Origin: Terriglobia bacterium
Lineage (GTDB): Bacteria; Acidobacteriota; Terriglobia; Bryobacterales; Bryobacteraceae
Reading direction: 5' to 3'
DNA length: 64,000 nucleotides
NCBI GenBank assembly: GCA_021324615.1
Contig: JAJPIT010000081.1
Location: 1 to 64,000, forward strand
Below are positions 1-64,000 of this stretch, one piece after another. The position numbers were made by a program, and so were the translations under genes. The first letter of the stretch is position 1; each line of letters begins with the position of its first letter. The notes beneath the pieces were generated by a model. It ran no database searches and was not told the origin of the DNA. It saw only the letters and a list, made by a program, of their open reading frames with translations.

Positions 1-2
1 CG

Positions 3-404
3 GTGGTTGCGCTGATGATGAACTGGGCTGCGAGCTCTCACGCTCAAGTCAAGGCGGTGAAGAGCAATAAGGATCTGATCGACCGCGGGCGCTACATCGT
101 CGAGGATCAGGTGATGTGCGAGCAGTGCCATACGCCTCGAAATCCCGACGGCACGCCCGACCGCGAGCACTGGCTGATGGGCGGCCCGACGCAGCTCCGG
201 CCGACCTATTCTTCTCCCGATTGGGCGGTGATCTGCCCGCGGATCGCCGGCACGCCGCCGGGAACGGATGAAGAGATCATCCGTTTACTGACGACGGGTA
301 TTGCCCGCACCGGGCGTCCGCCGCGTCCGCCGATGCTTCAGTTTCACATGACGCGGGAGGACGCGCAGGCGGTGCTGGCGTACCTGAAATCGCTGCCGCA
401 CTGA
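3..404 (+). CDS. c-type cytochrome (5'-partial)
   Basis: Small secreted mono-haem cytochrome c, probably an electron carrier or the c domain of a larger oxidoreductase. A single CxxCH haem motif (CEQCH, about residues 39-43) is followed by a typical class I tail, with a Met in PPMLQFHM as candidate distal ligand and a C-terminal helix of the form REDAQAVLAYLKSLP. The open frame reaches the left edge. The GTG at base 3 leaves only a stub of a signal peptide ending in AHAQ-like residues (ASSHAQ), so the true start probably lies outside the window. It converges on the nucleotidyltransferase gene with a gap of about 10 bases. The partner enzyme is not visible. Confidence 0.8.
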   Translation: MVALMMNWAASSHAQVKAVKSNKDLIDRGRYIVEDQVMCEQCHTPRNPDGTPDREHWLMGGPTQLRPTYSSPDWAVICPRIAGTPPGTDEEIIRLLTTGIARTGRPPRPPMLQFHMTREDAQAVLAYLKSLPH

Positions 405-414
405 GGGAAGCGGG

Positions 415-1155
415 CTAATCCGCCGCGGCCTCGGCCACCTTCATTTTGCGGGCGACAAGATTGGTGGCGCGCAGAAGCGAGTCGAAGGTGCCTGCGTCGG
501 TCCACCAGCCCTCCAGAATGGCGAAGGTCATGGTGCCCTCGGCGATGTAGGCGTTGTTGACGTCGGTGATCTCCAGTTCGCCGCGGTGCGACGGCTTCAG
601 ATTACGGCATTTGTCGAAGACGGAGGCGTCGTAGAGATAAATTCCGGTGACCGCGTAGTTGCTCTTGGGCTTGGCCGGCTTCTCTTCGATGCCGATGATG
701 CGGTCGCCGGCGAGCTCCGCCACGCCGAACCGCTGGGCGTCCTGAACTTCCTTTAAGAAGATCCGCGCACCGCGGTCGCGCCGGCGGAAGTCGTCGACGG
801 CGTCGCGGATGTTGCCTTCGATCAGGTTGTCGCCGAGGATGACGCAGACCTGATCGCCGTCGGCGAAGTGCTCGGCGAGGGCCAGGGCTTCGGCGATGCC
901 GCCTTCGCCCTCCTGATAGGTGTAGTTGAGATGCTTGAGGCCGAACTCCTTGCCATTGCCGAGCAGCCGAAGAAAATCGCCGGAGTTCCGGCCGCCCGTG
1001 ACCAGCAGGATATCGCGGATTCCGGCGTCCACCAGGGTTTGAATGGGATAATACACCATCGGCTTGTCGTAGATAGGCAGCAGATGTTTATTAGTAATCT
1101 TGGTGAGTGGATATAACCGGCTGCCGGAGCCGCCTGCGAGAACAATGCCTTTCAC
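415..1155 (-). CDS. Sugar-1-phosphate nucleotidyltransferase, RmlA/RfbA-like short form
   Basis: Predicted glucose-1-phosphate thymidylyltransferase-like enzyme, which would activate a hexose-1-phosphate to an NDP-sugar for surface polysaccharide. The N-terminus has the nucleotide-binding loop GGSGSRLYP and the family block NKHLLPIYDKPMVYYP. GDN near residue 110 and the later EEKP and GIYLYD segments also fit. From the GTG at 1155 the protein is about 246 residues, the length of short forms such as SpsI, rather than the roughly 290 of classical RmlA. The GTG is preferred because homologues begin M-K-G-I-x-L-A-G-G. An ATG at 1173 is possible. The longer open frame to 1332 carries unrelated residues (see the next entry). 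The exact sugar and base are not readable from sequence. Confidence 0.85.
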   Translation of the reverse strand: MKGIVLAGGSGSRLYPLTKITNKHLLPIYDKPMVYYPIQTLVDAGIRDILLVTGGRNSGDFLRLLGNGKEFGLKHLNYTYQEGEGGIAEALALAEHFADGDQVCVILGDNLIEGNIRDAVDDFRRRDRGARIFLKEVQDAQRFGVAELAGDRIIGIEEKPAKPKSNYAVTGIYLYDASVFDKCRNLKPSHRGELEITDVNNAYIAEGTMTFAILEGWWTDAGTFDSLLRATNLVARKMKVAEAAAD

Positions 1156-1206
1156 AAGGCTCAAGTATATCATCGGCGGGCGTGGGCTCCGGGTGAAAAC
1201 ATCGCG

Positions 1207-1332
1207 CGGGCTTGCGGCCAGCGGCGCGGCCGACAGAAGCGTGGAGAAGGCCAGCGCCGCTCCCAGCCGCTGCCCGTCGTTACCGCTCCAGCGCGCGAAA
1301 GTGGCGCCGATCCGCGAAAGCGTGGCCCGCAA
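1207..1332 (-). pseudogene. Possible N-terminal remnant of a YihY/BrkB-family membrane protein
   Basis: In frame and upstream of the nucleotidyltransferase, about 40 codons read like the start of a BrkB/YihY protein: an amphipathic lead, then RLGAALAFSTLLSAAPL, which resembles the first transmembrane segment of that family (RLGAALAYYTLFSLAPL type). The resemblance stops after this segment and no further BrkB sequence follows. The rest of the roughly 300-base gap between the nucleotidyltransferase and the Omp85 gene (up to 1461) shows no convincing gene and should hold the divergent promoters. The match is from memory of the family, so the call is tentative. Confidence 0.4.
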
Positions 1333-1461
1333 GGACGATCCCAGGATTGGGACTCGCGCGGCGCCGGTCCGTTACGCCGGTGACGGCGCGAATGAAACGC
1401 GGCGAAAGACTCCGCGTCAAACTCATCGCGGCCCGCCAGGCGCGGCTGCCAATGCGGAAGT

Positions 1462-4400
1462 ATGCCAGCAAACCGGCGCGCGGCACCACGATGGAGTCTG
1501 ATTGTTTACGCCGCCACCTGGAGCGCCGCGCTGCCGCACGCGTTGTTGCGCGCGCAATCGTCCTTTGAGGGCAAAACGATCGTCTCGATCCGCTATGAAC
1601 CTTCCAGGCAGCCTCTGGCCGAAGCCGACCTGAAACGTGTAGCCGTTCTCGCGCCAGGCGCGCCGCTGAGAATCGCCGACGTGGAGGAGGCGATCACCCG
1701 TCTGTTTGCCACCGGCCGCTACGCCGACATTCAAGTGGATGCCGAATCGCGCGCCAGCGGCGTGGCGATTGTGTTCCGCACCGAGGCGGCGCGCTTTTTC
1801 GGCCACGTGCAGGCAAGCGGACAGATTTCGAATCCGCCGAGCGCGGCGGTGATCGTCAATACGGCGGAGCTGCCGCTCGGCGCCCCCTTCGACCCGGACC
1901 TGCTGGCGGCGGCGAAAAGAAACATCGAGCGCCTTTTCGCCGCCAACGGCCTTTATGACGCCCAGATCCGCCTGGAAACGGCCGATGAACCGGATCAGCA
2001 AGTGAGCGTGCGCATCGTGGTCGACTCCGGCCCACGCGCCCGCTATTCCATGCCCACCATTCGCGGCGAGCCGAAGCTCTCCGATGCAACGATCGTTCGC
2101 GCCACCGGCTGGCGCATCCGCTTCATCGGGCGCTGGCGGAAAGTGACTCAGGCGCTGACCAGCGAGGGGATCGAAGGGATTTCGAAGAAGTATCAAAAAG
2201 AGGACCGCCTGACCGCGACGGCGACTCTCACGGCTCTCGATTACGATCCGGAGACGGTTCGCGTGAAGCCTTCGCTCGACCTCCACGCCGGGCCGAAGGT
2301 ATATATTCGACTGCCGCAGGCGCGCGTTTCCAAGAGCCGTTTAAAGCGGTTCGTGCCGGTGTATCAGGAGGGCGCCGTCGATCCCGATCTTCTGGTGGAG
2401 GGGGAACGCAATCTTCGGGACTACTTCCAGTCGAGAGGTTATCCGGACGTGAACGTCACTTTCCGCCAGCTCCCGGCGAGCGGCGATCAGGAGACGATCG
2501 AGTACTTCATCACGCGAGGCCCGCGCCGCAAGCTAGTTCGCGTCTTCATCCGAGGCAATCACTATTTCGACGACGCGACGATCCGCGAGCGGATGTATCT
2601 GGAGCCGGCATCGCTATTCGACCGTTGGGGAAGATACAGCGACTCCTTCCGCAAAAGGGACGAGCAAAGTATCGCCGATCTTTATAAAAGCAACGGGTTT
2701 CGCGACGTCCTAGTGACTTCGCGCGTGGAAACACGCTACGGCGGAAGCGACTCCCGGATCGCCGTCGTATTCTCGATTGAAGAAGGAGTGCAGTGGCGGA
2801 TTTCGCGGTTCTCCGCGACCGGACTCGAAGGGATCGGCGCAGGACCACTGGTCCGTCTTCTGGGCGCGGGCCCGGGGCAGCCTTACAGTGAGACCACCAT
2901 CGCGGAAGACCGCTCGGTGATTCTGCAAGCCCTGGCGTCCCGGGGCTTCCGCCACGCCACATTTCAATTCCGGACGTCGCCTTCCGGCCCGCATGAGGTC
3001 GCCTTGACTTACCGGATCGATCCAGGCCCGCAGGAGTTTGTGCGGGACGTCGTCATCAGCGGATTGCGAACTACCAAACCGGAGTTGGTTCAAAAGCAGA
3101 TCACGATTCGCCCGGGAGATCCTCTGTCCTTGCCCGCGGACCGCGAGATTCAGCGCAGCCTGTACAATCTCGGAATCTTCGCGGAAATTAACACCGCGGT
3201 TCAGAACAGCGAAGGCGACGAGACTTACAAATATGTCCTGTTCGATTTCACGGAGGCGCACCGGTACACACTCAATCTGGGAGTGGGAGCGGAGATCGCC
3301 CAGCTCGGGCCGACGACCACGGCCATCTCCGAGCCGGTGGGAGCGACCGGCTTCAGCCCGCGCCTTTCGGCCAGCATCAATCGCCTGAATGTGGGCGGCG
3401 CCGGCCATACGCTGGCGCTGCAAACGCTGCTGTCGACGCTTGAGCAACGGATCGGGGTGAGTTTTATCGTACCCCGGCTGTTCGATAATCCTTCACGCTC
3501 GGCGACATACAGTTTCCTTTGGGATACTTCACGCGACATTCGCACCTTCTCGTCGCACCGCGAGGAGGGCTCGGTTCAGCTCGCACAGCGTTTTACGCGG
3601 CGCACGGTGGGCCTGTTCCGCTTCGCCTACCGAAGGGTCAGCATCAGCGATCTGGTGATTCCCGCGCTTCTGATCCCCCAGTTTTTGCAGCCGGCGCGGA
3701 TCGGGATCGTCAGCGCCAACCTGGTGCAGGACCATAGAGACAACTCCGTTGATCCGCATGCCGGCATATACAACACCGCCGATATCGGGGTTGCTTCCAC
3801 CGCGTTGGGTTCGCAGCGCAATTTCACGAAGTTTCTCCTGAGAAATGCCACTTACACGCCGATCGGCAAGCACATGGTGTTCGCGCGCCAAACGGTTTTC
3901 GGCGGCATCGTCCCCTTCAATACTCCCCCAGGCACTCCGCCGGGAGTCGCAGTGCCGCTGCCGGAGAGATTCTTCGGCGGGGGCGATATCTCGCTGCGCG
4001 CCTTTCCGGAAAATCAGGCCGGCCCGCGCGACACCGGTTCGCCTGCCGCACCGGGAGGGACCCAAACCGAGCCGACCGGGTTTCCGCTGGGCGGCGATGC
4101 GGTGCTCATCAACAATCTGGAGCTCCGGTTTCCCTTAATTGGACAAAATATCGGAGGCGTTCTGTTTCATGACATGGGCAATATCTATGAAAGCCTGAGC
4201 AGCATCTCCTTTCGCTACCGGCAGCGTGATCCCGAAGACTTCGACTATATGGTGCATGCCGTAGGATTCGGCATCCGCTACCGGACGCCGGTGGGCCCAC
4301 TCCGCGTCGACCTCGCCTACGGGCTGAATCCGCCGCGCTTTTACGGATTTTCGGGCACGATCCAGCAATTGCTGGCGTGCAATCCCAATCTTGCGCCGAG

Positions 4401-4482
4401 TCAGTTGCCGGCGCAATGCCAGCCGAGGCTACAGGGCATCGGGCACTTTCAATATTTCTTTTCGATCGGACAGACATTTTGA
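1462..4482 (+). CDS. Omp85-family outer membrane protein, BamA/TamA type
   Basis: Outer membrane beta-barrel insertase or translocase of the Omp85 superfamily, 1006 residues. A signal peptide (cleavage near LLRAQS, residue about 32) is followed by a long periplasmic part that I read as about seven POTRA-like repeats (roughly residues 40-620), more than the three of TamA or five of BamA. A C-terminal barrel of about 370 residues ends in phenylalanine (SIGQTF), the usual barrel signature. The conserved lid-loop motif (V/I)RG(F/Y) appears as LRAF in GGDISLRAFPE. The next two genes, a SurA-like chaperone and tamB, are coupled by start/stop overlaps. Context therefore favours a TamA-like role in the TAM module, while the size and POTRA number are closer to BamA. 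Confidence 0.85.
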   Translation: MPANRRAAPRWSLIVYAATWSAALPHALLRAQSSFEGKTIVSIRYEPSRQPLAEADLKRVAVLAPGAPLRIADVEEAITRLFATGRYADIQVDAESRASGVAIVFRTEAARFFGHVQASGQISNPPSAAVIVNTAELPLGAPFDPDLLAAAKRNIERLFAANGLYDAQIRLETADEPDQQVSVRIVVDSGPRARYSMPTIRGEPKLSDATIVRATGWRIRFIGRWRKVTQALTSEGIEGISKKYQKEDRLTATATLTALDYDPETVRVKPSLDLHAGPKVYIRLPQARVSKSRLKRFVPVYQEGAVDPDLLVEGERNLRDYFQSRGYPDVNVTFRQLPASGDQETIEYFITRGPRRKLVRVFIRGNHYFDDATIRERMYLEPASLFDRWGRYSDSFRKRDEQSIADLYKSNGFRDVLVTSRVETRYGGSDSRIAVVFSIEEGVQWRISRFSATGLEGIGAGPLVRLLGAGPGQPYSETTIAEDRSVILQALASRGFRHATFQFRTSPSGPHEVALTYRIDPGPQEFVRDVVISGLRTTKPELVQKQITIRPGDPLSLPADREIQRSLYNLGIFAEINTAVQNSEGDETYKYVLFDFTEAHRYTLNLGVGAEIAQLGPTTTAISEPVGATGFSPRLSASINRLNVGGAGHTLALQTLLSTLEQRIGVSFIVPRLFDNPSRSATYSFLWDTSRDIRTFSSHREEGSVQLAQRFTRRTVGLFRFAYRRVSISDLVIPALLIPQFLQPARIGIVSANLVQDHRDNSVDPHAGIYNTADIGVASTALGSQRNFTKFLLRNATYTPIGKHMVFARQTVFGGIVPFNTPPGTPPGVAVPLPERFFGGGDISLRAFPENQAGPRDTGSPAAPGGTQTEPTGFPLGGDAVLINNLELRFPLIGQNIGGVLFHDMGNIYESLSSISFRYRQRDPEDFDYMVHAVGFGIRYRTPVGPLRVDLAYGLNPPRFYGFSGTIQQLLACNPNLAPSQLPAQCQPRLQGIGHFQYFFSIGQTF

Positions 4483-5102
4483 TGCTGCGCCGTTTGTTCC
4501 TCTATTCCGCGTTCCTGGCGTCCGCCCGTGCGGTAATCATCGACCGAACCGCGATCGTGGTGGGCCACACACCGATTCTCGACAGCCAGATTAACCGCGA
4601 GATCCGCGTCACGGCGTTTCTGAACGGGAAGCCGGCCGCCATCAACAGCGCTGCGCGGAAGGAAGCCGCCAGCCGTCTCATCGATCAGCAGCTTATCCGC
4701 CAGCAGATCCGCGCCGGAGACTATCCGCTCGCCAGCCGGGCTGATACGGACCGCCTTCTCGGCGCGGTCGAGTCCCGGTATGCGAATCCCGCCGGGTTCA
4801 CCGAAGCGCTCCGCAAATATGGTATTACCGAGGCCGACTTGCGCGAACGGTTGTCGTGGCAGTTGACCGTTCTACGGTTCATCGATACGATGTTTCGGCC
4901 TCAGGTTGTGGTTTCCGAGGCGGACATCGAGCATTACTACAACTCACACCGCAGCCAGTTCGGCGACAAACCTCTTGCGGCTGTCAAGCCGGCCATCGCC
5001 GAAACGATCACGGGCGAGCGGGTAAATCAGTTGCTCAACAACTGGCTCGATCAGGCCCGCAAATCGGCTCGCATCGTCTATTTGGATAAGTCACTGGCAT
5101 GA
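4482..5102 (+). CDS. SurA N-terminal domain-like periplasmic chaperone
   Basis: Predicted exported chaperone of about 206 residues. A hydrophobic N-terminal segment (LRRLFLYSAFLASARA) is followed by a SurA_N-like arrangement: a hydrophobic strand (IDRTAIVVGHTPIL), helices rich in Arg/Gln (RLIDQQLIRQQI), and a segment FxEALRKYGITEADLRERL typical of that domain. There is no parvulin isomerase domain. The ATG at 4482 overlaps the stop of the Omp85 gene (TGATG), and its own stop overlaps the tamB start (ATGA). The open frame continues upstream, but that part is an out-of-frame shadow. The position between an Omp85 gene and tamB suggests delivery of barrel substrates to this machine, which is an inference. 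Confidence 0.75.
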   Translation: MLRRLFLYSAFLASARAVIIDRTAIVVGHTPILDSQINREIRVTAFLNGKPAAINSAARKEAASRLIDQQLIRQQIRAGDYPLASRADTDRLLGAVESRYANPAGFTEALRKYGITEADLRERLSWQLTVLRFIDTMFRPQVVVSEADIEHYYNSHRSQFGDKPLAAVKPAIAETITGERVNQLLNNWLDQARKSARIVYLDKSLA

Positions 5103-8100
5103 GTAAACGCTTAAAGATACTTTTGCTGCTGGCGCTTGCATTTGTTCTCGCAGTCTTTTTCGCGGCGCTTGCCATTATCATTGCCGCCCGTACTTCCCTT
5201 CTTGACAGTTACGCGAAGCGCCGTTTGACGGCTTACGTGGAACAAGCCACAGGCGGCGCGGCAAGCATCGATTCATTTCAGTTCGACTTTCGCAGCCTGG
5301 CGGCGACGGTTCGCGGAGTGACGATTCGCGGAAAAGAACCGGAGGGCTCGCCGCCGTTATTTTATGCGCCTTCCGTGACGCTGAAAGCGAGCTTGTTCAC
5401 GCGGCATAAGATAGTGGCCCTGGAGCAGCTTGTAGTCAGCCATCCCGAAATGACTCTTGTGACTCTGCCGGACGGCGAGCTGAACCTTCCAACGCCGGCG
5501 AGCCCTTCCCGCGGCAGTGTCACTTCCGAGGCGATTCAACTGGCGATTGGGCGCTTCGATATAACCGACGGCTCGCTGCGCTTTGCGGACCATGTCCTTC
5601 CTGTTTCGCTTCACGGCAGAGACCTTAACGCGCACATTACTTTTACGCCAGAGTCGGAATACCGTGGCGAAATTGCCGCGCTCGTAGATATTCAAGACAA
5701 GGCACCGCTGGCTGTCCGGCTCCGTGTGCCTTTGGTCTTGCGGCGCAGCGAAGTCGCTTTCAATCAGGCGCGGATCGAGAGTCCGCACTCGAGCATAGTG
5801 ATCACAGCGAAGTTGTATGACTTACAGTCGCCGCACGTCTCCGCCCAGCTTGACGCGCGCCTCAGCCTGAGCGAGCTTTGCGCACCGCTCGGGCTTCCGG
5901 CTCGCCTGGGAAAAGCCGGCGCGGGCGTGGTGGACCTGCACACTACCTTTGATGCGACGCGCTCCGGAGTAACGATTCAACACGCGGATCTGCGCCTGGG
6001 GGCATCCCGCCTGGAAGCCGCCACATCCGCCGATGTTACGACCTTCCGGGGGTCGGTGTCTCTCGGCGAGATCAGTAGCTTACTGGGGAGTTCGTATGTG
6101 TTTACCGGCGTCTTGAATCTGGCTGGTGATGCCCGACTGACATTTCCGAGTTACTCCATTCAGGGGGCCGTCTCCGCCATCCGTTTGACTCTTCCGATCC
6201 GAGGACTGGGTCCGGCAGGGTTTTTCTCATCGTTCCGATTTCAGCCGGGCTCGCTTTCGTTAACGGATATGCGCTTTACCGCGGCGCATACGTCGATCCG
6301 AGGATCGTCGCTGATTGGCGGCTTCCGGACGATCGAGGCGGACGCGGATCTTCAGGGGCCCACGATTTCAGAGGCGGTCCGGATGTTCTCTGGAAAGCCG
6401 ATCGCGTACGCGGGAGCGATCTCCGCCTCGCTCCATATCCGGGGTCCGGTCAAGGCTCCCGCGATCGTGGCGCGCGTGAGAATGTCTCCATCCGGCCTGG
6501 GGATTCCCGTGAACGGCCAGCTCAACGCAACTTACGACACCGCAACGAAAATGATCGCCGTGTCCAAATCCGCGATTTACCTTCCGCACTCCACTTTCGA
6601 CCTGTCTGGCGATCCAGGCGCGGAGAGCCGCCTTCGTTTTCGCTCGCATGATCTCACTGATCTCTCTCCCTTGTTCCGGTTCTTCGGCCGGCCGGGCAGC
6701 CCCGTTCCACGCGGTGGCGCCGCCGCGCTCGATGTTCGATGCCGCGGGTCCCTCAGCGGCCCGCAGCTTTCGGGCTCTGTCAGGTTAGTGGACTTTGCGA
6801 TTGGCGGCCGGCGCTTCGACGAGCTAGCCGCCGGCTTTGCGGCTTCTCCGGCCGGGGCCGCGATTACGAACGCCGCGCTCGACAGCGGAGCGTCGCGGGT
6901 TCGCTTCACGGGGTCGCTCGGTTTGTTCGACTGGCGGCCGGAAGCTGCAAGCGCGATTGCGGCCGACGTAACAGTAGACAATGGCCATCTCAATGACTTC
7001 TTGCTGCTCAGCGGGAGGGGAGATGTGCAGGCCGCGGGTAACATAGACGCGTCCGTTCACGTTTCCGGCACACTCAGCAGGCCGGAAGGAAACGTTCATC
7101 TGGCGCTTTACAACGCTCATTACCTTCAGGAACAGATTTCTTCCGCGCGGCTCAGTGCAAGCATATCGGACCGGCTCGCCGAGTTGACATCCCTGGACGT
7201 GACAACACCGGCCGGTGAGTTGAAAGCGCGGGCCTCGTTCTCTCACAGTCCCGGCGATCTTAACTCTGGCGCAGTTCTGGCGGAAGTGTCCGCCTCAGAG
7301 ATCGATTTAGGCAAAAGTGGAATCCTTCAATCGATTCGCCCGGGCTTGACGGGTAATGCCCGGGTTCACCTGGAGGCGGCGGGCGGGATCTCGCGCCGCC
7401 GCGGCGAATTTTCCTGGTCCGTGTCAAATGTGAATGGAGATGTCGCGGCCAGCGGACTTCGCGACAACCAGGAGCAATTAGGCGATCTCGCCGCATCCAT
7501 TCACTCTCACGGCCAGGACGCGAATATCTCGCTCACCTCTTCCCTGGCAGGCTCCACGACGCGTCTTCGGGGATCGGTTCGTCTTTCCGGAGATTTCCCG
7601 TTTGCCGCCGATCTTTCTTCGAGTCATCTGTCGCTCGGCAAAATCGCCGCGCTCGCTCATTTGAACTGGCCGATTCAGGGAGACGCGGGGGTGAGCGCGC
7701 GTCTGGAGGGCACGCCTCGCGACCCTAAAGCGAGGTTCAACTTACAACTGGCTGGCGCGGAGATGTTCGGGCAACGCATCGATCAACTTACGGCGGCCGG
7801 TGACTATAGCAACACACGACTGGTGTTATCTTCCCTTCATGTGACTACACCCGCCGGCCAGGTTGAGGCGAGCGGCTCCTTTTCTCATCCGCCACTTTCT
7901 TTCGCCAGCGGAGAGCTCTTCTTTCACGTCACGATTCCCGAAGCGGATCTCGCTCGTGTGTCGTATGTCCGGACAATCCGGCCAGGCCTGAGCGGCACTG
8001 TGTCACTCACCGCGGACGGCTCGGCCGGCCTGAATCATTTTCAGATCACACCGCTTGACCTCACCGCCGATGGCGCGATTCGTGATGCCACATTGAATCG

Positions 8101-9841
8101 CCAGCCGCTGGGGAGCGTGGAAGTCAAGGCCCGCACGAAAAATCACATCCTCAGCGTGAGTTTTCAGTCGAAGGCCGCCGCAGGAGCGATTCAAGGAATT
8201 GCGGACGTCGAGTTATCCGGGAACTTTGTCACGCACGCGGAGCTTGGAGTTACCAATCTTAGATACTCCGCGATTCGGCCTATTCTGCCGGGACCTCCGC
8301 TTCCGCTTGAGGCCTCGCTTGACGCCAAAGCGCGCTTCGATGGTTCATTGAAAGCGCCCGCGGAAGCAGCCGCGCGGCTGGAGGTGACAAAGCTCGCCGG
8401 CAAGGCCGCAGGCGGGGTGGCGTTCCAGAACGATCGCCCGATCGTGATGGAGCTGGCGCACCAAACCCTGCAAATCACAAGCGCCCGCATTCAGGGGCCG
8501 TCGATGGATGTCGGGATCTCCGGCAGCGTAGCCCTGCGCAAGCCGGGTTCAATGGACATCGATGTGAACGCGAACGCCGACCTGGCCGTGATGAGGAGCT
8601 TCTTCCCCGCCGCGGCCGCCGCCGGATCGGCGACCGCGAAAGTTGCCGTTCGTGGAACGCCCGCCAGCCCGGTGCTCGCCGGCCGGATTCAGGTGAGCGA
8701 CGGATCTCTCCAACTTGCCGATTGGCCGAACGGGCTGTACAAGGCGAATATGGTGATCCTGCTGGCCGGAAACGACGGGCGGATTGAGTCGTTCACGGCG
8801 GAGTCGGGCGGCGGCAAGGTGAGCGCCACCGGATTCTTTTCGATAAGCAGATCGGGCTTGAGCTATAATTTCCAGGCCGCAGCGTATCAGGTGAGAACCA
8901 GGTACGCCGGCGCATCGATAACCGCCAACGCCGATCTACGCCTGTCGGGAACCGGCCGTAGCGGCTTATTGAACGGCGCGATCACAATCTCGCGCGTCGG
9001 CTATGGCCAGCAGAGCGATATCGGCTCAATCCTTGCCGCCGCGACGAAGCCGCCGGCGCCGCCTTCGCCACCCACTGGCGTGTTGTCTTCCATCCGCGCC
9101 AACCTGCGCATCCAGACCGCGCCTGACGCGCTCTTTCAGACCACACTGGCGCAGCAGCTTTCCGCCACGGCCAATCTGACCTTGCTCGGATCGCTGGCGA
9201 ATCCGGGCATGGTGGGCAGAATTACCATCAACAGCGGAACACTGATGTTCTTCGCAAACAAGTACGCGGTGAACCACGGCATTATCTCTTTCTACGATCC
9301 GTCGGCGATTCAGCCTGTCTTGGATATCGACCTGGAGACGGTCGCGCAGGGCGTCGATGTAAACCTCACCGTAGCTGGCCCGATGGATAACTTGAAGCTC
9401 AGCTATCGCTCCGATCCTCCGCTGAAATTCGAGGATATCGTCGCGCTGCTGGCGGCGGGAAAAACTCCACCCGACCCGGCGATTGCTTCCAATCAGCCAG
9501 CCGCGCCGGATCAATCGGCGATGCAGATGGGCGAATCGGCTCTGGTGGGCGCCGCCGTGGCCAATCCGGTGGCCAGCCGGCTACAGCGCGTTTTCGGCGT
9601 CAGCCAGCTCACCATTGCTCCGACGTTTGTGAGTGGAACCGCCTTGCCCCAGGCGCGGATCACTCTCCAGCAGCAGGTGGCGCAGAACGTCACGTTCACC
9701 TACTCGCAGGATGTGAGCCAGGCCAATGCCGAGCTGGTTCGGATCGAGTGGGAGCTTGCGCCGCAATTTTCCGCAGTGGCGGCACGCGATGAGAACGGCG
9801 TCTTCAGCGTGGATTTCTTCTGGAAAAAGCAGTTCCGCTAA
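5099..9841 (+). CDS. tamB: TamB-like translocation and assembly module protein (DUF490)
   Basis: Very large envelope protein (1580 residues) of the AsmA/TamB family, which spans the periplasm and acts with an Omp85 partner in outer membrane biogenesis or lipid transport. One N-terminal transmembrane helix (about residues 7-28, LLLLALAFVLAVFFAALAI) is followed by hundreds of residues of repeated beta-strand-like segments rich in Gly, Ser and Asp (G-x-L-x-L-x-G-x-A type). The C-terminal 350 residues have the DUF490 pattern: ANLTLLGSLANPGMVGRITINSGTLMF-like strands, then LTVAGPMDNLKLSYRSDPPLKFEDIVALLA. The final residues KKQFR follow a predicted strand. Its ATG overlaps the upstream stop by four bases. 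Acts at the inner membrane and periplasm. Confidence 0.92.
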   Translation: MSKRLKILLLLALAFVLAVFFAALAIIIAARTSLLDSYAKRRLTAYVEQATGGAASIDSFQFDFRSLAATVRGVTIRGKEPEGSPPLFYAPSVTLKASLFTRHKIVALEQLVVSHPEMTLVTLPDGELNLPTPASPSRGSVTSEAIQLAIGRFDITDGSLRFADHVLPVSLHGRDLNAHITFTPESEYRGEIAALVDIQDKAPLAVRLRVPLVLRRSEVAFNQARIESPHSSIVITAKLYDLQSPHVSAQLDARLSLSELCAPLGLPARLGKAGAGVVDLHTTFDATRSGVTIQHADLRLGASRLEAATSADVTTFRGSVSLGEISSLLGSSYVFTGVLNLAGDARLTFPSYSIQGAVSAIRLTLPIRGLGPAGFFSSFRFQPGSLSLTDMRFTAAHTSIRGSSLIGGFRTIEADADLQGPTISEAVRMFSGKPIAYAGAISASLHIRGPVKAPAIVARVRMSPSGLGIPVNGQLNATYDTATKMIAVSKSAIYLPHSTFDLSGDPGAESRLRFRSHDLTDLSPLFRFFGRPGSPVPRGGAAALDVRCRGSLSGPQLSGSVRLVDFAIGGRRFDELAAGFAASPAGAAITNAALDSGASRVRFTGSLGLFDWRPEAASAIAADVTVDNGHLNDFLLLSGRGDVQAAGNIDASVHVSGTLSRPEGNVHLALYNAHYLQEQISSARLSASISDRLAELTSLDVTTPAGELKARASFSHSPGDLNSGAVLAEVSASEIDLGKSGILQSIRPGLTGNARVHLEAAGGISRRRGEFSWSVSNVNGDVAASGLRDNQEQLGDLAASIHSHGQDANISLTSSLAGSTTRLRGSVRLSGDFPFAADLSSSHLSLGKIAALAHLNWPIQGDAGVSARLEGTPRDPKARFNLQLAGAEMFGQRIDQLTAAGDYSNTRLVLSSLHVTTPAGQVEASGSFSHPPLSFASGELFFHVTIPEADLARVSYVRTIRPGLSGTVSLTADGSAGLNHFQITPLDLTADGAIRDATLNRQPLGSVEVKARTKNHILSVSFQSKAAAGAIQGIADVELSGNFVTHAELGVTNLRYSAIRPILPGPPLPLEASLDAKARFDGSLKAPAEAAARLEVTKLAGKAAGGVAFQNDRPIVMELAHQTLQITSARIQGPSMDVGISGSVALRKPGSMDIDVNANADLAVMRSFFPAAAAAGSATAKVAVRGTPASPVLAGRIQVSDGSLQLADWPNGLYKANMVILLAGNDGRIESFTAESGGGKVSATGFFSISRSGLSYNFQAAAYQVRTRYAGASITANADLRLSGTGRSGLLNGAITISRVGYGQQSDIGSILAAATKPPAPPSPPTGVLSSIRANLRIQTAPDALFQTTLAQQLSATANLTLLGSLANPGMVGRITINSGTLMFFANKYAVNHGIISFYDPSAIQPVLDIDLETVAQGVDVNLTVAGPMDNLKLSYRSDPPLKFEDIVALLAAGKTPPDPAIASNQPAAPDQSAMQMGESALVGAAVANPVASRLQRVFGVSQLTIAPTFVSGTALPQARITLQQQVAQNVTFTYSQDVSQANAELVRIEWELAPQFSAVAARDENGVFSVDFFWKKQFR

Positions 9842-9852
9842 TCCGCGCCGGC

Positions 9853-10296
9853 TCAAGCGGCGGCGGCGGCCCGCTCACCCATGGCGTTGGCGAAGTGCTC
9901 GATCACCTGCGACATCTCCTCCAGCGCTTTGACGGCGGCGGCGGGTGAGATCCGGCGGCTCAGGGAGTACCAGACCCGCATCACGCGGTAGTCGATCTCC
10001 AGCATGCGATTTTCAATCGCGTTCTCGCCCCGCGAAGGATTGGCCGCGTTCTTCAGCAAATACGTCAGCACGCGGTAGTCGCGGTCCAGCATATCCCTCA
10101 GCCGGTCCAGATCCGATTCCTGCCGCAGCGCGGACTGGACTTGCAGGAATCCAAGCTGGTTGGCCACCGCAACGGGAGCGGCGTAGTCGCGGCTGGTCCG
10201 CGCGCTCAGAATCAGCACGCAGGTATACCGGAACCAGTACAGGAACAAGAACAAGCTGCTTACCGTAATTACTGCGGTGGCGATGAACTCCATCAT
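9853..10296 (-). CDS. Hypothetical membrane-anchored protein
   Basis: A 147-residue protein with one N-terminal membrane helix (about residues 5-25, TAVITVSSLFLFLYWFRYTC) and a cytoplasmic helical remainder rich in Arg, Leu and Asp (SDLDRLRDMLDRDYRVLTYLL), ending in an alanine run. No enzyme motif is seen and I do not recognise the family. It converges on tamB with a gap of 11 bases and is followed on the same strand by nothing obviously related. Codon use and composition look like the neighbours, and a coherent transmembrane-plus-helix pattern supports a real gene. Two adjacent ATG codons (10296 and 10293) could serve as start. Confidence 0.6.
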   Translation of the reverse strand: MMEFIATAVITVSSLFLFLYWFRYTCVLILSARTSRDYAAPVAVANQLGFLQVQSALRQESDLDRLRDMLDRDYRVLTYLLKNAANPSRGENAIENRMLEIDYRVMRVWYSLSRRISPAAAVKALEEMSQVIEHFANAMGERAAAAA

Positions 10297-10384
10297 TTGT
10301 GGGCTCGATTCTGATCCGTGTTTACCATTCGGGATACAGGAAGCTTATCATCCGCCCCTGCGAGGATCAATAGATTTTTGCGTA

Positions 10385-10972
10385 CTAAGGTTGTTTTTCA
10401 GGAGTCCTAATCGTGGCGGAGTCATCAAAGACCATGTCTTCCGCTAAGCCCGGACGGGCGCGGCGATATTCCTGGTATAGTTTCGCGTAGCTCGCCGTTA
10501 CGTACTCCGACGGAGAAAGGCCTAAACGCGCGGCCGTAGCGTCCAGCCATTCCGGCGGACCTTCCAATTCCAGAAACACGCCCATCGGCGTTTCGTCGAT
10601 GGTGATGATCCCCGGCTCGCCATCGGCCCGAAATTTTGTCCGGTACTTTTCATAGCGGAAGGCTACACCATATCCCAACCTTTCCAGTACGGATGCGAGC
10701 GCATCCTCATCGGAGACCTCCAGCTCGATCTCCTCGCGGGTTTTGTGCCGCCCGCCTCGCGGCGGACCTTTATAAGTGAGGACCGCGCGGTTCCCCTGGC
10801 GGCGCAGGCGCAAAAGCTGCTCGGAGCGCCGTAGCTCGCCGCCGCGGTCAAAGACGCGGTCTGATTCGAGCGTCCGCGGCTGGACGAGCCGGTATCCACC
10901 CGCCTCGATTCGCGCGCGAGCCTGGCCGGCTCCGTCCGGGAACCGGACCTTCACCTCGTTCTCCACAGGCAT
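10385..10972 (-). CDS. CYTH domain protein (class IV adenylate cyclase / triphosphatase-like)
   Basis: CYTH-fold triphosphate-tunnel enzyme of about 195 residues. Family landmarks are all present: the N-terminal ExExK-like strand ENEVKVRF, LRLRRQGNRAVLTYKGP with its basic strand residues, REEIELEV, RYEKYRTKF, and the acidic metal-binding block DETPMGVFLELEG. Members range from class IV adenylate cyclase to thiamine or inorganic triphosphatase, and motif reading alone cannot choose. The ATG at 10972 is preferred over the upstream TTG because an AGGG lies just before it. It starts just upstream of, and runs away from, tRNA-Arg on the opposite strand. Confidence 0.85.
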   Translation of the reverse strand: MPVENEVKVRFPDGAGQARARIEAGGYRLVQPRTLESDRVFDRGGELRRSEQLLRLRRQGNRAVLTYKGPPRGGRHKTREEIELEVSDEDALASVLERLGYGVAFRYEKYRTKFRADGEPGIITIDETPMGVFLELEGPPEWLDATAARLGLSPSEYVTASYAKLYQEYRRARPGLAEDMVFDDSATIRTPEKQP

Positions 10973-11004
10973 CCCTAACAAAAATGATACGATCTTGATG
11001 GAGT

Positions 11005-11081
11005 GCGCCCGTAGCTCAGCCGGATAGAGCGACTGGCTTCGAACCAGTAGGTCGGGAGTTCGAGTCTCTCCGGGCGCGCCA
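11005..11081 (+). tRNA. tRNA-Arg (anticodon UCG)
   Basis: A 77-base cloverleaf can be drawn directly. The acceptor stem GCGCCCG pairs with CGGGCGC, followed by discriminator G and an encoded CCA. The D arm is GCTC/GAGC, and the anticodon stem is ACTGG/CCAGT with loop CTTCGAA. The T arm is GGGAG/CTCTC (one G-U pair) with loop TTCGAGT. The loop places TCG at positions 34-36, so it reads arginine CGA/CGN codons. Confidence 0.95.
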
Positions 11082-11182
11082 GCGGCTTTCGATCTCCCCG
11101 CGGCTTTTCGGTTCCTTCCCCGGGTCCGCCGCCAGCTTCCGCCGAGCTAAAGCCTTAGAACCGTCGCGCCGATCTTCCGCTC

Positions 11183-11446
11183 ATGGGACCCTTGCAGCTT
11201 GTCGTCAGCGGCCTCCTCACCTTGATCGTCTATTCGATGGTGCTGTTCGCCGTTTATAAGGTCTTTCAGATCAGCAACGACGTCGGCGAAGTGAAGGAAC
11301 TGCTGCGCGCCATCAAGAGCAACACCGAGGCCGCCCCGGCGGCAGCTTCACCGGCGGGCGCGCGCGCCGCCGAAGCCATACCGCAATCGGCCGAAGCACT
11401 GGTGCGGGCCGTCCATGAAGGCTGGAAATCCGCCCCCGAGCCTTAA
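11183..11446 (+). CDS. Small single-pass membrane protein, unknown
   Basis: An 87-residue protein with one clear transmembrane helix (about residues 4-27, LQLVVSGLLTLIVYSMVLFAVYK), then a short charged stretch (DVGEVKELLRAIKSN), an Ala/Pro-rich linker and a C-terminal helix. No family recognised. It lies just downstream of tRNA-Arg and converges with the YVTN propeller gene (one base between stops). The clean membrane-then-charge pattern is unlike a random shadow, but no strong ribosome binding site is visible before the ATG. Confidence 0.5.
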   Translation: MGPLQLVVSGLLTLIVYSMVLFAVYKVFQISNDVGEVKELLRAIKSNTEAAPAAASPAGARAAEAIPQSAEALVRAVHEGWKSAPEP

Positions 11447-11447
11447 T

Positions 11448-13704
<2,257 letters not shown>

Positions 13705-13718
13705 GGAGTTTGTGGAGA

Positions 13719-13741
13719 GCCCCGCCCGCAACGGCGGGGGC
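13719..13741 (+). promoter_or_regulatory. GC hairpin in the mreB-mreC gap, covering the mreC ribosome binding site
   Basis: CCCCGCC (13720-13726) pairs with GGCGGGG (13733-13739) around a six-base loop. The 3' arm and the next base form the G-rich stretch 6-14 bases before the mreC ATG, which is the only Shine-Dalgarno-like sequence there. There is no U-tract, so it is not a standard intrinsic terminator. It could limit mreC translation or protect the mreB end of the message. Structure seen in sequence; function inferred. Confidence 0.45.
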
Positions 13742-13746
13742 GCAGT

Positions 13747-14847
13747 ATGGAGTACCTGCTCAACCGCTATCGCACCCTGAGCGTCCTGCTCCTGGCGATT
13801 CTCGCGCAACTGGTCCTGCTCGCCTATCAGGTCAAAAGCAACGGCGAGGTCCGCCTGATTCGCGTCTGGGCCGTCACCGCCGTCACTCCGCTGGCCCGCG
13901 CCATTGAAAGCACGCGCGGCGCGGTGTCGCGCTTCTTCTCCGATTATTTCGTGCTGCTCGACGTGCGCGAGGAAAACAAGCGCCTCAAAAAAGAGCTCGA
14001 CCGCGTCAACATGGACAACCAGTATCTGCGCAGCGAGCTCGACACGGCGGACCGCGCCAAGTCGCTCGCCATCTTTCAGTCACGTTCACCGTCGAAAACC
14101 ATCGCCGCGCACATCATCGGCAACACCACCGGCTCCGGCGCCAAGACCGTCATCGTCGACCGCGGCTCGGCCAGCGGCGTGCAGAAGGAAATGGCCGTGA
14201 TCACGCCCGATGGAATCGTCGGCAAAGTGGTCGACGTCTATCCCACCGCCTCTTTCGTCCTGTTGGCCACCGATCCCAGCTTCGCCGCCGGAGTGATTTC
14301 TCAGAAAAATCGCGTCCACGGCACCCTTAAAGGACAAGGCGGGACAAAGGTCATCGTCGATTATGTCCAGAACGAGGAAAACGTGGAGCCGGGAGAATGG
14401 TTTTACACCAGCGGCGACGACGGCATCTTTCCCAAGGGACTGCCCGCCGGCGAGGTGACCTCGGTTCATCCCGGCAAATCCAAAAAGGAAATTATCCTCT
14501 CCCCCAGCGGATTCCAGAACGGCCTCGAAGAAGTGCTCATTATCATCGAAGGCGTGCACGCGCCCATTCCCGAGCTGCCCGCGCCCCATCAACAGATCCA
14601 CGTGCAGCCCCCGCCGCCTCCGGAAACCAGCTCCGCCCAGCCAGGCGGCGCCTCCGGGCCGCCCGCCGCAACAGCGCCGCCCGCCGTTCCCCTTTCCGAC
14701 GCCGACCGCATCCTGGACCGCTACCGCCAGCTCGGCATCGCCGAAAAACACGAATGGGGCGTCCGCGGCCGCGGCGCTCCCGACTTCAACCTGCCGCTCG
14801 ACGCCGCCAAACCCGCCGAAGCGCCCAAACCGAAACAGAACCAATGA
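13747..14847 (+). CDS. mreC: Rod shape-determining protein MreC
   Basis: Bitopic inner membrane protein that links MreB to the periplasmic synthases. 366 residues. One transmembrane helix near the N-terminus (LSVLLLAILAQLVLLAY, about residues 11-28) is followed by a coiled coil (LLDVREENKRLKKELDRVN..., about 75-115). The MreC double beta-barrel contains VIGNTTGSGAKTVIVDRGS, GIVGKVVDVYPTASFVLL and the GEWFYTSGDDGIFPKGLPAGEV block. An unusual proline-rich tail of about 100 residues (QPPPPPETSS region) follows and may be a flexible periplasmic linker. Lies 42 bases after mreB and 28 before mreD. Confidence 0.95.
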   Translation: MEYLLNRYRTLSVLLLAILAQLVLLAYQVKSNGEVRLIRVWAVTAVTPLARAIESTRGAVSRFFSDYFVLLDVREENKRLKKELDRVNMDNQYLRSELDTADRAKSLAIFQSRSPSKTIAAHIIGNTTGSGAKTVIVDRGSASGVQKEMAVITPDGIVGKVVDVYPTASFVLLATDPSFAAGVISQKNRVHGTLKGQGGTKVIVDYVQNEENVEPGEWFYTSGDDGIFPKGLPAGEVTSVHPGKSKKEIILSPSGFQNGLEEVLIIIEGVHAPIPELPAPHQQIHVQPPPPPETSSAQPGGASGPPAATAPPAVPLSDADRILDRYRQLGIAEKHEWGVRGRGAPDFNLPLDAAKPAEAPKPKQNQ

Positions 14848-14875
14848 GCCGGACCGCCAGGGAATAGGTTCGCCC

Positions 14876-15409
14876 ATGACCGAGTTCACCGACACGTTCA
14901 CCGAACCCCGCCGGAAACGGGACGCCGCCTCGCGCTTCCACACCGCGGCCATCATCGCCATCCCGCTGGCCGCCATCCTGTTTCAGGTCTATGTCCCGCA
15001 GTTCATCAAATATCTTTCCTATTTGGAGCTGCCGCTGCTGGTCACCGTCTATTTCTCCCTGATGAGGCGCTCGCCGATCGCCGGAGTTTTGTTCGGGGCC
15101 GGCATCGGCCTCGCCCAGGATTCGCTTTCCTCGCATCCGCTGGGAATGTTCGGCATCGTCAAAACCCTGGTCGGCTACTTCGCCGCCTCGATGAGCCAGC
15201 GCTTCGAAGTGGAAAACTCCGTGGTGCGGCTGATCCTCGCGTTTTTCTTCTGCTTCTTCCACCAGTTTTTTTATTGGGTGCTGGCGCGGGCCCTGCTCGG
15301 CGAAGGACTCGACTTCGACCCGCAGCAGACCATCGTTGTGTCCATGTTGAACGCGGCCGTCGCGGTCCCCCTGTTTCACATTTTGGATAAGCTGAAGGTA
15401 ACCGGATAG
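14876..15409 (+). CDS. mreD: Rod shape-determining protein MreD
   Basis: Polytopic inner membrane component of the elongasome, 177 residues, close to the usual 160-180. Hydrophobic segments are AAIIAIPLAAILFQVYVPQF, LPLLVTVYFSLMRRSPIAGVLFGAGIGLAQD (with the MreD-typical small-residue motif G-x-G-L-x-Q-D), and IVKTLVGYFAAS, LILAFFFCFFHQFFYWVL and TIVVSMLNAAVAVPLFHILD. The position between mreC and the PBP2 gene confirms the call. Confidence 0.92.
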   Translation: MTEFTDTFTEPRRKRDAASRFHTAAIIAIPLAAILFQVYVPQFIKYLSYLELPLLVTVYFSLMRRSPIAGVLFGAGIGLAQDSLSSHPLGMFGIVKTLVGYFAASMSQRFEVENSVVRLILAFFFCFFHQFFYWVLARALLGEGLDFDPQQTIVVSMLNAAVAVPLFHILDKLKVTG

Positions 15410-15419
15410 CCGGCGGGGA

Positions 15420-17279
15420 ATGCTGACACCGATCGAGACCGAACGCCAAGTCCCGGAAACGCCCCGGCAGCTCCGCGACGACACCCGCTTCGCGCTGGGC
15501 CGCATCGTCGTCTTTCAGTACCTCGCGGTGGCGATTTTTCTGCTGCTCATCTCCGGCTTCTGGATCCTGCAAGTCCGCGAGCACGCCGCCAACGACGAGC
15601 TGGCCGAGCGCAACCGCGTCAAAACCGTTCCGCTGCTGGCGCCCCGCGGAAAGATGCTCGACCGCGACGGCCGCGTCATCGTCGATAATCACCTGGCCTG
15701 GGAGGTCCGCCTGGGCCGGGAAAACCTCAAGCCCGAACACATCGACGCCATCGCCGCGGGCCTGCATCTGGACCCCGAGGAGATCCGCGCCAAGCTCCGC
15801 CGCTTCGCCTCCCGGCCCTCCTATGTCCCGATCACCATCAAGCAGGAGCTCACGCCCGGCGAGCTCGCCTTCGTCGAAGCCCACCGCGACGCGCAAACCT
15901 TCCCCGAGCTGGAGCTCATCCAGCACGAAGGCCGCCTCTATCCCCGAAATGGTTTAGCCGCGCACGTCATCGGCTACGTCGGGGAGGTCAGCGAGCAGGA
16001 GCTCGATTCGCCCGAATTCGCCAAGTATTCGCAAGGCGACATGGTCGGCAAATTCGGGTTGGAACGCCAATATAACGACACACTGATCGGCATCGATGGC
16101 CAGAAGCGCGTGGTGGTGGACAGCCTGGGCCGCGAGCGCCAGGTTCTCGATGACGTCGAACCCACGCCCGGCCACAACTTGCAGTTGACGCTCGATCTCG
16201 ATCTGCAAGCCGTCGCCGAATTGGGCATGGAAGGACGCCGCGGCGCCGTGGTCGCGCTCGATCCGCGCAGCGGAGAAGTGCTGGCGATGGTGAGCCGCCC
16301 GGCCTTCGATCCCAATCTCTTCGCCACGCGAATCCGCGCCGACGATTGGAAAAACCTCACGAGCGACCCCGGCAATCCGCTGCTCAATCGCGCGATTCAG
16401 GCCCAATTGGCCCCCGGCTCGACCTTCAAGCCGATCGTCGCGCTGGCCGCTCTGGAATCGGGCGCCATCGATGAAAACTACACTGTCCGCTGCGGCGGCT
16501 CGGCGGTCTGGTACGGCCGCGTTTTCAAATGTTGGGTGAAGGGCGCGCACGGGCCGATGAACGTGCACACCGGCTTAGTCCACTCCTGCGACGTTTATTT
16601 TTATAACATCGGCAACAAGACCGGAATCGACACCATCGCCGAGTACGCCGAAATGGCCGGCTACGGCCATAAAACCGGAATCGATCTGCCCGGCGAGGCC
16701 GAAGGCGTCGTCCCCTCCACCAAGTGGAAGCTGCGCAATTTCCGCGAAAAGTGGTATGCCGGCGAAACCATTTCGGTGGCCATCGGACAAGGCGCATTGA
16801 CCGTGACGCCCCTCCAGCTGGCCTACGCCATCGGCGGCCTCGCCATGCACGGCGTCTGGTACCGCCCCCATCTGGTCAAGGGCGAAGATCCCGGTCCGCC
16901 GCGCCGCGCCAATCTGAATCCGGCCAACGTCGACCGGGTCCTTGACGGCATGTACGGCGTGGTCAACGAAGCCGGGGGAACCGGCGTTTCCGCCGCGATC
17001 CCGGGAATTCCCATCTGCGGGAAAACCGGCAGCGCGCAGCGGATCTCCAACCAGCTCGCCAAATCCGTCAAGGCGACCAAGGAGATGAAGGATAATTCCT
17101 GGTTTGTCGCCTTCGCCCCCCGCCAGAATCCGGAAATCGTGGTGGCGGTGCTGTGGGAAAACGCTGAGCACGGCAACCTCTCGGCGCCCATCGCCCGCGA
17201 CGTGATCAAGGCTTATTTCGACAAAAAAGCGCGCCAGACGATGCCCAAAACCCAGCAGATGGCGCTCTTTGTCCACTAG
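15420..17279 (+). CDS. mrdA: Penicillin-binding protein 2, peptidoglycan DD-transpeptidase
   Basis: Class B penicillin-binding protein that cross-links peptidoglycan during elongation; bitopic, with its catalytic domain in the periplasm. 619 residues. A transmembrane helix (FQYLAVAIFLLLISGFWILQV, about residues 32-52) precedes the dimerisation region (LLAPRGKMLDRDGRVIVDN) and a transpeptidase domain. The active-site motifs are STFK (334-337), SCD (389-391, the SxN-equivalent) and KTG (535-537). The ATG follows a GGCGGGGA ribosome binding site 10 bases after mreD. rodA, which commonly follows, is absent: the next gene is an opposite-strand PilZ protein. Confidence 0.96.
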   Translation: MLTPIETERQVPETPRQLRDDTRFALGRIVVFQYLAVAIFLLLISGFWILQVREHAANDELAERNRVKTVPLLAPRGKMLDRDGRVIVDNHLAWEVRLGRENLKPEHIDAIAAGLHLDPEEIRAKLRRFASRPSYVPITIKQELTPGELAFVEAHRDAQTFPELELIQHEGRLYPRNGLAAHVIGYVGEVSEQELDSPEFAKYSQGDMVGKFGLERQYNDTLIGIDGQKRVVVDSLGRERQVLDDVEPTPGHNLQLTLDLDLQAVAELGMEGRRGAVVALDPRSGEVLAMVSRPAFDPNLFATRIRADDWKNLTSDPGNPLLNRAIQAQLAPGSTFKPIVALAALESGAIDENYTVRCGGSAVWYGRVFKCWVKGAHGPMNVHTGLVHSCDVYFYNIGNKTGIDTIAEYAEMAGYGHKTGIDLPGEAEGVVPSTKWKLRNFREKWYAGETISVAIGQGALTVTPLQLAYAIGGLAMHGVWYRPHLVKGEDPGPPRRANLNPANVDRVLDGMYGVVNEAGGTGVSAAIPGIPICGKTGSAQRISNQLAKSVKATKEMKDNSWFVAFAPRQNPEIVVAVLWENAEHGNLSAPIARDVIKAYFDKKARQTMPKTQQMALFVH

Positions 17280-17341
17280 CGAGGCGATCGGCGGCCCACC
17301 AATCCTCCCGCGCGCCGGATTCGCCACCCGGCAAGCAACCG

Positions 17342-17716
17342 CTAATTCGGAACCGACGTCGACTCGGACTTCAAGCGATTCGTCACCCGGCTCACCAGGC
17401 GCCGCGGATCGAGCAGATGCTGCGGGCGGAAGCTGCGCTGCGACCACCGCGAACCCGGCTCAAACTCGATCCCCAAAAAATATCCGATCTCCCGGAACAC
17501 GCAGTACTTCACCTTGCCGAGCAGCTCGCCGTTGGGATAGCTGATGCGGAACGCCGTGCCAAGAGGCACCGGCCGGTCCACTTGCAGGCACGCTCCGGAC
17601 AGCGAAATGTCCTCCAGATTCGCTACCCCGCGGCGCGTCCGCCCCGCTGGATCTCTCCACTGCACATCCACCAGGTCCGCGCACAACATCCTCGGTTCAA
17701 TACGCCGGTCCAACAT
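17342..17716 (-). CDS. PilZ-domain protein
   Basis: A 124-residue single PilZ domain, a cyclic di-GMP binding module. The two ligand motifs are visible: an N-terminal RRIEPR arginine pair (RxxxR) at residues 4-9, and DISLSGACLQ (D/NxSxxG) near residue 37. The remainder has the expected beta-barrel strands (LGTAFRISYPNGELLGKVKYC, GYFLGIEFEPG). An effector role in surface or motility control is inferred from the family. An HD-GYP phosphodiesterase-type protein at 27.3-28.4 kb could act on the same second messenger. It faces mrdA tail to tail. Confidence 0.85.
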   Translation of the reverse strand: MLDRRIEPRMLCADLVDVQWRDPAGRTRRGVANLEDISLSGACLQVDRPVPLGTAFRISYPNGELLGKVKYCVFREIGYFLGIEFEPGSRWSQRSFRPQHLLDPRRLVSRVTNRLKSESTSVPN

Positions 17717-17853
17717 ATCTACCCACCTAATCGGCCCGCAGCCACGCCGGAATTAGCGTCCGGAACCCGGATCCAGCCCAATAAATTTGCCCTATAAGGA
17801 TTTAGAGGGTCTCTACTTATGCTAACGCGGCCCCTGGTACCATAGAGCGGCGG

Positions 17854-18471
17854 ATGGCGAAATTCAAAGAGCGCCGGCGCCTCGCGGGCGGGAGTCTCCG
17901 GCCGCGCGGCGGCGCGCGCATGCTCCTGGTGCACCTTGCCATCCTCGCCGTCTTCGGCGTCGTCTTCCCCTGGATGCGCCCGGCCGTATTTCTCGATCCC
18001 GTCGTCCCGGCGGCATACGCCTGCCTCGGACTCCTGTTCGCCGGACCCGCGGCGGCCCAGGCCTTCGCCCTCGAACGCCCACAGTCCACCACCGAAGCCC
18101 TGGCGCGCGCCATCCGGGCCGCGGCCTACGGCGAGCTGATCTCGGCCCTCGTCCTGCTCGCCGCCTTCGCCACCGTCTACATGGCCCATCGCTACGCCTT
18201 TGCGCCGGATCTGGGAACTTTGCCCGGTGCGGTATGGCTGGGGCTGGCCGCGTCGCTGGCGGCCGCCTGTGTGGCCGGATGGATCACGCTCTACGCATCG
18301 GCGCCGGCCGCGCGGCGCCTGCTGCGCGTCGCCTTCCTGTTTCTGCTGGCGCTGTTCCTTCTTCATCCGGAGTCGCTGCCGGATATGGCTCCTCAGGCGG
18401 CGCTGCTGTGTCTCCTCATCGCCGCCGCCGCGCTCTACGCCATCTCCCGCGCCGTGGCCAAATCCGCCTGA
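17854..18471 (+). CDS. Hypothetical polytopic membrane protein
   Basis: 205 residues with about six predicted transmembrane segments after a basic N-terminus ([10 protein letters not shown]): [95 protein letters not shown] and [18 protein letters not shown]. No family recognised. The last 37 bases overlap the 3' end of the convergent mtnA gene. Consistent hydrophobic periodicity and the spaced charged loops support coding. Confidence 0.7.
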
Positions 18472-19475
18472 GCCGCCTTCGGTTCCGCCGCCAGCTCCCG
18501 CAGCGACGACTCATAAGGCGCCCGCGCGATGCCGCGCTCGGTGATGATCGCGCTGATATATCGCGCCGGCGTCACATCAAAGGCGGGATTCTCAGCCCCC
18601 ACATTTTCCGGCGCCACCGGCACCCCGAAGACGTGCGTCACTTCGCTCGCGGCGCGCTGCTCGATGGGAATCTCCGCGCCGGAGGCCGTCCTTAAATCCA
18701 GCGTCGAAAGCGGCGCGGCGACGTAAAAGTCCACACCGTTTTCCTTGGCCAGCACCGCCAGCGAATAGGTCCCGATCTTGTTGGCCACATCCCCATTGGC
18801 CGCGATCCGGTCCGCGCCCACCACCACGCATCCCACCCGCCCGGAGTGCAGAAAATATCCCGCCATGTTGTCGGTGATCAACTTCACCGGGATGCCGTCG
18901 TGCTGAAGCTCCCAGGCCGTCAGCCGCGCTCCTTGCAGAAACGGCCGGGTCTCATCCGCCAGCACCTCGATTTTCTTTCCCGCCGCAACCGCCGCGCGGA
19001 TCACCCCCAGTGCGGTCCCGTATCCTGCCGTCGCCAGCGCGCCGGCGTTGCAATGCGTCAGGACCGTTTTTCCGTCCGGCACCAGAGCCGCGCCGTTGCG
19101 CCCGATCGCCTGGCAGATCGCGATGTCTTCCCGCCGGATGCGCTGCGCCTCCTCGATCAGCGCTCTGGCCTCGCCGTTGGACTCGGCGCGGGCCCGCCGC
19201 ATCCGTTCAATCGCCCAGAACAGGTTCACCGCGGTCGGGCGCGTCGCCGCCAGCGTTGCGCAAACCTCCTCGAAGTCGGCTCCCTCGCGCGCCCCCAGCG
19301 CGACCCCCATCGCCGCCGCCACCCCAATCGCCGGCGCGCCGCGAATCACCATCGACCGGATCGCCTCGGCCACCTCGCGATACGTGCGGCAGGTCACAAA
19401 AACCTGCTCGCGCGGCAGCCGCCGCTGGTCGATCATCACCACGCCCGCTTCGGTCCATTGAATGGTTTCGATCAT
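18435..19475 (-). CDS. mtnA: S-methyl-5-thioribose-1-phosphate isomerase
   Basis: Methionine-salvage enzyme converting 5-methylthioribose-1-phosphate to 5-methylthioribulose-1-phosphate, cytoplasmic. 346 residues, family length. The signatures are [13 protein letters not shown], the catalytic-cysteine block [36 protein letters not shown] with the catalytic Asp, and a C-terminal ENPAFDVTP-x-Y-I. No other salvage genes are next to it. The 3' end overlaps a convergent membrane-protein gene by 37 bases. Confidence 0.95.
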
Positions 19476-19529
19476 CTGGGAATCCGCTAGGGGTGCCGGC
19501 CGCCAGCTTCCGGCGCCCCTTACCCAATC

Positions 19530-19763
19530 CTACCCGATCGTCTGTTCTTCTTCGCTCTGCTGCGCCTGAAAATCAAGCTGCCGGACCCGCTCTTTCGGAT
19601 TGCGGGAAAGGATCTGGTTCTCCAGATCCCGCGGCAACGGAGGCGGCGGCGCGGTGTCCAGATGGATGGTCGGAGCGTCCGCCGGCGCCGGGGGAACCGG
19701 CGGAATATAATCCTTGCGCTTTTTCCGCAACTCATCGAGCATTTCCCGGATATATTTCTTCAT
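19530..19763 (-). CDS. Small hypothetical protein, proline-rich centre
   Basis: A 77-residue hydrophilic protein. A basic amphipathic N-terminus (KKYIREMLDELRKKRKDY) is followed by a proline-rich run (IPPVPPAPADAP), then a Gln/Glu-rich C-terminus (LDFQAQQSEEEQ). No domain recognised. It sits between dnaJ and mtnA on the same strand, 54 bases before mtnA. Composition is coherent, but the protein is short and support is limited. The 237 bases between it and dnaJ (19764-20000) hold no convincing gene. Confidence 0.45.
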   Translation of the reverse strand: MKKYIREMLDELRKKRKDYIPPVPPAPADAPTIHLDTAPPPPLPRDLENQILSRNPKERVRQLDFQAQQSEEEQTIG

Positions 19764-20000
19764 GCCTCAAGCTTGCGGAGGCCCCGCGCGGCTCCGTTCC
19801 GCCCGGGGCGCGAAACCCGTGAAACCGGAAGGGGAAATTTTTACGTCGTGAACGTCACCGCCAGCAGCGCGGCACCCACCTGCCGCGCCAGTCTCCGGCT
19901 CGGCGGCATGGGGCGCGTGCGCGAAACCTCCGGCCGCAAATTCACCTCGGGATTTTTTTGCCCGCGCGGCCGAACCAGAGCCGGACTTCAGCCCCGACCC

Positions 20001-21122
20001 TTACATGAAATAATCCTTGACCTTATCGAAAATGCCTTTTTCGCTCGGCTCGTTTTCCGCCGGGAGCACTTCCCGGAGCTGCTCGAACAGCTTGCGCTGC
20101 TCCCGCGTCAGCTTGGTGGGAATGCGAACGTCGACGTGAACGTACAGATCGCCGCGGCCGCCGCCATGCACGTACGGCACGCCGAGCCCCTTCAGCTTCA
20201 CCCGCGTCCCCGGCTGCGCGCCTTCCGGAATCTTCACCGTCTGCAACCCGTCAAAGGTCAGAAGGTCCACCGAGGCGCCCAGGGCCGCCTGCGCCACGTT
20301 CACCGGCACCGTGCAATGCAGATCGTTTTCGTGCCGCTCAAAAACCGGGTGCTCGGCCACCTTCAACACCACGAACAGATCTCCCGGCGGACCGCCGTTC
20401 ACTCCCGGCTGCCCCTCCTGCGAGAGCCGGAGCTGCGTCCCGTTATCCACCCCCGCCGGAATATTCACCTTCAGCCTCCGTTCGCGGCGGAGATAGCCTT
20501 CGCCCTTGCACTCCTTGCATGGCCGGCGGATCGTCTGGCCGCGCCCGCCGCATTGCGTGCAGGTGCGCCGCACCGAAAGGAACGCCTGCTGATAGATCAC
20601 CTCGCCGCGCCCGCGGCAGGTGGGGCAGGTGGCCAGGCCGTCCTCGGGCTCGGCGCCCTTGCCCCGGCACCGGCCGCACTCCTCCAGGCGCGGCACCTGG
20701 ATGTCGGCCGTCAGGCCGCGCATCGAATCCTCAAAGGAAATCTCCAGATCGTAGCGCAGATCCTCGCCCCGCTGCGGCCGGTTGCGCCGCTGGCGGGTGC
20801 TCCCGCCGAACATGTCCGAGAATCCGAACACGTCGCTTAAAATGTCGCCCAGGTCCGGAAACCCGTCGAATCCCGCGCCGCCCGCGCCCGAGGAGACCCC
20901 CTGATGGCCGAAGCGGTCATATGCCGCCCGCTTCTGCGGATCGCTCAAAATACTGTAGGCCTCCGCCGCTTCCTTGAACTTTTCCTCGGCGCTGCGGTCG
21001 CCCGGATTACGGTCCGGATGATACTGCAAGGCGAGTTTGCGGTAGGCCGCCTTCAGCGCCTGCTCGTCGCAGCCGCGCTCCACCCCCAGCACCTCGTAGT
21101 AATCGCGTTTGGCCACGCTCAT
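20001..21122 (-). CDS. dnaJ: Chaperone protein DnaJ
   Basis: Type I Hsp40 co-chaperone that stimulates DnaK ATPase and delivers unfolded clients. 373 residues. The J domain (about 1-72) has the HPD motif in [10 protein letters not shown] Gly/Phe-rich linker includes [19 protein letters not shown]. Four zinc-binding repeats follow: [24 protein letters not shown] and CKECKGEG. Then come the two C-terminal client-binding beta domains with [15 protein letters not shown]. Its start overlaps the grpE stop (ATGA), so the two are translated as a unit. dnaK is not in the window. Confidence 0.97.
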
Positions 21123-21661
21123 TTCGACGCTGGCTGCACCGCCACCTTCACCATCGCCGGCCGCAGCAGGCGCCCCTTGAACTGGTATCCTCGCTGAAAT
21201 TCATCGAGGACCGTGTGGTCGGGCGCATCCCCGGTCTCCACCATATCCACGGCATGGTGAATCTGCGGATCAAACGGCTGCCCCTTGGATTCCATCGGCT
21301 CCAGGCCCAACTTCTTCAGCGTGTCGTAGAAGCGATTATAGATCAGCTCAATGCCGGCGGCGTACTCCTTGTCCGACGTCTCCACTTTCATGGCGCGCTC
21401 GAAATCGTCCAACACCGGCAGCAGCACCCGCACCGCCTCCATGCTGGCGTACTCAAACAGCTCCACCCGCTCCCGTTCGGTGCGCTTGCGCAGATTCTGA
21501 AATTCGGCCTGGCTCCGCAGCAGGCGGTCGTGCAGCTCCGCCTTTTCGCTGGCCAACTGGTCGCGCTCGGCCGCCACCGCGGCCAGCGAAGCGGCGGGAT
21601 CCGGCGCGCCGCTCTGTTCCGGCTGGGTCTTCTCCATAGGCTCGATATTCTCGGCAGACAT
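21119..21661 (-). CDS. grpE: Nucleotide exchange factor GrpE
   Basis: DnaK nucleotide exchange factor, about 180 residues. The long N-terminal coiled coil ([21 protein letters not shown]) leads into the family block [17 protein letters not shown]. The C-terminal beta domain has [17 protein letters not shown] and the end [23 protein letters not shown]. The ATG at 21661 is chosen because GGAG lies eight bases before it; an ATG at 21676 would add five residues. Coupled to dnaJ by a four-base overlap. Confidence 0.95.
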
Positions 21662-21749
21662 GAAGGACAGCTCCATTCCTAAGATAGATTAACATCGGGC
21701 GCCAAAAATTCCGCGCAAAATCGCGCCGCCCCGCGCCCCCGGGGCCGGA

Positions 21750-22310
21750 TCAGATCCTCACCCGGCTCGACAGCGCGCAGCCGTGCAGGTCCATCCAGCG
21801 GTTTTCCAGCGTGTTCTGCACAAACGTGAGCCGGTCCACCGTAAATCCGCGCGATTGCTGGAACTCCCGCCAGCGGGCCCCGGCGAGCTCCACGGCCCCG
21901 GCCACTTGCTGCGGCTCCAAATCCTGCGCCAGCGTCACGTGCGGATGATAGCGGAACGGTTCCTCGAAACGCAGCAGCCCGCGGTTGAGCGCCTGGTGCA
22001 GCCGTTTCAGCTCGTTGTGCCCCGCGCCGATCGACAGATACAGAACCTGCGTCACCGGAAAAACTTCCACCTGCCCCAACTCCACCCGGATCGGCTCCAC
22101 CTCGCGCAGCGCCTTCTCCAGATCCCGCCAGGCCTCCTCCGGAGCCGCCGTGAGCGGCCGCGGCGGCAGCACCGTAACGTGAGCCCTCGGCTCGCACTGC
22201 GGAACCAGCTCATGGCGTAAACGATCGAGAAAACCCGCCAGCGGATCGGGCAAGTAGGAAACCAGGGCAAAGGAGTTGATCAGACTTCCCTCGCCGTTAC
22301 AACAACCCAT
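21750..22310 (-). CDS. 2'-5' RNA ligase-like 2H phosphoesterase
   Basis: Two-histidine phosphoesterase superfamily protein of 186 residues. The paired catalytic motifs are seen as HVTVLPP (about residue 44) and HPHVTLAQ (about 121), the expected HxT/S duplication. Members hydrolyse cyclic phosphates or ligate RNA 2'-5' ends in vitro; the substrate here is unknown. Other landmarks fit the LigT-like fold, for example FALVSYLPDPLAGFLDRLR and VFPVTQVLYLSI. It is followed by a small unknown gene, and the patatin gene lies upstream on the same strand. Confidence 0.8.
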   Translation of the reverse strand: MGCCNGEGSLINSFALVSYLPDPLAGFLDRLRHELVPQCEPRAHVTVLPPRPLTAAPEEAWRDLEKALREVEPIRVELGQVEVFPVTQVLYLSIGAGHNELKRLHQALNRGLLRFEEPFRYHPHVTLAQDLEPQQVAGAVELAGARWREFQQSRGFTVDRLTFVQNTLENRWMDLHGCALSSRVRI

Positions 22311-22317
22311 CTCTGCT

Positions 22318-22653
22318 TTATTCTACCGCGGCAGGGCGCGCCTGGCGCTCCGCCGCCTCCACCAAATTCGATGCCGCGCCCGGGGCCTCCGCCGCCAGCC
22401 ACCGGGCCTCCTCGAAGCCCACGAATTTGCAGATCCGCGGCGGGCCCCCGGCGGGTTCCAGAATGTCGCCCACCTCCAGCGGCGAACCGGCCTGGCGCAG
22501 CGCGAAATACGCCGCGTAGGGCGAGCTCGCCTCCACCTCGCCGGCCGGCGTGTAATCGCGCGGCTTCACCTCCGCCGTCCCGCTGACGTGCGGAGCCGCG
22601 CGGAACGCCGCGCGCAGATGATCCTTCAGCCGGTGGATCTTATAACAGGGCAT
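22318..22653 (-). CDS. Conserved-looking hypothetical protein
   Basis: About 111 residues from the ATG at 22653 (MPCYKIHRLKDHLRAAFR). The remainder includes EVKPRDYTPAGEVEASSPYAAYF and GDILEPAGGPPRICKFVGFEEARWL, a pattern that looks like a small globular domain. No function recognised. It begins seven bases after the patatin stop and ends seven bases before the 2H phosphoesterase start, so the three are probably one transcript. The upstream start at 22707 would overlap the patatin gene and is not used. Confidence 0.6.
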   Translation of the reverse strand: MPCYKIHRLKDHLRAAFRAAPHVSGTAEVKPRDYTPAGEVEASSPYAAYFALRQAGSPLEVGDILEPAGGPPRICKFVGFEEARWLAAEAPGAASNLVEAAERQARPAAVE

Positions 22654-22660
22654 ATCGGGA

Positions 22661-23383
22661 TTATCGCCTAAAACATTTCCCCAAGGAAATGTCTTTCGCC
22701 GCCGCAAACCCCTGCTCCATCCAGCGCTCGATATTTTCCCGCTTCCAGCACAGCGAATCGCGAAGCGAGCCGAGCGGCTCCGCCGTCTCGATGGTCCGCA
22801 CCTCGATTCCCTCCGGCCGCGGCAGATCGTATCCCGCCACCCTCCGGAATCCCGCCGCCAACGGCTTCAGCCACCGTACCGGGATCTGCGGCAGAGCGTT
22901 CAACGCCACGATTTGCGTCGCGCCCAGCTCAATTGCCGCCCACACCGGCAGCGGATTCAACAGCCCGCCGTCGCAATACCATCGACCGCCGATCCGGTAC
23001 GGAGGCAGCACCAGCGGCACCGCGCAGGACGCCGCCAGATGCCGCCACGTCACCTCCCCGCCCGAAAAGATTTTCGGCTTCATCCGCACCGCGTCGGTCA
23101 ACACTGCCGCGTAGTTCTCCGGCGCCCGGTAGCGGTTCATCAGCCCGCGGATCGTCTCCGGAAGCCGCCTCAGCTCGCCGGTCTCCGGATGCCGCCAAAA
23201 CTCCGCCAGATCCTCGGGCGACGCGCCGCCCGCGATCGCGTATCCGTTGAGCGACCCCACCGAGGCGCCCACCACCAGATCCGGCTGAAAACCCGCCGCC
23301 AGCGCGCGCCAGGCCCCCGCCTGCCAGGCCCCAAACATCCCGCCGCCGGATAAAACCAGCGCCGTTTTTCTGCTATCGCTCAT
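22661..23383 (-). CDS. Patatin-like phospholipase
   Basis: Patatin-family serine lipid acyl hydrolase, 240 residues. The oxyanion loop GGGMFGAW, the nucleophile elbow G-A-S-V-G with Ser41, and the catalytic Asp138 in DGGLLNP form the expected Ser-Asp dyad arrangement. There is no signal peptide, so a cytoplasmic or membrane-associated protein is expected. It heads a three-gene minus-strand group with a small unknown protein and a 2H phosphoesterase. The physiological lipid substrate cannot be inferred. Confidence 0.9.
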   Translation of the reverse strand: MSDSRKTALVLSGGGMFGAWQAGAWRALAAGFQPDLVVGASVGSLNGYAIAGGASPEDLAEFWRHPETGELRRLPETIRGLMNRYRAPENYAAVLTDAVRMKPKIFSGGEVTWRHLAASCAVPLVLPPYRIGGRWYCDGGLLNPLPVWAAIELGATQIVALNALPQIPVRWLKPLAAGFRRVAGYDLPRPEGIEVRTIETAEPLGSLRDSLCWKRENIERWMEQGFAAAKDISLGKCFRR

Positions 23384-23429
23384 CGCCTCGCTTGCGGCTC
23401 CTTTTACAATAAAGAGCGTAACCGCTTCA

Positions 23430-23984
23430 ATGGAAGATTTCGATCCGAATCGTTATGGCGCGGCGGTGGCTCGCCTTCTCGCGCTCGACGCCAGTGGCCA
23501 ACGCCTCATCCCGCTTACCTGCGGCCTCTGCTCCAGCCCCCAAGCCTTGCAACTGCTGAAGACGCAAACCGCCGCCGGGCTGTTGCCGGACGCGCCCAAT
23601 CGCCAAGCCGCGCTCGCCGGACTCTGGCTTTATTTTTCCTGTTTCGAGGAAGCCCACCAGATCGCGCAGGACTCCAGCTCGCCCGATTGCGAGCTGTGGC
23701 ACGCCATCCTCCACCGCCAGGAACCCGATTCGGGAAACGCGGCATACTGGTTTCGTAAGGTGGGGACACATCCCATTTATCCGGCTTTGGCGCGCCAGGC
23801 CGCCAGAATTCTTGAAAACTATCCCGGCGCGGAATTTCGCACCGGGCGCTGGGATCCCTTCGCCTTCATCTCCTTTTGCGAGCGGGCGCGCGCCCAGCCT
23901 GGATCGGCGCAGGAACGCGCGGCGCTTGAAATCCAGCGCGCCGAGTGGCAAATCCTGTTCGACTACTGCGCGAGGCCGCGGTGA
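23430..23984 (+). CDS. Hypothetical protein coupled to an HlyD-type adaptor
   Basis: 184-residue protein with mixed helical character: a Leu-rich N-terminal half (AALAGLWLYFSCFEEAHQIAQD), then ELWHAILHRQEPDSGNAAYWFRKVG and a C-terminal segment WDPFAFISFCERARAQPG. The helix-turn pattern recalls tetratricopeptide-like folds, but no repeat is proven. The stop overlaps the GTG of the next gene (GTGA), so the pair is translationally coupled. Function unknown. Confidence 0.65.
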   Translation: MEDFDPNRYGAAVARLLALDASGQRLIPLTCGLCSSPQALQLLKTQTAAGLLPDAPNRQAALAGLWLYFSCFEEAHQIAQDSSSPDCELWHAILHRQEPDSGNAAYWFRKVGTHPIYPALARQAARILENYPGAEFRTGRWDPFAFISFCERARAQPGSAQERAALEIQRAEWQILFDYCARPR

Positions 23985-25198
23985 CCGCGCGCTGGTTCCT
24001 CGCTCTGGCCGGCCTGGCCGCCGCCGGCGCCCTCGCCTGGGGACTGGTCCGCTTCAAAGCCCAGCCGCCCGAAGTGCGCTTCGTTCGCGTCACCCGCCAG
24101 GACGTGCACAGCTCGGTCGCCACCAACGGCAAAGTGGAGCCGGTCGAATGGGCCGTCGCGCGCGCCGAACGCCCCGGGCCCGTGCAAAAAATCCTGATCC
24201 ATCTGGGCGAGCAGGTCGGCAAGGGCCAGCCGCTGGTGGAACTCGATTCCACCGAGGCCCGCGCCAGCCTTCTCGCCGCCCAGGCCCGCATCGCCCAGGC
24301 CCAGGCCGACCTCGCCATCATCGACCGTGGCGGCCGCGCCACCGACCTCGCCGATATTCAGAACGGCCTCGCCAAGGCGCGCTTCGATCTCGATCAAGCC
24401 CGGCAAAATTACGAAACCGAGCAGCGCCTCGCCGCCAAAAACGCCGCCACCGCCCAGGAAGTCAACGCCGCCAAAGCGCGCGTCGAAGAGGCCAGGCTGC
24501 AAATCGAATCGCTCGAGCGCAAACGCGCCGCGCTCGCCGGCACTGCCGATCGCGCCGCCGCCCAGGCCCGCCTGGAGGAGGCGCAGGCCGCCGCCCGCGC
24601 CGCCGAAACGCAGATCCGCCAGAGCGTCATCCTCGCCCCCGTCGCCGGAACCGTCTACCAATTCGATTTAAAACCGGGCGCCTATCTCAACGCCGGAGAC
24701 GCCGTCGCCTCCATCGGCCGCATGGACCAGGTCCGCGTCAACGTCTACGTCGATGAGCCCGATCTCGGCCGCGTCAAAAAAGGAATGCCCGTGCTGATCA
24801 CCTGGGACGCCCTGCCCGGCCATCAATGGGAGGGCGAAGTGGACCGCACCCCCACCGAAGTTCAGCCGCTCGGCACCCGCCAGGTCGGCGAAGTCGTCTG
24901 CGTCATCCGCAACCCCGACCGCGATCTGCTCCCTGGCACCAACGTGAATGTCGAAATCCGCGCGCAAACCGTCGAAAACGCGCTCAGCGGCCCCAAGGAA
25001 GCGGTTCGCACCGAGCACGGCCAAAGCGGCGTCTATCTTCTGGTCGGCGATCACGTCGAATGGAAAAAAGTTTCCCTCGGCCTGGCCAACACCACCCGCA
25101 CCCAAATCCTCGGTCTGCAAGAAGGCGACGCCGTGGCGCTTTACACCGACCGCGAATTGCGCGACGGCATGGTGGTCAAACCCGTCTTTTCGGAATAG
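23981..25198 (+). CDS. HlyD/RND-type periplasmic adaptor (membrane fusion) protein
   Basis: Periplasmic adaptor that bridges an inner membrane transporter and an outer membrane channel. From the GTG at 23981 the protein is 405 residues. A signal-anchor helix (WFLALAGLAAAGALAWGLV) leads to the first lipoyl half (VQKILIHLGEQVGKGQPLVELDS). A long Ala/Arg-rich coiled-coil hairpin follows (about residues 90-195), then the second lipoyl half (SVILAPVAGTVYQFDLKPGAYLNAG), a barrel domain and a membrane-proximal domain. The start is set by the GTGA overlap. No ABC or RND permease or outer membrane factor gene is next to it; the following gene is convergent. Confidence 0.9.
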   Translation: MTARWFLALAGLAAAGALAWGLVRFKAQPPEVRFVRVTRQDVHSSVATNGKVEPVEWAVARAERPGPVQKILIHLGEQVGKGQPLVELDSTEARASLLAAQARIAQAQADLAIIDRGGRATDLADIQNGLAKARFDLDQARQNYETEQRLAAKNAATAQEVNAAKARVEEARLQIESLERKRAALAGTADRAAAQARLEEAQAAARAAETQIRQSVILAPVAGTVYQFDLKPGAYLNAGDAVASIGRMDQVRVNVYVDEPDLGRVKKGMPVLITWDALPGHQWEGEVDRTPTEVQPLGTRQVGEVVCVIRNPDRDLLPGTNVNVEIRAQTVENALSGPKEAVRTEHGQSGVYLLVGDHVEWKKVSLGLANTTRTQILGLQEGDAVALYTDRELRDGMVVKPVFSE

Positions 25199-25201
25199 AT
25201 T

Positions 25202-26551
25202 TCACGCCTGGCGCGCCGCGCGGCAAATCGCCGCCACGCTGGCCTCGACGTCTTTCTCCGTCGTCGCCCAGCACGACACGCTGATCCGCATCGCCGCCCG
25301 CCCGCGCCACTCGGTGCCGCCGCACCAGCAGGTCCCATCCTCCTGCACCGCTCGAATCACCCGCCGCGTCTCTTCATCGCCGCCGAACGACACCAGCACC
25401 TGATTCAGAACGACATCGTTCAGAATCTCGAACCCGGCCTGGCGCAAGCGCTCCGCGAAACACGCCGCCTGCCGGCAGTTCCGCTCGATCATTTCCGCCA
25501 GACCGCGCCGCCCCAGCGACCGCAGCGCCGCCCAAATCTCCACTCCGCGCGCCCGCCGCGAAGCTTCCGGAGTATAAAGCGCCGGTTCGCGATGCTCCGT
25601 CATCGCCAGATACGCCGCGCTCAACCCCATCGCCGCTCGCAGATCTTTTTCCTCCCGCACGAACGCGAGCCCGCAATCGTAGGGAACGTTCAGCCATTTG
25701 TGACCGTCTGTCGCCCACGAATCCGCCAGAGCGAAGCCGTTCATCAGATGCGCTCGCTCCGGCGCCGCCGCGGCCCACAATCCGAACGCGCCATCGACAT
25801 GCACCCAGGCCCCCGCCCGCCGCGCGCGCCCGCAAATCTCCGGCGCCGGATCGAACGCCTCGCTATTCACATTGCCCGCCTGAATGCACACCAGCGTCCG
25901 CTCGTCGAGCTCCGGCAGAAGTTCCGCCAGCATCCGGCCCTGATCGTCCGCCGGAATCGAAAGCGCGCGCGCCCGCCCCAAACCAGCCAGCGCCAGCGCC
26001 TTCAGCAGCGAAACATGCGCCTCCGCGCCCACGATCACCCGAATCTCCGGCGCGCCGAACAGCCCGCGATCCTCGGCGTTCCACCCGGCGCGTTCAAGCA
26101 GCGCATGCCGCGCCGCCGCCAGAGCCGTGAAGTTCGCCATCGTCGCCCCGGTGACGAAACTCACGCCGCAAGCCGCGGGAAAACCGAAAATGCCGCGCAG
26201 CCACTCCGCCGCGATCTCCTCGATTCTCACCCCGGCGGGCGATTGACAAAACAGCGCCGCGTTCTGATCCCATGCCGTCGCCAGCCAGTTGGCCGCCATC
26301 GCCGCCGGCAGCGATCCGCCCGTCACGAATCCGAAATAGCGCCCGCCCGTCGAGGCGACCGTAGCCGGCGAGGCCGCTTCGTCGAGCATCGCCAGCACGC
26401 CCTCCGCCGGGCACGGATCGTCGCCCAGAGGCGCCGCCAGCGCCTCCAGCCCGCGAATCTCTTCCGCCGTGGGCGCCGCGCGCCGCCGCCCAATTTCCCG
26501 AACATAACGGGCCGCGCGCGCAGCCGCGTCCTCCATCAGACTGTCGTTCAT
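25202..26551 (-). CDS. Pyridoxal phosphate-dependent decarboxylase, group II type
   Basis: Aspartate-aminotransferase-fold PLP enzyme of the aromatic-L-amino-acid/glutamate decarboxylase family, 449 residues. The PLP lysine lies in SWATDGHKWLNVPYDCG. The preceding HVDGAFGLWAAAAPE block carries the PLP-binding Asp, and GVSFVTGATMANFTALAAAR is the phosphate-binding loop. Substrate specificity (aromatic amino acid, glutamate, aspartate) is not decidable by eye. Stands alone between the convergent adaptor gene and a small secreted protein gene. Confidence 0.88.
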   Translation of the reverse strand: MNDSLMEDAAARAARYVREIGRRRAAPTAEEIRGLEALAAPLGDDPCPAEGVLAMLDEAASPATVASTGGRYFGFVTGGSLPAAMAANWLATAWDQNAALFCQSPAGVRIEEIAAEWLRGIFGFPAACGVSFVTGATMANFTALAAARHALLERAGWNAEDRGLFGAPEIRVIVGAEAHVSLLKALALAGLGRARALSIPADDQGRMLAELLPELDERTLVCIQAGNVNSEAFDPAPEICGRARRAGAWVHVDGAFGLWAAAAPERAHLMNGFALADSWATDGHKWLNVPYDCGLAFVREEKDLRAAMGLSAAYLAMTEHREPALYTPEASRRARGVEIWAALRSLGRRGLAEMIERNCRQAACFAERLRQAGFEILNDVVLNQVLVSFGGDEETRRVIRAVQEDGTCWCGGTEWRGRAAMRISVSCWATTEKDVEASVAAICRAARQA

Positions 26552-26580
26552 GAAAGCGGTCTCCCGAAACAGGATACTGA

Positions 26581-27273
26581 TTATCGGTGCAGCACCCGCC
26601 GCCGCATGTCCGGCCAGAACTCGCGCAGCACGTTGAAGCCGGCGTCGCTCACCACGTTGATCCCGAACTTTTCAAAGGTATCGCCCGCGCTGCGGCTGCC
26701 CGGCGGATAATACAGATTCCCAAGCGACGCCGCCATCAGGTTGCCTTCGATCTCGGAATGATTGAAGCGCAGCTTCCCCGCATCGGTGCGCGTGATCAGC
26801 ACCCGGCTCATGGCGTAGCCCGCGCGCCACCACTTGCCTCCTGCGCCCATCCGGAAATAGCGCGGATCTTCATGCAGCAGCGCCGGCAGAACCCCTTCGC
26901 TCAGATACGTGCTGATGGCGCCGTCGGCGAACGTCGCGCCGTAGCGCTTGGCATACGCCGCCCCGCCCTGCCTCCATTGCGGATACGTGTTCTGCGCCTG
27001 ATACACGCCCGCGTACACCCCGGCAATCACCCAGTTGAACGGATCAAACGTGTCGTGATTGGCTTGAATAAACTTCTGGCGCACCGTCAGCGGGCCGGAG
27101 CTCCTCGACGGGTCGTTGACCGTCATGTAATTCGGCACCACGCCCAGGATGTGTTTGTCGTCTTTGGAGGACTGCGCCGATTCAACCGCCGCGTCATTCT
27201 TCGCCTCCGCGCCGTCCGGGGCCTGGGCGCCCGCCGTTCCAATAAAAAACAGGGCCGCCAGCAGCTTACCCAT
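26581..27273 (-). CDS. Secreted hypothetical protein
   Basis: About 230 residues starting at the ATG at 27273, which gives a clear signal peptide (MGKLLAALFFIGTAGAQ, cleavage after AQA). The mature part begins with a polar stretch (EAKNDAAVESAQSSKDDK), then ILGVVPNYMTVND. A globular region follows with FDPFNWVIAGVYAGVYQAQNTYPQ, LHEDPRYFRMG and LGNLYYPPGSRSAGDTFEKFGINVVSDAGFNVLREFWPD. I recall similar GVVPNY-type secreted proteins in Acidobacteriota but no assigned function. Upstream in-frame codons to 27486 overlap the HD-GYP gene's end and are a shadow. Confidence 0.7.
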   Translation of the reverse strand: MGKLLAALFFIGTAGAQAPDGAEAKNDAAVESAQSSKDDKHILGVVPNYMTVNDPSRSSGPLTVRQKFIQANHDTFDPFNWVIAGVYAGVYQAQNTYPQWRQGGAAYAKRYGATFADGAISTYLSEGVLPALLHEDPRYFRMGAGGKWWRAGYAMSRVLITRTDAGKLRFNHSEIEGNLMAASLGNLYYPPGSRSAGDTFEKFGINVVSDAGFNVLREFWPDMRRRVLHR

Positions 27274-27319
27274 TGTCTGATCAGACGAGCCCGGCGGACC
27301 GGAAGAGTACAGCGCCCAT

Positions 27320-28447
27320 CTACTTCGACAGCTCGCGGCGCATATTCTCAAGCGATTGCTGCATGGTAACGTTGCCGGCGATCGGGCTAAGCTCTTCGGC
27401 GTAGGGCATTTGGCATATCTCCGCGAATAACGGCACCAGCTCCGGATCCCGCCAGCCCCGCCGCGCCTCCTCGAGCATGATCTCAATGGCGTGCTGATGC
27501 GTGAACGCCGGCTTGTACGGCCGCGCGGTGGTGAGCGCGTCGTAAATGTCGGCCACCTGCAAGATCCGCGCCAGCAGCGGAATCTCTTCTCCCGCCAGCC
27601 GGTCCGGATATCCCGTGCCGTCCCAGCGCTCGTGATGGCTGCGGATGATCGGCAGCACCGGCGCCAGCGTCTTCATCGGCCGGCAAATCTCTTCGCCGCG
27701 AATGGTGTGCAGCCGCATCGTCTGCCACTCCTCGTCAGTCAGCAGCCCGCGCTTGAACAGAATCGAATCCGGAATCCCGATCTTGCCGATATCGTGCAGA
27801 TATCCCCCGCGATACAGCGCCAACTGATCCTGCCGCGGAAGACCCAGCGCGCGGCCCAGCGCGATGCTGTAGCTGGCCAGCCGCTCGCAATGCATGCCCG
27901 TGTACTTGTCGCGATGCTCCACCGACTGCGCCAGCGCGAACAGAATCGTCTCGGCCTCTTCCAGCGAATCAATCAGAGCCTTGTTGCGCAGCATGGCGCG
28001 GACGCGCGACCGCACAATGCTCGGCTGCAGCGGCTTGAGCAGAAACTCGTCGGCGCCCGATTCGATCCCGGCCACTTCGTTTTCCGTGCCCTGCACGCTG
28101 GTGGTCATCAGGATCGGAATCAACTGCGTTCTGCGGTCGTTCTTGAGCATCCGGGCAAACTCCGGCCCCGGCATCTCCGGAATCACCAGATCCACCACCA
28201 CCAGATCGATTTTTTCCCGCTCCAGAATGGCCAGCGCCGCCGACGGCCTCTTGGCCTCGAAAATTCTGTAATTTGCCGCCTTGAGAATGGCTTTAAGCAG
28301 CCGCCGGTTCAGGTCGACGTCATCGACGATCAGGATCGCCGGCGCCTGCGCCGCATCCTCAAGCACGCTTTCCCAGCGCGGCAGGTGCATCTCCGCCCGC
28401 GGAAATGTCAGTTCCTTCGCCGCCGCTTTCTTGGTCTGGATGGCCAC
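27320..28447 (-). CDS. Response regulator with HD-GYP phosphodiesterase domain
   Basis: Cytoplasmic regulator of RpfG type, 375 residues from a GTG start. The receiver domain (about 35-155) has the phospho-acceptor in VVVDLVIPEMPGPEF and the switch Lys in FLLKPLQPS. The HD-GYP domain (about 180-360) has HCERLASYS, GGYLHDIGKIGIPD with the HD pair, and HHERWDGTGYPDRLAGEEIP with the GYP motif, so it should hydrolyse cyclic di-GMP. No sensor kinase is adjacent. Target processes are unknown; a PilZ protein elsewhere in the window could respond to the same signal. Confidence 0.93.
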   Translation of the reverse strand: MAIQTKKAAAKELTFPRAEMHLPRWESVLEDAAQAPAILIVDDVDLNRRLLKAILKAANYRIFEAKRPSAALAILEREKIDLVVVDLVIPEMPGPEFARMLKNDRRTQLIPILMTTSVQGTENEVAGIESGADEFLLKPLQPSIVRSRVRAMLRNKALIDSLEEAETILFALAQSVEHRDKYTGMHCERLASYSIALGRALGLPRQDQLALYRGGYLHDIGKIGIPDSILFKRGLLTDEEWQTMRLHTIRGEEICRPMKTLAPVLPIIRSHHERWDGTGYPDRLAGEEIPLLARILQVADIYDALTTARPYKPAFTHQHAIEIMLEEARRGWRDPELVPLFAEICQMPYAEELSPIAGNVTMQQSLENMRRELSK

Positions 28448-28482
28448 GCTTGATTACTTATCGGCGGCAAGCTAGGAAAGAT

Positions 28483-29031
28483 TTATTTCAAATACCGGGT
28501 GAGAATACTTAGAACATAGGCCTTGGTCTCGGAGATATCGGGCACCCCGCCCGATTCATCGACGCGCCGCGCGCCCGCGTTATAGGCGCTGAGCGCTTTG
28601 CTGAGGTCGCCATCGTATCGATCGAGCAGTTGTTTCAATAACTTACTACCCGCTTCCAGGCTTTGTCTGGGGTCGAACGGATCCTCCACCTGAAACTGCG
28701 CCTGCGTCTCCGGCATAAGCTGCATCAGCCCTTCGGCGCCCCTGTCCGATACCGCGCATGGCCGGAAACCCGACTCCTGGCGCGCCACTTCCCGCACCAG
28801 ATTCTTATCAATTCCTTGCTTTTGCGAGCTTTCATCGATCATTTTGGACAATTCCGCAAGCGGAATCGGGTCGCATTCGGCCGCCACCGGCTGCGGCGCC
28901 TTCCAGGGGATCGAAACGCCCGCCGCTTCCGCCTGCCGCTGCACGGAGGCGCGCTGCTCGGCGAGCGAACTCTCCATCGCCGCACGAATCCGCCCGGCGT
29001 CCTGGATCAAAAACAGCACAAGCCACGTCAC
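28483..29031 (-). CDS. Lytic transglycosylase, SLT family
   Basis: Peptidoglycan lytic transglycosylase, 182 residues. The catalytic glutamate is Glu86 in EVARQESGFR. The SLT block continues with AEGLMQLMPETQAQF, FDPRQSLEAGSKLLKQLLDRYDGDLSKALSAYNAG, as in Slt70-type domains. The N-terminus has a short hydrophobic stretch (TWLVLFLIQDAG) that could be a weak signal sequence. It would cleave glycan strands in the periplasm. Its next neighbour on the strand, the HD-GYP regulator, gives no functional hint. Confidence 0.9.
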   Translation of the reverse strand: MTWLVLFLIQDAGRIRAAMESSLAEQRASVQRQAEAAGVSIPWKAPQPVAAECDPIPLAELSKMIDESSQKQGIDKNLVREVARQESGFRPCAVSDRGAEGLMQLMPETQAQFQVEDPFDPRQSLEAGSKLLKQLLDRYDGDLSKALSAYNAGARRVDESGGVPDISETKAYVLSILTRYLK

Positions 29032-29107
29032 AGGGAATCGATCGGCGGAAAACCCTGCCTGATCGACCCCAGAGAAATCCGTAGCGGGCCGGAAAGAATA
29101 ACGTTTT

Positions 29108-29965
29108 TTATTTCAATGCCTTTAGCGCATCGATCCGGTTTTCAATCACGCGCGAATCCTCGAAATTCCCGGCGCGGCGGAAAAAATCGGGGGCCATCTC
29201 GAAGGCCCGCCGGGGGATGAAGCCGACCAACTGGCAGGAGCGCACCGGAGCTTCCGCCGCGATGGCCTGATAGACGCGCTCCAGCGGCGTTTGCGCGAAA
29301 TTGGTGAAATTGATGGCCACCTGCGCGCACCCGCGCGAGGGAAGATAGCGGCCGATCGCTTTAACGAACTGGAATCCGCCGGAGGATTCGCGGATTTTCC
29401 GCGCAATCGCCGTGGCGGTTTCCACGTCCGAAGTTGCCAGATCGACATTGAAGGCGATGAGAAAGCCGCGCGCGCCGACGACGGATGCGCCCGCGGTGGG
29501 ATGCGCGCTCTGGTCGCCCACATCGGGCGGCCGGCCATCAAATCCCGGACGGCGCACGTTTTCCAGCCGCCGCCGCCCGGGAAGCTTCGCCGCCGATTCG
29601 TAAAAATAAACCGGCACGCGGAAGCGCCGCCAGATTTCTTCTCCGGCACGATTGGCGAGGGCGACGCATTCTTCCATGGTCGATCCGTCGAGCGGAACAA
29701 ACGGAATTACATCGGCCGCCCCGACCCGCGGATGCACGCCCCGGTGCGCGGTCAGATCGATCAGTTCGGCCGCGCGCCCGGCACCGCGGATGGCGCCTTC
29801 CAGCACCGCTTCGGGGGCGCCGGCAAACGTCACCACGCTGCGGTTGTGATCAACATCGGACTCCCAGCCGAGCAGCAGCACGCCCGCGCCGGCGATGGCC
29901 TCGACGATGGCGCGTACCTTCGCCTCATCGCGGCCTTCGGAAAAGTTGGGAACGCATTCGACCAT
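29108..29965 (-). CDS. ftcD: Glutamate formimidoyltransferase
   Basis: Transfers the formimidoyl group from N-formimidoyl-L-glutamate to tetrahydrofolate, classically the end of histidine breakdown. 285 residues, the stand-alone transferase without the cyclodeaminase domain found in the mammalian enzyme. Conserved blocks are the N-terminal VECVPNFSEGRD, then SDVDHNRSVVTFAG, HRGVHPRVGAADVIPFVPL, and GARGFLIAFNVDL. The ATG at 29965 places VECVPNFSEG at the start as in the family; upstream codons to 30028 are extra. No hut genes are nearby, so its supply pathway is unknown. Confidence 0.9.
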   Translation of the reverse strand: MVECVPNFSEGRDEAKVRAIVEAIAGAGVLLLGWESDVDHNRSVVTFAGAPEAVLEGAIRGAGRAAELIDLTAHRGVHPRVGAADVIPFVPLDGSTMEECVALANRAGEEIWRRFRVPVYFYESAAKLPGRRRLENVRRPGFDGRPPDVGDQSAHPTAGASVVGARGFLIAFNVDLATSDVETATAIARKIRESSGGFQFVKAIGRYLPSRGCAQVAINFTNFAQTPLERVYQAIAAEAPVRSCQLVGFIPRRAFEMAPDFFRRAGNFEDSRVIENRIDALKALK

Positions 29966-30066
29966 TGGCTGGAGGGGGCGGGCCGGATCGCCTGTACGAT
30001 CATAAGGATTGCGCCCGGCAAAACTCAAGGCCGGATGCCGGAGCCGCCGGCGGCGCGCTACCAGCG

Positions 30067-30777
30067 CTACCAGCGGGCCTGGTCGCGGATGGAGCTGGCC
30101 AGACGCTTGCTCACCACCGCCTCGAATCCGTTGGACATGACCAGCAGCCAGCGCTTGCTGGACAACGGCGAGATGCGGCGGATGTGATCCGTGTTGATGA
30201 TGGTGCGGCGGTGGATGCGGCGGAAGCGCGGCTGCTCCAATTTCTCCTCGATGGCTTTGAGCGGCGGATCGGCGAAATAGCGCTGCGACACGGTGATCAG
30301 ATGCACCAGCTCGCCTTCGGCCTGAAAGGCGACGATCTCGCCCGGGTCGAGAAGATAAAGATTGCCGCCGCGGCGTCCGACAATTTTCTTGAGCGGCGCC
30401 GGAGCGGCCGGACCGGCGCCCTTCAGGTGGCGGCCCGCCTTGAGGATCGCCTTTTCGAGGCGCTCGCGCCGCACCGGCTTCAGCAGATAATCGACCGCGC
30501 CGACATCGAACGCCTCCAGCGCGTGATTTTCGAAGGCGGTGACGAAAATGATGGCGGGCTTCCGGTCCCGCCGCAGATGGCGGACCACGCTGAGGCCGTC
30601 CAGCTCCGGCATCTGAAGATCGAGCAGCACGATATCCGGATCGGTTTCGAGAATTTGCGCCAGCGTCTCGGCGCCGGTCGAGGTTTCGGCCGCCACCTGG
30701 AGCGAGGGGATGGATTCGACGTGCTCGCGCAGAACCTGGCGCGCGATGGGCTCGTCGTCGGCGATCAGCACCTTCAT
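30067..30777 (-). CDS. Response regulator, LytTR family
   Basis: DNA-binding response regulator, 236 residues. The receiver domain (about 1-120) has the phospho-acceptor Asp in DIVLLDLQMPELDGLSV and the conserved Lys in DYLLKPVRRE. The C-terminal LytTR domain has GGNLYLLDPGEIVAFQAEGELVHLIT, FRRIHRRTIINTDHIRRI and a terminal LVMSNGFEAVVSKRLAS. LytTR regulators usually bind direct repeats near promoters of cell-surface or competence genes. Its ATG overlaps the stop of the sensor kinase upstream, so the pair is coupled. Confidence 0.93.
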   Translation of the reverse strand: MKVLIADDEPIARQVLREHVESIPSLQVAAETSTGAETLAQILETDPDIVLLDLQMPELDGLSVVRHLRRDRKPAIIFVTAFENHALEAFDVGAVDYLLKPVRRERLEKAILKAGRHLKGAGPAAPAPLKKIVGRRGGNLYLLDPGEIVAFQAEGELVHLITVSQRYFADPPLKAIEEKLEQPRFRRIHRRTIINTDHIRRISPLSSKRWLLVMSNGFEAVVSKRLASSIRDQARW

Positions 30778-32681
30778 GACACCGCCTCGGCGGCGCGCAG
30801 GAAGCTCATGGAAGAAGCGGGAACGGAGAACGCGACCGCGCTGCCGTGCGAATCCGAATCGATGCGCAGCCGCGCCCCGGCACCGTAGCAGAGCTGCAAG
30901 CGGCGCGCGACGTTGTCCAGCCCGACGCCGGATTTGGAGCGCTCCGGCGCGAATCCGCCGCCGGTATCGCGGACCGTCACCACCAGATCGCCGCTTGCAT
31001 CGAAAGCGGCGTTTAATCGCACCACGCCGCCGTCGGGTTTGGGCGCGATTGCGTGCTTTACCGCGTTTTCCACCAGCGGCTGGATGGAAAGAATCGGGAT
31101 GGGCGCGTCGAGCGCGCTGTCTTCCACCTCGATTTCGACGCGCAGTTTTTCGCCCAGCCGCAAACGCTCCACGTCGAGGTATGCCTTGACGATGTGGAGT
31201 TCCTCCTCCAGGCGCGAAAACGTCTTCTGCGTTTCCAGGAAATAGCGGAAAATATCGGCGAGGTTCAGCACGGTCTCGCGCGCGCCGCGGGCCTCGCGGG
31301 GGATGATGCCATAAAGCGTGTTCAGCGCGTTGAACAGAAAATGGGGATGAATCTGCGATTGCAGGGCGCGCAGCTCGGCTTGCGCCACCAGCCGCCGCAT
31401 CTCCGATTCGCGGTACCGCTCGATTTGCTCCTCGATGAGCGCGGCCGCGCGGCCCAGAGCCTGCAAATCCTCGCTCAGGTAACGCCGCCCGCCGGACCGC
31501 CGGCCGAGCAGGATGTAGCGCGCGCCGCCGGAGGGGACGCGCAGCCGCGCCGCCGCTTCAAAGCCGCGCTGCTCCAGCTCGGCGCGCATCCGCGGCAGCT
31601 CGGAAACTAGCACGGGACGGCCGAGATCGATATCGGGAAGATTGCAATCGTCGCTCAAGGCCGCTTCGGCGCCCATAAAGCGGCCGAGCTCGCGAGCCGC
31701 CGATTCCAGATAAGCGGCCTCCTCGCGCACCGGCGTTTTCAGCCGATCCAGCAGATGGTTCAAATCGGGCTGGCGGAAAACCAAGTGCGTCATCAGGCTT
31801 TGCAGACGCGATCGCAGCAGGGCGAACACGATCAGAGCCAGGCAGATGGCGGCAAGCAGCATGGCCTGCGCAAACGGCGTCTCCGACAGCGGCACCAGCC
31901 CGGCCCGCCAGGCGACCACCGCGCCGAAGGTGAACAGGGCCGCCAGTAAAACGTTGGCCAGGAATCGCAGAAAGGCGTCCAACAGGACGAAGCGGTAATC
32001 CTGAAGCAGCACCAGCAAAGCCAGCGGGATCGCGGCGTGGTGAAAGGCCAGCTCGCGCGACCAGACCTGATTCAAGTGCGCGCTGCGCAGGTGGACGAAA
32101 CTCATCGCCAGAAGAAACAGCGACATGGTGCCGATCAGGCGCGAGGTCAGCGCGCCGCGGTTCTCGTCAAGCGATGCGAATAACCGCACGGCCGCGATGA
32201 TGGTAAACGCGCCGTAGCCGATGGTGATGAGCGCCAGCCCCAGGCGGTGATAGGCGGGATTGTCGGCGGCGAGCTCACTTAAATGAAGCGCGATGCACAC
32301 CGCGCTCAGCGCATAGCCGAGAGTCACCAGCAGGCGGAAGCGCGCGCGCAGGCACAGATCGAACAGGACGGCGGGCAGCAGGCTGAGCACCGAAAATCCG
32401 ATCGCGACGGTGACGCTGGTGAAAACGTCCGCCGCCGGATTGGCGGCCAGCACGATCAGCGAGGCGAGATTCCAGAGCAAAGCGAGAGCCGCCGCCAGCA
32501 TCGCCTTGCCGCTGCCGGGCAGCCGCCGCGAGGCGCGGTCCTGAACCAGCAGATAAAGAAAAATGCCGAAAATCAGAACCCCGGCCGAATGTCCCAGCGT
32601 GTTGACCAGCAAGGACTCGTTCACGTCCCAATCATATAATCCGGAGATGCGGGAGGCCAAACCGGGCGGCGCGGAGGCCAT
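30774..32681 (-). CDS. Sensor histidine kinase, LytS/His_kinase type
   Basis: Polytopic sensor kinase that should phosphorylate the coupled LytTR regulator. The N-terminal half has about seven transmembrane segments (first LVNTLGHSAGVLIFGIFLYLL). A GAF-like region follows (ARELGRFMGAEAALSDD), then the H-box QIHPHFLFNALNTLYGI, the N-box PLVENAVKHAI and the glycine-rich GGGFAPERSKSGVGLDNVARRL. The start is uncertain: the ATG at 32681 is used here, while the GTG at 32624 just before the first helix and a GTG at 32723 are alternatives. It is divergent from rpsA with a short gap that must carry both promoters. The signal sensed is unknown. Confidence 0.9.
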   Translation of the reverse strand: MASAPPGLASRISGLYDWDVNESLLVNTLGHSAGVLIFGIFLYLLVQDRASRRLPGSGKAMLAAALALLWNLASLIVLAANPAADVFTSVTVAIGFSVLSLLPAVLFDLCLRARFRLLVTLGYALSAVCIALHLSELAADNPAYHRLGLALITIGYGAFTIIAAVRLFASLDENRGALTSRLIGTMSLFLLAMSFVHLRSAHLNQVWSRELAFHHAAIPLALLVLLQDYRFVLLDAFLRFLANVLLAALFTFGAVVAWRAGLVPLSETPFAQAMLLAAICLALIVFALLRSRLQSLMTHLVFRQPDLNHLLDRLKTPVREEAAYLESAARELGRFMGAEAALSDDCNLPDIDLGRPVLVSELPRMRAELEQRGFEAAARLRVPSGGARYILLGRRSGGRRYLSEDLQALGRAAALIEEQIERYRESEMRRLVAQAELRALQSQIHPHFLFNALNTLYGIIPREARGARETVLNLADIFRYFLETQKTFSRLEEELHIVKAYLDVERLRLGEKLRVEIEVEDSALDAPIPILSIQPLVENAVKHAIAPKPDGGVVRLNAAFDASGDLVVTVRDTGGGFAPERSKSGVGLDNVARRLQLCYGAGARLRIDSDSHGSAVAFSVPASSMSFLRAAEAVS

Positions 32682-32736
32682 CTCCGGCGCGCGGCGGATA
32701 TGACACAATAGGAGACACACCACGGTTTTTCCTCAA

Positions 32737-34392
32737 ATGAGCCAGTCCAATCTCAGCGATCCGGCCGAATCCACGTCTACGGAATCCTCGTTCGGCGAAA
32801 TTCTTTCTGAATTCGAACATTCGCACCAGCACGGCGGCGAGGCGGTGGAGGGAACAGTCGTCTCGGTTACCGCCGACGCCGTCTTCGTCGATATCGGCCG
32901 CAAAATGGACGGCGTGCTCGCGCCCGATCCGGCGCATCCGCTGAAGGCTGGCGACAAGCTGCTGGTTTCCATCCGCGGGCGCGACGAGCAGGGCAACTAC
33001 GTGCTTTCGACCATCAAGGCCGAGACGCCGCGCGACTGGAGCGGTCTGGAAGCCGCCTTCGCGAACAAGCAGACGATCGGCGGTACGGTGCTCGAAGTGG
33101 TGAAGGGCGGGTTGCGCGTCGATGTCGGCGTGCGCGCCTTTATGCCCGCTTCACGCAGCGGCGCGCGCGATCAGGCCGAGATGGAAAAACTGGTCGGCCA
33201 GCAGATCGAGTGCCGGATTACCAAGCTCGATACAGCGTCGGAGGACGTGGTGGTCGACCGCCGCGTCGTGCTCGAGGAGCGCGAAAAGCAGGCCAGGGAA
33301 GAAGTTTTCGCGCGGCTTCAGGAAGGCGACGTGGTCCGCGGCACCGTGCGCACGGTGATGGATTTCGGGGCCTTTATCGACCTCGGCGGCGTGGACGGAC
33401 TGCTGCACGTCTCCGATATGTCCTACCAGCGCGGCATCAAACCATCCGAAGTGGTCGCGCCGGGCCAGCCGATCGAGGTGAAAATCCTCCAAGTGAATCG
33501 CGAATCGCGCAAAATCGCCCTGGGATTGAAGCAATTAAGCCCGGATCCGTGGAGTCTGGCTGCGCAAAAATATCCGCAGGGCTCGCGCGTTCAAGGAAAG
33601 GTCGTGCGAGTCGCCGATTTCGGGGCTTTCGTTGAACTGGAGCCGGGGATCGAAGGATTGATTCACGTTTCGGAAATGTCGTGGACGCGCAAAAACGTCA
33701 AGCCCGAAAACATCGTGAAGGTGGGCGACCTGGTTGAGGTGGTCGTGCTCGGCGTCAATCCGGCGGAGAAGCGCATCGCGCTGGGATTGAAGCAGGCGCT
33801 TGGCGATCCGTGGGAAGAGGCGGTGAAGAAGTATCCGGTGGGCGCGGTGGTGGAAGCGCCGGTGACGAGCCTGGCGAAATTCGGCGCGTTCGTCGATCTG
33901 GGCGAAGGCGTCGAAGGCCTGATCCACATCGGCGACATCAGCCGGGAAAAGCGGCTGAATCATCCCAACGAAGCGTTAAAGATCGGCGAGCGGGTGAAGG
34001 CGCAGGTGCTTGAAGCGGACAAAGAACGCCGCCGCATCCGGCTCGGCATCAAGCAACTGGAGCCGACCAGTGTCGATGAATACATCGCCGAGCACAAACC
34101 CGGCGATTCGGTCAGCGGCCGCATCGTGGAAGTCTCCGGCAATCGCGCCAAGGTGGAGCTGGGCGAAGGCGTGTTCGCGACATGCAAGCTCGCTGAACAA
34201 AAGGCGCAAGAGAGTGCCGGGACGCAGGGCAAAGCGGATGTATCCGCGCTGAGCGCGATGCTCGCGGCCAAGTGGAAGGCAGGCGCGGGGACGCAGACCG
34301 CATCGGAAGCTCCGAAGCCGGGACAGGTCCGCAGCTTCCGCATCGCCGCGATCGATCCGGCGCAGAAAAAGATCGAACTGGATCTGGCCTAA
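32737..34392 (+). CDS. rpsA: Ribosomal protein S1, six S1 domains
   Basis: RNA-binding protein of the small ribosomal subunit that helps initiate translation of structured messages. 551 residues. Six S1 (OB-fold) repeats can be read: GTVVSVTADAVFVDIG, GTVLEVVKGGLRVDVG, GTVRTVMDFGAFIDLG, GKVVRVADFGAFVELE, APVTSLAKFGAFVDLG and GRIVEVSGNRAKVELG. The third to fifth carry the classical G-L-(I/L)-H-(V/I) motif. The last repeat is interrupted by a linker. The start ATG has no strong ribosome binding site immediately upstream. Confidence 0.93.
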   Translation: MSQSNLSDPAESTSTESSFGEILSEFEHSHQHGGEAVEGTVVSVTADAVFVDIGRKMDGVLAPDPAHPLKAGDKLLVSIRGRDEQGNYVLSTIKAETPRDWSGLEAAFANKQTIGGTVLEVVKGGLRVDVGVRAFMPASRSGARDQAEMEKLVGQQIECRITKLDTASEDVVVDRRVVLEEREKQAREEVFARLQEGDVVRGTVRTVMDFGAFIDLGGVDGLLHVSDMSYQRGIKPSEVVAPGQPIEVKILQVNRESRKIALGLKQLSPDPWSLAAQKYPQGSRVQGKVVRVADFGAFVELEPGIEGLIHVSEMSWTRKNVKPENIVKVGDLVEVVVLGVNPAEKRIALGLKQALGDPWEEAVKKYPVGAVVEAPVTSLAKFGAFVDLGEGVEGLIHIGDISREKRLNHPNEALKIGERVKAQVLEADKERRRIRLGIKQLEPTSVDEYIAEHKPGDSVSGRIVEVSGNRAKVELGEGVFATCKLAEQKAQESAGTQGKADVSALSAMLAAKWKAGAGTQTASEAPKPGQVRSFRIAAIDPAQKKIELDLA

Positions 34393-34404
34393 GCTCGCAA
34401 CACT

Positions 34405-36150
34405 TCAGCGGGCCGCGCGGCGCGGCTGAAAGGCGGGAAGCGCGTCTTCCCATTGATTGTCGGTCAACTGCCGGACGCCGCTTCCATCCGGGTGCATCGC
34501 GAATAATTCGCCATAGGGCTGCGGTCCGCTGTCGAGGACGAATGCTTCGTCCTTCCATCCCAGACGGGAGCTGCTGAAAACGATCCACTGGCCGTCCGGC
34601 GACCAGATGCCGTGCGCGTCGTTGCCGCCGGTATACGTCAGCCGGCGCGCGCCGGAGCCGTCCGGCCGGATGGTATAGATCTCAAAGTCGCCGTCCCGAA
34701 AGCTGGTGAACTCGATCCGATCGCCCTTCGGCGACCAGGCGGGAAAATTGTCGTACTCCGCGGTGAGCCGGGTGACCTTGCCGCTTTCCAGATTCACAAT
34801 CCGCAGGCCCTGCTCGGACCCGGCCACACGGAAAACGATTTGCTTCCCATCCGGCGACCAGCTCGGAAAGCCGGCATTGCCCGGCCCCCTGGTCACCTCG
34901 CGGAACCCGGTTCCGTCCGCATTCACCATCGCGATCACGGCCGGCTTGGCATGGCCGCTAAAATACGAGCCGACCCCGAAGGCGATCGTTTTCCCGTCCG
35001 GCGACCAGCTCGGGAACGCCACCTGCGGGCCTTTGCTGTCATAAATCACCCGGCCATTTCCGCCGTTTGCATCGAACATCTGGAGGCCGGGTTCGACCGA
35101 GACGACGAAACGGTCCCCCGCGGGCGACCAGGACGGGAAATCGCCGGTGCGATACAGAGAAAAGTCGGGATCGCGGCTGAACGCCGGAGTCATTCCCGGC
35201 GCCGGCTTATCGCTGGTCCGCTTGTGGTACACCACCATCCTGCCATCCGCCGACCACGACGGATTCTGCATGATTCCATGCGCCGCGCTCCTGCCGGACG
35301 CGAACGCCAGTCCTTTGTCTTCGCCGAACTTCCGCAGATACCCGATTTCGCCGCCGGGCAGCCACTGCGGCGCGACTTTCAGCCCCGGCCCCGAAGTGTA
35401 TTCGCGCACGGCGCCCGACTCCACTTCAATCGAGACGATCTGCGATACCGCCGGCCGGTTGCGGCCAAGCCGCCCCGGATAGACATCTTTCGGCGTCGAC
35501 CGGTAAAAGAGGATTCGCCGCCCGTCGGCGCTCCAACGCGGTGAGCCGGCGTAGCCGCCCGGCTCGGTCAGCCGCCGCAGCGAAGTTCCGTCGGCGCGAA
35601 CCACATACAGGCCGGTCGATTGAAGAAACTCCCATCCGCCATCCCATCGGGCGCGGCGGGTACCGCGATCGGAAGTAAAGGCGATCCACTTGCCGTCCGG
35701 GGACCAGCTCGGGCGAAAGCTGCCCGCGTTGGTTTTCGCGATCGGCCTCGCGCGCCCGTTCGACAGGTCCTGAACCCAGATATTGGCAAAGCCGCCTTGG
35801 CGCGAGGACACAAACGCGAGCGCCGATCCGTCGGGCGACAGCGCCGCCTGATCGTCGAAAGCGGGATTCTCAGTGAGCCGTTCCAGCCCGCTGCCGTCGG
35901 CGTGCACCCGGTAAATGTCGGCGGAACCGGCCCGCTCGGAGGTGAACACAATCCATTTTCCGTCCGCCGAAAAGGACGGATTGTAGTCGAGACCGTTACC
36001 GGCAAGGAGCGCGCGCTCGCCTGTGCCGTCCGCATTCGCAACGAACAAACCCGTTTGCGCCGGCCCAATCCGCGTAAACAGCAAGCGGGCCGGGTCGGCG
36101 GCGATGGCCGCTTGACAGCCCACAAGGCAAAGCAGGAACAGGATTTTCAT
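34405..36150 (-). CDS. PD40/WD40-type beta-propeller protein, TolB-like, exported
   Basis: 581-residue exported protein made of many PD40 repeats. The N-terminus MKILFLLCLVGC could be a short lipoprotein signal (L-V-G-C) or a plain signal peptide ending in AIAAD. Repeats of the form PSWSPDGKWIAFTSDRG, PRWSADGRRILFYRST, FPAWSPKGDRIEFTSFRD and GIWSPDGQWIVFSSSRLG run through the whole protein, about eleven or twelve copies, enough for two propellers. In the Tol system TolB binds Pal and colicins through such repeats, but the TolB N-terminal domain is not seen and no tol-pal genes are near. Likely a periplasmic binding scaffold. Confidence 0.85.
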   Translation of the reverse strand: MKILFLLCLVGCQAAIAADPARLLFTRIGPAQTGLFVANADGTGERALLAGNGLDYNPSFSADGKWIVFTSERAGSADIYRVHADGSGLERLTENPAFDDQAALSPDGSALAFVSSRQGGFANIWVQDLSNGRARPIAKTNAGSFRPSWSPDGKWIAFTSDRGTRRARWDGGWEFLQSTGLYVVRADGTSLRRLTEPGGYAGSPRWSADGRRILFYRSTPKDVYPGRLGRNRPAVSQIVSIEVESGAVREYTSGPGLKVAPQWLPGGEIGYLRKFGEDKGLAFASGRSAAHGIMQNPSWSADGRMVVYHKRTSDKPAPGMTPAFSRDPDFSLYRTGDFPSWSPAGDRFVVSVEPGLQMFDANGGNGRVIYDSKGPQVAFPSWSPDGKTIAFGVGSYFSGHAKPAVIAMVNADGTGFREVTRGPGNAGFPSWSPDGKQIVFRVAGSEQGLRIVNLESGKVTRLTAEYDNFPAWSPKGDRIEFTSFRDGDFEIYTIRPDGSGARRLTYTGGNDAHGIWSPDGQWIVFSSSRLGWKDEAFVLDSGPQPYGELFAMHPDGSGVRQLTDNQWEDALPAFQPRRAAR

Positions 36151-36173
36151 GGCTGCGCGAGTATACCATGGCT

Positions 36174-36216
36174 GCCCGTAAGGGCAAACCCGCCGCTGGC
36201 TGCGGGCGGGAGCTAC
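36174..36216. repeat. Possible REP-like extragenic palindrome
   Basis: Two small hairpins stand side by side in the gap between the PD40 gene and the sigma factor gene: GCCC-GTAA-GGGC (36174-36185), then CCCGCC (36189-36194) paired with GGCGGG (36205-36210). Read on the minus strand it begins with GTAG, then the palindrome, as in REP elements mobilised by RAYT transposases. No second copy was seen in the window, so its nature is unproven. Confidence 0.3.
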
Positions 36217-36295
36217 GATAAGGGATGGCTTTGTCCGTTACCTTTTCCCGACCCTGCCGTCGTAATTAGTGTTGCCCCGGAAGAGTGGAGCCGCC

Positions 36296-36889
36296 TTGGC
36301 CTCAAAACCGTGCCTTGAGCTGGACGAAGCGGCGCTGATCCGGGCGGCTCAGGACGGCGACCACGCCGCCTTCGAGCAGCTCGTCCGCGCCTACGACCAG
36401 GGTGTGCTCCGGCTGGCCATGAACCTTCTGCGATCGCCCGAGGACGCGCACGATGTCTATCAGGAAGCTTTTTTGCGGGTCTATCGCAACCTGCACGCGT
36501 TCCGTTTCGATTGCAGTTTTCATACCTGGCTGTTCCGGATCGTGACCAATCTGTGCCTGGACCAGATGCGGAAGCGCAAGGTTCGCAAGGAGGAGCCGAC
36601 CGTGCTCGCCACCGCCGAGGGGCCCATGGACCGCATGGACGCGGTCCCGGAGGAAAGGGTGGACGGCGATCCGCAGCGCTATCTGTTCAGCGGCCAGTTG
36701 CGGCGGAAAATCAAGGAAGTTTTGGGGGAGCTGACGCCGCGCGAGCGCGTGGTCTTCGAACTGCGCCACTATCAGGGCCTGCGGCTGCGCAAGATCGGGG
36801 AAGTTTTGGGGACTTCGGAAGAGGCGGCCAAGAACTGCCTGTTCCGCGCCACGCAGAAAATGCGGGCTGCTTTGGGAGATTTCCTATGA
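36296..36889 (+). CDS. RNA polymerase sigma factor, ECF/sigma-70 family
   Basis: Extracytoplasmic-function-type sigma factor of about 197 residues. Region 2 (about 20-90) contains FEQLVRAYDQGVLRLAMNLL, the core-binding DAHDVYQEAFLRVYRNLH and TWLFRIVTNLCLDQMRKRK. Region 4 (about 140-195) contains LTPRERVVFELRHYQGLRLRKIGEVLGTSEEAAKNCLFRATQKMR. No region 3 is seen. The TTG at 36296 is proposed because GGAG lies five bases before it; a GTG at 36269 would add nine residues. The stop overlaps the anti-sigma start (ATGA). The four genes from here to 39732 form one probable operon. Confidence 0.9.
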   Translation: MASKPCLELDEAALIRAAQDGDHAAFEQLVRAYDQGVLRLAMNLLRSPEDAHDVYQEAFLRVYRNLHAFRFDCSFHTWLFRIVTNLCLDQMRKRKVRKEEPTVLATAEGPMDRMDAVPEERVDGDPQRYLFSGQLRRKIKEVLGELTPRERVVFELRHYQGLRLRKIGEVLGTSEEAAKNCLFRATQKMRAALGDFL

Positions 36890-37788
36890 CGGAGTGCACC
36901 TGGTCGCGCGAACAATTCGCGCTGCTGTTCTATGGGGAGCTTTCCTTCGATCAGGAGGAGAGAGTGGAAGCGCATCTGGATCGCTGCGCCGCCTGCCGCG
37001 CCGCGCTGGAGCGCGAACGGGCGCTGCACGCCGCCTTGGGCGCCATCGAAGTGGAGCCGTCGCCGTCGCTGCTCAGGCGCTGCCGCGAGGATCTGCGCAC
37101 CCGCCTGATGAACGCCGCTCCGCCGCGCACGCCGTGGTGGGAGAGCATTCTGCCTCAATCCGGCTTGCTGCGGCCCGTCGGCGCGCTGACGCTGGTGGCG
37201 ATCGGATTCTTCGCCGCGCGGCTTCTTCCCTCCACCAATCTGAGTGGGATTTTTAACACCGCGTCCGCCGCCGGCCAGGAGCGCGTGCGCTACGTCGAGC
37301 CGGCCGGCGCCGGGCGCGTGCAGATCGTGGTGGATGTGACCCGGCAGCGGGTGATTTCCGGCCGCGCCGACGAGGCCCCCATCCGCGGCCTGCTGCTGGC
37401 CGCCGCGAAAGACCCCTCCGATCCCGGCCTGCGCGCCGAGACGCTGGGAATTTTGAACGCTCAGGCCGCTTCGGCCGACGTTCGCGGCGCGCTGATTTAC
37501 GCGCTGGAGCATGACCACAACGCGGGCGTGCGCGAAAAGGCCCTAAGCGGTCTGGCGCCTTACGCCGCCGATCCGGAAGTGCGCAACGCCCTGACCGCGG
37601 TGCTGCTGGGCGATTCCAATCCCGGATTGCGCACCAAGGCGATCGATCTTCTGACCCGTGGCGACGTGGACCGGGAGGTGGTCGGCACGCTCCAGGAACT
37701 GATGGTCCGCGGCGAGCAGTTGGGTTATGTCCGGGAGCGCTGCCTGCGCGTGCTGCGCGCGGTGAACGCCTCGGCGGAGACGTATTGA
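36886..37788 (+). CDS. Zinc-finger anti-sigma factor with HEAT-like repeats
   Basis: Predicted membrane anti-sigma factor, 300 residues. The N-terminal zinc-binding domain has the ZAS signature H-L-D-R-C-A-A-C (HxxxCxxC), about residues 29-36. A transmembrane helix (LLRPVGALTLVAIGFFAARLLP, about 89-110) separates it from a periplasmic C-terminal region of HEAT-like helical pairs: GLRAETLGILNAQAASADVRGALIYALEH, AGVREKALSGLAPYAADPEVRNALTAVLL, PGLRTKAIDLLTR. A repeat sensor at the periplasmic end is less usual than a single unknown domain. The start is set by the ATGA overlap with the sigma gene, and the stop overlaps the next ATG. Confidence 0.88.
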   Translation: MTECTWSREQFALLFYGELSFDQEERVEAHLDRCAACRAALERERALHAALGAIEVEPSPSLLRRCREDLRTRLMNAAPPRTPWWESILPQSGLLRPVGALTLVAIGFFAARLLPSTNLSGIFNTASAAGQERVRYVEPAGAGRVQIVVDVTRQRVISGRADEAPIRGLLLAAAKDPSDPGLRAETLGILNAQAASADVRGALIYALEHDHNAGVREKALSGLAPYAADPEVRNALTAVLLGDSNPGLRTKAIDLLTRGDVDREVVGTLQELMVRGEQLGYVRERCLRVLRAVNASAETY

Positions 37789-38945
37789 TGCTGGCCGGCG
37801 CTTGCATCGCGGCTCTGGCCGGATCCCTGCTGGCGCAGGAAGCCAGGATCGTCGAAGAACGGCCGGCGCGCTGGGTGAAAACGTATTCCGGGGAATTTGC
37901 TCCGCCGCCGGGCGCCGCGCTGCGCCTGATCACACGCGGCCACGTCGTCGTCCGCGGCGGCTCCGGGGACCGCGTCGGCTATACCCTCACCGAGCGGGTC
38001 CGGGCGCGAACGCTGGAGGAGGCGCAGCGGCTGTTCGGCAAGGTGATCGCCACCGTGCTGCGCCGCGACGCCGCCATGACCCTGACGCTTCTGCCCCTGG
38101 CCGGCGAGCCGGTGGCCGTCGAGTGGGACCTGAACGTGCCGCGGAGCCTCGGCTCGCTGCGCATCCACACCCAGATCGGCGACGTCGAGGCGTACGATCT
38201 GGACGGCTCCGTGCACGCCGATACCGCGGCCGGGCAGATTCACTGCGACCGCATCGGCGGCGGCGTGGAGGCCAACACCGGCGGCGGCGAGATCCGCCTG
38301 GGCCGCGTCGGCGGTCCCGCGCGATGCGTCTCCGCGGCCGGATCGATCCTCATCGACAGCGCCGGGCGCGATACTGTCTGCCGCACCGCGGGCGGCGAAA
38401 TTCAGGTGCGCGACGCCGCCGGGCCGCTCACGCTCTCCACCGAAGGCGGCAATATCGAAGTCGACCGCGCGGCCTCCTCGGTGGAAGCGCACACCGGCGA
38501 GGGAACCATCCAGATCCTGCGCGCGGCGGGCGCCGTTCTGGCCGATACGCGCGGCGGCGCCATCGACGTCGGCGGGGCCAGCGGCGCCAACTGCCAATCG
38601 GCCGCCGGGATGATCCGCGTCAAAGCCTCCGCCGGCCCGTTGAAGATTGAAACCGCGATGGGCAGCATTCTGGCCGAGCTGTTGTCGGGCTCGCGCCTGG
38701 ACAACTCGTCGCTGCTGGCCGGCTCGGGCGATATTACGGTATGGATTCCGTCCAATCTGGCGTTATCGGTTGTGGCCCGCAACGATTCGGGGGCGGGCCC
38801 TCGCATCTTTTCCGACTTTTCCGAGCTGCGCGCCCGCCCGGCGAGCCTCAGCCAGCCGGCGGTCTACGAGGGCGCCATCAACGGCGGCGGTCCGGTGCTG
38901 ATGCTGGACACCTCCGGCGGAGTGATTTATTTGAAAAGGAAGTAG
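37788..38945 (+). CDS. DUF4097-like putative adhesin, secreted
   Basis: Exported protein of about 385 residues. A signal peptide (MLAGACIAALAGSLLAQEA) is followed by many short beta-strand repeats of the type seen in DUF4097/DUF2807 putative auto-transporter adhesin heads: GSVHADTAAGQIHCDRIGG, VEANTGGGEIRLGRVGG, AAGSILIDSAGRDTVCRTAGGEIQVRDAAG and GNIEVDRAASSVEAHTGEG. The repeat would form a right-handed beta helix. The ATG at 37788 shares its A with the upstream stop (TGATG). In its operon it is likely a target or sensor of the sigma/anti-sigma pair. Confidence 0.8.
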   Translation: MLAGACIAALAGSLLAQEARIVEERPARWVKTYSGEFAPPPGAALRLITRGHVVVRGGSGDRVGYTLTERVRARTLEEAQRLFGKVIATVLRRDAAMTLTLLPLAGEPVAVEWDLNVPRSLGSLRIHTQIGDVEAYDLDGSVHADTAAGQIHCDRIGGGVEANTGGGEIRLGRVGGPARCVSAAGSILIDSAGRDTVCRTAGGEIQVRDAAGPLTLSTEGGNIEVDRAASSVEAHTGEGTIQILRAAGAVLADTRGGAIDVGGASGANCQSAAGMIRVKASAGPLKIETAMGSILAELLSGSRLDNSSLLAGSGDITVWIPSNLALSVVARNDSGAGPRIFSDFSELRARPASLSQPAVYEGAINGGGPVLMLDTSGGVIYLKRK

Positions 38946-38976
38946 GTGGGCGTTCGCGGCCCGCCGTGAAGTGGCT

Positions 38977-39732
38977 ATGAAAAACGCGCGATTCTTTCTC
39001 CTCCTCATGGCGGCCTCCACTCTGGCCGCGCAGCCCTCCCCGCCGCATGGGACCAGCTATGTCGGTGTCATGATGCAGGAAATCGACAGCGCCCGCGCCA
39101 AGGCGCTCAAACTGCCGGAGGAAGCGGGCGTGGAGATCACCCGCGTCGAACCCGACAGCCCGGCCGAGCGCGCCGGATTGAAGCCCGGCGACGTGGTCAT
39201 GCAATACAACGGCGAGCGCGTGGCCGGCATCGAGCAGTTCTCGCGTTTGGTGCGCGAAACGCCGGCGGGCCGGGAAGTGAAACTGCAAATCTACCGCGAC
39301 GGCTCGCCGCTGAATGTCAGCGTGACGGTGGCCGCGCGCCGCGCGCCGCAGCTGCCCTATGCCCCCTCCCCGCTGGCGGCGCCGCCGCCCCTGGAGTTGC
39401 ATCTGCCCGATATCCCCCGCAGCTTCATGACCTGGCGCAGCTCCGCGCTGGGCATCGAGTGCGAAACCCTGGAGGGCCAGCTCGCCGATTATTTCGGCGT
39501 CAAGCAGGGGGTTCTGGTCCGTTCGGTTTCCAAGGGCTCGCCGGCGGAACGCGCCGGAATCCGCGCCGGCGACGTGATCACGCGCGTGGGCGAGGCCAAG
39601 GTCGCCACCCCGGCCGATCTGTCCAGCCGCATCCGGATGTCGCGCGGCAAGCCGGTGACGCTGACTCTGGTCCGCGATCACAAGGAGATGACCGTCACCG
39701 CGGCGCTGGACGACGACGGCCGCATGGATTAG
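38977..39732 (+). CDS. Secreted protein with two PDZ domains
   Basis: Exported protein of about 251 residues. A signal peptide (KNARFFLLLMAASTLAAQ) is followed by two PDZ modules: YVGVMMQEIDSARAKAL...GVEITRVEPDSPAERAGLKPGDVVMQYNGERV (about 25-100), and LGIECETLEGQLADYFGV...GVLVRSVSKGSPAERAGIRAGDVITRVGEAKV (about 160-245). No protease domain is present, so it probably binds C-termini or acts as an adaptor in the periplasm rather than degrading proteins. The ATG at 38977 is used; a GTG at 38971 lies two codons upstream. Last gene of the sigma operon, 31 bases after the adhesin gene. Confidence 0.88.
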   Translation: MKNARFFLLLMAASTLAAQPSPPHGTSYVGVMMQEIDSARAKALKLPEEAGVEITRVEPDSPAERAGLKPGDVVMQYNGERVAGIEQFSRLVRETPAGREVKLQIYRDGSPLNVSVTVAARRAPQLPYAPSPLAAPPPLELHLPDIPRSFMTWRSSALGIECETLEGQLADYFGVKQGVLVRSVSKGSPAERAGIRAGDVITRVGEAKVATPADLSSRIRMSRGKPVTLTLVRDHKEMTVTAALDDDGRMD

Positions 39733-39757
39733 TGCGGGCGGCTGACCCACGCTCCCC

Positions 39758-40831
39758 TTAACCGCCCAGGCGGTGGAAGAACTGGAGCGAGAGCGCGGCG
39801 CATCTTTCCCAGCGGAAACTCTGGGCCCGCGCCCGTCCCAGCTCGCAAAGCCGGTCGCGCAGCGAATCCGATTCCACAACTTGCGTGATCGCGGAGGCGA
39901 TTTCCGCCGGGCTGCGCGCGTCGGCCAGCAGCGCCGCGCCGCCGGCCACCTCCGGAAGGCACGAATTATTCGACGTGATTACCGGCGTTCCGGCGGCCAT
40001 CGCCTGCGCCGGTGGAAAACCGAAGCCCTCATACAGCGAGGGATAGACAAACGCGGTTGCGCCGGCGATCAGTCCGGGCAGCTCCTGTTCGGGAACATAT
40101 CCGAGATATTCTGTTTCGGCGTGCAGGCGCGCCAGGGTGGGCGGAGGCGCCCAGCCGCCGGGACCGGCGACCACCAGATCGAACTCCCCGCGAATCGACG
40201 GCTTCACCAGCCGCCAGGCGTCGAGCAGCGTCTCCAAATTCTTTCTCGGCTCGATGGTGCCGACGTAGAGCAGATACGGGCGCTCGCGCGGCTTCGGCCG
40301 CGCTCCGAAATAGCTTTCGCCGATTCCGGGATAGATGGTGGTGATCTTTTCCGGCGGCAACCCCAGCAGCCGGATCGCGTCCCGCCGGGTGTTTTCCGAG
40401 ATGGCGATCACGCCGGCGGCGCGCGGCAGGATATTTTCGGTAAAGGTCCGCTCCGCGCGGATGTTGCCCTCGGTGTGAAACTGCGGCATCAGACGCGTGG
40501 TCAGATCGTAGATGGTCGCGGTCAGCCGCGCCCGGCGCGGCGCGCGGCGCACCTGATTGGAGGCGTGAAACACGTCCGAGCCGGCGATGGCCCAGTCCAG
40601 CGCGAAGCTGGCGCGCGTCAGATAGAGCGCGGCCAGGCGCGGCATGGTCCGCCATTTCGAAAGCGTCGAGGCGTCGTGATCCAGCCGTCCCAGTTCGTTC
40701 AAAAATGGATAACCGCGAATTTCATCGCCCGCGCCGGCGGCCCGGCGCAGATGGCGCACCCAGTGGTAGACGTAGTTCTTGACGCCGGCGCTGCGCAGCA
40801 GCGCGGAGGTGGCGTCGATGGTGATGCGCAT
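39758..40831 (-). CDS. Glycosyltransferase, GT4 family
   Basis: GT-B fold glycosyltransferase of 357 residues. The donor-binding half has the block LLYVGTIEPRKNLETLLDAW, then AFVYPSLYEGFGFPPAQAMAAGTPVITSN with the conserved E-G-F-G and C-terminal Glu region. The N-terminal half (DVFHASNQVRRAPRR, TIYDLTTRLMP) fits an acceptor domain of mannosyl- or rhamnosyl-transferases. It starts three bases after the stop of the asparagine-synthase-like gene, so the two are one transcript, which points to surface polysaccharide assembly. The sugar cannot be named. Confidence 0.88.
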   Translation of the reverse strand: MRITIDATSALLRSAGVKNYVYHWVRHLRRAAGAGDEIRGYPFLNELGRLDHDASTLSKWRTMPRLAALYLTRASFALDWAIAGSDVFHASNQVRRAPRRARLTATIYDLTTRLMPQFHTEGNIRAERTFTENILPRAAGVIAISENTRRDAIRLLGLPPEKITTIYPGIGESYFGARPKPRERPYLLYVGTIEPRKNLETLLDAWRLVKPSIRGEFDLVVAGPGGWAPPPTLARLHAETEYLGYVPEQELPGLIAGATAFVYPSLYEGFGFPPAQAMAAGTPVITSNNSCLPEVAGGAALLADARSPAEIASAITQVVESDSLRDRLCELGRARAQSFRWERCAALSLQFFHRLGG

Positions 40832-40834
40832 GGG

Positions 40835-42736
40835 TCAGACGCGCGCGGGAAGAAACTCGGCCGCTTCTGGCGCCGCGGCGCGGCCCGGCTCCACGCGCCA
40901 GCGCTTCATCCACAGAAACAGCACCAGCAAGCCCCACAGGTGATAGCCCGCGTTGACGCGCCGCGCCAGGTGCGCGCGCAGCGTCTCGTCAATGGCCTTC
41001 CAGGAAAAAATCCCGCTGGCCTCCACGTTGCGGCGGCTTAGAGTATCGACCAGCAGCGGTTTCAGCACGGTTCTCAGCCAGTGATGCGCCGGAATGTCGA
41101 AGCCCTCCTTGCGCCTCTGGATCACCGGGCGCGGCAGCCGGTTTTTCATCAGCTCGCGCAGGAGAAATTTCAACCGCGTTCCGCGGATCTTGAAATTTTC
41201 GGGCAGCCGCGAGGCGAACTCCACCAGGCGGTGATCGAGAAACGGCGGGCGCACCTCCAGCGAATGCGCCATGCTCATCCGGTCGCACTTATTGAGAATG
41301 TCGTCGGGCAGATAATAAAGCTGATCGAGCGCGATAAACCGGTTCAAGTAGCCGTAACTTCCAGCGGGAACCGCCAGCGGGGGCGCGCCGGCGGCCAGCG
41401 GGCAGAGCCGCGCCTTGTCCGCGCCGGCGAAGGTGCCGTTCCAGAACAGGTGCGCGCTTACCGGATCCAGCAGCGAGCCTTCCAGCATCCGGGTGATCTT
41501 GTAGTCGATCCCGATCTTTTCGTCGGAGACCGGAAGCAGGCGGGCCAGCCGCGCCGCCGCGCCGCGGACCGCGTACGGCAGAACCCGCAGCGCGCGCGCA
41601 TAGCGGTCGGCCAGGTATGTGGTGTAGCCGCCGAACAGCTCGTCGGCGCCGTCGCCGGATAAGGCGACGGTCACCTCCCGCCGGCACATCTTCGAAAGAA
41701 ACCACACCGGCAGCGCTCCCGCGTCCGCGCTGGGCTCGTCGGAATAATAGGCGAACTGTTCGATGGCCTCGCCAAGCTCGCTTTCCGGGTTCAGATCGAA
41801 TTCGTGATGATCGGTGTGATAAACTTCGGCCACTTGCCGGAAGTAGCGCGACTCGTCAAAACTGCGCCCGCGGAAGGAAACCGAGAACGTCTTCAGGCGC
41901 GAGGAGGACTGTTCGGAGGCGTAGTGCAGGATGGTCGTCGAATCCAGGCCGCCGCTGGACCACACCCCCAGCGGAACGTCGGAGATCAGGTGCTCCCGGA
42001 CGCTCGAACGCAGCAGATGATCGAGCTCGGCTTTGGCCGACTCCAGATCGATGGCCGGGTCCGGCCGCATCTCCAGCCGCCAATAGGAGTCCGAGACGAT
42101 GCGCCCGCCGCGCCACTCCAGCCAGTGCCCCGGCGGCAGTTTTTCCACCCCCTCGATCATGGTCTGCGGGCCGGGGATGTAGTTGAGCGACAGATAGCGG
42201 TCCAGACCCGCCGGGCTGAGCCGGCGCTCGATCTCCGGATGCAGCAGGATCGCTTTCAACTCGGAGCCGAAATAAATCTCGCCGGCGCGCTCGGCAAAGT
42301 ACAGCGGTTTGATGCCCATCCGGTCGCGGGCCAGGACCAGACGCCGCGACGCCTCGGTCCAGAACGCCGCCGCGAACATCCCGCGAAGCCGCGCCAGGCA
42401 GCCCAGATCCCATTCCAGAAACGCGCGCAGAACGGTTTCCGTGTCACAGCGCGTCAGAAAGCGGTGTCCGGCCCGCTCCAGCTCGCGCCGGATCTCGAGA
42501 TGGTTGTAGATCTCGCCGTTGAACGCCAGAACCGTGCCGCCGTCCTCGCTTTGCATCGGCTGGTGTCCCTGCTCCAGGTCGATGATCTTCAACCGCACCG
42601 CGCCGAGGGACACCTGCGCCGACTGCCACACGCCCTGCTGATCCGGCCCGCGGTGGATCAGCGCGCGCGTGATCTGTTCGATGCGCCTCCGGTCAGGCCT
42701 GAGCTGGGAATGAGTGAATCCGGCAATTCCGCACAA
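40835..42736 (-). CDS. Asparagine synthase (glutamine-hydrolysing)-like amidotransferase
   Basis: Two-domain enzyme of 633 residues. The N-terminal Ntn glutaminase has the catalytic Cys2 (M-C-G-I-A-G-F) and QPMQSEDGGTVLAFNGEIYNH. The synthase domain has the ATP loop VWSSGGLDSTTIL and the ALSGDGADELFGGY motif. The start is TTG at 42736, required because Cys2 must follow the initiator. It may make asparagine, but the coupling to a GT4 gene and the length resemble amidotransferases in exopolysaccharide clusters that amidate sugar precursors. Both readings are possible. Confidence 0.9.
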   Translation of the reverse strand: MCGIAGFTHSQLRPDRRRIEQITRALIHRGPDQQGVWQSAQVSLGAVRLKIIDLEQGHQPMQSEDGGTVLAFNGEIYNHLEIRRELERAGHRFLTRCDTETVLRAFLEWDLGCLARLRGMFAAAFWTEASRRLVLARDRMGIKPLYFAERAGEIYFGSELKAILLHPEIERRLSPAGLDRYLSLNYIPGPQTMIEGVEKLPPGHWLEWRGGRIVSDSYWRLEMRPDPAIDLESAKAELDHLLRSSVREHLISDVPLGVWSSGGLDSTTILHYASEQSSSRLKTFSVSFRGRSFDESRYFRQVAEVYHTDHHEFDLNPESELGEAIEQFAYYSDEPSADAGALPVWFLSKMCRREVTVALSGDGADELFGGYTTYLADRYARALRVLPYAVRGAAARLARLLPVSDEKIGIDYKITRMLEGSLLDPVSAHLFWNGTFAGADKARLCPLAAGAPPLAVPAGSYGYLNRFIALDQLYYLPDDILNKCDRMSMAHSLEVRPPFLDHRLVEFASRLPENFKIRGTRLKFLLRELMKNRLPRPVIQRRKEGFDIPAHHWLRTVLKPLLVDTLSRRNVEASGIFSWKAIDETLRAHLARRVNAGYHLWGLLVLFLWMKRWRVEPGRAAAPEAAEFLPARV

Positions 42737-42830
42737 GGTTCCCGTCCTGCTGTACTTCCCTGAGATCTTTCTTCTTTTTTATTGAAGCATTTCAACCGGA
42801 AAACCGCCAATCGGCGAAACGTGAACGCGG

Positions 42831-43568
42831 CTAGGAGACAAAATAGCGCAGCACGCTGGATCCCGCCACACCGGTCAGCGCGGGCCAGAACGCCGGAGCC
42901 GGGCCGCTGCGCCGCAGCTCCCCGTGCACCGCATGGCCGCCCAAATAGAGGAAACTCCCGGCGGCCAGCGCCAGCAGCGGATACCAGCAGACCTCGGGCA
43001 GGCGCGGCGCCGCCACCGCTTGCATCGCCGCCCCGGCCAAAACGCCGGCTTGCGACGCCGCGCCCCAGGCAAACGCCGCCACGGGCGAGGCGAGCGATGC
43101 CCGCGCGATCACGCCCAGCGCCAACCCCTCGGGGGCTTTGTGAAAACCGACCGCCAAAAGCAGCGCTGGCGCGATCGCCACCGCTTTCGGCGCCGACGCC
43201 GCGATCCAGCCGTCCAGCACGCTGTGGACCGCCGCCGCAGCCAGCAAGGGAACCGCAAACCCGTGCAGGCGCGTCTCACAGATATCGTGCTGGTGTGAAT
43301 GCGAACACGCCGGACAGACAGGATAGACAAACCGGTCGATCAAAGCGAGCCCGGCCGCGCCCCCCAAGGTCCACGCCAGAGCGCCCGGCCAGCTCAATTC
43401 GGCGGCGATCTCCGGAACCAGCCAGAACAGCGCGACCCCCATCAGCAATCCGCCGCTGAAAGCTACCAGCCGCCGCGACAAAACCCGAACCGAAGGCAGC
43501 CAAACTCCCGCCGCGACGCTTACAATCGCCACAATGGTGATCAAGATTACAGGAGATTTCACTGCCAT
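42831..43568 (-). CDS. ZIP-family metal transporter
   Basis: Integral membrane divalent-metal permease, about 245 residues with some eight helices. The ZIP helix IV/V signature is seen as VHSVLDGWIAA and GFHKAPEGLALG (HxxxEG), the residues that line the metal path. A His/Cys-containing loop (CPACSHSHQHDICE) between helices III and IV is the variable cytoplasmic metal loop. Zinc or iron uptake is likely. The start at 43568 leaves 46 bases to the divergent Rieske gene; further upstream starts would overlap it. Confidence 0.85.
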   Translation of the reverse strand: MAVKSPVILITIVAIVSVAAGVWLPSVRVLSRRLVAFSGGLLMGVALFWLVPEIAAELSWPGALAWTLGGAAGLALIDRFVYPVCPACSHSHQHDICETRLHGFAVPLLAAAAVHSVLDGWIAASAPKAVAIAPALLLAVGFHKAPEGLALGVIARASLASPVAAFAWGAASQAGVLAGAAMQAVAAPRLPEVCWYPLLALAAGSFLYLGGHAVHGELRRSGPAPAFWPALTGVAGSSVLRYFVS

Positions 43569-43614
43569 CCAAAGTATACAATGAGGGATCATCGCGTCTT
43601 CTATCGTGTCTTCT

Positions 43615-44100
43615 ATGGATAGTCCAAGCACCTCGCGCAGAGGGTTTTATTCTTTTCTCATCAACACTCTCAGCGGGTTGATGGGACTGGCGCTGGCGGC
43701 GCCCGCCGTAGCCTACCTTTTCAGCAGGCCGAAAGCCGCAAAGTCGCCGGACTGGGTGGATGCGGCCGATGTCAATACGCTTCGGCCCGGCGAGCCGCGG
43801 GAGGTAATGTTTGTCCGTTCGCGCGCCGACGGCTGGCGCGTGGTGAATGAGAAGGCCACCGCCTGGGTGGTGAAACTGGACCCGCAACACGTGGTCGCCT
43901 ATTCGCCCTCCTGCACGCATCTGGGCTGTGCTTATCATTGGGACGAGCAGGCCAAAGAGTTCGTCTGCCCGTGTCACGCCTCGCTGTTTTCGATCGACGG
44001 CAAAGTGCTCGCCGGTCCGGCCCCGCGTCCGCTGGACCGTTACGCAACCCGCATCGATAACGGTAAACTCCTGATCTCCCCCGTGATTGAAAAATCCTGA
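43615..44100 (+). CDS. Rieske iron-sulfur protein of a cytochrome bc complex
   Basis: 2Fe-2S subunit that takes electrons from menaquinol. 161 residues. A membrane anchor (YSFLINTLSGLMGLALAAPAVAYLF) after an Arg pair suggests Tat-type export. The cluster-binding motifs are CTHLGC (Cys100, His102) and CPCHASLF (Cys118, His121), with the second Cys of each forming the disulfide. The next gene, three bases downstream, encodes cytochrome b. The ATG at 43615 is preferred to the GTG at 43606. Confidence 0.92.
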   Translation: MDSPSTSRRGFYSFLINTLSGLMGLALAAPAVAYLFSRPKAAKSPDWVDAADVNTLRPGEPREVMFVRSRADGWRVVNEKATAWVVKLDPQHVVAYSPSCTHLGCAYHWDEQAKEFVCPCHASLFSIDGKVLAGPAPRPLDRYATRIDNGKLLISPVIEKS

Positions 44101-44103
44101 CCT

Positions 44104-45711
44104 ATGCTGCGGAAAGTTCTCGGCTGGCTGGAGGACCGCACCGGGGTCGCCAGCGCGATTCATCACTTCCTGTACGAAGACATTCCCGATTCCTCGGGAT
44201 GGCATCAGGTGCTGGGCAGCGTGGCGCTGTTCGCGTTTCTCACCCAGTTTTTCACCGGAATTTTGCTGGCGTTCAACTACGCGCCCACGCCCGGCGATGC
44301 CTACGACAGCCTGCGCTACATCGTGACCCAGCTTACCGCCGGCTCGCTCATCCGCGGCCTGCATCACTGGGGCGCCAGCCTGATGATCATCGTCGTGGTG
44401 CTGCACATGACCCAGGTCTTTCTATGGGGCGCCTACAAGAAGCCGCGCGAGGCGACCTGGCTGGTGGGATGCGTGCTCCTGCTGTTCACGCTGGCCTACG
44501 GGCTCACCGGCTATCTGCTGCCGTGGGACAACCGCGCCTACTGGGGCACGGTGGTGACCACGCAGATCGCCTCGCAGGCGCCGCTGGCCGGTCCGTATAT
44601 TTTGCGGCTGCTCGGCAGCGACGGCGGCGCCATCGGCGTGGTGACCTTCGCCCGCTTCTACGCCGTGCACGTGCTGCTGCTGCCGGTCCTGACCCTGCTG
44701 CTGATCGCCATCCACCTGATCCTGATCCGGCGCCATGGCGTCGCTCCCGCGGCGGACGATTTCAGGCCGAAGAAGAAATTCTATCCGGAGCAGGTTTTTA
44801 AGGACACCGTGGCGACGTTTCTGTGGTTTGTGGCGTTGGTCACCATGGCGGTGGTGGTGAAGGTGCCGCTGGGGCGCACGGCCGATCCCACGGACACCAG
44901 CTTCATCCCGCGCCCGGAATGGTACTTCCTGTTCCTGTTCCAACTCCTCAAGCTGTTTGAAGGACCGCTGGAAATCGTGGGCAGCATCGTGCTGCCCACC
45001 CTGGCGGTGCTGGCGCTGTTCCTGGTGCCGTTTATCGATCGCGGCAAGATGGTCCGCCTGCGGCAACGAACCGGCGCGATCTCGCTGGTGGCGTTCGGCG
45101 CCCTCGGCTGGGCCGGCCTGACCGCACGCGCCATCGCCACCACGCCGCCCTCCAGCGAATCTGAGAACGCGGGACTGGAACAGATCGCGGCCTGGCGCCG
45201 CATCCCGCCGGAAAATCTCGCCGCCATCGGATATTTTCGCGCCGCCAACTGCGGAAGCTGCCACCTGCTGGGAAAATCGGGCGCCGCCCCGGATCTCACC
45301 GCGGCGCCCTCGCAAAAACCCGTCGATTGGCTGATCAACCATTTCCGCCAGCCCGCGCCGGGAGCCCCGCCGGCTCAGTTGAACGCCGCGCAGCTCAAAA
45401 CCCTGGCGACATTCGTCACCCGGCGCGGCGACAACGACATTGAAGCCTGGAAAGACGCGCCGCAAGCCGCGGTAAACGGAGCAATGGTCTACGACGCCAA
45501 CCACTGCGCCGTCTGCCACATGCTCAACGGAAGCGGCCACAATATGGGTCCGGCGCTCAATGGACTCGCCGATCGCCGCGCGCGCGGCTGGGTGAAGGAT
45601 CACTTCGCCGATCCCGCCAAATACTCCCCCGGTTCGACGATGCCGCCGTTTCGATTCAGTCCCGGCGATCTGGACGCCATCACGGATTATCTGATGCAAA
45701 TTCCCAAGTAG
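44104..45711 (+). CDS. Fused cytochrome b6 / subunit IV / di-haem cytochrome c
   Basis: A 535-residue quinol:cytochrome c oxidoreductase core that combines four parts: cytochrome b6-like helices with two haem b, a subunit IV-like part, and two C-terminal c-type haem domains. The histidine pairs have b6-type spacing (13 and 14 residues between, in HHWGASLMIIVVVLH and HVLLLPVLTLLLIAIH). The Qo-site motif PEWY is at 271-274. Two CxxCH motifs, C383-H387 and C468-H472, sit after a helix anchor, with QCPS-like c domains replacing a separate cytochrome c1. With the upstream Rieske gene this is a two-gene bc complex. No terminal oxidase gene is nearby. Confidence 0.92.
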   Translation: MLRKVLGWLEDRTGVASAIHHFLYEDIPDSSGWHQVLGSVALFAFLTQFFTGILLAFNYAPTPGDAYDSLRYIVTQLTAGSLIRGLHHWGASLMIIVVVLHMTQVFLWGAYKKPREATWLVGCVLLLFTLAYGLTGYLLPWDNRAYWGTVVTTQIASQAPLAGPYILRLLGSDGGAIGVVTFARFYAVHVLLLPVLTLLLIAIHLILIRRHGVAPAADDFRPKKKFYPEQVFKDTVATFLWFVALVTMAVVVKVPLGRTADPTDTSFIPRPEWYFLFLFQLLKLFEGPLEIVGSIVLPTLAVLALFLVPFIDRGKMVRLRQRTGAISLVAFGALGWAGLTARAIATTPPSSESENAGLEQIAAWRRIPPENLAAIGYFRAANCGSCHLLGKSGAAPDLTAAPSQKPVDWLINHFRQPAPGAPPAQLNAAQLKTLATFVTRRGDNDIEAWKDAPQAAVNGAMVYDANHCAVCHMLNGSGHNMGPALNGLADRRARGWVKDHFADPAKYSPGSTMPPFRFSPGDLDAITDYLMQIPK

Positions 45712-45716
45712 TTTCG

Positions 45717-47177
45717 ATGATGGAACCCAAGCCGCGCGCGTTGCCCCTGCTGGGCGTTTGCGCGCTCCTCGGCGCCGGCCTGCTCGCCTATTCCCAGACC
45801 TTCGCCTTCGCCTGGGATGAAGGATTTCATTCCCTGGCGGCGCAGTTGATCAAAGCGGGATGGCGGCCGTACATCGATTTCCTGTTCCCGCAGACGCCGC
45901 TCAACGCCTATTGGAACGCGTTCTGGATGCGCGTCGCAACCGAAAGCTGGCGGACCACCCACGCCGTCGCCGCCGTGGAAGTCACCCTCGCCGCGCTGCT
46001 CATCGGCTGCTTCGCCCTGAAGAGGTTTCCGGTAGCCGCCTGGCGGCTGCCTGCGGCGATCCTCTGCTCCGTGCTGGTGGCCACCAATCTGGCGGTGGTC
46101 GAATTTGGGCCGCTCTCGCAAGCCTACGGATTCTGCCTGCTCTGGATCGTCGCCGCGTTCTGCTTTGCGACCTCCGCCGTCGACCGCCCCGGCGTTTTCG
46201 CGGCCTTCGCCGCCGGACTCGCCGCCGCACTCGCCGCGGGAGGATCGCTGCTCACCGCGCCGGTCGCGCCGGCCGTCCTGCTCTGGATCCTGTTCTGCAA
46301 CCGCGCCGGAAGCCGCTGGTGGAAATTCGCCGCCTTCGCTGCCGGAGGCGTTCTCGCGATCTTTCCCATCCTGCGGCTCTATGCCGCGGCGCCGCGCCAG
46401 ACCTGGTTCTGCATCGTTCAATATCACCTGTACTATCGCCAGGTCCAATGGGAAGGCGCCATCCGCCACGATCTGGAGACCATGGCCGGCCTGATCGATT
46501 TTCCGCAGGCCCTCCTGCTCGTCCTGCTGGCCCTGGGCGGCACGCTCTTCGTCTGGTTCCGCGCGGAATGGGACCGCGAGCGCAAGCAGGAATTCTATCT
46601 CTGCGCTTTACTGGCGCTCGCGCTCGCCGCCCACATCTCCAGCGCGCATCCGACCTTTGCCCGCTACTATCTGTTCACGACGCCGTTTCTGGCCTATCTC
46701 GCCGCCGCCGGAATCTACCACGCCGGCGCGCGGCTGTGGTCGCCCGATCGGCCGTGGCTGCCGGTCGCCCTTCTCTGCCTGATCTCGGTTCTCGACACCG
46801 CCAAAAATCTCTACGATATTCGCGACGACCTCCAGTGGAGCCAGCTTGAGGCCGCCGCCGCCAAGGTGAAGCAAGTCGTCCCGCCGGATCGTACGCTGCT
46901 GGCCGATGAGGCCATTTTCTTTCTCCTCCATCGCCTTCCGGATCCGGAGCTGGCCAGCCGCGACTCGCACAAGCTGGCGCTGCCGCCCCAACAGGCGGCG
47001 CTGCTGCACGTCATCTCCCGCGCCGATCTCCAGCGGCGCGTCGAAGCCGGAAACTACTACGCCGTCGAGTATTGCGAGGAGGAAGGATGGTTCGTCGAGG
47101 ACCACCTCGCTCCGCTGTTCCGCAACAAAGCCGAGGTCGGCGATTGCCGCGTCTTCTGGGATCCGAAACCGCGCTGA
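45717..47177 (+). CDS. Multi-membrane glycosyltransferase, GT39/ArnT-like
   Basis: Polytopic protein of 486 residues with about ten or more helices. The first extracytoplasmic loop has the acidic pair in FAWDEGFHSLAAQL followed by FLFPQTPLNAYWNAF, the pattern of GT-C enzymes using polyprenyl-phosphate sugars. A soluble C-terminal region (DLQWSQLEAAAAKVKQVVPPDRTLLADE...) follows. Starts five bases after the cytochrome gene and may share its transcript, though the function is unrelated. Its stop abuts the stop of the convergent VWFA gene. Confidence 0.75.
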   Translation: MMEPKPRALPLLGVCALLGAGLLAYSQTFAFAWDEGFHSLAAQLIKAGWRPYIDFLFPQTPLNAYWNAFWMRVATESWRTTHAVAAVEVTLAALLIGCFALKRFPVAAWRLPAAILCSVLVATNLAVVEFGPLSQAYGFCLLWIVAAFCFATSAVDRPGVFAAFAAGLAAALAAGGSLLTAPVAPAVLLWILFCNRAGSRWWKFAAFAAGGVLAIFPILRLYAAAPRQTWFCIVQYHLYYRQVQWEGAIRHDLETMAGLIDFPQALLLVLLALGGTLFVWFRAEWDRERKQEFYLCALLALALAAHISSAHPTFARYYLFTTPFLAYLAAAGIYHAGARLWSPDRPWLPVALLCLISVLDTAKNLYDIRDDLQWSQLEAAAAKVKQVVPPDRTLLADEAIFFLLHRLPDPELASRDSHKLALPPQQAALLHVISRADLQRRVEAGNYYAVEYCEEEGWFVEDHLAPLFRNKAEVGDCRVFWDPKPR

Positions 47178-49265
47178 TCACGGGATCAGCATCATCGGCG
47201 CCTGCCAGAACGCGGCTTTCTGAGCCGTCGGATCGAGCACCGTCACCTGGCAGTTGTATTCTCCCGGCGCCAGTTTCCCCAGCGAAATACTGAACCGCAG
47301 CGGCACCGCCTTCGACTTCGGATCCATTCCCCCGGTCACCGGCAGCGGCGGAGTCTCGAATGCTTTCGTCTGCCCGCGATAGAACGTGACGAAGGCGTAC
47401 AGCGGCCGCTGCGCCGCCGCCCCCCGCTCGTAGGCTTGAAGAAAGACGTACAGATCGCGCGATTTGCGGAAGACGCGCGTCACGCTGGGGATCAGCTTCT
47501 CCCCCTCCACCACCAGCGGATTTACCGCCTCCGCGTTTTGCTTGTCCTTGACGTTGTAAAGGGCTTCGCGCAGGTTGACGCGCTGGCTGGCCAGCACCAC
47601 CGAGCTGATCGGGATGCGCGCCTCGACTTTGTTGAGGTTGGGGATCAGGAACTTCGTCTGATAGGTGCCGATGCGCCCGGTTTCGGCGTCGCGCGCCAGA
47701 AACTTTATCGTGTAGGTGCCCGGCAGCAGCGTAAATCCGGTGTCGTACTCGATCGGCCGCTTGGCGAGCTCCGCCGCGGTCTGCCCGCTCAGCTTCAGAT
47801 CGACTTTATCGCGAACGTTGGTGATGGTGGTGCCGTACTCGTCCTTGATTTCGCCGATGAAATCGATGACGGTCCGCTCGGCGCCGCCGCGGCGGGCGCG
47901 CGCCAGCTCGCTGCCCGGGATCTTCACCGTCAGCGGAACGAAATACTCGGCGCGGTTCAACTGAAAATAGTCGATCTCCATGGCGATGGTCAGCTCGGTG
48001 ATCGGATCCGGCAGCAGCAGCGCCTCTTCAAGCTGACGTTCTTTATCGGCCGCCGTGAACTTGGCGAACACCTTGCCGGCGAAGTAGCCCTGGCGATAAT
48101 CGAGATTCGCCGCCGCGCCATTGTTCAAAGAGATCCGGATGCGCCGGAATTTTCCATCCTGCGCTTCGTTGGTCGTGTAATAAGCGATCAGATAATAGCT
48201 CGAAATGGACTGCTGCGCGTTCACGATCCCGCGCGCCAGATCGTTGGTGTCGAGCAGCGCCTTGCCGCCCGTATCCGCCGCCATCGACCACAACGTGTCC
48301 TGCGACCGCTGGAAATTCGCCGCCGTTTGCAGCGCCGAGACGCCGGTGTACATACCCAGCCCGCCCGGCGATCCGCGCGTGGCGTCGCCCATCGGCGGCT
48401 CCGCCACCAGACCGCGCGCGTCCACCGGCCACAACGCGACTCCCGCGCGGATCGCCGAATTGATGGTCGCATGCAACTGCGCCTGATTGTCCAGCCCGTT
48501 GAGCCGCAGCCCGCTGGCGAAATAGATGAGCGCCTTCTTCTCGCGCAAGGCGCCGAGCATCTGCGCGGCGGTTTGCAGCGCCGCCAACTGCCGATCCGTG
48601 TTGAAGATGTTAAATTCGGTGTCGTCCTGGCCAAACGCCGCGCCTGTATCGGAGGCGCTCTCGTCGCCCGCGGTCTCCTCCAGCCCCTGATCTTCTCCGG
48701 CGATCAGCGTTTCGAGCGTCCGCATCAGGCGATCGCGGTCGCTGGTGAAATCCTCGAGCACGCGAACCGCGCCGCCCTGATACATCAAAATCGCGACCAG
48801 GTCGGCCGCGGTCATCTGCGCGCGAATGAATTTTTCCGCCGCGGCGAAGGCGCGAAGCTGATCCGGCACGGGCATCGCGGTCATGTCGAAAAACATCGCG
48901 AGCAGCCGCTTGCCGGAATACTTGCCGCTGCCCGGCGGCTCGGGCGAGATGTGAGCGCTGGGATATTTTTTGTAAGGCGCAACGGGCGCTGTGTATGGCG
49001 GCTCCGGCGCCGCGGCATCGGGCAGCTTCTGATACTCGAAAAATCGGATGGTCTGCGGAACGCCGTCCTCGGTGATGCTGAAATCTTTTTGCGTCAACCC
49101 TTCAATCGGCTTGCCGGATTTATCCTTCACCACCACCGTTTCGACCACCAACTGCGTGCTGCTTTGAAACGTCGCCGACGCCGGGCCGGATTGCTGATTC
49201 GTGCCGACCTGTTGAGCGAATACCACCGGCGCCAGCAAAAGCGCCGCGGGCCATCTCTTCGTCAT
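47178..49265 (-). CDS. VWFA-related acidobacterial-type secreted protein
   Basis: Secreted protein of 695 residues. A signal peptide (MTKRWPAALLLAPVVFAQQ) precedes a domain of the acidobacterial VWFA-related kind: VVKDKSGKPIEGLTQKDFSITEDGVPQTIRFFEYQ, then LLAMFFDMTAMP, DLVAILMYQGGAVRVLEDFTSDRD, REKKALIYFASGL and SISSYYLIAYYTTN. The MIDAS-like motif is degenerate (FFDMT), as is common in this group. A C-terminal beta-rich part (about 400-695) has QGYFAGKVF and TFYRGQTKAFETP strands. The open frame continues to 50120 but only as shadow of the receptor gene. It starts two bases after the receptor stop, so they are one unit. Confidence 0.88.
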   Translation of the reverse strand: MTKRWPAALLLAPVVFAQQVGTNQQSGPASATFQSSTQLVVETVVVKDKSGKPIEGLTQKDFSITEDGVPQTIRFFEYQKLPDAAAPEPPYTAPVAPYKKYPSAHISPEPPGSGKYSGKRLLAMFFDMTAMPVPDQLRAFAAAEKFIRAQMTAADLVAILMYQGGAVRVLEDFTSDRDRLMRTLETLIAGEDQGLEETAGDESASDTGAAFGQDDTEFNIFNTDRQLAALQTAAQMLGALREKKALIYFASGLRLNGLDNQAQLHATINSAIRAGVALWPVDARGLVAEPPMGDATRGSPGGLGMYTGVSALQTAANFQRSQDTLWSMAADTGGKALLDTNDLARGIVNAQQSISSYYLIAYYTTNEAQDGKFRRIRISLNNGAAANLDYRQGYFAGKVFAKFTAADKERQLEEALLLPDPITELTIAMEIDYFQLNRAEYFVPLTVKIPGSELARARRGGAERTVIDFIGEIKDEYGTTITNVRDKVDLKLSGQTAAELAKRPIEYDTGFTLLPGTYTIKFLARDAETGRIGTYQTKFLIPNLNKVEARIPISSVVLASQRVNLREALYNVKDKQNAEAVNPLVVEGEKLIPSVTRVFRKSRDLYVFLQAYERGAAAQRPLYAFVTFYRGQTKAFETPPLPVTGGMDPKSKAVPLRFSISLGKLAPGEYNCQVTVLDPTAQKAAFWQAPMMLIP

Positions 49266-49267
49266 GT

Positions 49268-52200
49268 CTAAAACCTCAAACGCAGCGTCGTGTTCAGGCT
49301 GCGCATCGGATTGGCCGCCACCGGCAGCCCGAACAGCGGGCTGCCGAATGTCGTATTCCAGCTCGCATAGGTCACATGATTCAGCGTGTTCGTCGAATCG
49401 ACGCGCAGATCCAGATTCCAGCGGTCGCTCACGCGAAACGTGCGCCCCAGCGAAGCGCTCAGGGAGAACTGCGCCGGTCCGTTGATCGAATTGCGGCCCG
49501 CGTTGCCCCAACGGCCCGGAGCCGGCGGGGCCAGCGCGTCCGGGTTCAACGCCAATCCGGTGGACGTCGAATAAAGCGGCGCGCCGGTGTAGTCCGGCCG
49601 GATCGTCCCCGTAACGCCCGTTCCTGGAACGGCGGCGAGATAAAGCGGGGTCAGCGGCAATCCCGAGCCCGCATTGACTTGCGCCGACACCGTCCACTCC
49701 TTCCACAGCGCGCCCCGCCATCCGCTCGCCAGCGTTCCCCCGCGCAGCCCCATTCCCGTGGTGTACTGCATCTGAAAATTTAAAAGATGCCGCTGGTCGA
49801 AGCTGGAGCGCGAACGTTCCGCGCTCAGATCCAGCCAGTTTTGCGCGATCATCGGCGCGGCTTGCGAGCTCGATCCGGAGGTGATGGTCATCGCTGAGGC
49901 CGGGCTCATTCCCATGCCGCCGGATCCCTGCCCCGGAGCCGCACTCGCCGTCGCAAGCTGCGCGTTTCCGCCCAGCACCGCATCGTCGTCGATCGATTTG
50001 GAGTAGGTGTATTGCAGCGTGGCGGTGAATCCGCTTTGCAGCCGGCGGCGCAGTTGCAGAACGCCGGCGTGGCGCGTCGAGTTTCCGTTGGAGACGACAT
50101 ACACGAATCCGGAAGGACACGACGGGCAGGGATTCGCCGCGCCGATCGGATACGTGTTCGGCAAAAATTCCTGAACGCCGCGCGTCCCTTTGATTCCCAG
50201 ATACGTCGCCGTCACGACCAGCGCGCCGGGCAGGTCGCGCTGCACCGACACCTGCCAGTTCTGCGAATATCCGACGCGGAAATGCGGATCGATGCCGAAC
50301 AGATCGGGCGTCGTGGCGGGCGAGGCGTTGAATCCGGAAGCGAGCGTCAGCGGATCGGCGGCGCTGTTGGACACGCTCAGGCTCTTCGACAGCGGATATT
50401 GCTGGGCCAGTTGCAGCGCGATCTGCGAATAAACCGAGGTGTTGTAGTACACCCCGTAACCGGCGCGGACCACCATCGACGATCCCGAAAGCGGCCGCCA
50501 GGCCAGCGCCAGCCGCGGCTCGACGCCGCTTCGGTCCGGCTGCATCAGCGATGCGGGATATCTCTGGCCGGTCAGCGGGCCGGTGGGATCGATGGCGATC
50601 ACCGGAGCGGCCGCGGAAAATCCCGGCGCCACGTCCAGATTCACCAGCCGCCCGTATTTTTCCGTGATCGGCGAAGCATACTCCCAGCGCACGCCCCAGT
50701 TGAGGGTCAATTCGGGACTGACGCGCCAGTCATCGTTGGCGTAAAGATCCCACAGATTATCGCGAAAATATTTGTCCGCGTTGCCGAAGGCAATCGAGCT
50801 GGTATCGGGGATGCCCAGCAGAAAATCGGCGAAGTCGTTGCCCGCCGCCGCGCCGGTGAAGGTGAAGGCGCCGCGCGCGTTCTGCTGGCCCAGATTGTTC
50901 ATCTCCTGGCGCTTGTAATCGGCGCCGAAGGTCACGTTGTGCGGCGTGCGATACCAGAACAGGGAATAGGAAAGCGCGCTGGTCTGGCGGCGATTGAAAG
51001 ACGCATCCCCATCGGACAACCCGGCGATGCCGCTCGAAAACGCAAGCGACGGCGGACCCCAATTCATCGGGTCCTGATTGTTGCCGGTGATCCCCGCCGC
51101 CGCGGAAACATTTTCGCGATTTTCGAAAAAGGCGATATCGCGCGTCGAGGCCCGGCTGAATTGATAGCCGAGGGTTCCGAACAGGCGCGGCGTCAGCGTG
51201 GTTCGCCAGTTGACGCCCGCCACATAGGCCAGCATGTCCGTCGTATCCAGAAAATTAAAGATATTGGGATGATCCGCGCGGCTGCTGAGCAGCGCGAAGT
51301 TCCCCGCCAGTTGATTCCTCCGGCCAATGGTCTTGTTCGTGCGCGCCTGCACGGCGTCCATGTGCGTCGAGCTGACCAGCGCCGTCTGGTAATTGTATTG
51401 GGCGCTGGCGAAGTTCGGCAGCGGATAGAAATTCAGCAGAGCGCGAGCCTGGGCGCTGATCCGGGCCGCCGGGATAATGTTGTTGTCGAACGGCGCGCCG
51501 TTCGAAGGATCGACAATTGTGGCTGGAAATACGCCGCCGCGCTCGGCCGCGGTGGGCATCCGGGCGTCGGCAACGGCGTCGCTGCGGTTGCGCGTCCATT
51601 GGTAGTTCAGCGCCAGAAACGGGCCGTCGCGGAACAGGTGCGGAATCTTCAACGGGCCGCCGAACGACAACATGCCGGTCATGTTGTTGTAGGCCGGCTT
51701 CGGCGTATCCTGGCCGGTAATCGAATAGGTGCGCGCGTCGAGCGCGGAATTGTCGAAGGTGAAGCCGATCCCGCCGGTGTAGAGCGAGCGGAATCCGCGG
51801 CGATTGTTGCCGAACGCCTGCGCCTGCGCAAACGGCGATGCTGCTCCGTTGTTGGCGGTTCCGTTGATTAGAAAACCGTCGCTGGCGCGCTGGCTCAGCT
51901 CACTTTCCGAGGCGTTGGCGAAATCGGCGCTTTGCGGCTCCGCTGGCGGCGGCGTCGCTGACGCTTTTACGTCCGTGCGTTGAAACGCCGGAGCATTCTT
52001 TTTGGCGGATTCGGGCGGTGCGACCGAAACCGCCGGCTCGGGCGGCGCCGCCGCGCCGGCGATCGATTTGATCTGCTCGATCGGCAGCAGCTTCAGGTCC
52101 CATTCAACCGGCGGCGCGTCTTTGGCCACCGTGATTTCTTTCCTGGCGCTTTCAAAGCACAGCATCTCGACTTCGATGGTCCAAACGCCATCGGCCAGAT

Positions 52201-52387
52201 CCGGAAAGGAATATTTTCCATCCGCGTCCGTGACCGCGACGATCTTTTTGCCGCCCTGAGAAGCGGTAACCGTCGCCCCGGGCAGCGGCAGCCCGCCGAA
52301 TTTGACCACTCCGGCGCTGTCCGACGCCAGAAGGGGCAAGGCCGTTAAAAGCCCCCATGCCGCCCGTTTCCGCCCCCAAAACCTCAT
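49268..52387 (-). CDS. TonB-dependent receptor, Oar-like
   Basis: Outer membrane receptor of 1039 residues. Signal peptide (WGLLTALPLLASD), a carboxypeptidase-regulatory-like domain (GVVKFGGLPLPGATVTASQGG...DADGKYSFPDLADGVWTIEVEM), a spacer rich in Pro/Ala/Glu, then a plug-like segment and a large barrel ending in F (LNTTLRLRF). Blocks typical of the Oar family include GFLINGTANNG, GFRSLYTGGIGFTFDNSALDARTYSITGQ, RDNLWDLYANDDWRVSPELTLNWGVRWEY and LQYTYSKSIDDDAVLGG. The substrate is unknown. Followed at two bases by the VWFA protein gene. Confidence 0.9.
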   Translation of the reverse strand: MRFWGRKRAAWGLLTALPLLASDSAGVVKFGGLPLPGATVTASQGGKKIVAVTDADGKYSFPDLADGVWTIEVEMLCFESARKEITVAKDAPPVEWDLKLLPIEQIKSIAGAAAPPEPAVSVAPPESAKKNAPAFQRTDVKASATPPPAEPQSADFANASESELSQRASDGFLINGTANNGAASPFAQAQAFGNNRRGFRSLYTGGIGFTFDNSALDARTYSITGQDTPKPAYNNMTGMLSFGGPLKIPHLFRDGPFLALNYQWTRNRSDAVADARMPTAAERGGVFPATIVDPSNGAPFDNNIIPAARISAQARALLNFYPLPNFASAQYNYQTALVSSTHMDAVQARTNKTIGRRNQLAGNFALLSSRADHPNIFNFLDTTDMLAYVAGVNWRTTLTPRLFGTLGYQFSRASTRDIAFFENRENVSAAAGITGNNQDPMNWGPPSLAFSSGIAGLSDGDASFNRRQTSALSYSLFWYRTPHNVTFGADYKRQEMNNLGQQNARGAFTFTGAAAGNDFADFLLGIPDTSSIAFGNADKYFRDNLWDLYANDDWRVSPELTLNWGVRWEYASPITEKYGRLVNLDVAPGFSAAAPVIAIDPTGPLTGQRYPASLMQPDRSGVEPRLALAWRPLSGSSMVVRAGYGVYYNTSVYSQIALQLAQQYPLSKSLSVSNSAADPLTLASGFNASPATTPDLFGIDPHFRVGYSQNWQVSVQRDLPGALVVTATYLGIKGTRGVQEFLPNTYPIGAANPCPSCPSGFVYVVSNGNSTRHAGVLQLRRRLQSGFTATLQYTYSKSIDDDAVLGGNAQLATASAAPGQGSGGMGMSPASAMTITSGSSSQAAPMIAQNWLDLSAERSRSSFDQRHLLNFQMQYTTGMGLRGGTLASGWRGALWKEWTVSAQVNAGSGLPLTPLYLAAVPGTGVTGTIRPDYTGAPLYSTSTGLALNPDALAPPAPGRWGNAGRNSINGPAQFSLSASLGRTFRVSDRWNLDLRVDSTNTLNHVTYASWNTTFGSPLFGLPVAANPMRSLNTTLRLRF

Positions 52388-52524
52388 CGCTCATGATGCC
52401 GGCGCGGTTGCAGTGCAGCCGCACAACCGGTGTTTCTTTCTAAACAACAGACGCGCAAAACGCCATTTCGTGTGCCCGATTTTGCTCCGCGGGCGCCGCA
52501 AAAAATGTACTAACTTCAAGTGAG

Positions 52525-53347
52525 GTGCACTCGTTCAAAGCGGTTCCCGTACTCGTGACCGGCGCCGGACGCGGCATTGGCAAGCGCCTGGCGATCGGTC
52601 TGGCGGCCAGAGGCGCGCGCCTCGGATTATTGGCGCGCAGCAAGGCGGAGTTGGATCTGTGTCATCTGGAAATCGAGCACGCCGGCGGATCGGCGCTGCG
52701 CATCCGCTGCGACGTGGGCGATTACGAACAGGTCTGCGCCGCGCTGGAGCGGATGCGCGTTCATTTCAACAGCCCGGTGCAGATTCTGATCTGCGCCGCG
52801 GCGCTGCAAGGACCCATCGGGCCGTTTGTCGAAAGCTCGCCCAAATCCTGGCAGGAAGTGATCCAGTCCAACCTGGTGGGCGTCATGAACGCCTGCCGCG
52901 CGGCGCTGCCGGGCATGATCGAGCGGCGGCGCGGAAAAATCATCGTGCTCGCCTGCGGCGGAGCGTCCAGCGGGCGGCCCAACTTCGCCCTATATGCGGC
53001 GACCAAGGCGGCGGTGGCGCGGTTTGTGGAGAGCGTCGCGGCGGAGGTCTCCGAGCACAACGTGCAAGTCAACTGCATCTCGCCCGGCGATACGTACACC
53101 CACATGACCGATCAGATTCTCGCCGGGGGAGCGGGCCGGCTGGCGCGAAATCGAACACGCCAGCCAGACCCGCCTGACCGGCGGCACCCCGCCCGATAAA
53201 CAGTTGGAATTGGCGCTGTTTTTGGCCTCCGAGGCCTCCAATCACATCACCGGGCGCCTGATCGGCGTCATGGACGACTGGAAAAAGCTCAAAAACGGCG
53301 CGATCAGCGAAGAACAGTACACGCTTCGCCGTCTTCAGAAGGGTTAA
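52525..53347 (+). pseudogene. Short-chain dehydrogenase/reductase, broken by one frameshift
   Basis: NAD(P)-dependent SDR oxidoreductase. The intact part has the cofactor loop VTGAGRGIGKRLAIG, CDVGDY, the catalytic YAATK (Tyr/Lys) and NCISPGDTYTHM. After residue about 200 the frame breaks in a run of five G at 53125-53129. Removing one G restores the reading GERAGWREIEHASQTRLTGG and PPDKQLELALFLASEASNHITGRLIGVMDD, then on to a stop at 53347. Without it the frame ends at 53199. A real mutation or a sequencing error in the homopolymer both fit. The start is GTG at 52525. Confidence 0.85.
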
Positions 53348-53444
53348 GCGGCCCGGTAACCCGCTGAAAAATCACCCCTGCAAAGAATTCCCGGCGCCCG
53401 CCGATGATATAATTGTCACGCAACTCAACAGGTTCTCCTGCCTC

Positions 53445-54851
53445 ATGGTGTCCCGATCTTTGAGCACCGCCCGCCCGCTGAAGGCGGCGCGCCGCCAGCC
53501 CGCGCCCGCGCAGCCGACCGCTCCCCCGCCTCAGGCGCCCCGCGCGGCGCCCGCCAGCCTTCCGAGCCGGGGAGCGGAGAACGACGTGCTCCGGAAGATC
53601 GGCTGCGTGCTGACGCTCATTACCGTTTTTGTGCGTTTCACCGGAATTCATGAGTGGATTGCGACGTATACCGGCGACACCTACATCCTGTATTTTCTAG
53701 TTCCCCCCGCGCTGATTGCGATGCTGGCCAGCGGCGGCCTGCGGCGGGCTTTGCAGTGGAATCTGGCCCGCTATTGGCTGGGATTCGCGGCCTGGCTCGT
53801 GCTGGGAATCCCGTTCAGCTCTTATAAAACGGGATCGCTTTTGATGGTTGGGGGCTATCTGCGCACCGAATTCATCATGCTGTTCCTGATCGCGGGGCTT
53901 TTGCTGACGTTTACCGATCTCCGCCGGCTCATGCGGGTCATGGTTTACGCCGCTCTGGTGGAGGTTTTCATGTCCCGCTTTCTGCAATCCGACGAGCTGC
54001 GGACGCGCCTGGAGCTGACCACCGGGACGATGAGCAACGCCAACGATTTCGCGGCGCAATTGGTGATGATGCTGCCGTTTTTGCTGATCCCGCTGCTTTC
54101 CCGCAAACGCAATCTGCTGCTGTGCTCTCTTTCGCTGCTCGGTTTGGGCTACGGGCTTTATCTGATTTTGCGGACCGGTTCGCGCGGCGCGATGCTGGCG
54201 CTGGCGGTGCTCGCGCTGGTCTCTTTCTGGCGCGTATCGGCGGGCTGGAAAATCGCATTTTCGGTTCTTCTGCCGGCGGCGGCCGTCGGTTTAGGCCTGC
54301 TGCTTCCGCCGGAGACGGTGCACCGGCTGTTGACCCTGGAGGATTCCGAGTCGCAGGCCAATGATCCGGTGAGCCACGAGGCCGCCGGCTCGCTCGAGGA
54401 GCGAAGATTTGTTCTCCAGCGGAGCCTGTGGCTCACCATCACGCATCCGGTTTTTGGCGTGGGCACCGGGGAGTTCATGGATGCCGAGGCCCGCGTGGCG
54501 AGAAACGAAGGCCGCCGCGGCGACTGGCATGAAACGCACAACGCCTACACGCAAGTTTCCAGCGAAGCCGGGATCCCCGCGTTTCTCTTTTTCGCCGGCG
54601 CTCTGGCATCGGGTTTCCTTTTGCTGCGGCGGATTCGGCTGCGGTCCCGGAGCCAGCCATCCAACGAACGCAACGATCTGCTTGGCGCGGCGGTGACCGC
54701 CTTAAGCCTGTCGCTGCTCGGATTCTGCGTGGCCATCTTCTTTCTGTCGCTGGCGTACCGGTTTTATTTGCCGGCGCTGGGCGGCATGATCATCGTGGTG
54801 GCGCGGGTTGCCGAACAGGAGTGGCGCCAGCCGGCGCGGAGGGCGGCGTGA
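53445..54851 (+). CDS. O-antigen ligase / polymerase family membrane protein
   Basis: Wzy/WaaL-type protein of 468 residues. After a basic, Pro/Ala-rich cytoplasmic N-terminus (about 55 residues) come about ten to twelve transmembrane helices. The signature loop occurs late: GTGEFMDAEARVARNEGRRGDWHETHNAYTQVSSEAGIPAFLFF, with H-E-T-H-N-A-Y as in O-antigen ligases. It would polymerise or transfer undecaprenyl-linked glycans in the periplasm. Its stop overlaps the GTG start of the next glycosyltransferase. Its start, 98 bases after the SDR end, opens the exopolysaccharide trio. Confidence 0.85.
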   Translation: MVSRSLSTARPLKAARRQPAPAQPTAPPPQAPRAAPASLPSRGAENDVLRKIGCVLTLITVFVRFTGIHEWIATYTGDTYILYFLVPPALIAMLASGGLRRALQWNLARYWLGFAAWLVLGIPFSSYKTGSLLMVGGYLRTEFIMLFLIAGLLLTFTDLRRLMRVMVYAALVEVFMSRFLQSDELRTRLELTTGTMSNANDFAAQLVMMLPFLLIPLLSRKRNLLLCSLSLLGLGYGLYLILRTGSRGAMLALAVLALVSFWRVSAGWKIAFSVLLPAAAVGLGLLLPPETVHRLLTLEDSESQANDPVSHEAAGSLEERRFVLQRSLWLTITHPVFGVGTGEFMDAEARVARNEGRRGDWHETHNAYTQVSSEAGIPAFLFFAGALASGFLLLRRIRLRSRSQPSNERNDLLGAAVTALSLSLLGFCVAIFFLSLAYRFYLPALGGMIIVVARVAEQEWRQPARRAA

Positions 54852-56092
54852 ACCGGGCGGAAGCCGCGCCGGTTTCGGGCGGCCCTTCCCTGATGGTGAT
54901 CTGTAGCTCCTATCCACCGGTCCTGGGGGGAACCGAGGTGGAAGTGCAGCGGGTTTGCGCGGCGCTTCTGGAGCGGGGCTACCGGGTGGAAGTATTGTGC
55001 CGGGGAGGCGCGCCGATGCCGCCGGCGCGGCAGTGGGTGGATGGGGAAGGCGTGCCGGTGCGAATGTTCGGCGGGCGCTGGCCTTCGGCGATTCGCGATT
55101 ACGCGTACGCGGTCGGGGTGGCCTGGACGCTGTGGCGCCGGCGGCGGACCTATCAGATCGCTTATTTCGTGATGGGAGGAGTCCAGCTCGCCCTCGCGCT
55201 GCCGGTGGCGCGGCTGGCGCGCAAGCGAATCTTTATGAAGTTCTCCGGCAGCAACACCGTGGCTCCGCTGACCGCCTCCGCGCTGGGACGTTTCGAACTG
55301 CGGGCGCTGCGGCGGTGGGCCGAACAGGTGCTGGTGTTGAATCCCGGAATGATGGAAGAGGCGCAGGCGGCGGGTTTTCCGCGTTCACAGCTCGGCTGGA
55401 TGCCGAATCCGGTGGATGTCGAGTTGTTTGCTCCGGTGGGCGGCGATTCGAAGATGGAGCTGCGGCGGCGGCTGGGAGTCGCGCCGGAAGCCTTTCTGAT
55501 TTTGTATGTGGGGCGGCTGGCCCCGGAAAAGCGGCTTCCGCTGCTGATGGAAGCATTCGCCGGGATGCGGCGCGGACGCCCGGCGGCGTCGCTGGCGCTG
55601 GTGGGAGACGGACCTCTTCGCCGCGAGCTTGAGCGTCTGGCGGCGCGGCTTGGCATTGACGGCGAAGTCCGGTTTGCCGGCGCGGTTCCTTCGAGCGGAG
55701 TTCGAGAATGGCTCGGAGCGGCGGATGTTTTCACACTGGTCTCCTCGCTTGAGGGTTTCCCTTGCTCGTTAGCGGAGGCGATGGCGGCGGGCCTTCCCGC
55801 AGTGGTGAGCGATATTCCGGGGAATACGCAGTTGGTGCGCGACGGGGTCGAGGGACTGGTGGCGCGCGCGGCGGACCCGGCTTCGATCGGCGAAGCGCTG
55901 GCCGCGCTGGCGGCCGATCCGGAAAAGCGCCGCGCTTTGGGAGCGGCGGCGCGTGGTCTGATTCTGCGCGAATACTCTACCGAGAAAGTGACGGACCGCT
56001 ACGAGCGGCTGTTCGGCGTCCACCCGGCGGGCGCAGGTGCGGTTTGCTCCATCGGCGGCGGAAAGCTGGAAGAGCCGCGCGCGTCACAATGA
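54848..56092 (+). CDS. Glycosyltransferase, GT4 family
   Basis: GT-B glycosyltransferase of 414 residues. Acceptor part SYPPVLGGTEVEVQRVCAAL, with the early G-G-T-E loop of GT4 enzymes; donor part ILYVGRLAPEKRLPLLMEAF, LVGDGPLRRELERLAARLG and SSLEGFPCSLAEAMAAGLPAVVSDIPGNTQLV with the E-G-F-P...E-A-M-A-A-G motif. Set to start at the GTG that overlaps the O-antigen ligase stop (GTGA); the stop overlaps the polysaccharide deacetylase ATG. Three coupled genes argue for one surface-glycan pathway. Confidence 0.9.
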   Translation: MNRAEAAPVSGGPSLMVICSSYPPVLGGTEVEVQRVCAALLERGYRVEVLCRGGAPMPPARQWVDGEGVPVRMFGGRWPSAIRDYAYAVGVAWTLWRRRRTYQIAYFVMGGVQLALALPVARLARKRIFMKFSGSNTVAPLTASALGRFELRALRRWAEQVLVLNPGMMEEAQAAGFPRSQLGWMPNPVDVELFAPVGGDSKMELRRRLGVAPEAFLILYVGRLAPEKRLPLLMEAFAGMRRGRPAASLALVGDGPLRRELERLAARLGIDGEVRFAGAVPSSGVREWLGAADVFTLVSSLEGFPCSLAEAMAAGLPAVVSDIPGNTQLVRDGVEGLVARAADPASIGEALAALAADPEKRRALGAAARGLILREYSTEKVTDRYERLFGVHPAGAGAVCSIGGGKLEEPRASQ

Positions 56093-57093
56093 GAACGCTG
56101 ATCAAACAGGGGGCGCTCCGCGCGCTGCGGTCGGCCGGCCTTTTTCGCATCGCCGCGGGATCCAAGATGCGGCGCGAACGGCTGCTGATCCTGTGCTACC
56201 ACGGCATTTCCCTGCGCGACGAGGAGCGGTGGGAAGAGCTGCTCTATATCAGCCCGCGCCTGTTCCGGCAGCGTCTGGAAACGCTGCGGCGCTTCGGCGC
56301 CCGCGTGCTGGAGCTCGGCGAGGCCCTGCGGCGGCTGCGCGAGCGCAGCTTGCCGCCGCGCAGCGTGGTCCTGACCTTCGACGACGGTTTTTACGATTTT
56401 CACCGGAACGCGCTGCCGCTGCTTGAAGAGTTCGGCTACCCTTGCACGCTCTATCTGACCACGCATTACTGCCGTTACCGTTTTCCGATTTTCAATCTGG
56501 TGGTGCCCTATGTGCTTTGGAAATCGGGCCGCCCGGCGATGGATCTGAGCCGGTTCGGAGCCGCGGGGGAGGTCGGCATCGCCAGCCGGGAAGAGCGGCT
56601 GGCGGCGGTGCGCATGGTGGCGTCGTTCGCGGAAAAACACGGGATGGATACGGCGGCGAAGAACGATCTGGCGGCGGAGATCGCCGAAGCGGCGGGGATC
56701 GATTACGGCGAGCTGGTGAAGTCGCGGATTTTGCAGATCATGAGTCCGGAAGAAGCGGCGGAAGCGCACGCGGCCGGGGTCGATCTGGAGCTGCACACCC
56801 ACCGCCACCGCACGCCGCCCCAAAGGGAGCTGTTTTTGCGGGAAATCCGCGATAATCGCGCGCGGATCCGCGAGCTTACGGGCCGGGACGCCGCTCATTT
56901 CTGTTATCCGAGCGGGCAGTACGCCAGTGAGTTTCTTCCCTGGCTGCGGGAATGCGCGGTGGAAAGCGCGACCACCTGCGATCCGGCGCTGGCCGGGCCC
57001 GCGAGCGATCCGCTGCTGCTGCCGCGCCTGCTCGATCACAGCCGCATCACCGAGGTGGAGTTTGAGAGCTGGCTTTGCGGCCTGGTGGCGTGA
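56089..57093 (+). CDS. Polysaccharide deacetylase (NodB-type, CE4)
   Basis: CE4 deacetylase-like protein of 334 residues that would remove N-acetyl groups from a glycan. The first metal motif TFDDG (in VVLTFDDGFYDF) and the second, H-T-x-x-H (in LELHTHRHRTP), are both present, with CYPSGQYASEF as the later RPP-like block. No signal peptide is evident, so it may act in the cytoplasm on precursors. The start is fixed by the four-base overlap with the upstream GT4. The open frame before it is a shadow. Confidence 0.88.
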   Translation: MRTLIKQGALRALRSAGLFRIAAGSKMRRERLLILCYHGISLRDEERWEELLYISPRLFRQRLETLRRFGARVLELGEALRRLRERSLPPRSVVLTFDDGFYDFHRNALPLLEEFGYPCTLYLTTHYCRYRFPIFNLVVPYVLWKSGRPAMDLSRFGAAGEVGIASREERLAAVRMVASFAEKHGMDTAAKNDLAAEIAEAAGIDYGELVKSRILQIMSPEEAAEAHAAGVDLELHTHRHRTPPQRELFLREIRDNRARIRELTGRDAAHFCYPSGQYASEFLPWLRECAVESATTCDPALAGPASDPLLLPRLLDHSRITEVEFESWLCGLVA

Positions 57094-57108
57094 GTCCGCG
57101 GCCGCGTT

Positions 57109-58632
57109 TCAACCGATCGGAATCACCTCGCCGCCCCGGCTTTGGATGAAAAACGGGCGCGGGCCGGCCAGAGGAAGCAACGGGCGCAGCCAGGGCTTGT
57201 AGCGCAGGGGGGCGATGACGGTCCGCGGGCCGGGGTGTTGGCGCAGGAAGCCGATAAACTCCGGCTCGGCTCCGCGCAGCTCCAGCACATCGCGGTTGAT
57301 CAGAATGCCTTGAACCGGCCGCTCCGGAAAAGCGAAGACTGGCGCGCCAGGAGGCTCCTTGTTCACCAGCAGATCCTTGCGGACGGCGGAGCCGTTTTCG
57401 CAAATCACGTTTTCCGGCAGACGGAAGCCGTTGACCACGTACATCTGGTTCATGGTGGCGACATCGGTCAGAAAGACCTGCGCGGGATGAAGGCGGGCGT
57501 AACGGAGCAGATCCGCTGAGATCTTCACGTCATCGCCCCACCGGCCTCCGGCGGCGGAACAGGCGAACTGGACAGCGATGGCAAACAGCAGGATCGAACC
57601 GGCCCAGGCGGGACAGCGGCGAAATACGATGGCCAGACTTGCGGGAAGCACCGCGGCGACAGCCACCGTGACGATTCCGTAATAGTGAATTTCGCGATAT
57701 AGTGGCTTGTACGCCCAGGGAACCTTGGTGCCGTATCCAAGCCAGGCCCAGGTAAGGAAAGCGCTGAGGAAAAGGAGCTTCTGGCGCCAGCATAATGCCT
57801 TCCAGGCCAGGACGCCGGCGGCAAGGGTCAGTATGAGGCTGCATCCGAACGCTTTTCCCAAAATCAGGTTGCGGACGGGCCAGAGAAAGAAAGCCAGGCC
57901 GGCGAGGTGGGTGTCGGGATCGGAATCGAAGGCTTGGTTTGCGCTTTCCGAGGCGGACATGCGGAAGCGCGCCAGCGCGTCGCCGAGCAGATGCTTGTAG
58001 ACAACCGCCTCGATCAGCACCAGACAGAGGGAGAACAGCAGGCAGGCGGTCACCGGACCGAGGAATCGTCGGCGGTCGAACAGCAGCGCTAGGAGGCAGA
58101 AGATTCCGATGTAAAATACACTCAACTCGTGCGTGCTGAAGGCGAGGGCGAACAAAGCCGCGCCCGCCCAGCGGATTTTTGGGCCGTCCTGAAGCAGGCA
58201 GGCGGTTCCGAGCGCGAGAAGACCGGTGGCGACGGTGATGGCGCCGGCGGTGGACCGCGCGCCGACATCGAGCGGCATGGTGGCGGCGACGAGCATCGCG
58301 CCGGTGGTTTGCCAATTCAGCTTGGCGGGCCAATGGACGATCCAGGCGACGGAAACAAGAATCGCCAGCGAGGCGGCCAGCGAGGGCAGGGCGGCGGTGA
58401 AGGCGGAGGGCCCGAACATCAGGAACGCAGCGCGGATCGCCAGAATGGCGGGAATGCGGAACTCCCACCAGTTGATGGGCGGGCGGTGAAAGAGAAAGGC
58501 GTAGCGGGCGTAGAACATGTCGTCCGCGCCGGCGTAGCCCACCCAGAACAGGGCGGTCATGGCGAGCCAGACGGAAGCGACGGCGCCGATCGCGACGGGG
58601 CGGCTCCAGATCCGCCCGGACACGCTCTGCAT
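57109..58632 (-). CDS. Multi-membrane glycosyltransferase, GT39/ArnT-like
   Basis: Polytopic protein of about 507 residues (ATG at 58632). The first helix, AIGAVASVWLAMTALFWVGYA, is followed by the acidic pair in AGADDMFYARYAFLFHRPP, the expected GT-C catalytic loop. Some ten further helices follow, then a soluble C-terminal domain (DVATMNQMYVVNGFRLPENVICENGS, then FAFPERPVQGILINRDVLELRG). It would transfer a sugar from a lipid-phosphate donor outside the inner membrane. Converges with the deacetylase gene (15-base gap) and is divergent from the secreted pair. Confidence 0.78.
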   Translation of the reverse strand: MQSVSGRIWSRPVAIGAVASVWLAMTALFWVGYAGADDMFYARYAFLFHRPPINWWEFRIPAILAIRAAFLMFGPSAFTAALPSLAASLAILVSVAWIVHWPAKLNWQTTGAMLVAATMPLDVGARSTAGAITVATGLLALGTACLLQDGPKIRWAGAALFALAFSTHELSVFYIGIFCLLALLFDRRRFLGPVTACLLFSLCLVLIEAVVYKHLLGDALARFRMSASESANQAFDSDPDTHLAGLAFFLWPVRNLILGKAFGCSLILTLAAGVLAWKALCWRQKLLFLSAFLTWAWLGYGTKVPWAYKPLYREIHYYGIVTVAVAAVLPASLAIVFRRCPAWAGSILLFAIAVQFACSAAGGRWGDDVKISADLLRYARLHPAQVFLTDVATMNQMYVVNGFRLPENVICENGSAVRKDLLVNKEPPGAPVFAFPERPVQGILINRDVLELRGAEPEFIGFLRQHPGPRTVIAPLRYKPWLRPLLPLAGPRPFFIQSRGGEVIPIG

Positions 58633-58746
58633 CGGCCGATTATAGCAGTCTCCGGCCCGGCGGATCTCTGCGCGGAAGCAAGCAGATGGCATTTTGAAGC
58701 GGCATCGGCCGGCGAGTTAGCATGCTGTTCTGAGGGCGAGGAAATC

Positions 58747-60072
58747 ATGCGCAAATTCAAGACTCTTTTGCTGGCGTGGGCCGCGGCGGCGTCCGTCTGG
58801 GCCCAGGTCCCGCCGGAAGCGGCGATCGGCCACTCGAACTTTTCCAATTTCTCGGGCACGCGGCCGTTTCAGGTCGGCTCCGTGCTGCCGGCGGTCTGTT
58901 CGGTGGGCCAGATGTTTTTCAACACTTCGGCGCCCAGCGGGCAGAACGTGTTTGCCTGCACGGCGGCAAACGTATGGTCGATGATCGGCGGGGGCAGGGG
59001 AAGCGGCTCGGTTACGGCCAGCGGGGTGGGCGCCGCATTGGTGGTTGCCGACACTGGAACCGTGAACGCTTACGCGGGCTGTCCGGATCCCAACACAGCA
59101 CTTTCCGACGGGGTCATTTTAGTGCTGCGCGCGCTGGCGACCAACACCGGCCCGAGCACGATTTCGATCTGCAACGGGCCGCCGGTGCCGATCGTGCACG
59201 CCAATGGTTCATCCCTGGGGGCGGGCGAGATCATCGCGGCGACGGCGTCCAATCCGGCGCAGGCTATTCTGATTTATCATGCCGCGTCCGGGCGCTTTGA
59301 GCTGGCTAATCAGCCCTATCCCATCCTGCCGGTGCAAAGTCTGACCAGCCGGAGCGCGGTGCCGGTGACCAATGGCGCGGCGTTCACCTACATGCACGCC
59401 ATGCTGAATCCGGGCGACGGGAGGCGCACGGCGATGTGGCTGGCCAACGGCGTGGCCATCGATCAGATGGGCGCGGCGTTCACTTCCACCACCTCGGCCG
59501 GATCCAGCTCCGCGGTGGCTCCGGCGGGCAGCAATCCGGTGATGTACTCGACCACCACCGGAACCACTTCGGGCAACTCCGCGGCGCACTTCACCGGAGC
59601 GAGCGGGACCAACGCCTATCTGTTCCACACCGGGCGCAACCTGGCGTTCAACTGGAGCGGCCAGTTCGGCGCGGTCACCTCCGCGCGACTGTACGTATGC
59701 ATGACCAACTTCGCCACCTCCACCCTGGTGACGACCGACACCCCGCAGACCGCGGGATCGGCCATCTGCTTCCAGTACTCGACTTCTGCCGGACAGTCTA
59801 CCTGGCAGTGCTATGTCACCAATGGCTCGGCCGCCAGCACCGCCGACACGGGCGTCGCTCCCGACACTAATCCTCACCAGTTCGCGGTGATCGTGGACGA
59901 CACCGGAGGAACCCTCCATTTCTACATCGACACGGTGGAGGTTTGTTCCAACTTCCCTACCACCAATCTTCCGGCGGGAACGAATCTGTCGTTTTCCGCC
60001 ACCGCCACCACACTCGCCGCCCAGCAAAACTCGGTGGCGACTTCTTTCCTCTTTGTGGGCACGGACAGGTGA
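58747..60072 (+). CDS. Secreted protein with phage-tail-like and lectin-like domains
   Basis: Exported protein of 441 residues. The start ATG follows a GAGGA ribosome binding site. Signal peptide (KTLLLAWAAAASVWAQ). A disulfide-type module CSVGQMFFNTSAPSGQNVFAC (about 52-72) resembles short modules of other acidobacterial secreted proteins and phage tail-related proteins. A middle region (about 90-200) is beta-rich. The C-terminal part (about 275-441) reads as a jelly-roll or concanavalin-like fold: NAYLFHTGRNLAFNWSGQFG, ICFQYSTSAGQSTWQCYVTNG, NPHQFAVIVDDTGGTLHFYIDTVEV. Phage head and tail proteins use the same phrase pattern. The stop overlaps the next gene. No function known. Confidence 0.75.
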   Translation: MRKFKTLLLAWAAAASVWAQVPPEAAIGHSNFSNFSGTRPFQVGSVLPAVCSVGQMFFNTSAPSGQNVFACTAANVWSMIGGGRGSGSVTASGVGAALVVADTGTVNAYAGCPDPNTALSDGVILVLRALATNTGPSTISICNGPPVPIVHANGSSLGAGEIIAATASNPAQAILIYHAASGRFELANQPYPILPVQSLTSRSAVPVTNGAAFTYMHAMLNPGDGRRTAMWLANGVAIDQMGAAFTSTTSAGSSSAVAPAGSNPVMYSTTTGTTSGNSAAHFTGASGTNAYLFHTGRNLAFNWSGQFGAVTSARLYVCMTNFATSTLVTTDTPQTAGSAICFQYSTSAGQSTWQCYVTNGSAASTADTGVAPDTNPHQFAVIVDDTGGTLHFYIDTVEVCSNFPTTNLPAGTNLSFSATATTLAAQQNSVATSFLFVGTDR

Positions 60073-61979
60073 TGGCCATGAGACATACAGCCATATGGGC
60101 TTTACTGCTGGCGGCGGCTGTTGCGCGGGCTGGCGCTCCTTATCCGGTGATTGCCTACGGATCGTCCAGCAACTGGACGGGCTATAACGGCTTCATCGGA
60201 CCGGCCACGGTCTTTGCGGGCTACGACACCTACTATTCGTTGCAGCTCCGCTGGGCGGTGGATATCACTTGCGACCACACCACCAACACCTGCAACACCA
60301 ATGGCGGCTACACTCCCACGGGCAGCGAGACTTTGGGGTTGCCCAACATCGGAACGGTGCAGGGTGTGACGGTCACCTCGTCGGCCCTGATGCCGGGGGT
60401 TTCCAGCGGGGGCACCTGCCCGGCGGGCACGTCGATGTGCAGCATTTATGGCGGATCGACGGCCTATTACCACATCTGCAACATCAGCGGAACCCAGTTC
60501 ACCCTGGCCCAGGGGCAGAACTGCTCGGCTCCGCAACAGACCTTCTCCGACAACGGCACCGGTACGCTTTCGATGATCATGGATTATGGCAGTGCGCCGG
60601 TGTATCTTTCGAACTTTTCGGGCTATCCGGCGGGATCCACGGTGCAGTATTGGAACATTCTGTCCGGCGGCATTCTTGGCCAGGCGTACATGTCTGGCGG
60701 GACGCCCTACTTCCCTTACAGCGGCGCGGTGATGGGCGTGCAGCTCCATATTCCGGCCAGCGCGGCTCCCGGCGCTTACACGCTGTCGTTTACGGTGTCC
60801 ACCAATCCCACCGGCGGCGGGGCCACCAGCACCTTCACCTTCCCCATCACTGTGGTGAAAATAACGCCGCTTCCGACCAATCAGGAGCCCACGTCGTTTC
60901 CTCCGATCCCCGGACTGGCCAATTGGGTAACCACGCAGACGGCGGATTCCTGTTCGAGCCTCGGCGGCGGGTTGTGCTGGTGCGATCCCACCACTGGCAT
61001 CACCAACCCCAACCCGATGACCACCTTCGAAGGCAACGTGTGGTACTACGACGGGGCGCGCTCCTACCTGCAAATCGAGCGCTACAACGGCCAGACGGGA
61101 TGGCTGTTGTGCGCCAAGTCGCTGGCGGACTTCTACTACAACTATGCGGCTTCGGGCAACGCGGCGGTCCCTGGCTGGAGGACTTTCCCGCACGGCCTGG
61201 TGTACGAGCAGGGGGTCACCGGCGATACGCGCTACGGGGCGGTGGTGGAGCAGTTCGCTTTTCCGCCCACGGGCTTCCCTTACGGCGGCGGACCTTACGT
61301 GAAGACCGGGGCGTGGATTGATCCGGCCTACATCCGGGAAACTGCGTATGCGCTGGACGTCTACAATGTGCTGGAGGCCGATGCGGGCCAGCCGCGGATC
61401 TACTCGGATCCCACCAACAATTATTACAACCGTTACGGTCCTCCGCCGCCGGGCAACGCGGTGATCGACCGCGCCCAGCAGACCGCCACCTACCTGATAG
61501 AGATGCTGACCATGGACGTGGACGGCATCGCTGCCCGGCAGTTCGGCAAGCAGCCGTTCATGGACGGCCTGGCGATGGAGGCGCTGATCAAGCGGTGGCA
61601 GATCACCCACGATCCGCGCATCCCCTATGTGATCAAGCGCGAGCTGGACGATCTGTACACCAACTGGTACGATTCGGCCAACCACTCCCTGCTGTACAAC
61701 ACCGCGCAGGACGGCGTGGGCTGCTCGTTGACCTCGATGTGGTTTGGGGGCGCAAGCTCATCGATCTGCGGCACGCCTTCGGCGGGATCGGAGATCCTGA
61801 ACAACCTTTATGCGCATGCCTGGGCGTGGTACTGGCGGCTGACGGGACTTTCTCAATATCAGACCCAGGGCGACGATCTGTTCAGCCACGCGCTGGACGC
61901 CGGAATCTTCAACGGAAAGGAATTTAACCAAGTTTACCGGCTCGGCTTCGACTACGTGCGGTGGCGGAGCGGGAGGTAA
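60072..61979 (+). CDS. Large secreted protein, unknown, coupled to the previous gene
   Basis: Exported protein of 635 residues (ATG at 60072, or at 60078, in a TGATG overlap). Signal peptide TAIWALLLAAAVARAGA. The N-terminal third is beta-rich with paired cysteines (CDHTTNTCNTNGG, CPAGTSMC). An Ig-like domain follows near residue 220-260 (GVQLHIPASAAPGAYTLSFTVST, ending FPITVVK). The C-terminal half is helical with alternating aromatic and turn residues (AQQTATYLIEMLTMDVDGIAARQFGKQPFMDGLAMEALIKRWQ, LDDLYTNWYDSANHSLLYN, LYAHAWAWYWRLTG), a pattern that resembles alpha/alpha toroid folds of glycan-active proteins. No catalytic residues named. Function unknown. Confidence 0.75.
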   Translation: MAMRHTAIWALLLAAAVARAGAPYPVIAYGSSSNWTGYNGFIGPATVFAGYDTYYSLQLRWAVDITCDHTTNTCNTNGGYTPTGSETLGLPNIGTVQGVTVTSSALMPGVSSGGTCPAGTSMCSIYGGSTAYYHICNISGTQFTLAQGQNCSAPQQTFSDNGTGTLSMIMDYGSAPVYLSNFSGYPAGSTVQYWNILSGGILGQAYMSGGTPYFPYSGAVMGVQLHIPASAAPGAYTLSFTVSTNPTGGGATSTFTFPITVVKITPLPTNQEPTSFPPIPGLANWVTTQTADSCSSLGGGLCWCDPTTGITNPNPMTTFEGNVWYYDGARSYLQIERYNGQTGWLLCAKSLADFYYNYAASGNAAVPGWRTFPHGLVYEQGVTGDTRYGAVVEQFAFPPTGFPYGGGPYVKTGAWIDPAYIRETAYALDVYNVLEADAGQPRIYSDPTNNYYNRYGPPPPGNAVIDRAQQTATYLIEMLTMDVDGIAARQFGKQPFMDGLAMEALIKRWQITHDPRIPYVIKRELDDLYTNWYDSANHSLLYNTAQDGVGCSLTSMWFGGASSSICGTPSAGSEILNNLYAHAWAWYWRLTGLSQYQTQGDDLFSHALDAGIFNGKEFNQVYRLGFDYVRWRSGR

Positions 61980-61986
61980 GTTAGGA

Positions 61987-63678
61987 TTACGGGCGCGGGC
62001 CGCCGCTATTGCCGGCGGCGGTTCGGCGCCAGAGGACGAAGCACGGGCGGCGGTCGGTTGGGGGCTCGAAGCGGAGGGTCCAATCATCCAGGCGCGCAAC
62101 TTCGCGGTAGTTAGGAGCTGGCGCGTCGTTCGATGCGGCGCCGCAGTCGATACCAGCGAGGACGAATTCCGGCGGGTTTTCCAATAATTCAGACACATTT
62201 TCGTTTGAGCGCACCACGCCGGAGCGGAAGTAATAGGTGTTCAGATCCGATTGCGGTCCGGTGAGGAGAATCGGGCGCGAGCCGATAAGGGAAGCGGTCT
62301 CGCGCAGGGGCGGGTTGCCGATCACCCAGTACGGCCAATAAGCAAATCCGGAGTTTATTAAAAACATAGCGGCGATGATGGCTGCAGCCGCGCGCCGCAA
62401 CGGGTCCGCCGGCCAGTTGCCGCCGAGAAAGAAAGCCAGCCCGAGGAGAAACGGAAAAATTACTGGCAGCAAAATGCGAGGAGCCGTCTCCTGTCCGGTG
62501 AGGAGGAACGCGGCCAGTTCGAGCGCGGCGGGGGCGGCGACCGCGGCGATAAGCGATAGATCTTTCCGCGCGGAATAAAGGCCGATCAGCGCGGCAGCCG
62601 CGGTCGCGGCGCTCAGCAGAACCTCTGGTCCACCCGCGGCAAAATTGAGCACGGGCAAATATAAATCCCGCAGCGGCAACATATCGACTCGGGATCTTCG
62701 CGAGTACTCCATCACCTGGGGAATGACCAAGGCGCTGATGAGTAAGCCGCCCAAAGCACCCCAGACGGCTACCCAAAAACCGCGTAACGGCGCGGCGGTG
62801 TCCTGGCGCGAGGAGCGCAAAAACCGCGCGGAGAGAAACCATACGGCGGCGGCGGTTGCGTGGGTAATCGGAAGAACCAGCATCGGCAGCAGGAATCCGC
62901 AGGCCACCGAAGACGCGATAACGTAGGCGATCGCCACCCGCGCGTCGAACTCGCGCCAAACGGCGCACATCAGGAAGCAGGCGATAAAACCGAATGTGAA
63001 TGCGCCGGCATAACCCCTGGCTTGGTCCGCATAGGACACGCAGCGGAAATGGATCACCGCGAGGGCCGCCATTAAGACTGTGATGCGACGCGGCAGCGCC
63101 AGCGTTCCGCAAAGATAAATGGCCGGCGGCGCCGCGCATCCCAGCAGCAGCGACGGAAGGCGCAGCTCCCACTCATGCGTGCCGATGAGTTTCGCCGAGA
63201 AAAACATGAGCAGTGAGTTCAGCAGGTGATTATTTCCGTCGGAGGCGAAGGCGAAGATCACCGGGAGTCCGCGCCGAACAACGCGGACGTACGTATTCAA
63301 CTCATCCCACCAGAGGGAACGATTCAGGGTTGGCAAGCGCAACAGCAGAGCAGCGAAGAAAAGGCCCGATGCGGCGATCCAGTCGCGGTTGGTGAGGCTG
63401 AAATTTCTCGGCGGCCGGTCGAGTCGAGAAGCCGCGTACAACTGCCGCCACAGAAAGAAATTAGCAATGGAAAAACAGCTTATCGCCAGCAAGCTAAGCC
63501 GCACCAACTTAACTCCAGCGATCAGACGCAGCCTCAGGCCCTCGGCCATGGCCGGCAGATGCGGCTCAATCCTCGTTTGAGTGAACAACGCCGCGAAAAC
63601 GGCGGTTACGATCGCCAGAACGATCCAGAGGGCTCCGCCGGGGCGGCTGCGCGGTTTCAGCGATCCTCCTTTCGGCAA
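61987..63678 (-). CDS. Multi-membrane glycosyltransferase, GT39/ArnT-like
   Basis: Polytopic protein of 563 residues. First helix LWIVLAIVTAVFAALFTQ; the loop after the third helix has the acidic pair in LWWDELNTYVRVVRRG, the GT-C pattern, with SFSDG-like FASDGNNHLLNSLLMFFSAKLIG. About eleven helices, then a C-terminal tail (RPILLTGPQSDLNTYYFRSGVVR). The frame opens with TTG at 63678; an AGGAGG sits a few codons inside, four bases before a CTG at 63660, so the true start may be this CTG. Same strand as the gene at the right edge. Converges with the secreted pair with a gap of seven bases. Confidence 0.82.
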   Translation of the reverse strand: MPKGGSLKPRSRPGGALWIVLAIVTAVFAALFTQTRIEPHLPAMAEGLRLRLIAGVKLVRLSLLAISCFSIANFFLWRQLYAASRLDRPPRNFSLTNRDWIAASGLFFAALLLRLPTLNRSLWWDELNTYVRVVRRGLPVIFAFASDGNNHLLNSLLMFFSAKLIGTHEWELRLPSLLLGCAAPPAIYLCGTLALPRRITVLMAALAVIHFRCVSYADQARGYAGAFTFGFIACFLMCAVWREFDARVAIAYVIASSVACGFLLPMLVLPITHATAAAVWFLSARFLRSSRQDTAAPLRGFWVAVWGALGGLLISALVIPQVMEYSRRSRVDMLPLRDLYLPVLNFAAGGPEVLLSAATAAAALIGLYSARKDLSLIAAVAAPAALELAAFLLTGQETAPRILLPVIFPFLLGLAFFLGGNWPADPLRRAAAAIIAAMFLINSGFAYWPYWVIGNPPLRETASLIGSRPILLTGPQSDLNTYYFRSGVVRSNENVSELLENPPEFVLAGIDCGAASNDAPAPNYREVARLDDWTLRFEPPTDRRPCFVLWRRTAAGNSGGPRP

Positions 63679-63755
63679 TAGGCTGCCTTTAAATCCAGCC
63701 TTTCAGACGATAATACGCGATCTTGACCGTCTCGACGAGGCGCGTTTGAGGGCGT

Positions 63756-63819
63756 AAGGAGTTCAATCAAATTTACCGGCTAGGCTTCGACTACGTGCGG
63801 TGGCGGAGCGGACGGCAAG
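63756..63819 (+). pseudogene. Truncated second copy of the C-terminus of the large secreted protein
   Basis: This 64-base stretch matches 61917-61980, the last 20 codons and stop of the large secreted gene, without gaps, at 56 of 64 bases. Only one coding change (Val to Ile) and several silent third-base changes occur, and the stop codon has become CAA. That pattern shows the copy was once an expressed paralogue. No start lies before it: an in-frame TGA is at 63747. It sits between the two opposite-strand glycosyltransferase genes. Confidence 0.85.
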
Positions 63820-63856
63820 CCGCACCGGGCCGCGGGGAAGCGCATTCGTTTTTTCG

Positions 63857-64000
63857 CTACGCGAAGCGGCGGCCGCTCATCTTCGAGACGATACCAAGCG
63901 CCGCCGCAGCCGCGGCGATCAGAACGAATGGTTGTAAGGGATAACGATACCGCGGATCCGCCTGTACAAGATAGTAAACCCCGGAATAGAGGAGCAGAAT
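63857..64000 (-). CDS. C-terminal part of a membrane glycosyltransferase-like protein (3' end only)
   Basis: The last 47 codons of a gene running off the right edge, with stop TAG at 63857. They contain a helix, the short loop LVQADPRYRYPLQPF, a further helix VLIAAAAAALGIVS and a basic end (KMSGRRFA). The PRYRYP-x-x-P loop followed by a last helix is usual in dolichyl-phosphate-mannose-type or other GT-C membrane proteins. Same orientation as the glycosyltransferase at 61987, separated from it by the pseudogene remnant. Confidence 0.65.
   Translation of the reverse strand: MLLLYSGVYYLVQADPRYRYPLQPFVLIAAAAAALGIVSKMSGRRFA

Follow-up and report, generated by a model that had tools for sequence, protein, structure and literature searches.

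A coupled pair of secreted proteins, one with a predicted (alpha/alpha) toroid and one lectin-like, in an EPS locus of a Terriglobia bacterium

Results

Two overlapping genes encode secreted proteins under purifying selection

The analysed window, a stretch of 64,000 nucleotides from the genome (G000) of a soil Terriglobia bacterium, encompasses two adjacent plus-strand genes, A (58747..60072) and B (60072..61979), which encode secreted proteins of 441 and 635 amino acids, respectively. Protein A consists of an N-terminal Cys module, a middle beta region and a laminin-G/ConA-like C-terminus, and protein B combines a beta-rich N-terminal half with a C-terminal half that is predicted to adopt an (alpha/alpha) toroid fold. 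The ORF coordinates bear out the overlap at TGATG reported in the initial annotation: the stop codon of A (TGA, 60070-60072) shares one nucleotide with the start codon of B (ATG, 60072-60074). Tight junctions are also found in the sister species G010 (TAA-g-ATG) and in two further genomes of the same genus, G013 (TAG-ATG) and G019 (TAG-GTG), such that the coupling is kept in all four.

The export signals described previously were recognized as well, in the form of signal-peptide-like N-termini that we read by eye as MRKFKTLLLAWAAAASVWA/Q (...SVWA/QVPP; 58747..58803, plus strand) for A and MAMRHTAIWALLLAAAVARA/G (...ARA/GAP; 60072..60131, plus strand) for B. A hydrophobic-segment scan detected no further membrane segment in either protein beyond these stretches, and both A (ending in ...FVGTDR) and B (ending in ...YVRWRSGR) lack the C-terminal hydrophobic segment of a PEP-CTERM/exosortase-substrate tail (PEP-hydrophobic-basic). 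The two closest genomes, G000 and G010, share 83% identity in A and 80% in B, and the dN/dS value of 0.13 for each gene points to purifying selection and, therefore, to genuine protein-coding genes.

An EPS locus, and not the opposite-strand membrane proteins, is conserved around the pair

Upstream of the pair, the plus strand of the window carries a set of genes that we assign to an exopolysaccharide (EPS) locus, namely, an O-antigen ligase/Wzy_C-type gene (53445..54851; PF04932, 2e-18), a GT4 glycosyltransferase (54821..56092; PF00534, 3e-37), which has further matches to glycosyltransferases of the PEP-CTERM/XrtA and EPS types, and a polysaccharide deacetylase (56047..57093; PF01522, 6e-17). 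The contig continues downstream of the window with a DUF218 gene, a paralogue of B (B2, 65833-67272), a GT2 gene, and, at 68628-69959, the best match in this genome to EpsB_2, an EPS sugar transferase (386.5 bits, cut-off 393). The neighbours of the pair in G013 and G019 are genes for a Wzy_C ligase, a polysaccharide deacetylase, a formyltransferase, GNAT/FemAB proteins, a Wzx flippase and GT4. Thus, the EPS locus is what stays conserved around the pair in G000, G010, G013 and G019.

The pair itself is narrow in spread. Of 200 genomes from the taxonomic family, 4 (those just named) encode full-length A, each time directly upstream of B, and B proteins with the matching N-terminal Cys-containing insert are present in 5 of 237 family genomes. 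The fifth genome, G127, belongs to another genus; here, a four-gene secreted operon on the plus strand begins with an A-like gene (672 aa), continues with a gene for a tail-fibre-like protein (1078 aa) and one for a beta-rich secreted protein (1046 aa), and ends with B. This genome holds a second copy of B without A, and no EPS markers were seen in the 20 kb read around its pair. Four of the five A-B pairs lie within EPS clusters. The A-linked B proteins included in the maximum-likelihood tree, four in number, group together in a single supported clade (100/99).

On the minus strand, the pair is surrounded by genes for membrane proteins, at 57109..58692 (multi-pass, about 8 hydrophobic segments, GT-C-like by appearance), 61987..63678 (multi-pass, about 11 segments, weakly resembling PMT_2) and 63857 (about 7 segments). 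The initial annotation took these three for GT39-like enzymes and proposed that A and B form a glycosylated surface fibre or appendage served by dedicated GT-C glycosyltransferases. The GT-C-looking membrane proteins are indeed there, and A and B are rich in Ser/Thr, which suits such a fibre; the GT39 likeness, in contrast, amounts to a weak resemblance, given that none of the three proteins reaches a Pfam GT39/PMT cut-off (the 61987 protein scores 13.5 bits with PMT_2, where 26.1 would be required, and the 57109 protein has no match). Nor is a dedication of these proteins to the pair supported. Among 25 genomes tested, relatives of the 57109 gene were found only in G010, which is colinear with G000 in this region (nucleotide identity about 83-84%); for the 61987 gene, G010 has a copy with 87% identity, and the relatives in other genomes are distant; and no GT-C relative lies within reach of the pair in G013 and G019. 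The conserved linkage between pair and GT-C genes, on which the proposal had been made to depend, is absent from the other three genomes with both A and B (G013, G019 and G127). The GT-C link is, accordingly, local, the in-window neighbours recurring at the locus in the sister species only. Given, in addition, that the C-terminal half of B appears to be a toroid rather than a fibre (see below), we consider a GT-C-glycosylated fibre very improbable.

The C-terminal half of B is predicted to be an (alpha/alpha) toroid

The N-terminal half of B (60144..60857, plus strand) is beta-rich and consists of a Cys-containing insert (approximately residues 60-170), which is seen in those B proteins that are paired with an A, and an Ig-like domain. 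It is followed by the core (60897..61976, plus strand), which belongs to a family for which neither Pfam nor NCBIfam has a model. An AlphaFold model of this core was obtained for a Planctomycetota relative (L070) from 34 sequences, with pLDDT 97 and pTM 0.94; a model of B from the window reached pTM 0.78, with the same helical core well predicted and a less certain N-terminus.

When the core was compared with the PDB using Foldseek, the nearest structures were nearly all (alpha/alpha) toroid carbohydrate enzymes. At the level of topology, and with TM scores normalised to query length, the closest are GH88 (3wiw, 0.66) and GH105 (0.62), followed by AGE-type epimerases (0.51-0.61, with cellobiose 2-epimerase at 0.61) and GH76 (0.51-0.58). 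None of the matches has an E-value below 0.001, and the kinship is therefore at the level of the fold. Hence the C-terminal half of B is, according to these models, an (alpha/alpha) toroid, a fold shared with GH88, GH105 and GH76 enzymes and with sugar epimerases. The helical, aromatic-rich C-terminal half noted initially is thus real, although models and Foldseek matches assign it to an enzyme-type toroid and not to a fibre. Toroids also occur in proteins that do not act on carbohydrates, as illustrated by a LanC-like protein (8d0v) in the core search and by complement in the search with whole B. Thioester domains of complement/alpha-2-macroglobulin came out on top with the whole B model, but were rejected in view of whole-chain TM scores of 0.14-0.29 with rmsd above 24, and of their absence from the Foldseek list once the core alone was searched.

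B belongs to a widespread family with invariant candidate catalytic residues

A profile search for the B family retrieved 34 loci from Acidobacteriota, Planctomycetota, Armatimonadota, Firestoneibacteriota, Gemmatimonadota, Nitrospirota, Peregrinibacteriota/Patescibacteria and ANGP1, along with one contig labelled proteobacterium; relatives are also present on five viral contigs. No model in Pfam or NCBIfam covers the family core. Three residues stand out as invariant, Asp327 in a YYDG motif (codon 61050..61052, plus strand; 32 of 32 sequences), a candidate catalytic residue, and Arg422-Glu423 in a RExAY motif (codons 61335..61340, plus strand; 31 of 31), candidates for catalysis or substrate binding. 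All three are retained in the most divergent A-linked B, and their conservation suggests a putative active site. Lys616, Gln620 and Arg623 of the C-terminal GKxFxQxYR motif are near-invariant as well, an invariance that is in part built in because this motif formed part of the pattern with which the loci were found.

The family could not be placed among characterised enzymes, none of which is a significant sequence match to B. GH127 of Pfam weakly matches 4 of the 34 members (best E=0.0014), and the Zn-binding Cys set that characterises GH127 beta-L-arabinofuranosidases has no conserved counterpart in the family; GH88 matches a single member of the 34 below the cut-off (E=0.0032) and not B itself; and GH76 yields a weak profile echo (E=0.17). 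In the 32-sequence alignment of the family, no His and no Cys is conserved in at least 80% of the sequences, and there is no conserved DD counterpart to the catalytic pair of GH76 (D136/D137, as given in PDB titles). AGE-type epimerases have a conserved catalytic His pair. The lack of conserved His, Cys or DD argues against membership in AGE, GH127 or GH76.

In several relatives, the toroid shares a chain with domains typical of exported proteins, including fn3 and Ig domains, dockerin (L084 and L086), glucodextranase domain B (L046), three tandem SLH copies (L063) and the laminin-G lectin LamG_3 (L058, 1.6e-18). Because the C-terminus of A resembles LamG_3 (see below), the L058 fusion looks like a one-chain version of A and B. 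These fusions would suit a non-catalytic carbohydrate-binding toroid that serves as an EPS-matrix or cell-surface scaffold alongside A as a further lectin of the matrix, as well as they suit an enzyme, and such a scaffold would be in keeping with the failure to find a characterised enzyme among the sequence relatives of B. However, Asp, Glu, Arg and Tyr residues are strictly conserved even among highly diverged members, to a degree beyond the usual needs of a scaffold, and the nearest folds are nearly all enzymes, so that we regard the scaffold as unlikely. We hold B itself to be quite likely active on carbohydrates.

We further compared the family loci for the presence of EPS genes, using 15 marker proteins. 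With markers drawn from the EPS-linked loci themselves, and with short flanks at some of the loci devoid of EPS genes that served for comparison, the EPS-marked set comprises the window pair and B2, two loci in G010, three in G013, two in G019, one in ANGP1 (L072) and two in Singulisphaera (L073, with the homologue of the cultivated S. acidiphila at 9908-10984, and L082), and the remaining B-family loci show zero of the 15 markers. Most relatives, which come from other phyla, are outside EPS clusters, which counts against an EPS-related role of B. When mapped on the maximum-likelihood tree, the EPS label requires 5 changes, of which at least 4 are forced by well-supported branches. According to Pfam, the neighbours in ANGP1 and Singulisphaera are GT4, GT2, asparagine-synthase-like, GNAT and oxidoreductase genes, and the EPS-cluster homologues of B in Acidobacteriota, Singulisphaera and ANGP1 are accompanied by asparagine-synthase-like, GT4, GT2 and deacetylase genes. 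In both Singulisphaera loci, as with B2, the adjacent gene encodes a related GT2.

Protein A has a weakly lectin-like C-terminus and a short match to a phage tail protein

Direct searches of Pfam, NCBIfam and PHROGs with A and B gave nothing above the cut-offs, and PDB sequence searches with both proteins and with profiles gave no significant match. Both ends of A nevertheless agree with the initial description of a Cys-containing N-terminal module and a jelly-roll-like C-terminus. The former (58804..59076, plus strand) heads many different secreted proteins in the taxonomic family and, taken alone, is found in 144 of 200 family genomes; it is, therefore, lineage-typical and tells little about function. 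The latter (59734..59994, plus strand) resembles Laminin_G_3, a ConA-like lectin domain, below the Pfam cut-off (23.8 bits against 27.6; E=1e-4), and two orthologues of A match the same model (best E=2.9e-4). We conclude that A is most likely a lectin-like partner of B. A Pfam match of A to 'Chitinase C' (4e-4, below the cut-off) was weak and partial and was set aside.

The suggestion that the system was built from phage-derived parts retains some substance with regard to A. A stretch of 70 residues matches a tail protein of a Tunturiibacter (acidobacterial) phage (E=4e-3), the N-terminal module also occurs on three viral contigs, and in G127 the A-like gene and B bracket the tail-fibre-like and beta-rich secreted proteins. 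From these resemblances, A and B might be read as a surface adhesin or recognition device made of phage-tail-fibre-like parts, a cell-borne analogue of a tail spike, for which the EPS neighbourhood would be incidental or a source of the ligand. However, no PHROG family matched A or B at an E-value below 0.1, with the orthologues of A reaching E=0.14 at best; B has no match among phage records; no phage structural genes were seen near the pair; and four of the five pairs are in EPS clusters. We consider this reading improbable, even more so than that of B as a scaffold.

Proposed role of the pair

Put together, these observations favour the interpretation that B functions as a secreted enzyme, cleaving or modifying the EPS made by its own locus as AlgL does with alginate, and that A is its lectin-like partner. 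We hold this reading to be probable overall. Of its components, action of B on its own EPS has rather better odds than that, falling short of the confidence we place in carbohydrate activity as such, and the combination of this action with A as partner is favoured by a small measure. We infer catalysis, the type of bond attacked, the substrate and the contact between A and B as parts of the following model. The locus would assemble the EPS, and A and B, translationally coupled, would be exported. The beta-rich/Ig-like N-terminus of B would hold the toroid, the cavity of which is presumably lined by Asp327, Arg422-Glu423 and the C-terminal GKxFxQxYR motif; this cavity would bind the polymer that the glycosyltransferases encoded nearby produce, and the polymer would be cleaved or modified there, either in the periplasm or on the cell surface. 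B would then work in the manner of the toroid lyase AlgL in the alginate cluster, in clearing, trimming or length control, and A would tether B to the polymer or to the matrix.

Exported toroids that process polysaccharides are already known from EPS clusters. AlgL, the PL5 alginate lyase of Pseudomonas aeruginosa, is, like B, a secreted (alpha/alpha) toroid encoded in an EPS biosynthesis cluster; it is an (alpha/alpha)5 toroid lyase whose gene lies in the alginate operon, it removes polymer from the periplasm, and cleavage of the cell's own polymer has been proposed as its role (PMC8829089). B differs from AlgL in having no detectable sequence relation to it and in the additional N-terminal beta/Ig region and partner A. 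AlgL has a catalytic Tyr/His/Arg set (PMC8829089); the sequence alignment of the B family contains conserved Tyr and Arg residues and no conserved His. With PslG, PgaB and other EPS-operon hydrolases, B shares position and logic, with a hydrolase, putative in the case of B, beside EPS synthesis genes (PMC9075953, PMC5933820); the families are unrelated, and the A/B locus is of the ligase/flippase type (Wzy_C, Wzx), not synthase-dependent. EPS clusters often include glycosyl hydrolase genes (PMC9075953).

Among families with the same fold, the GH88/GH105 unsaturated uronyl hydrolases, which are (alpha/alpha)6 toroids, provide the best match to the core and the GH88 echo mentioned above, yet they remain under every family cut-off, with Foldseek E-values above 0.001, and the likeness is one of topology. 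The substrates of these enzymes are mostly lyase products. The GH76 alpha-1,6-mannanases are likewise toroids, and differ from the B family in their consecutive Asp-Asp, which is not conserved there. N-acylglucosamine and cellobiose 2-epimerases of the AGE superfamily gave the lowest E-values in the core search; in contrast to them, the B family has no conserved His. AGE-type epimerases are usually cytoplasmic, with free sugars as substrates.

From the initial annotation, the idea of a secreted surface system, encoded together and new as a family, is supported: neither the sequence family of B nor the arrangement with a split-off lectin appears to have been described in Pfam, NCBIfam and the literature searched. 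In this literature, we found nothing direct on the EPS of Bryobacteraceae or Singulisphaera or on the family of B and, to our knowledge, the EPS of Acidobacteriota and Planctomycetota have hardly been studied. A bolder proposal, to which we give somewhat less than even chances, is that B founds a new extracellular carbohydrate-active family, an (alpha/alpha) toroid with an active site of D327 and R422-E423 that was recruited several times into EPS clusters and is paired in this lineage with a lectin assembled from phage-tail-like modules that targets the enzyme to its own polymer.

Members of the toroid family are spread over about eight phyla, and there is neither a Pfam or NCBIfam model nor a solved structure of a relative. 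Their recurrence in EPS clusters yields a testable prediction of function for a group of hypothetical proteins. If this prediction is true, an enzyme specific for such EPS would be a tool for dissecting soil biofilm matrices. The pair would likewise illustrate the evolution of this kind of targeting, with the lectin encoded in trans beside an enzyme of which one relative has a lectin fused to it.

Divergent DUF218/B pairs on the contig

Between the two minus-strand genes of GT-C-like appearance (61987 and 63857) lie two short 3'-terminal gene fragments: one from a DUF218 gene (63685-63738; 89% to 65157-65210 of the same contig) and, directly after it, one from a B gene (63756-63819; 88% to the end of B, the secreted protein with a C-terminal (alpha/alpha) toroid core). 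For comparison, an intact divergent DUF218/B pair is found on the same contig at 65161-67272, and the scar at 63685-63819 looks like the remnant of such a pair after an internal deletion.

The B gene of the intact pair encodes a paralogue of 479 aa, B2 (L041:5834-7273, that is, contig positions 65833-67272, beyond the window). B2 is divergent from the DUF218 gene and is followed by a GT2 gene and then by one for an EpsB_2-type sugar transferase, an arrangement that is also present in the closest family genome, G010.

Relatives of A and B in other genomes and viral contigs

The N-terminal Cys module of A, the secreted protein encoded upstream of B, spans 58804-59076 and matched no Pfam model. 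It heads many different secreted proteins, is found in 144 of the 200 family genomes, and is also present in three viral contigs. Relatives of the B core (25-32% identity) are encoded by five IMG/VR contigs (L116-L120), viral by IMG/VR label.

In G127, a genome of another genus, a run of four consecutive secreted-protein genes (L121:8656-19051) has an A-like gene at one end and B at the other; between them are a gene for a tail-fibre-like protein that contains FDGTA repeats and one for a beta-rich protein of 1046 aa. No exopolysaccharide markers were seen in the 20 kb read around this run. On a Peribacteraceae contig (L063:9371-17523), a gene for a secreted protein of 1304 aa that combines Ig and SLH domains is followed by a tandem array of three B-family genes, all of whose products contain SLH domains.

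Elsewhere in the window, the short-chain dehydrogenase ORF at 52525-53199 is possibly frameshifted; it ends in an atypical Arg/Pro-rich tail, shortly past the end of the family profile.
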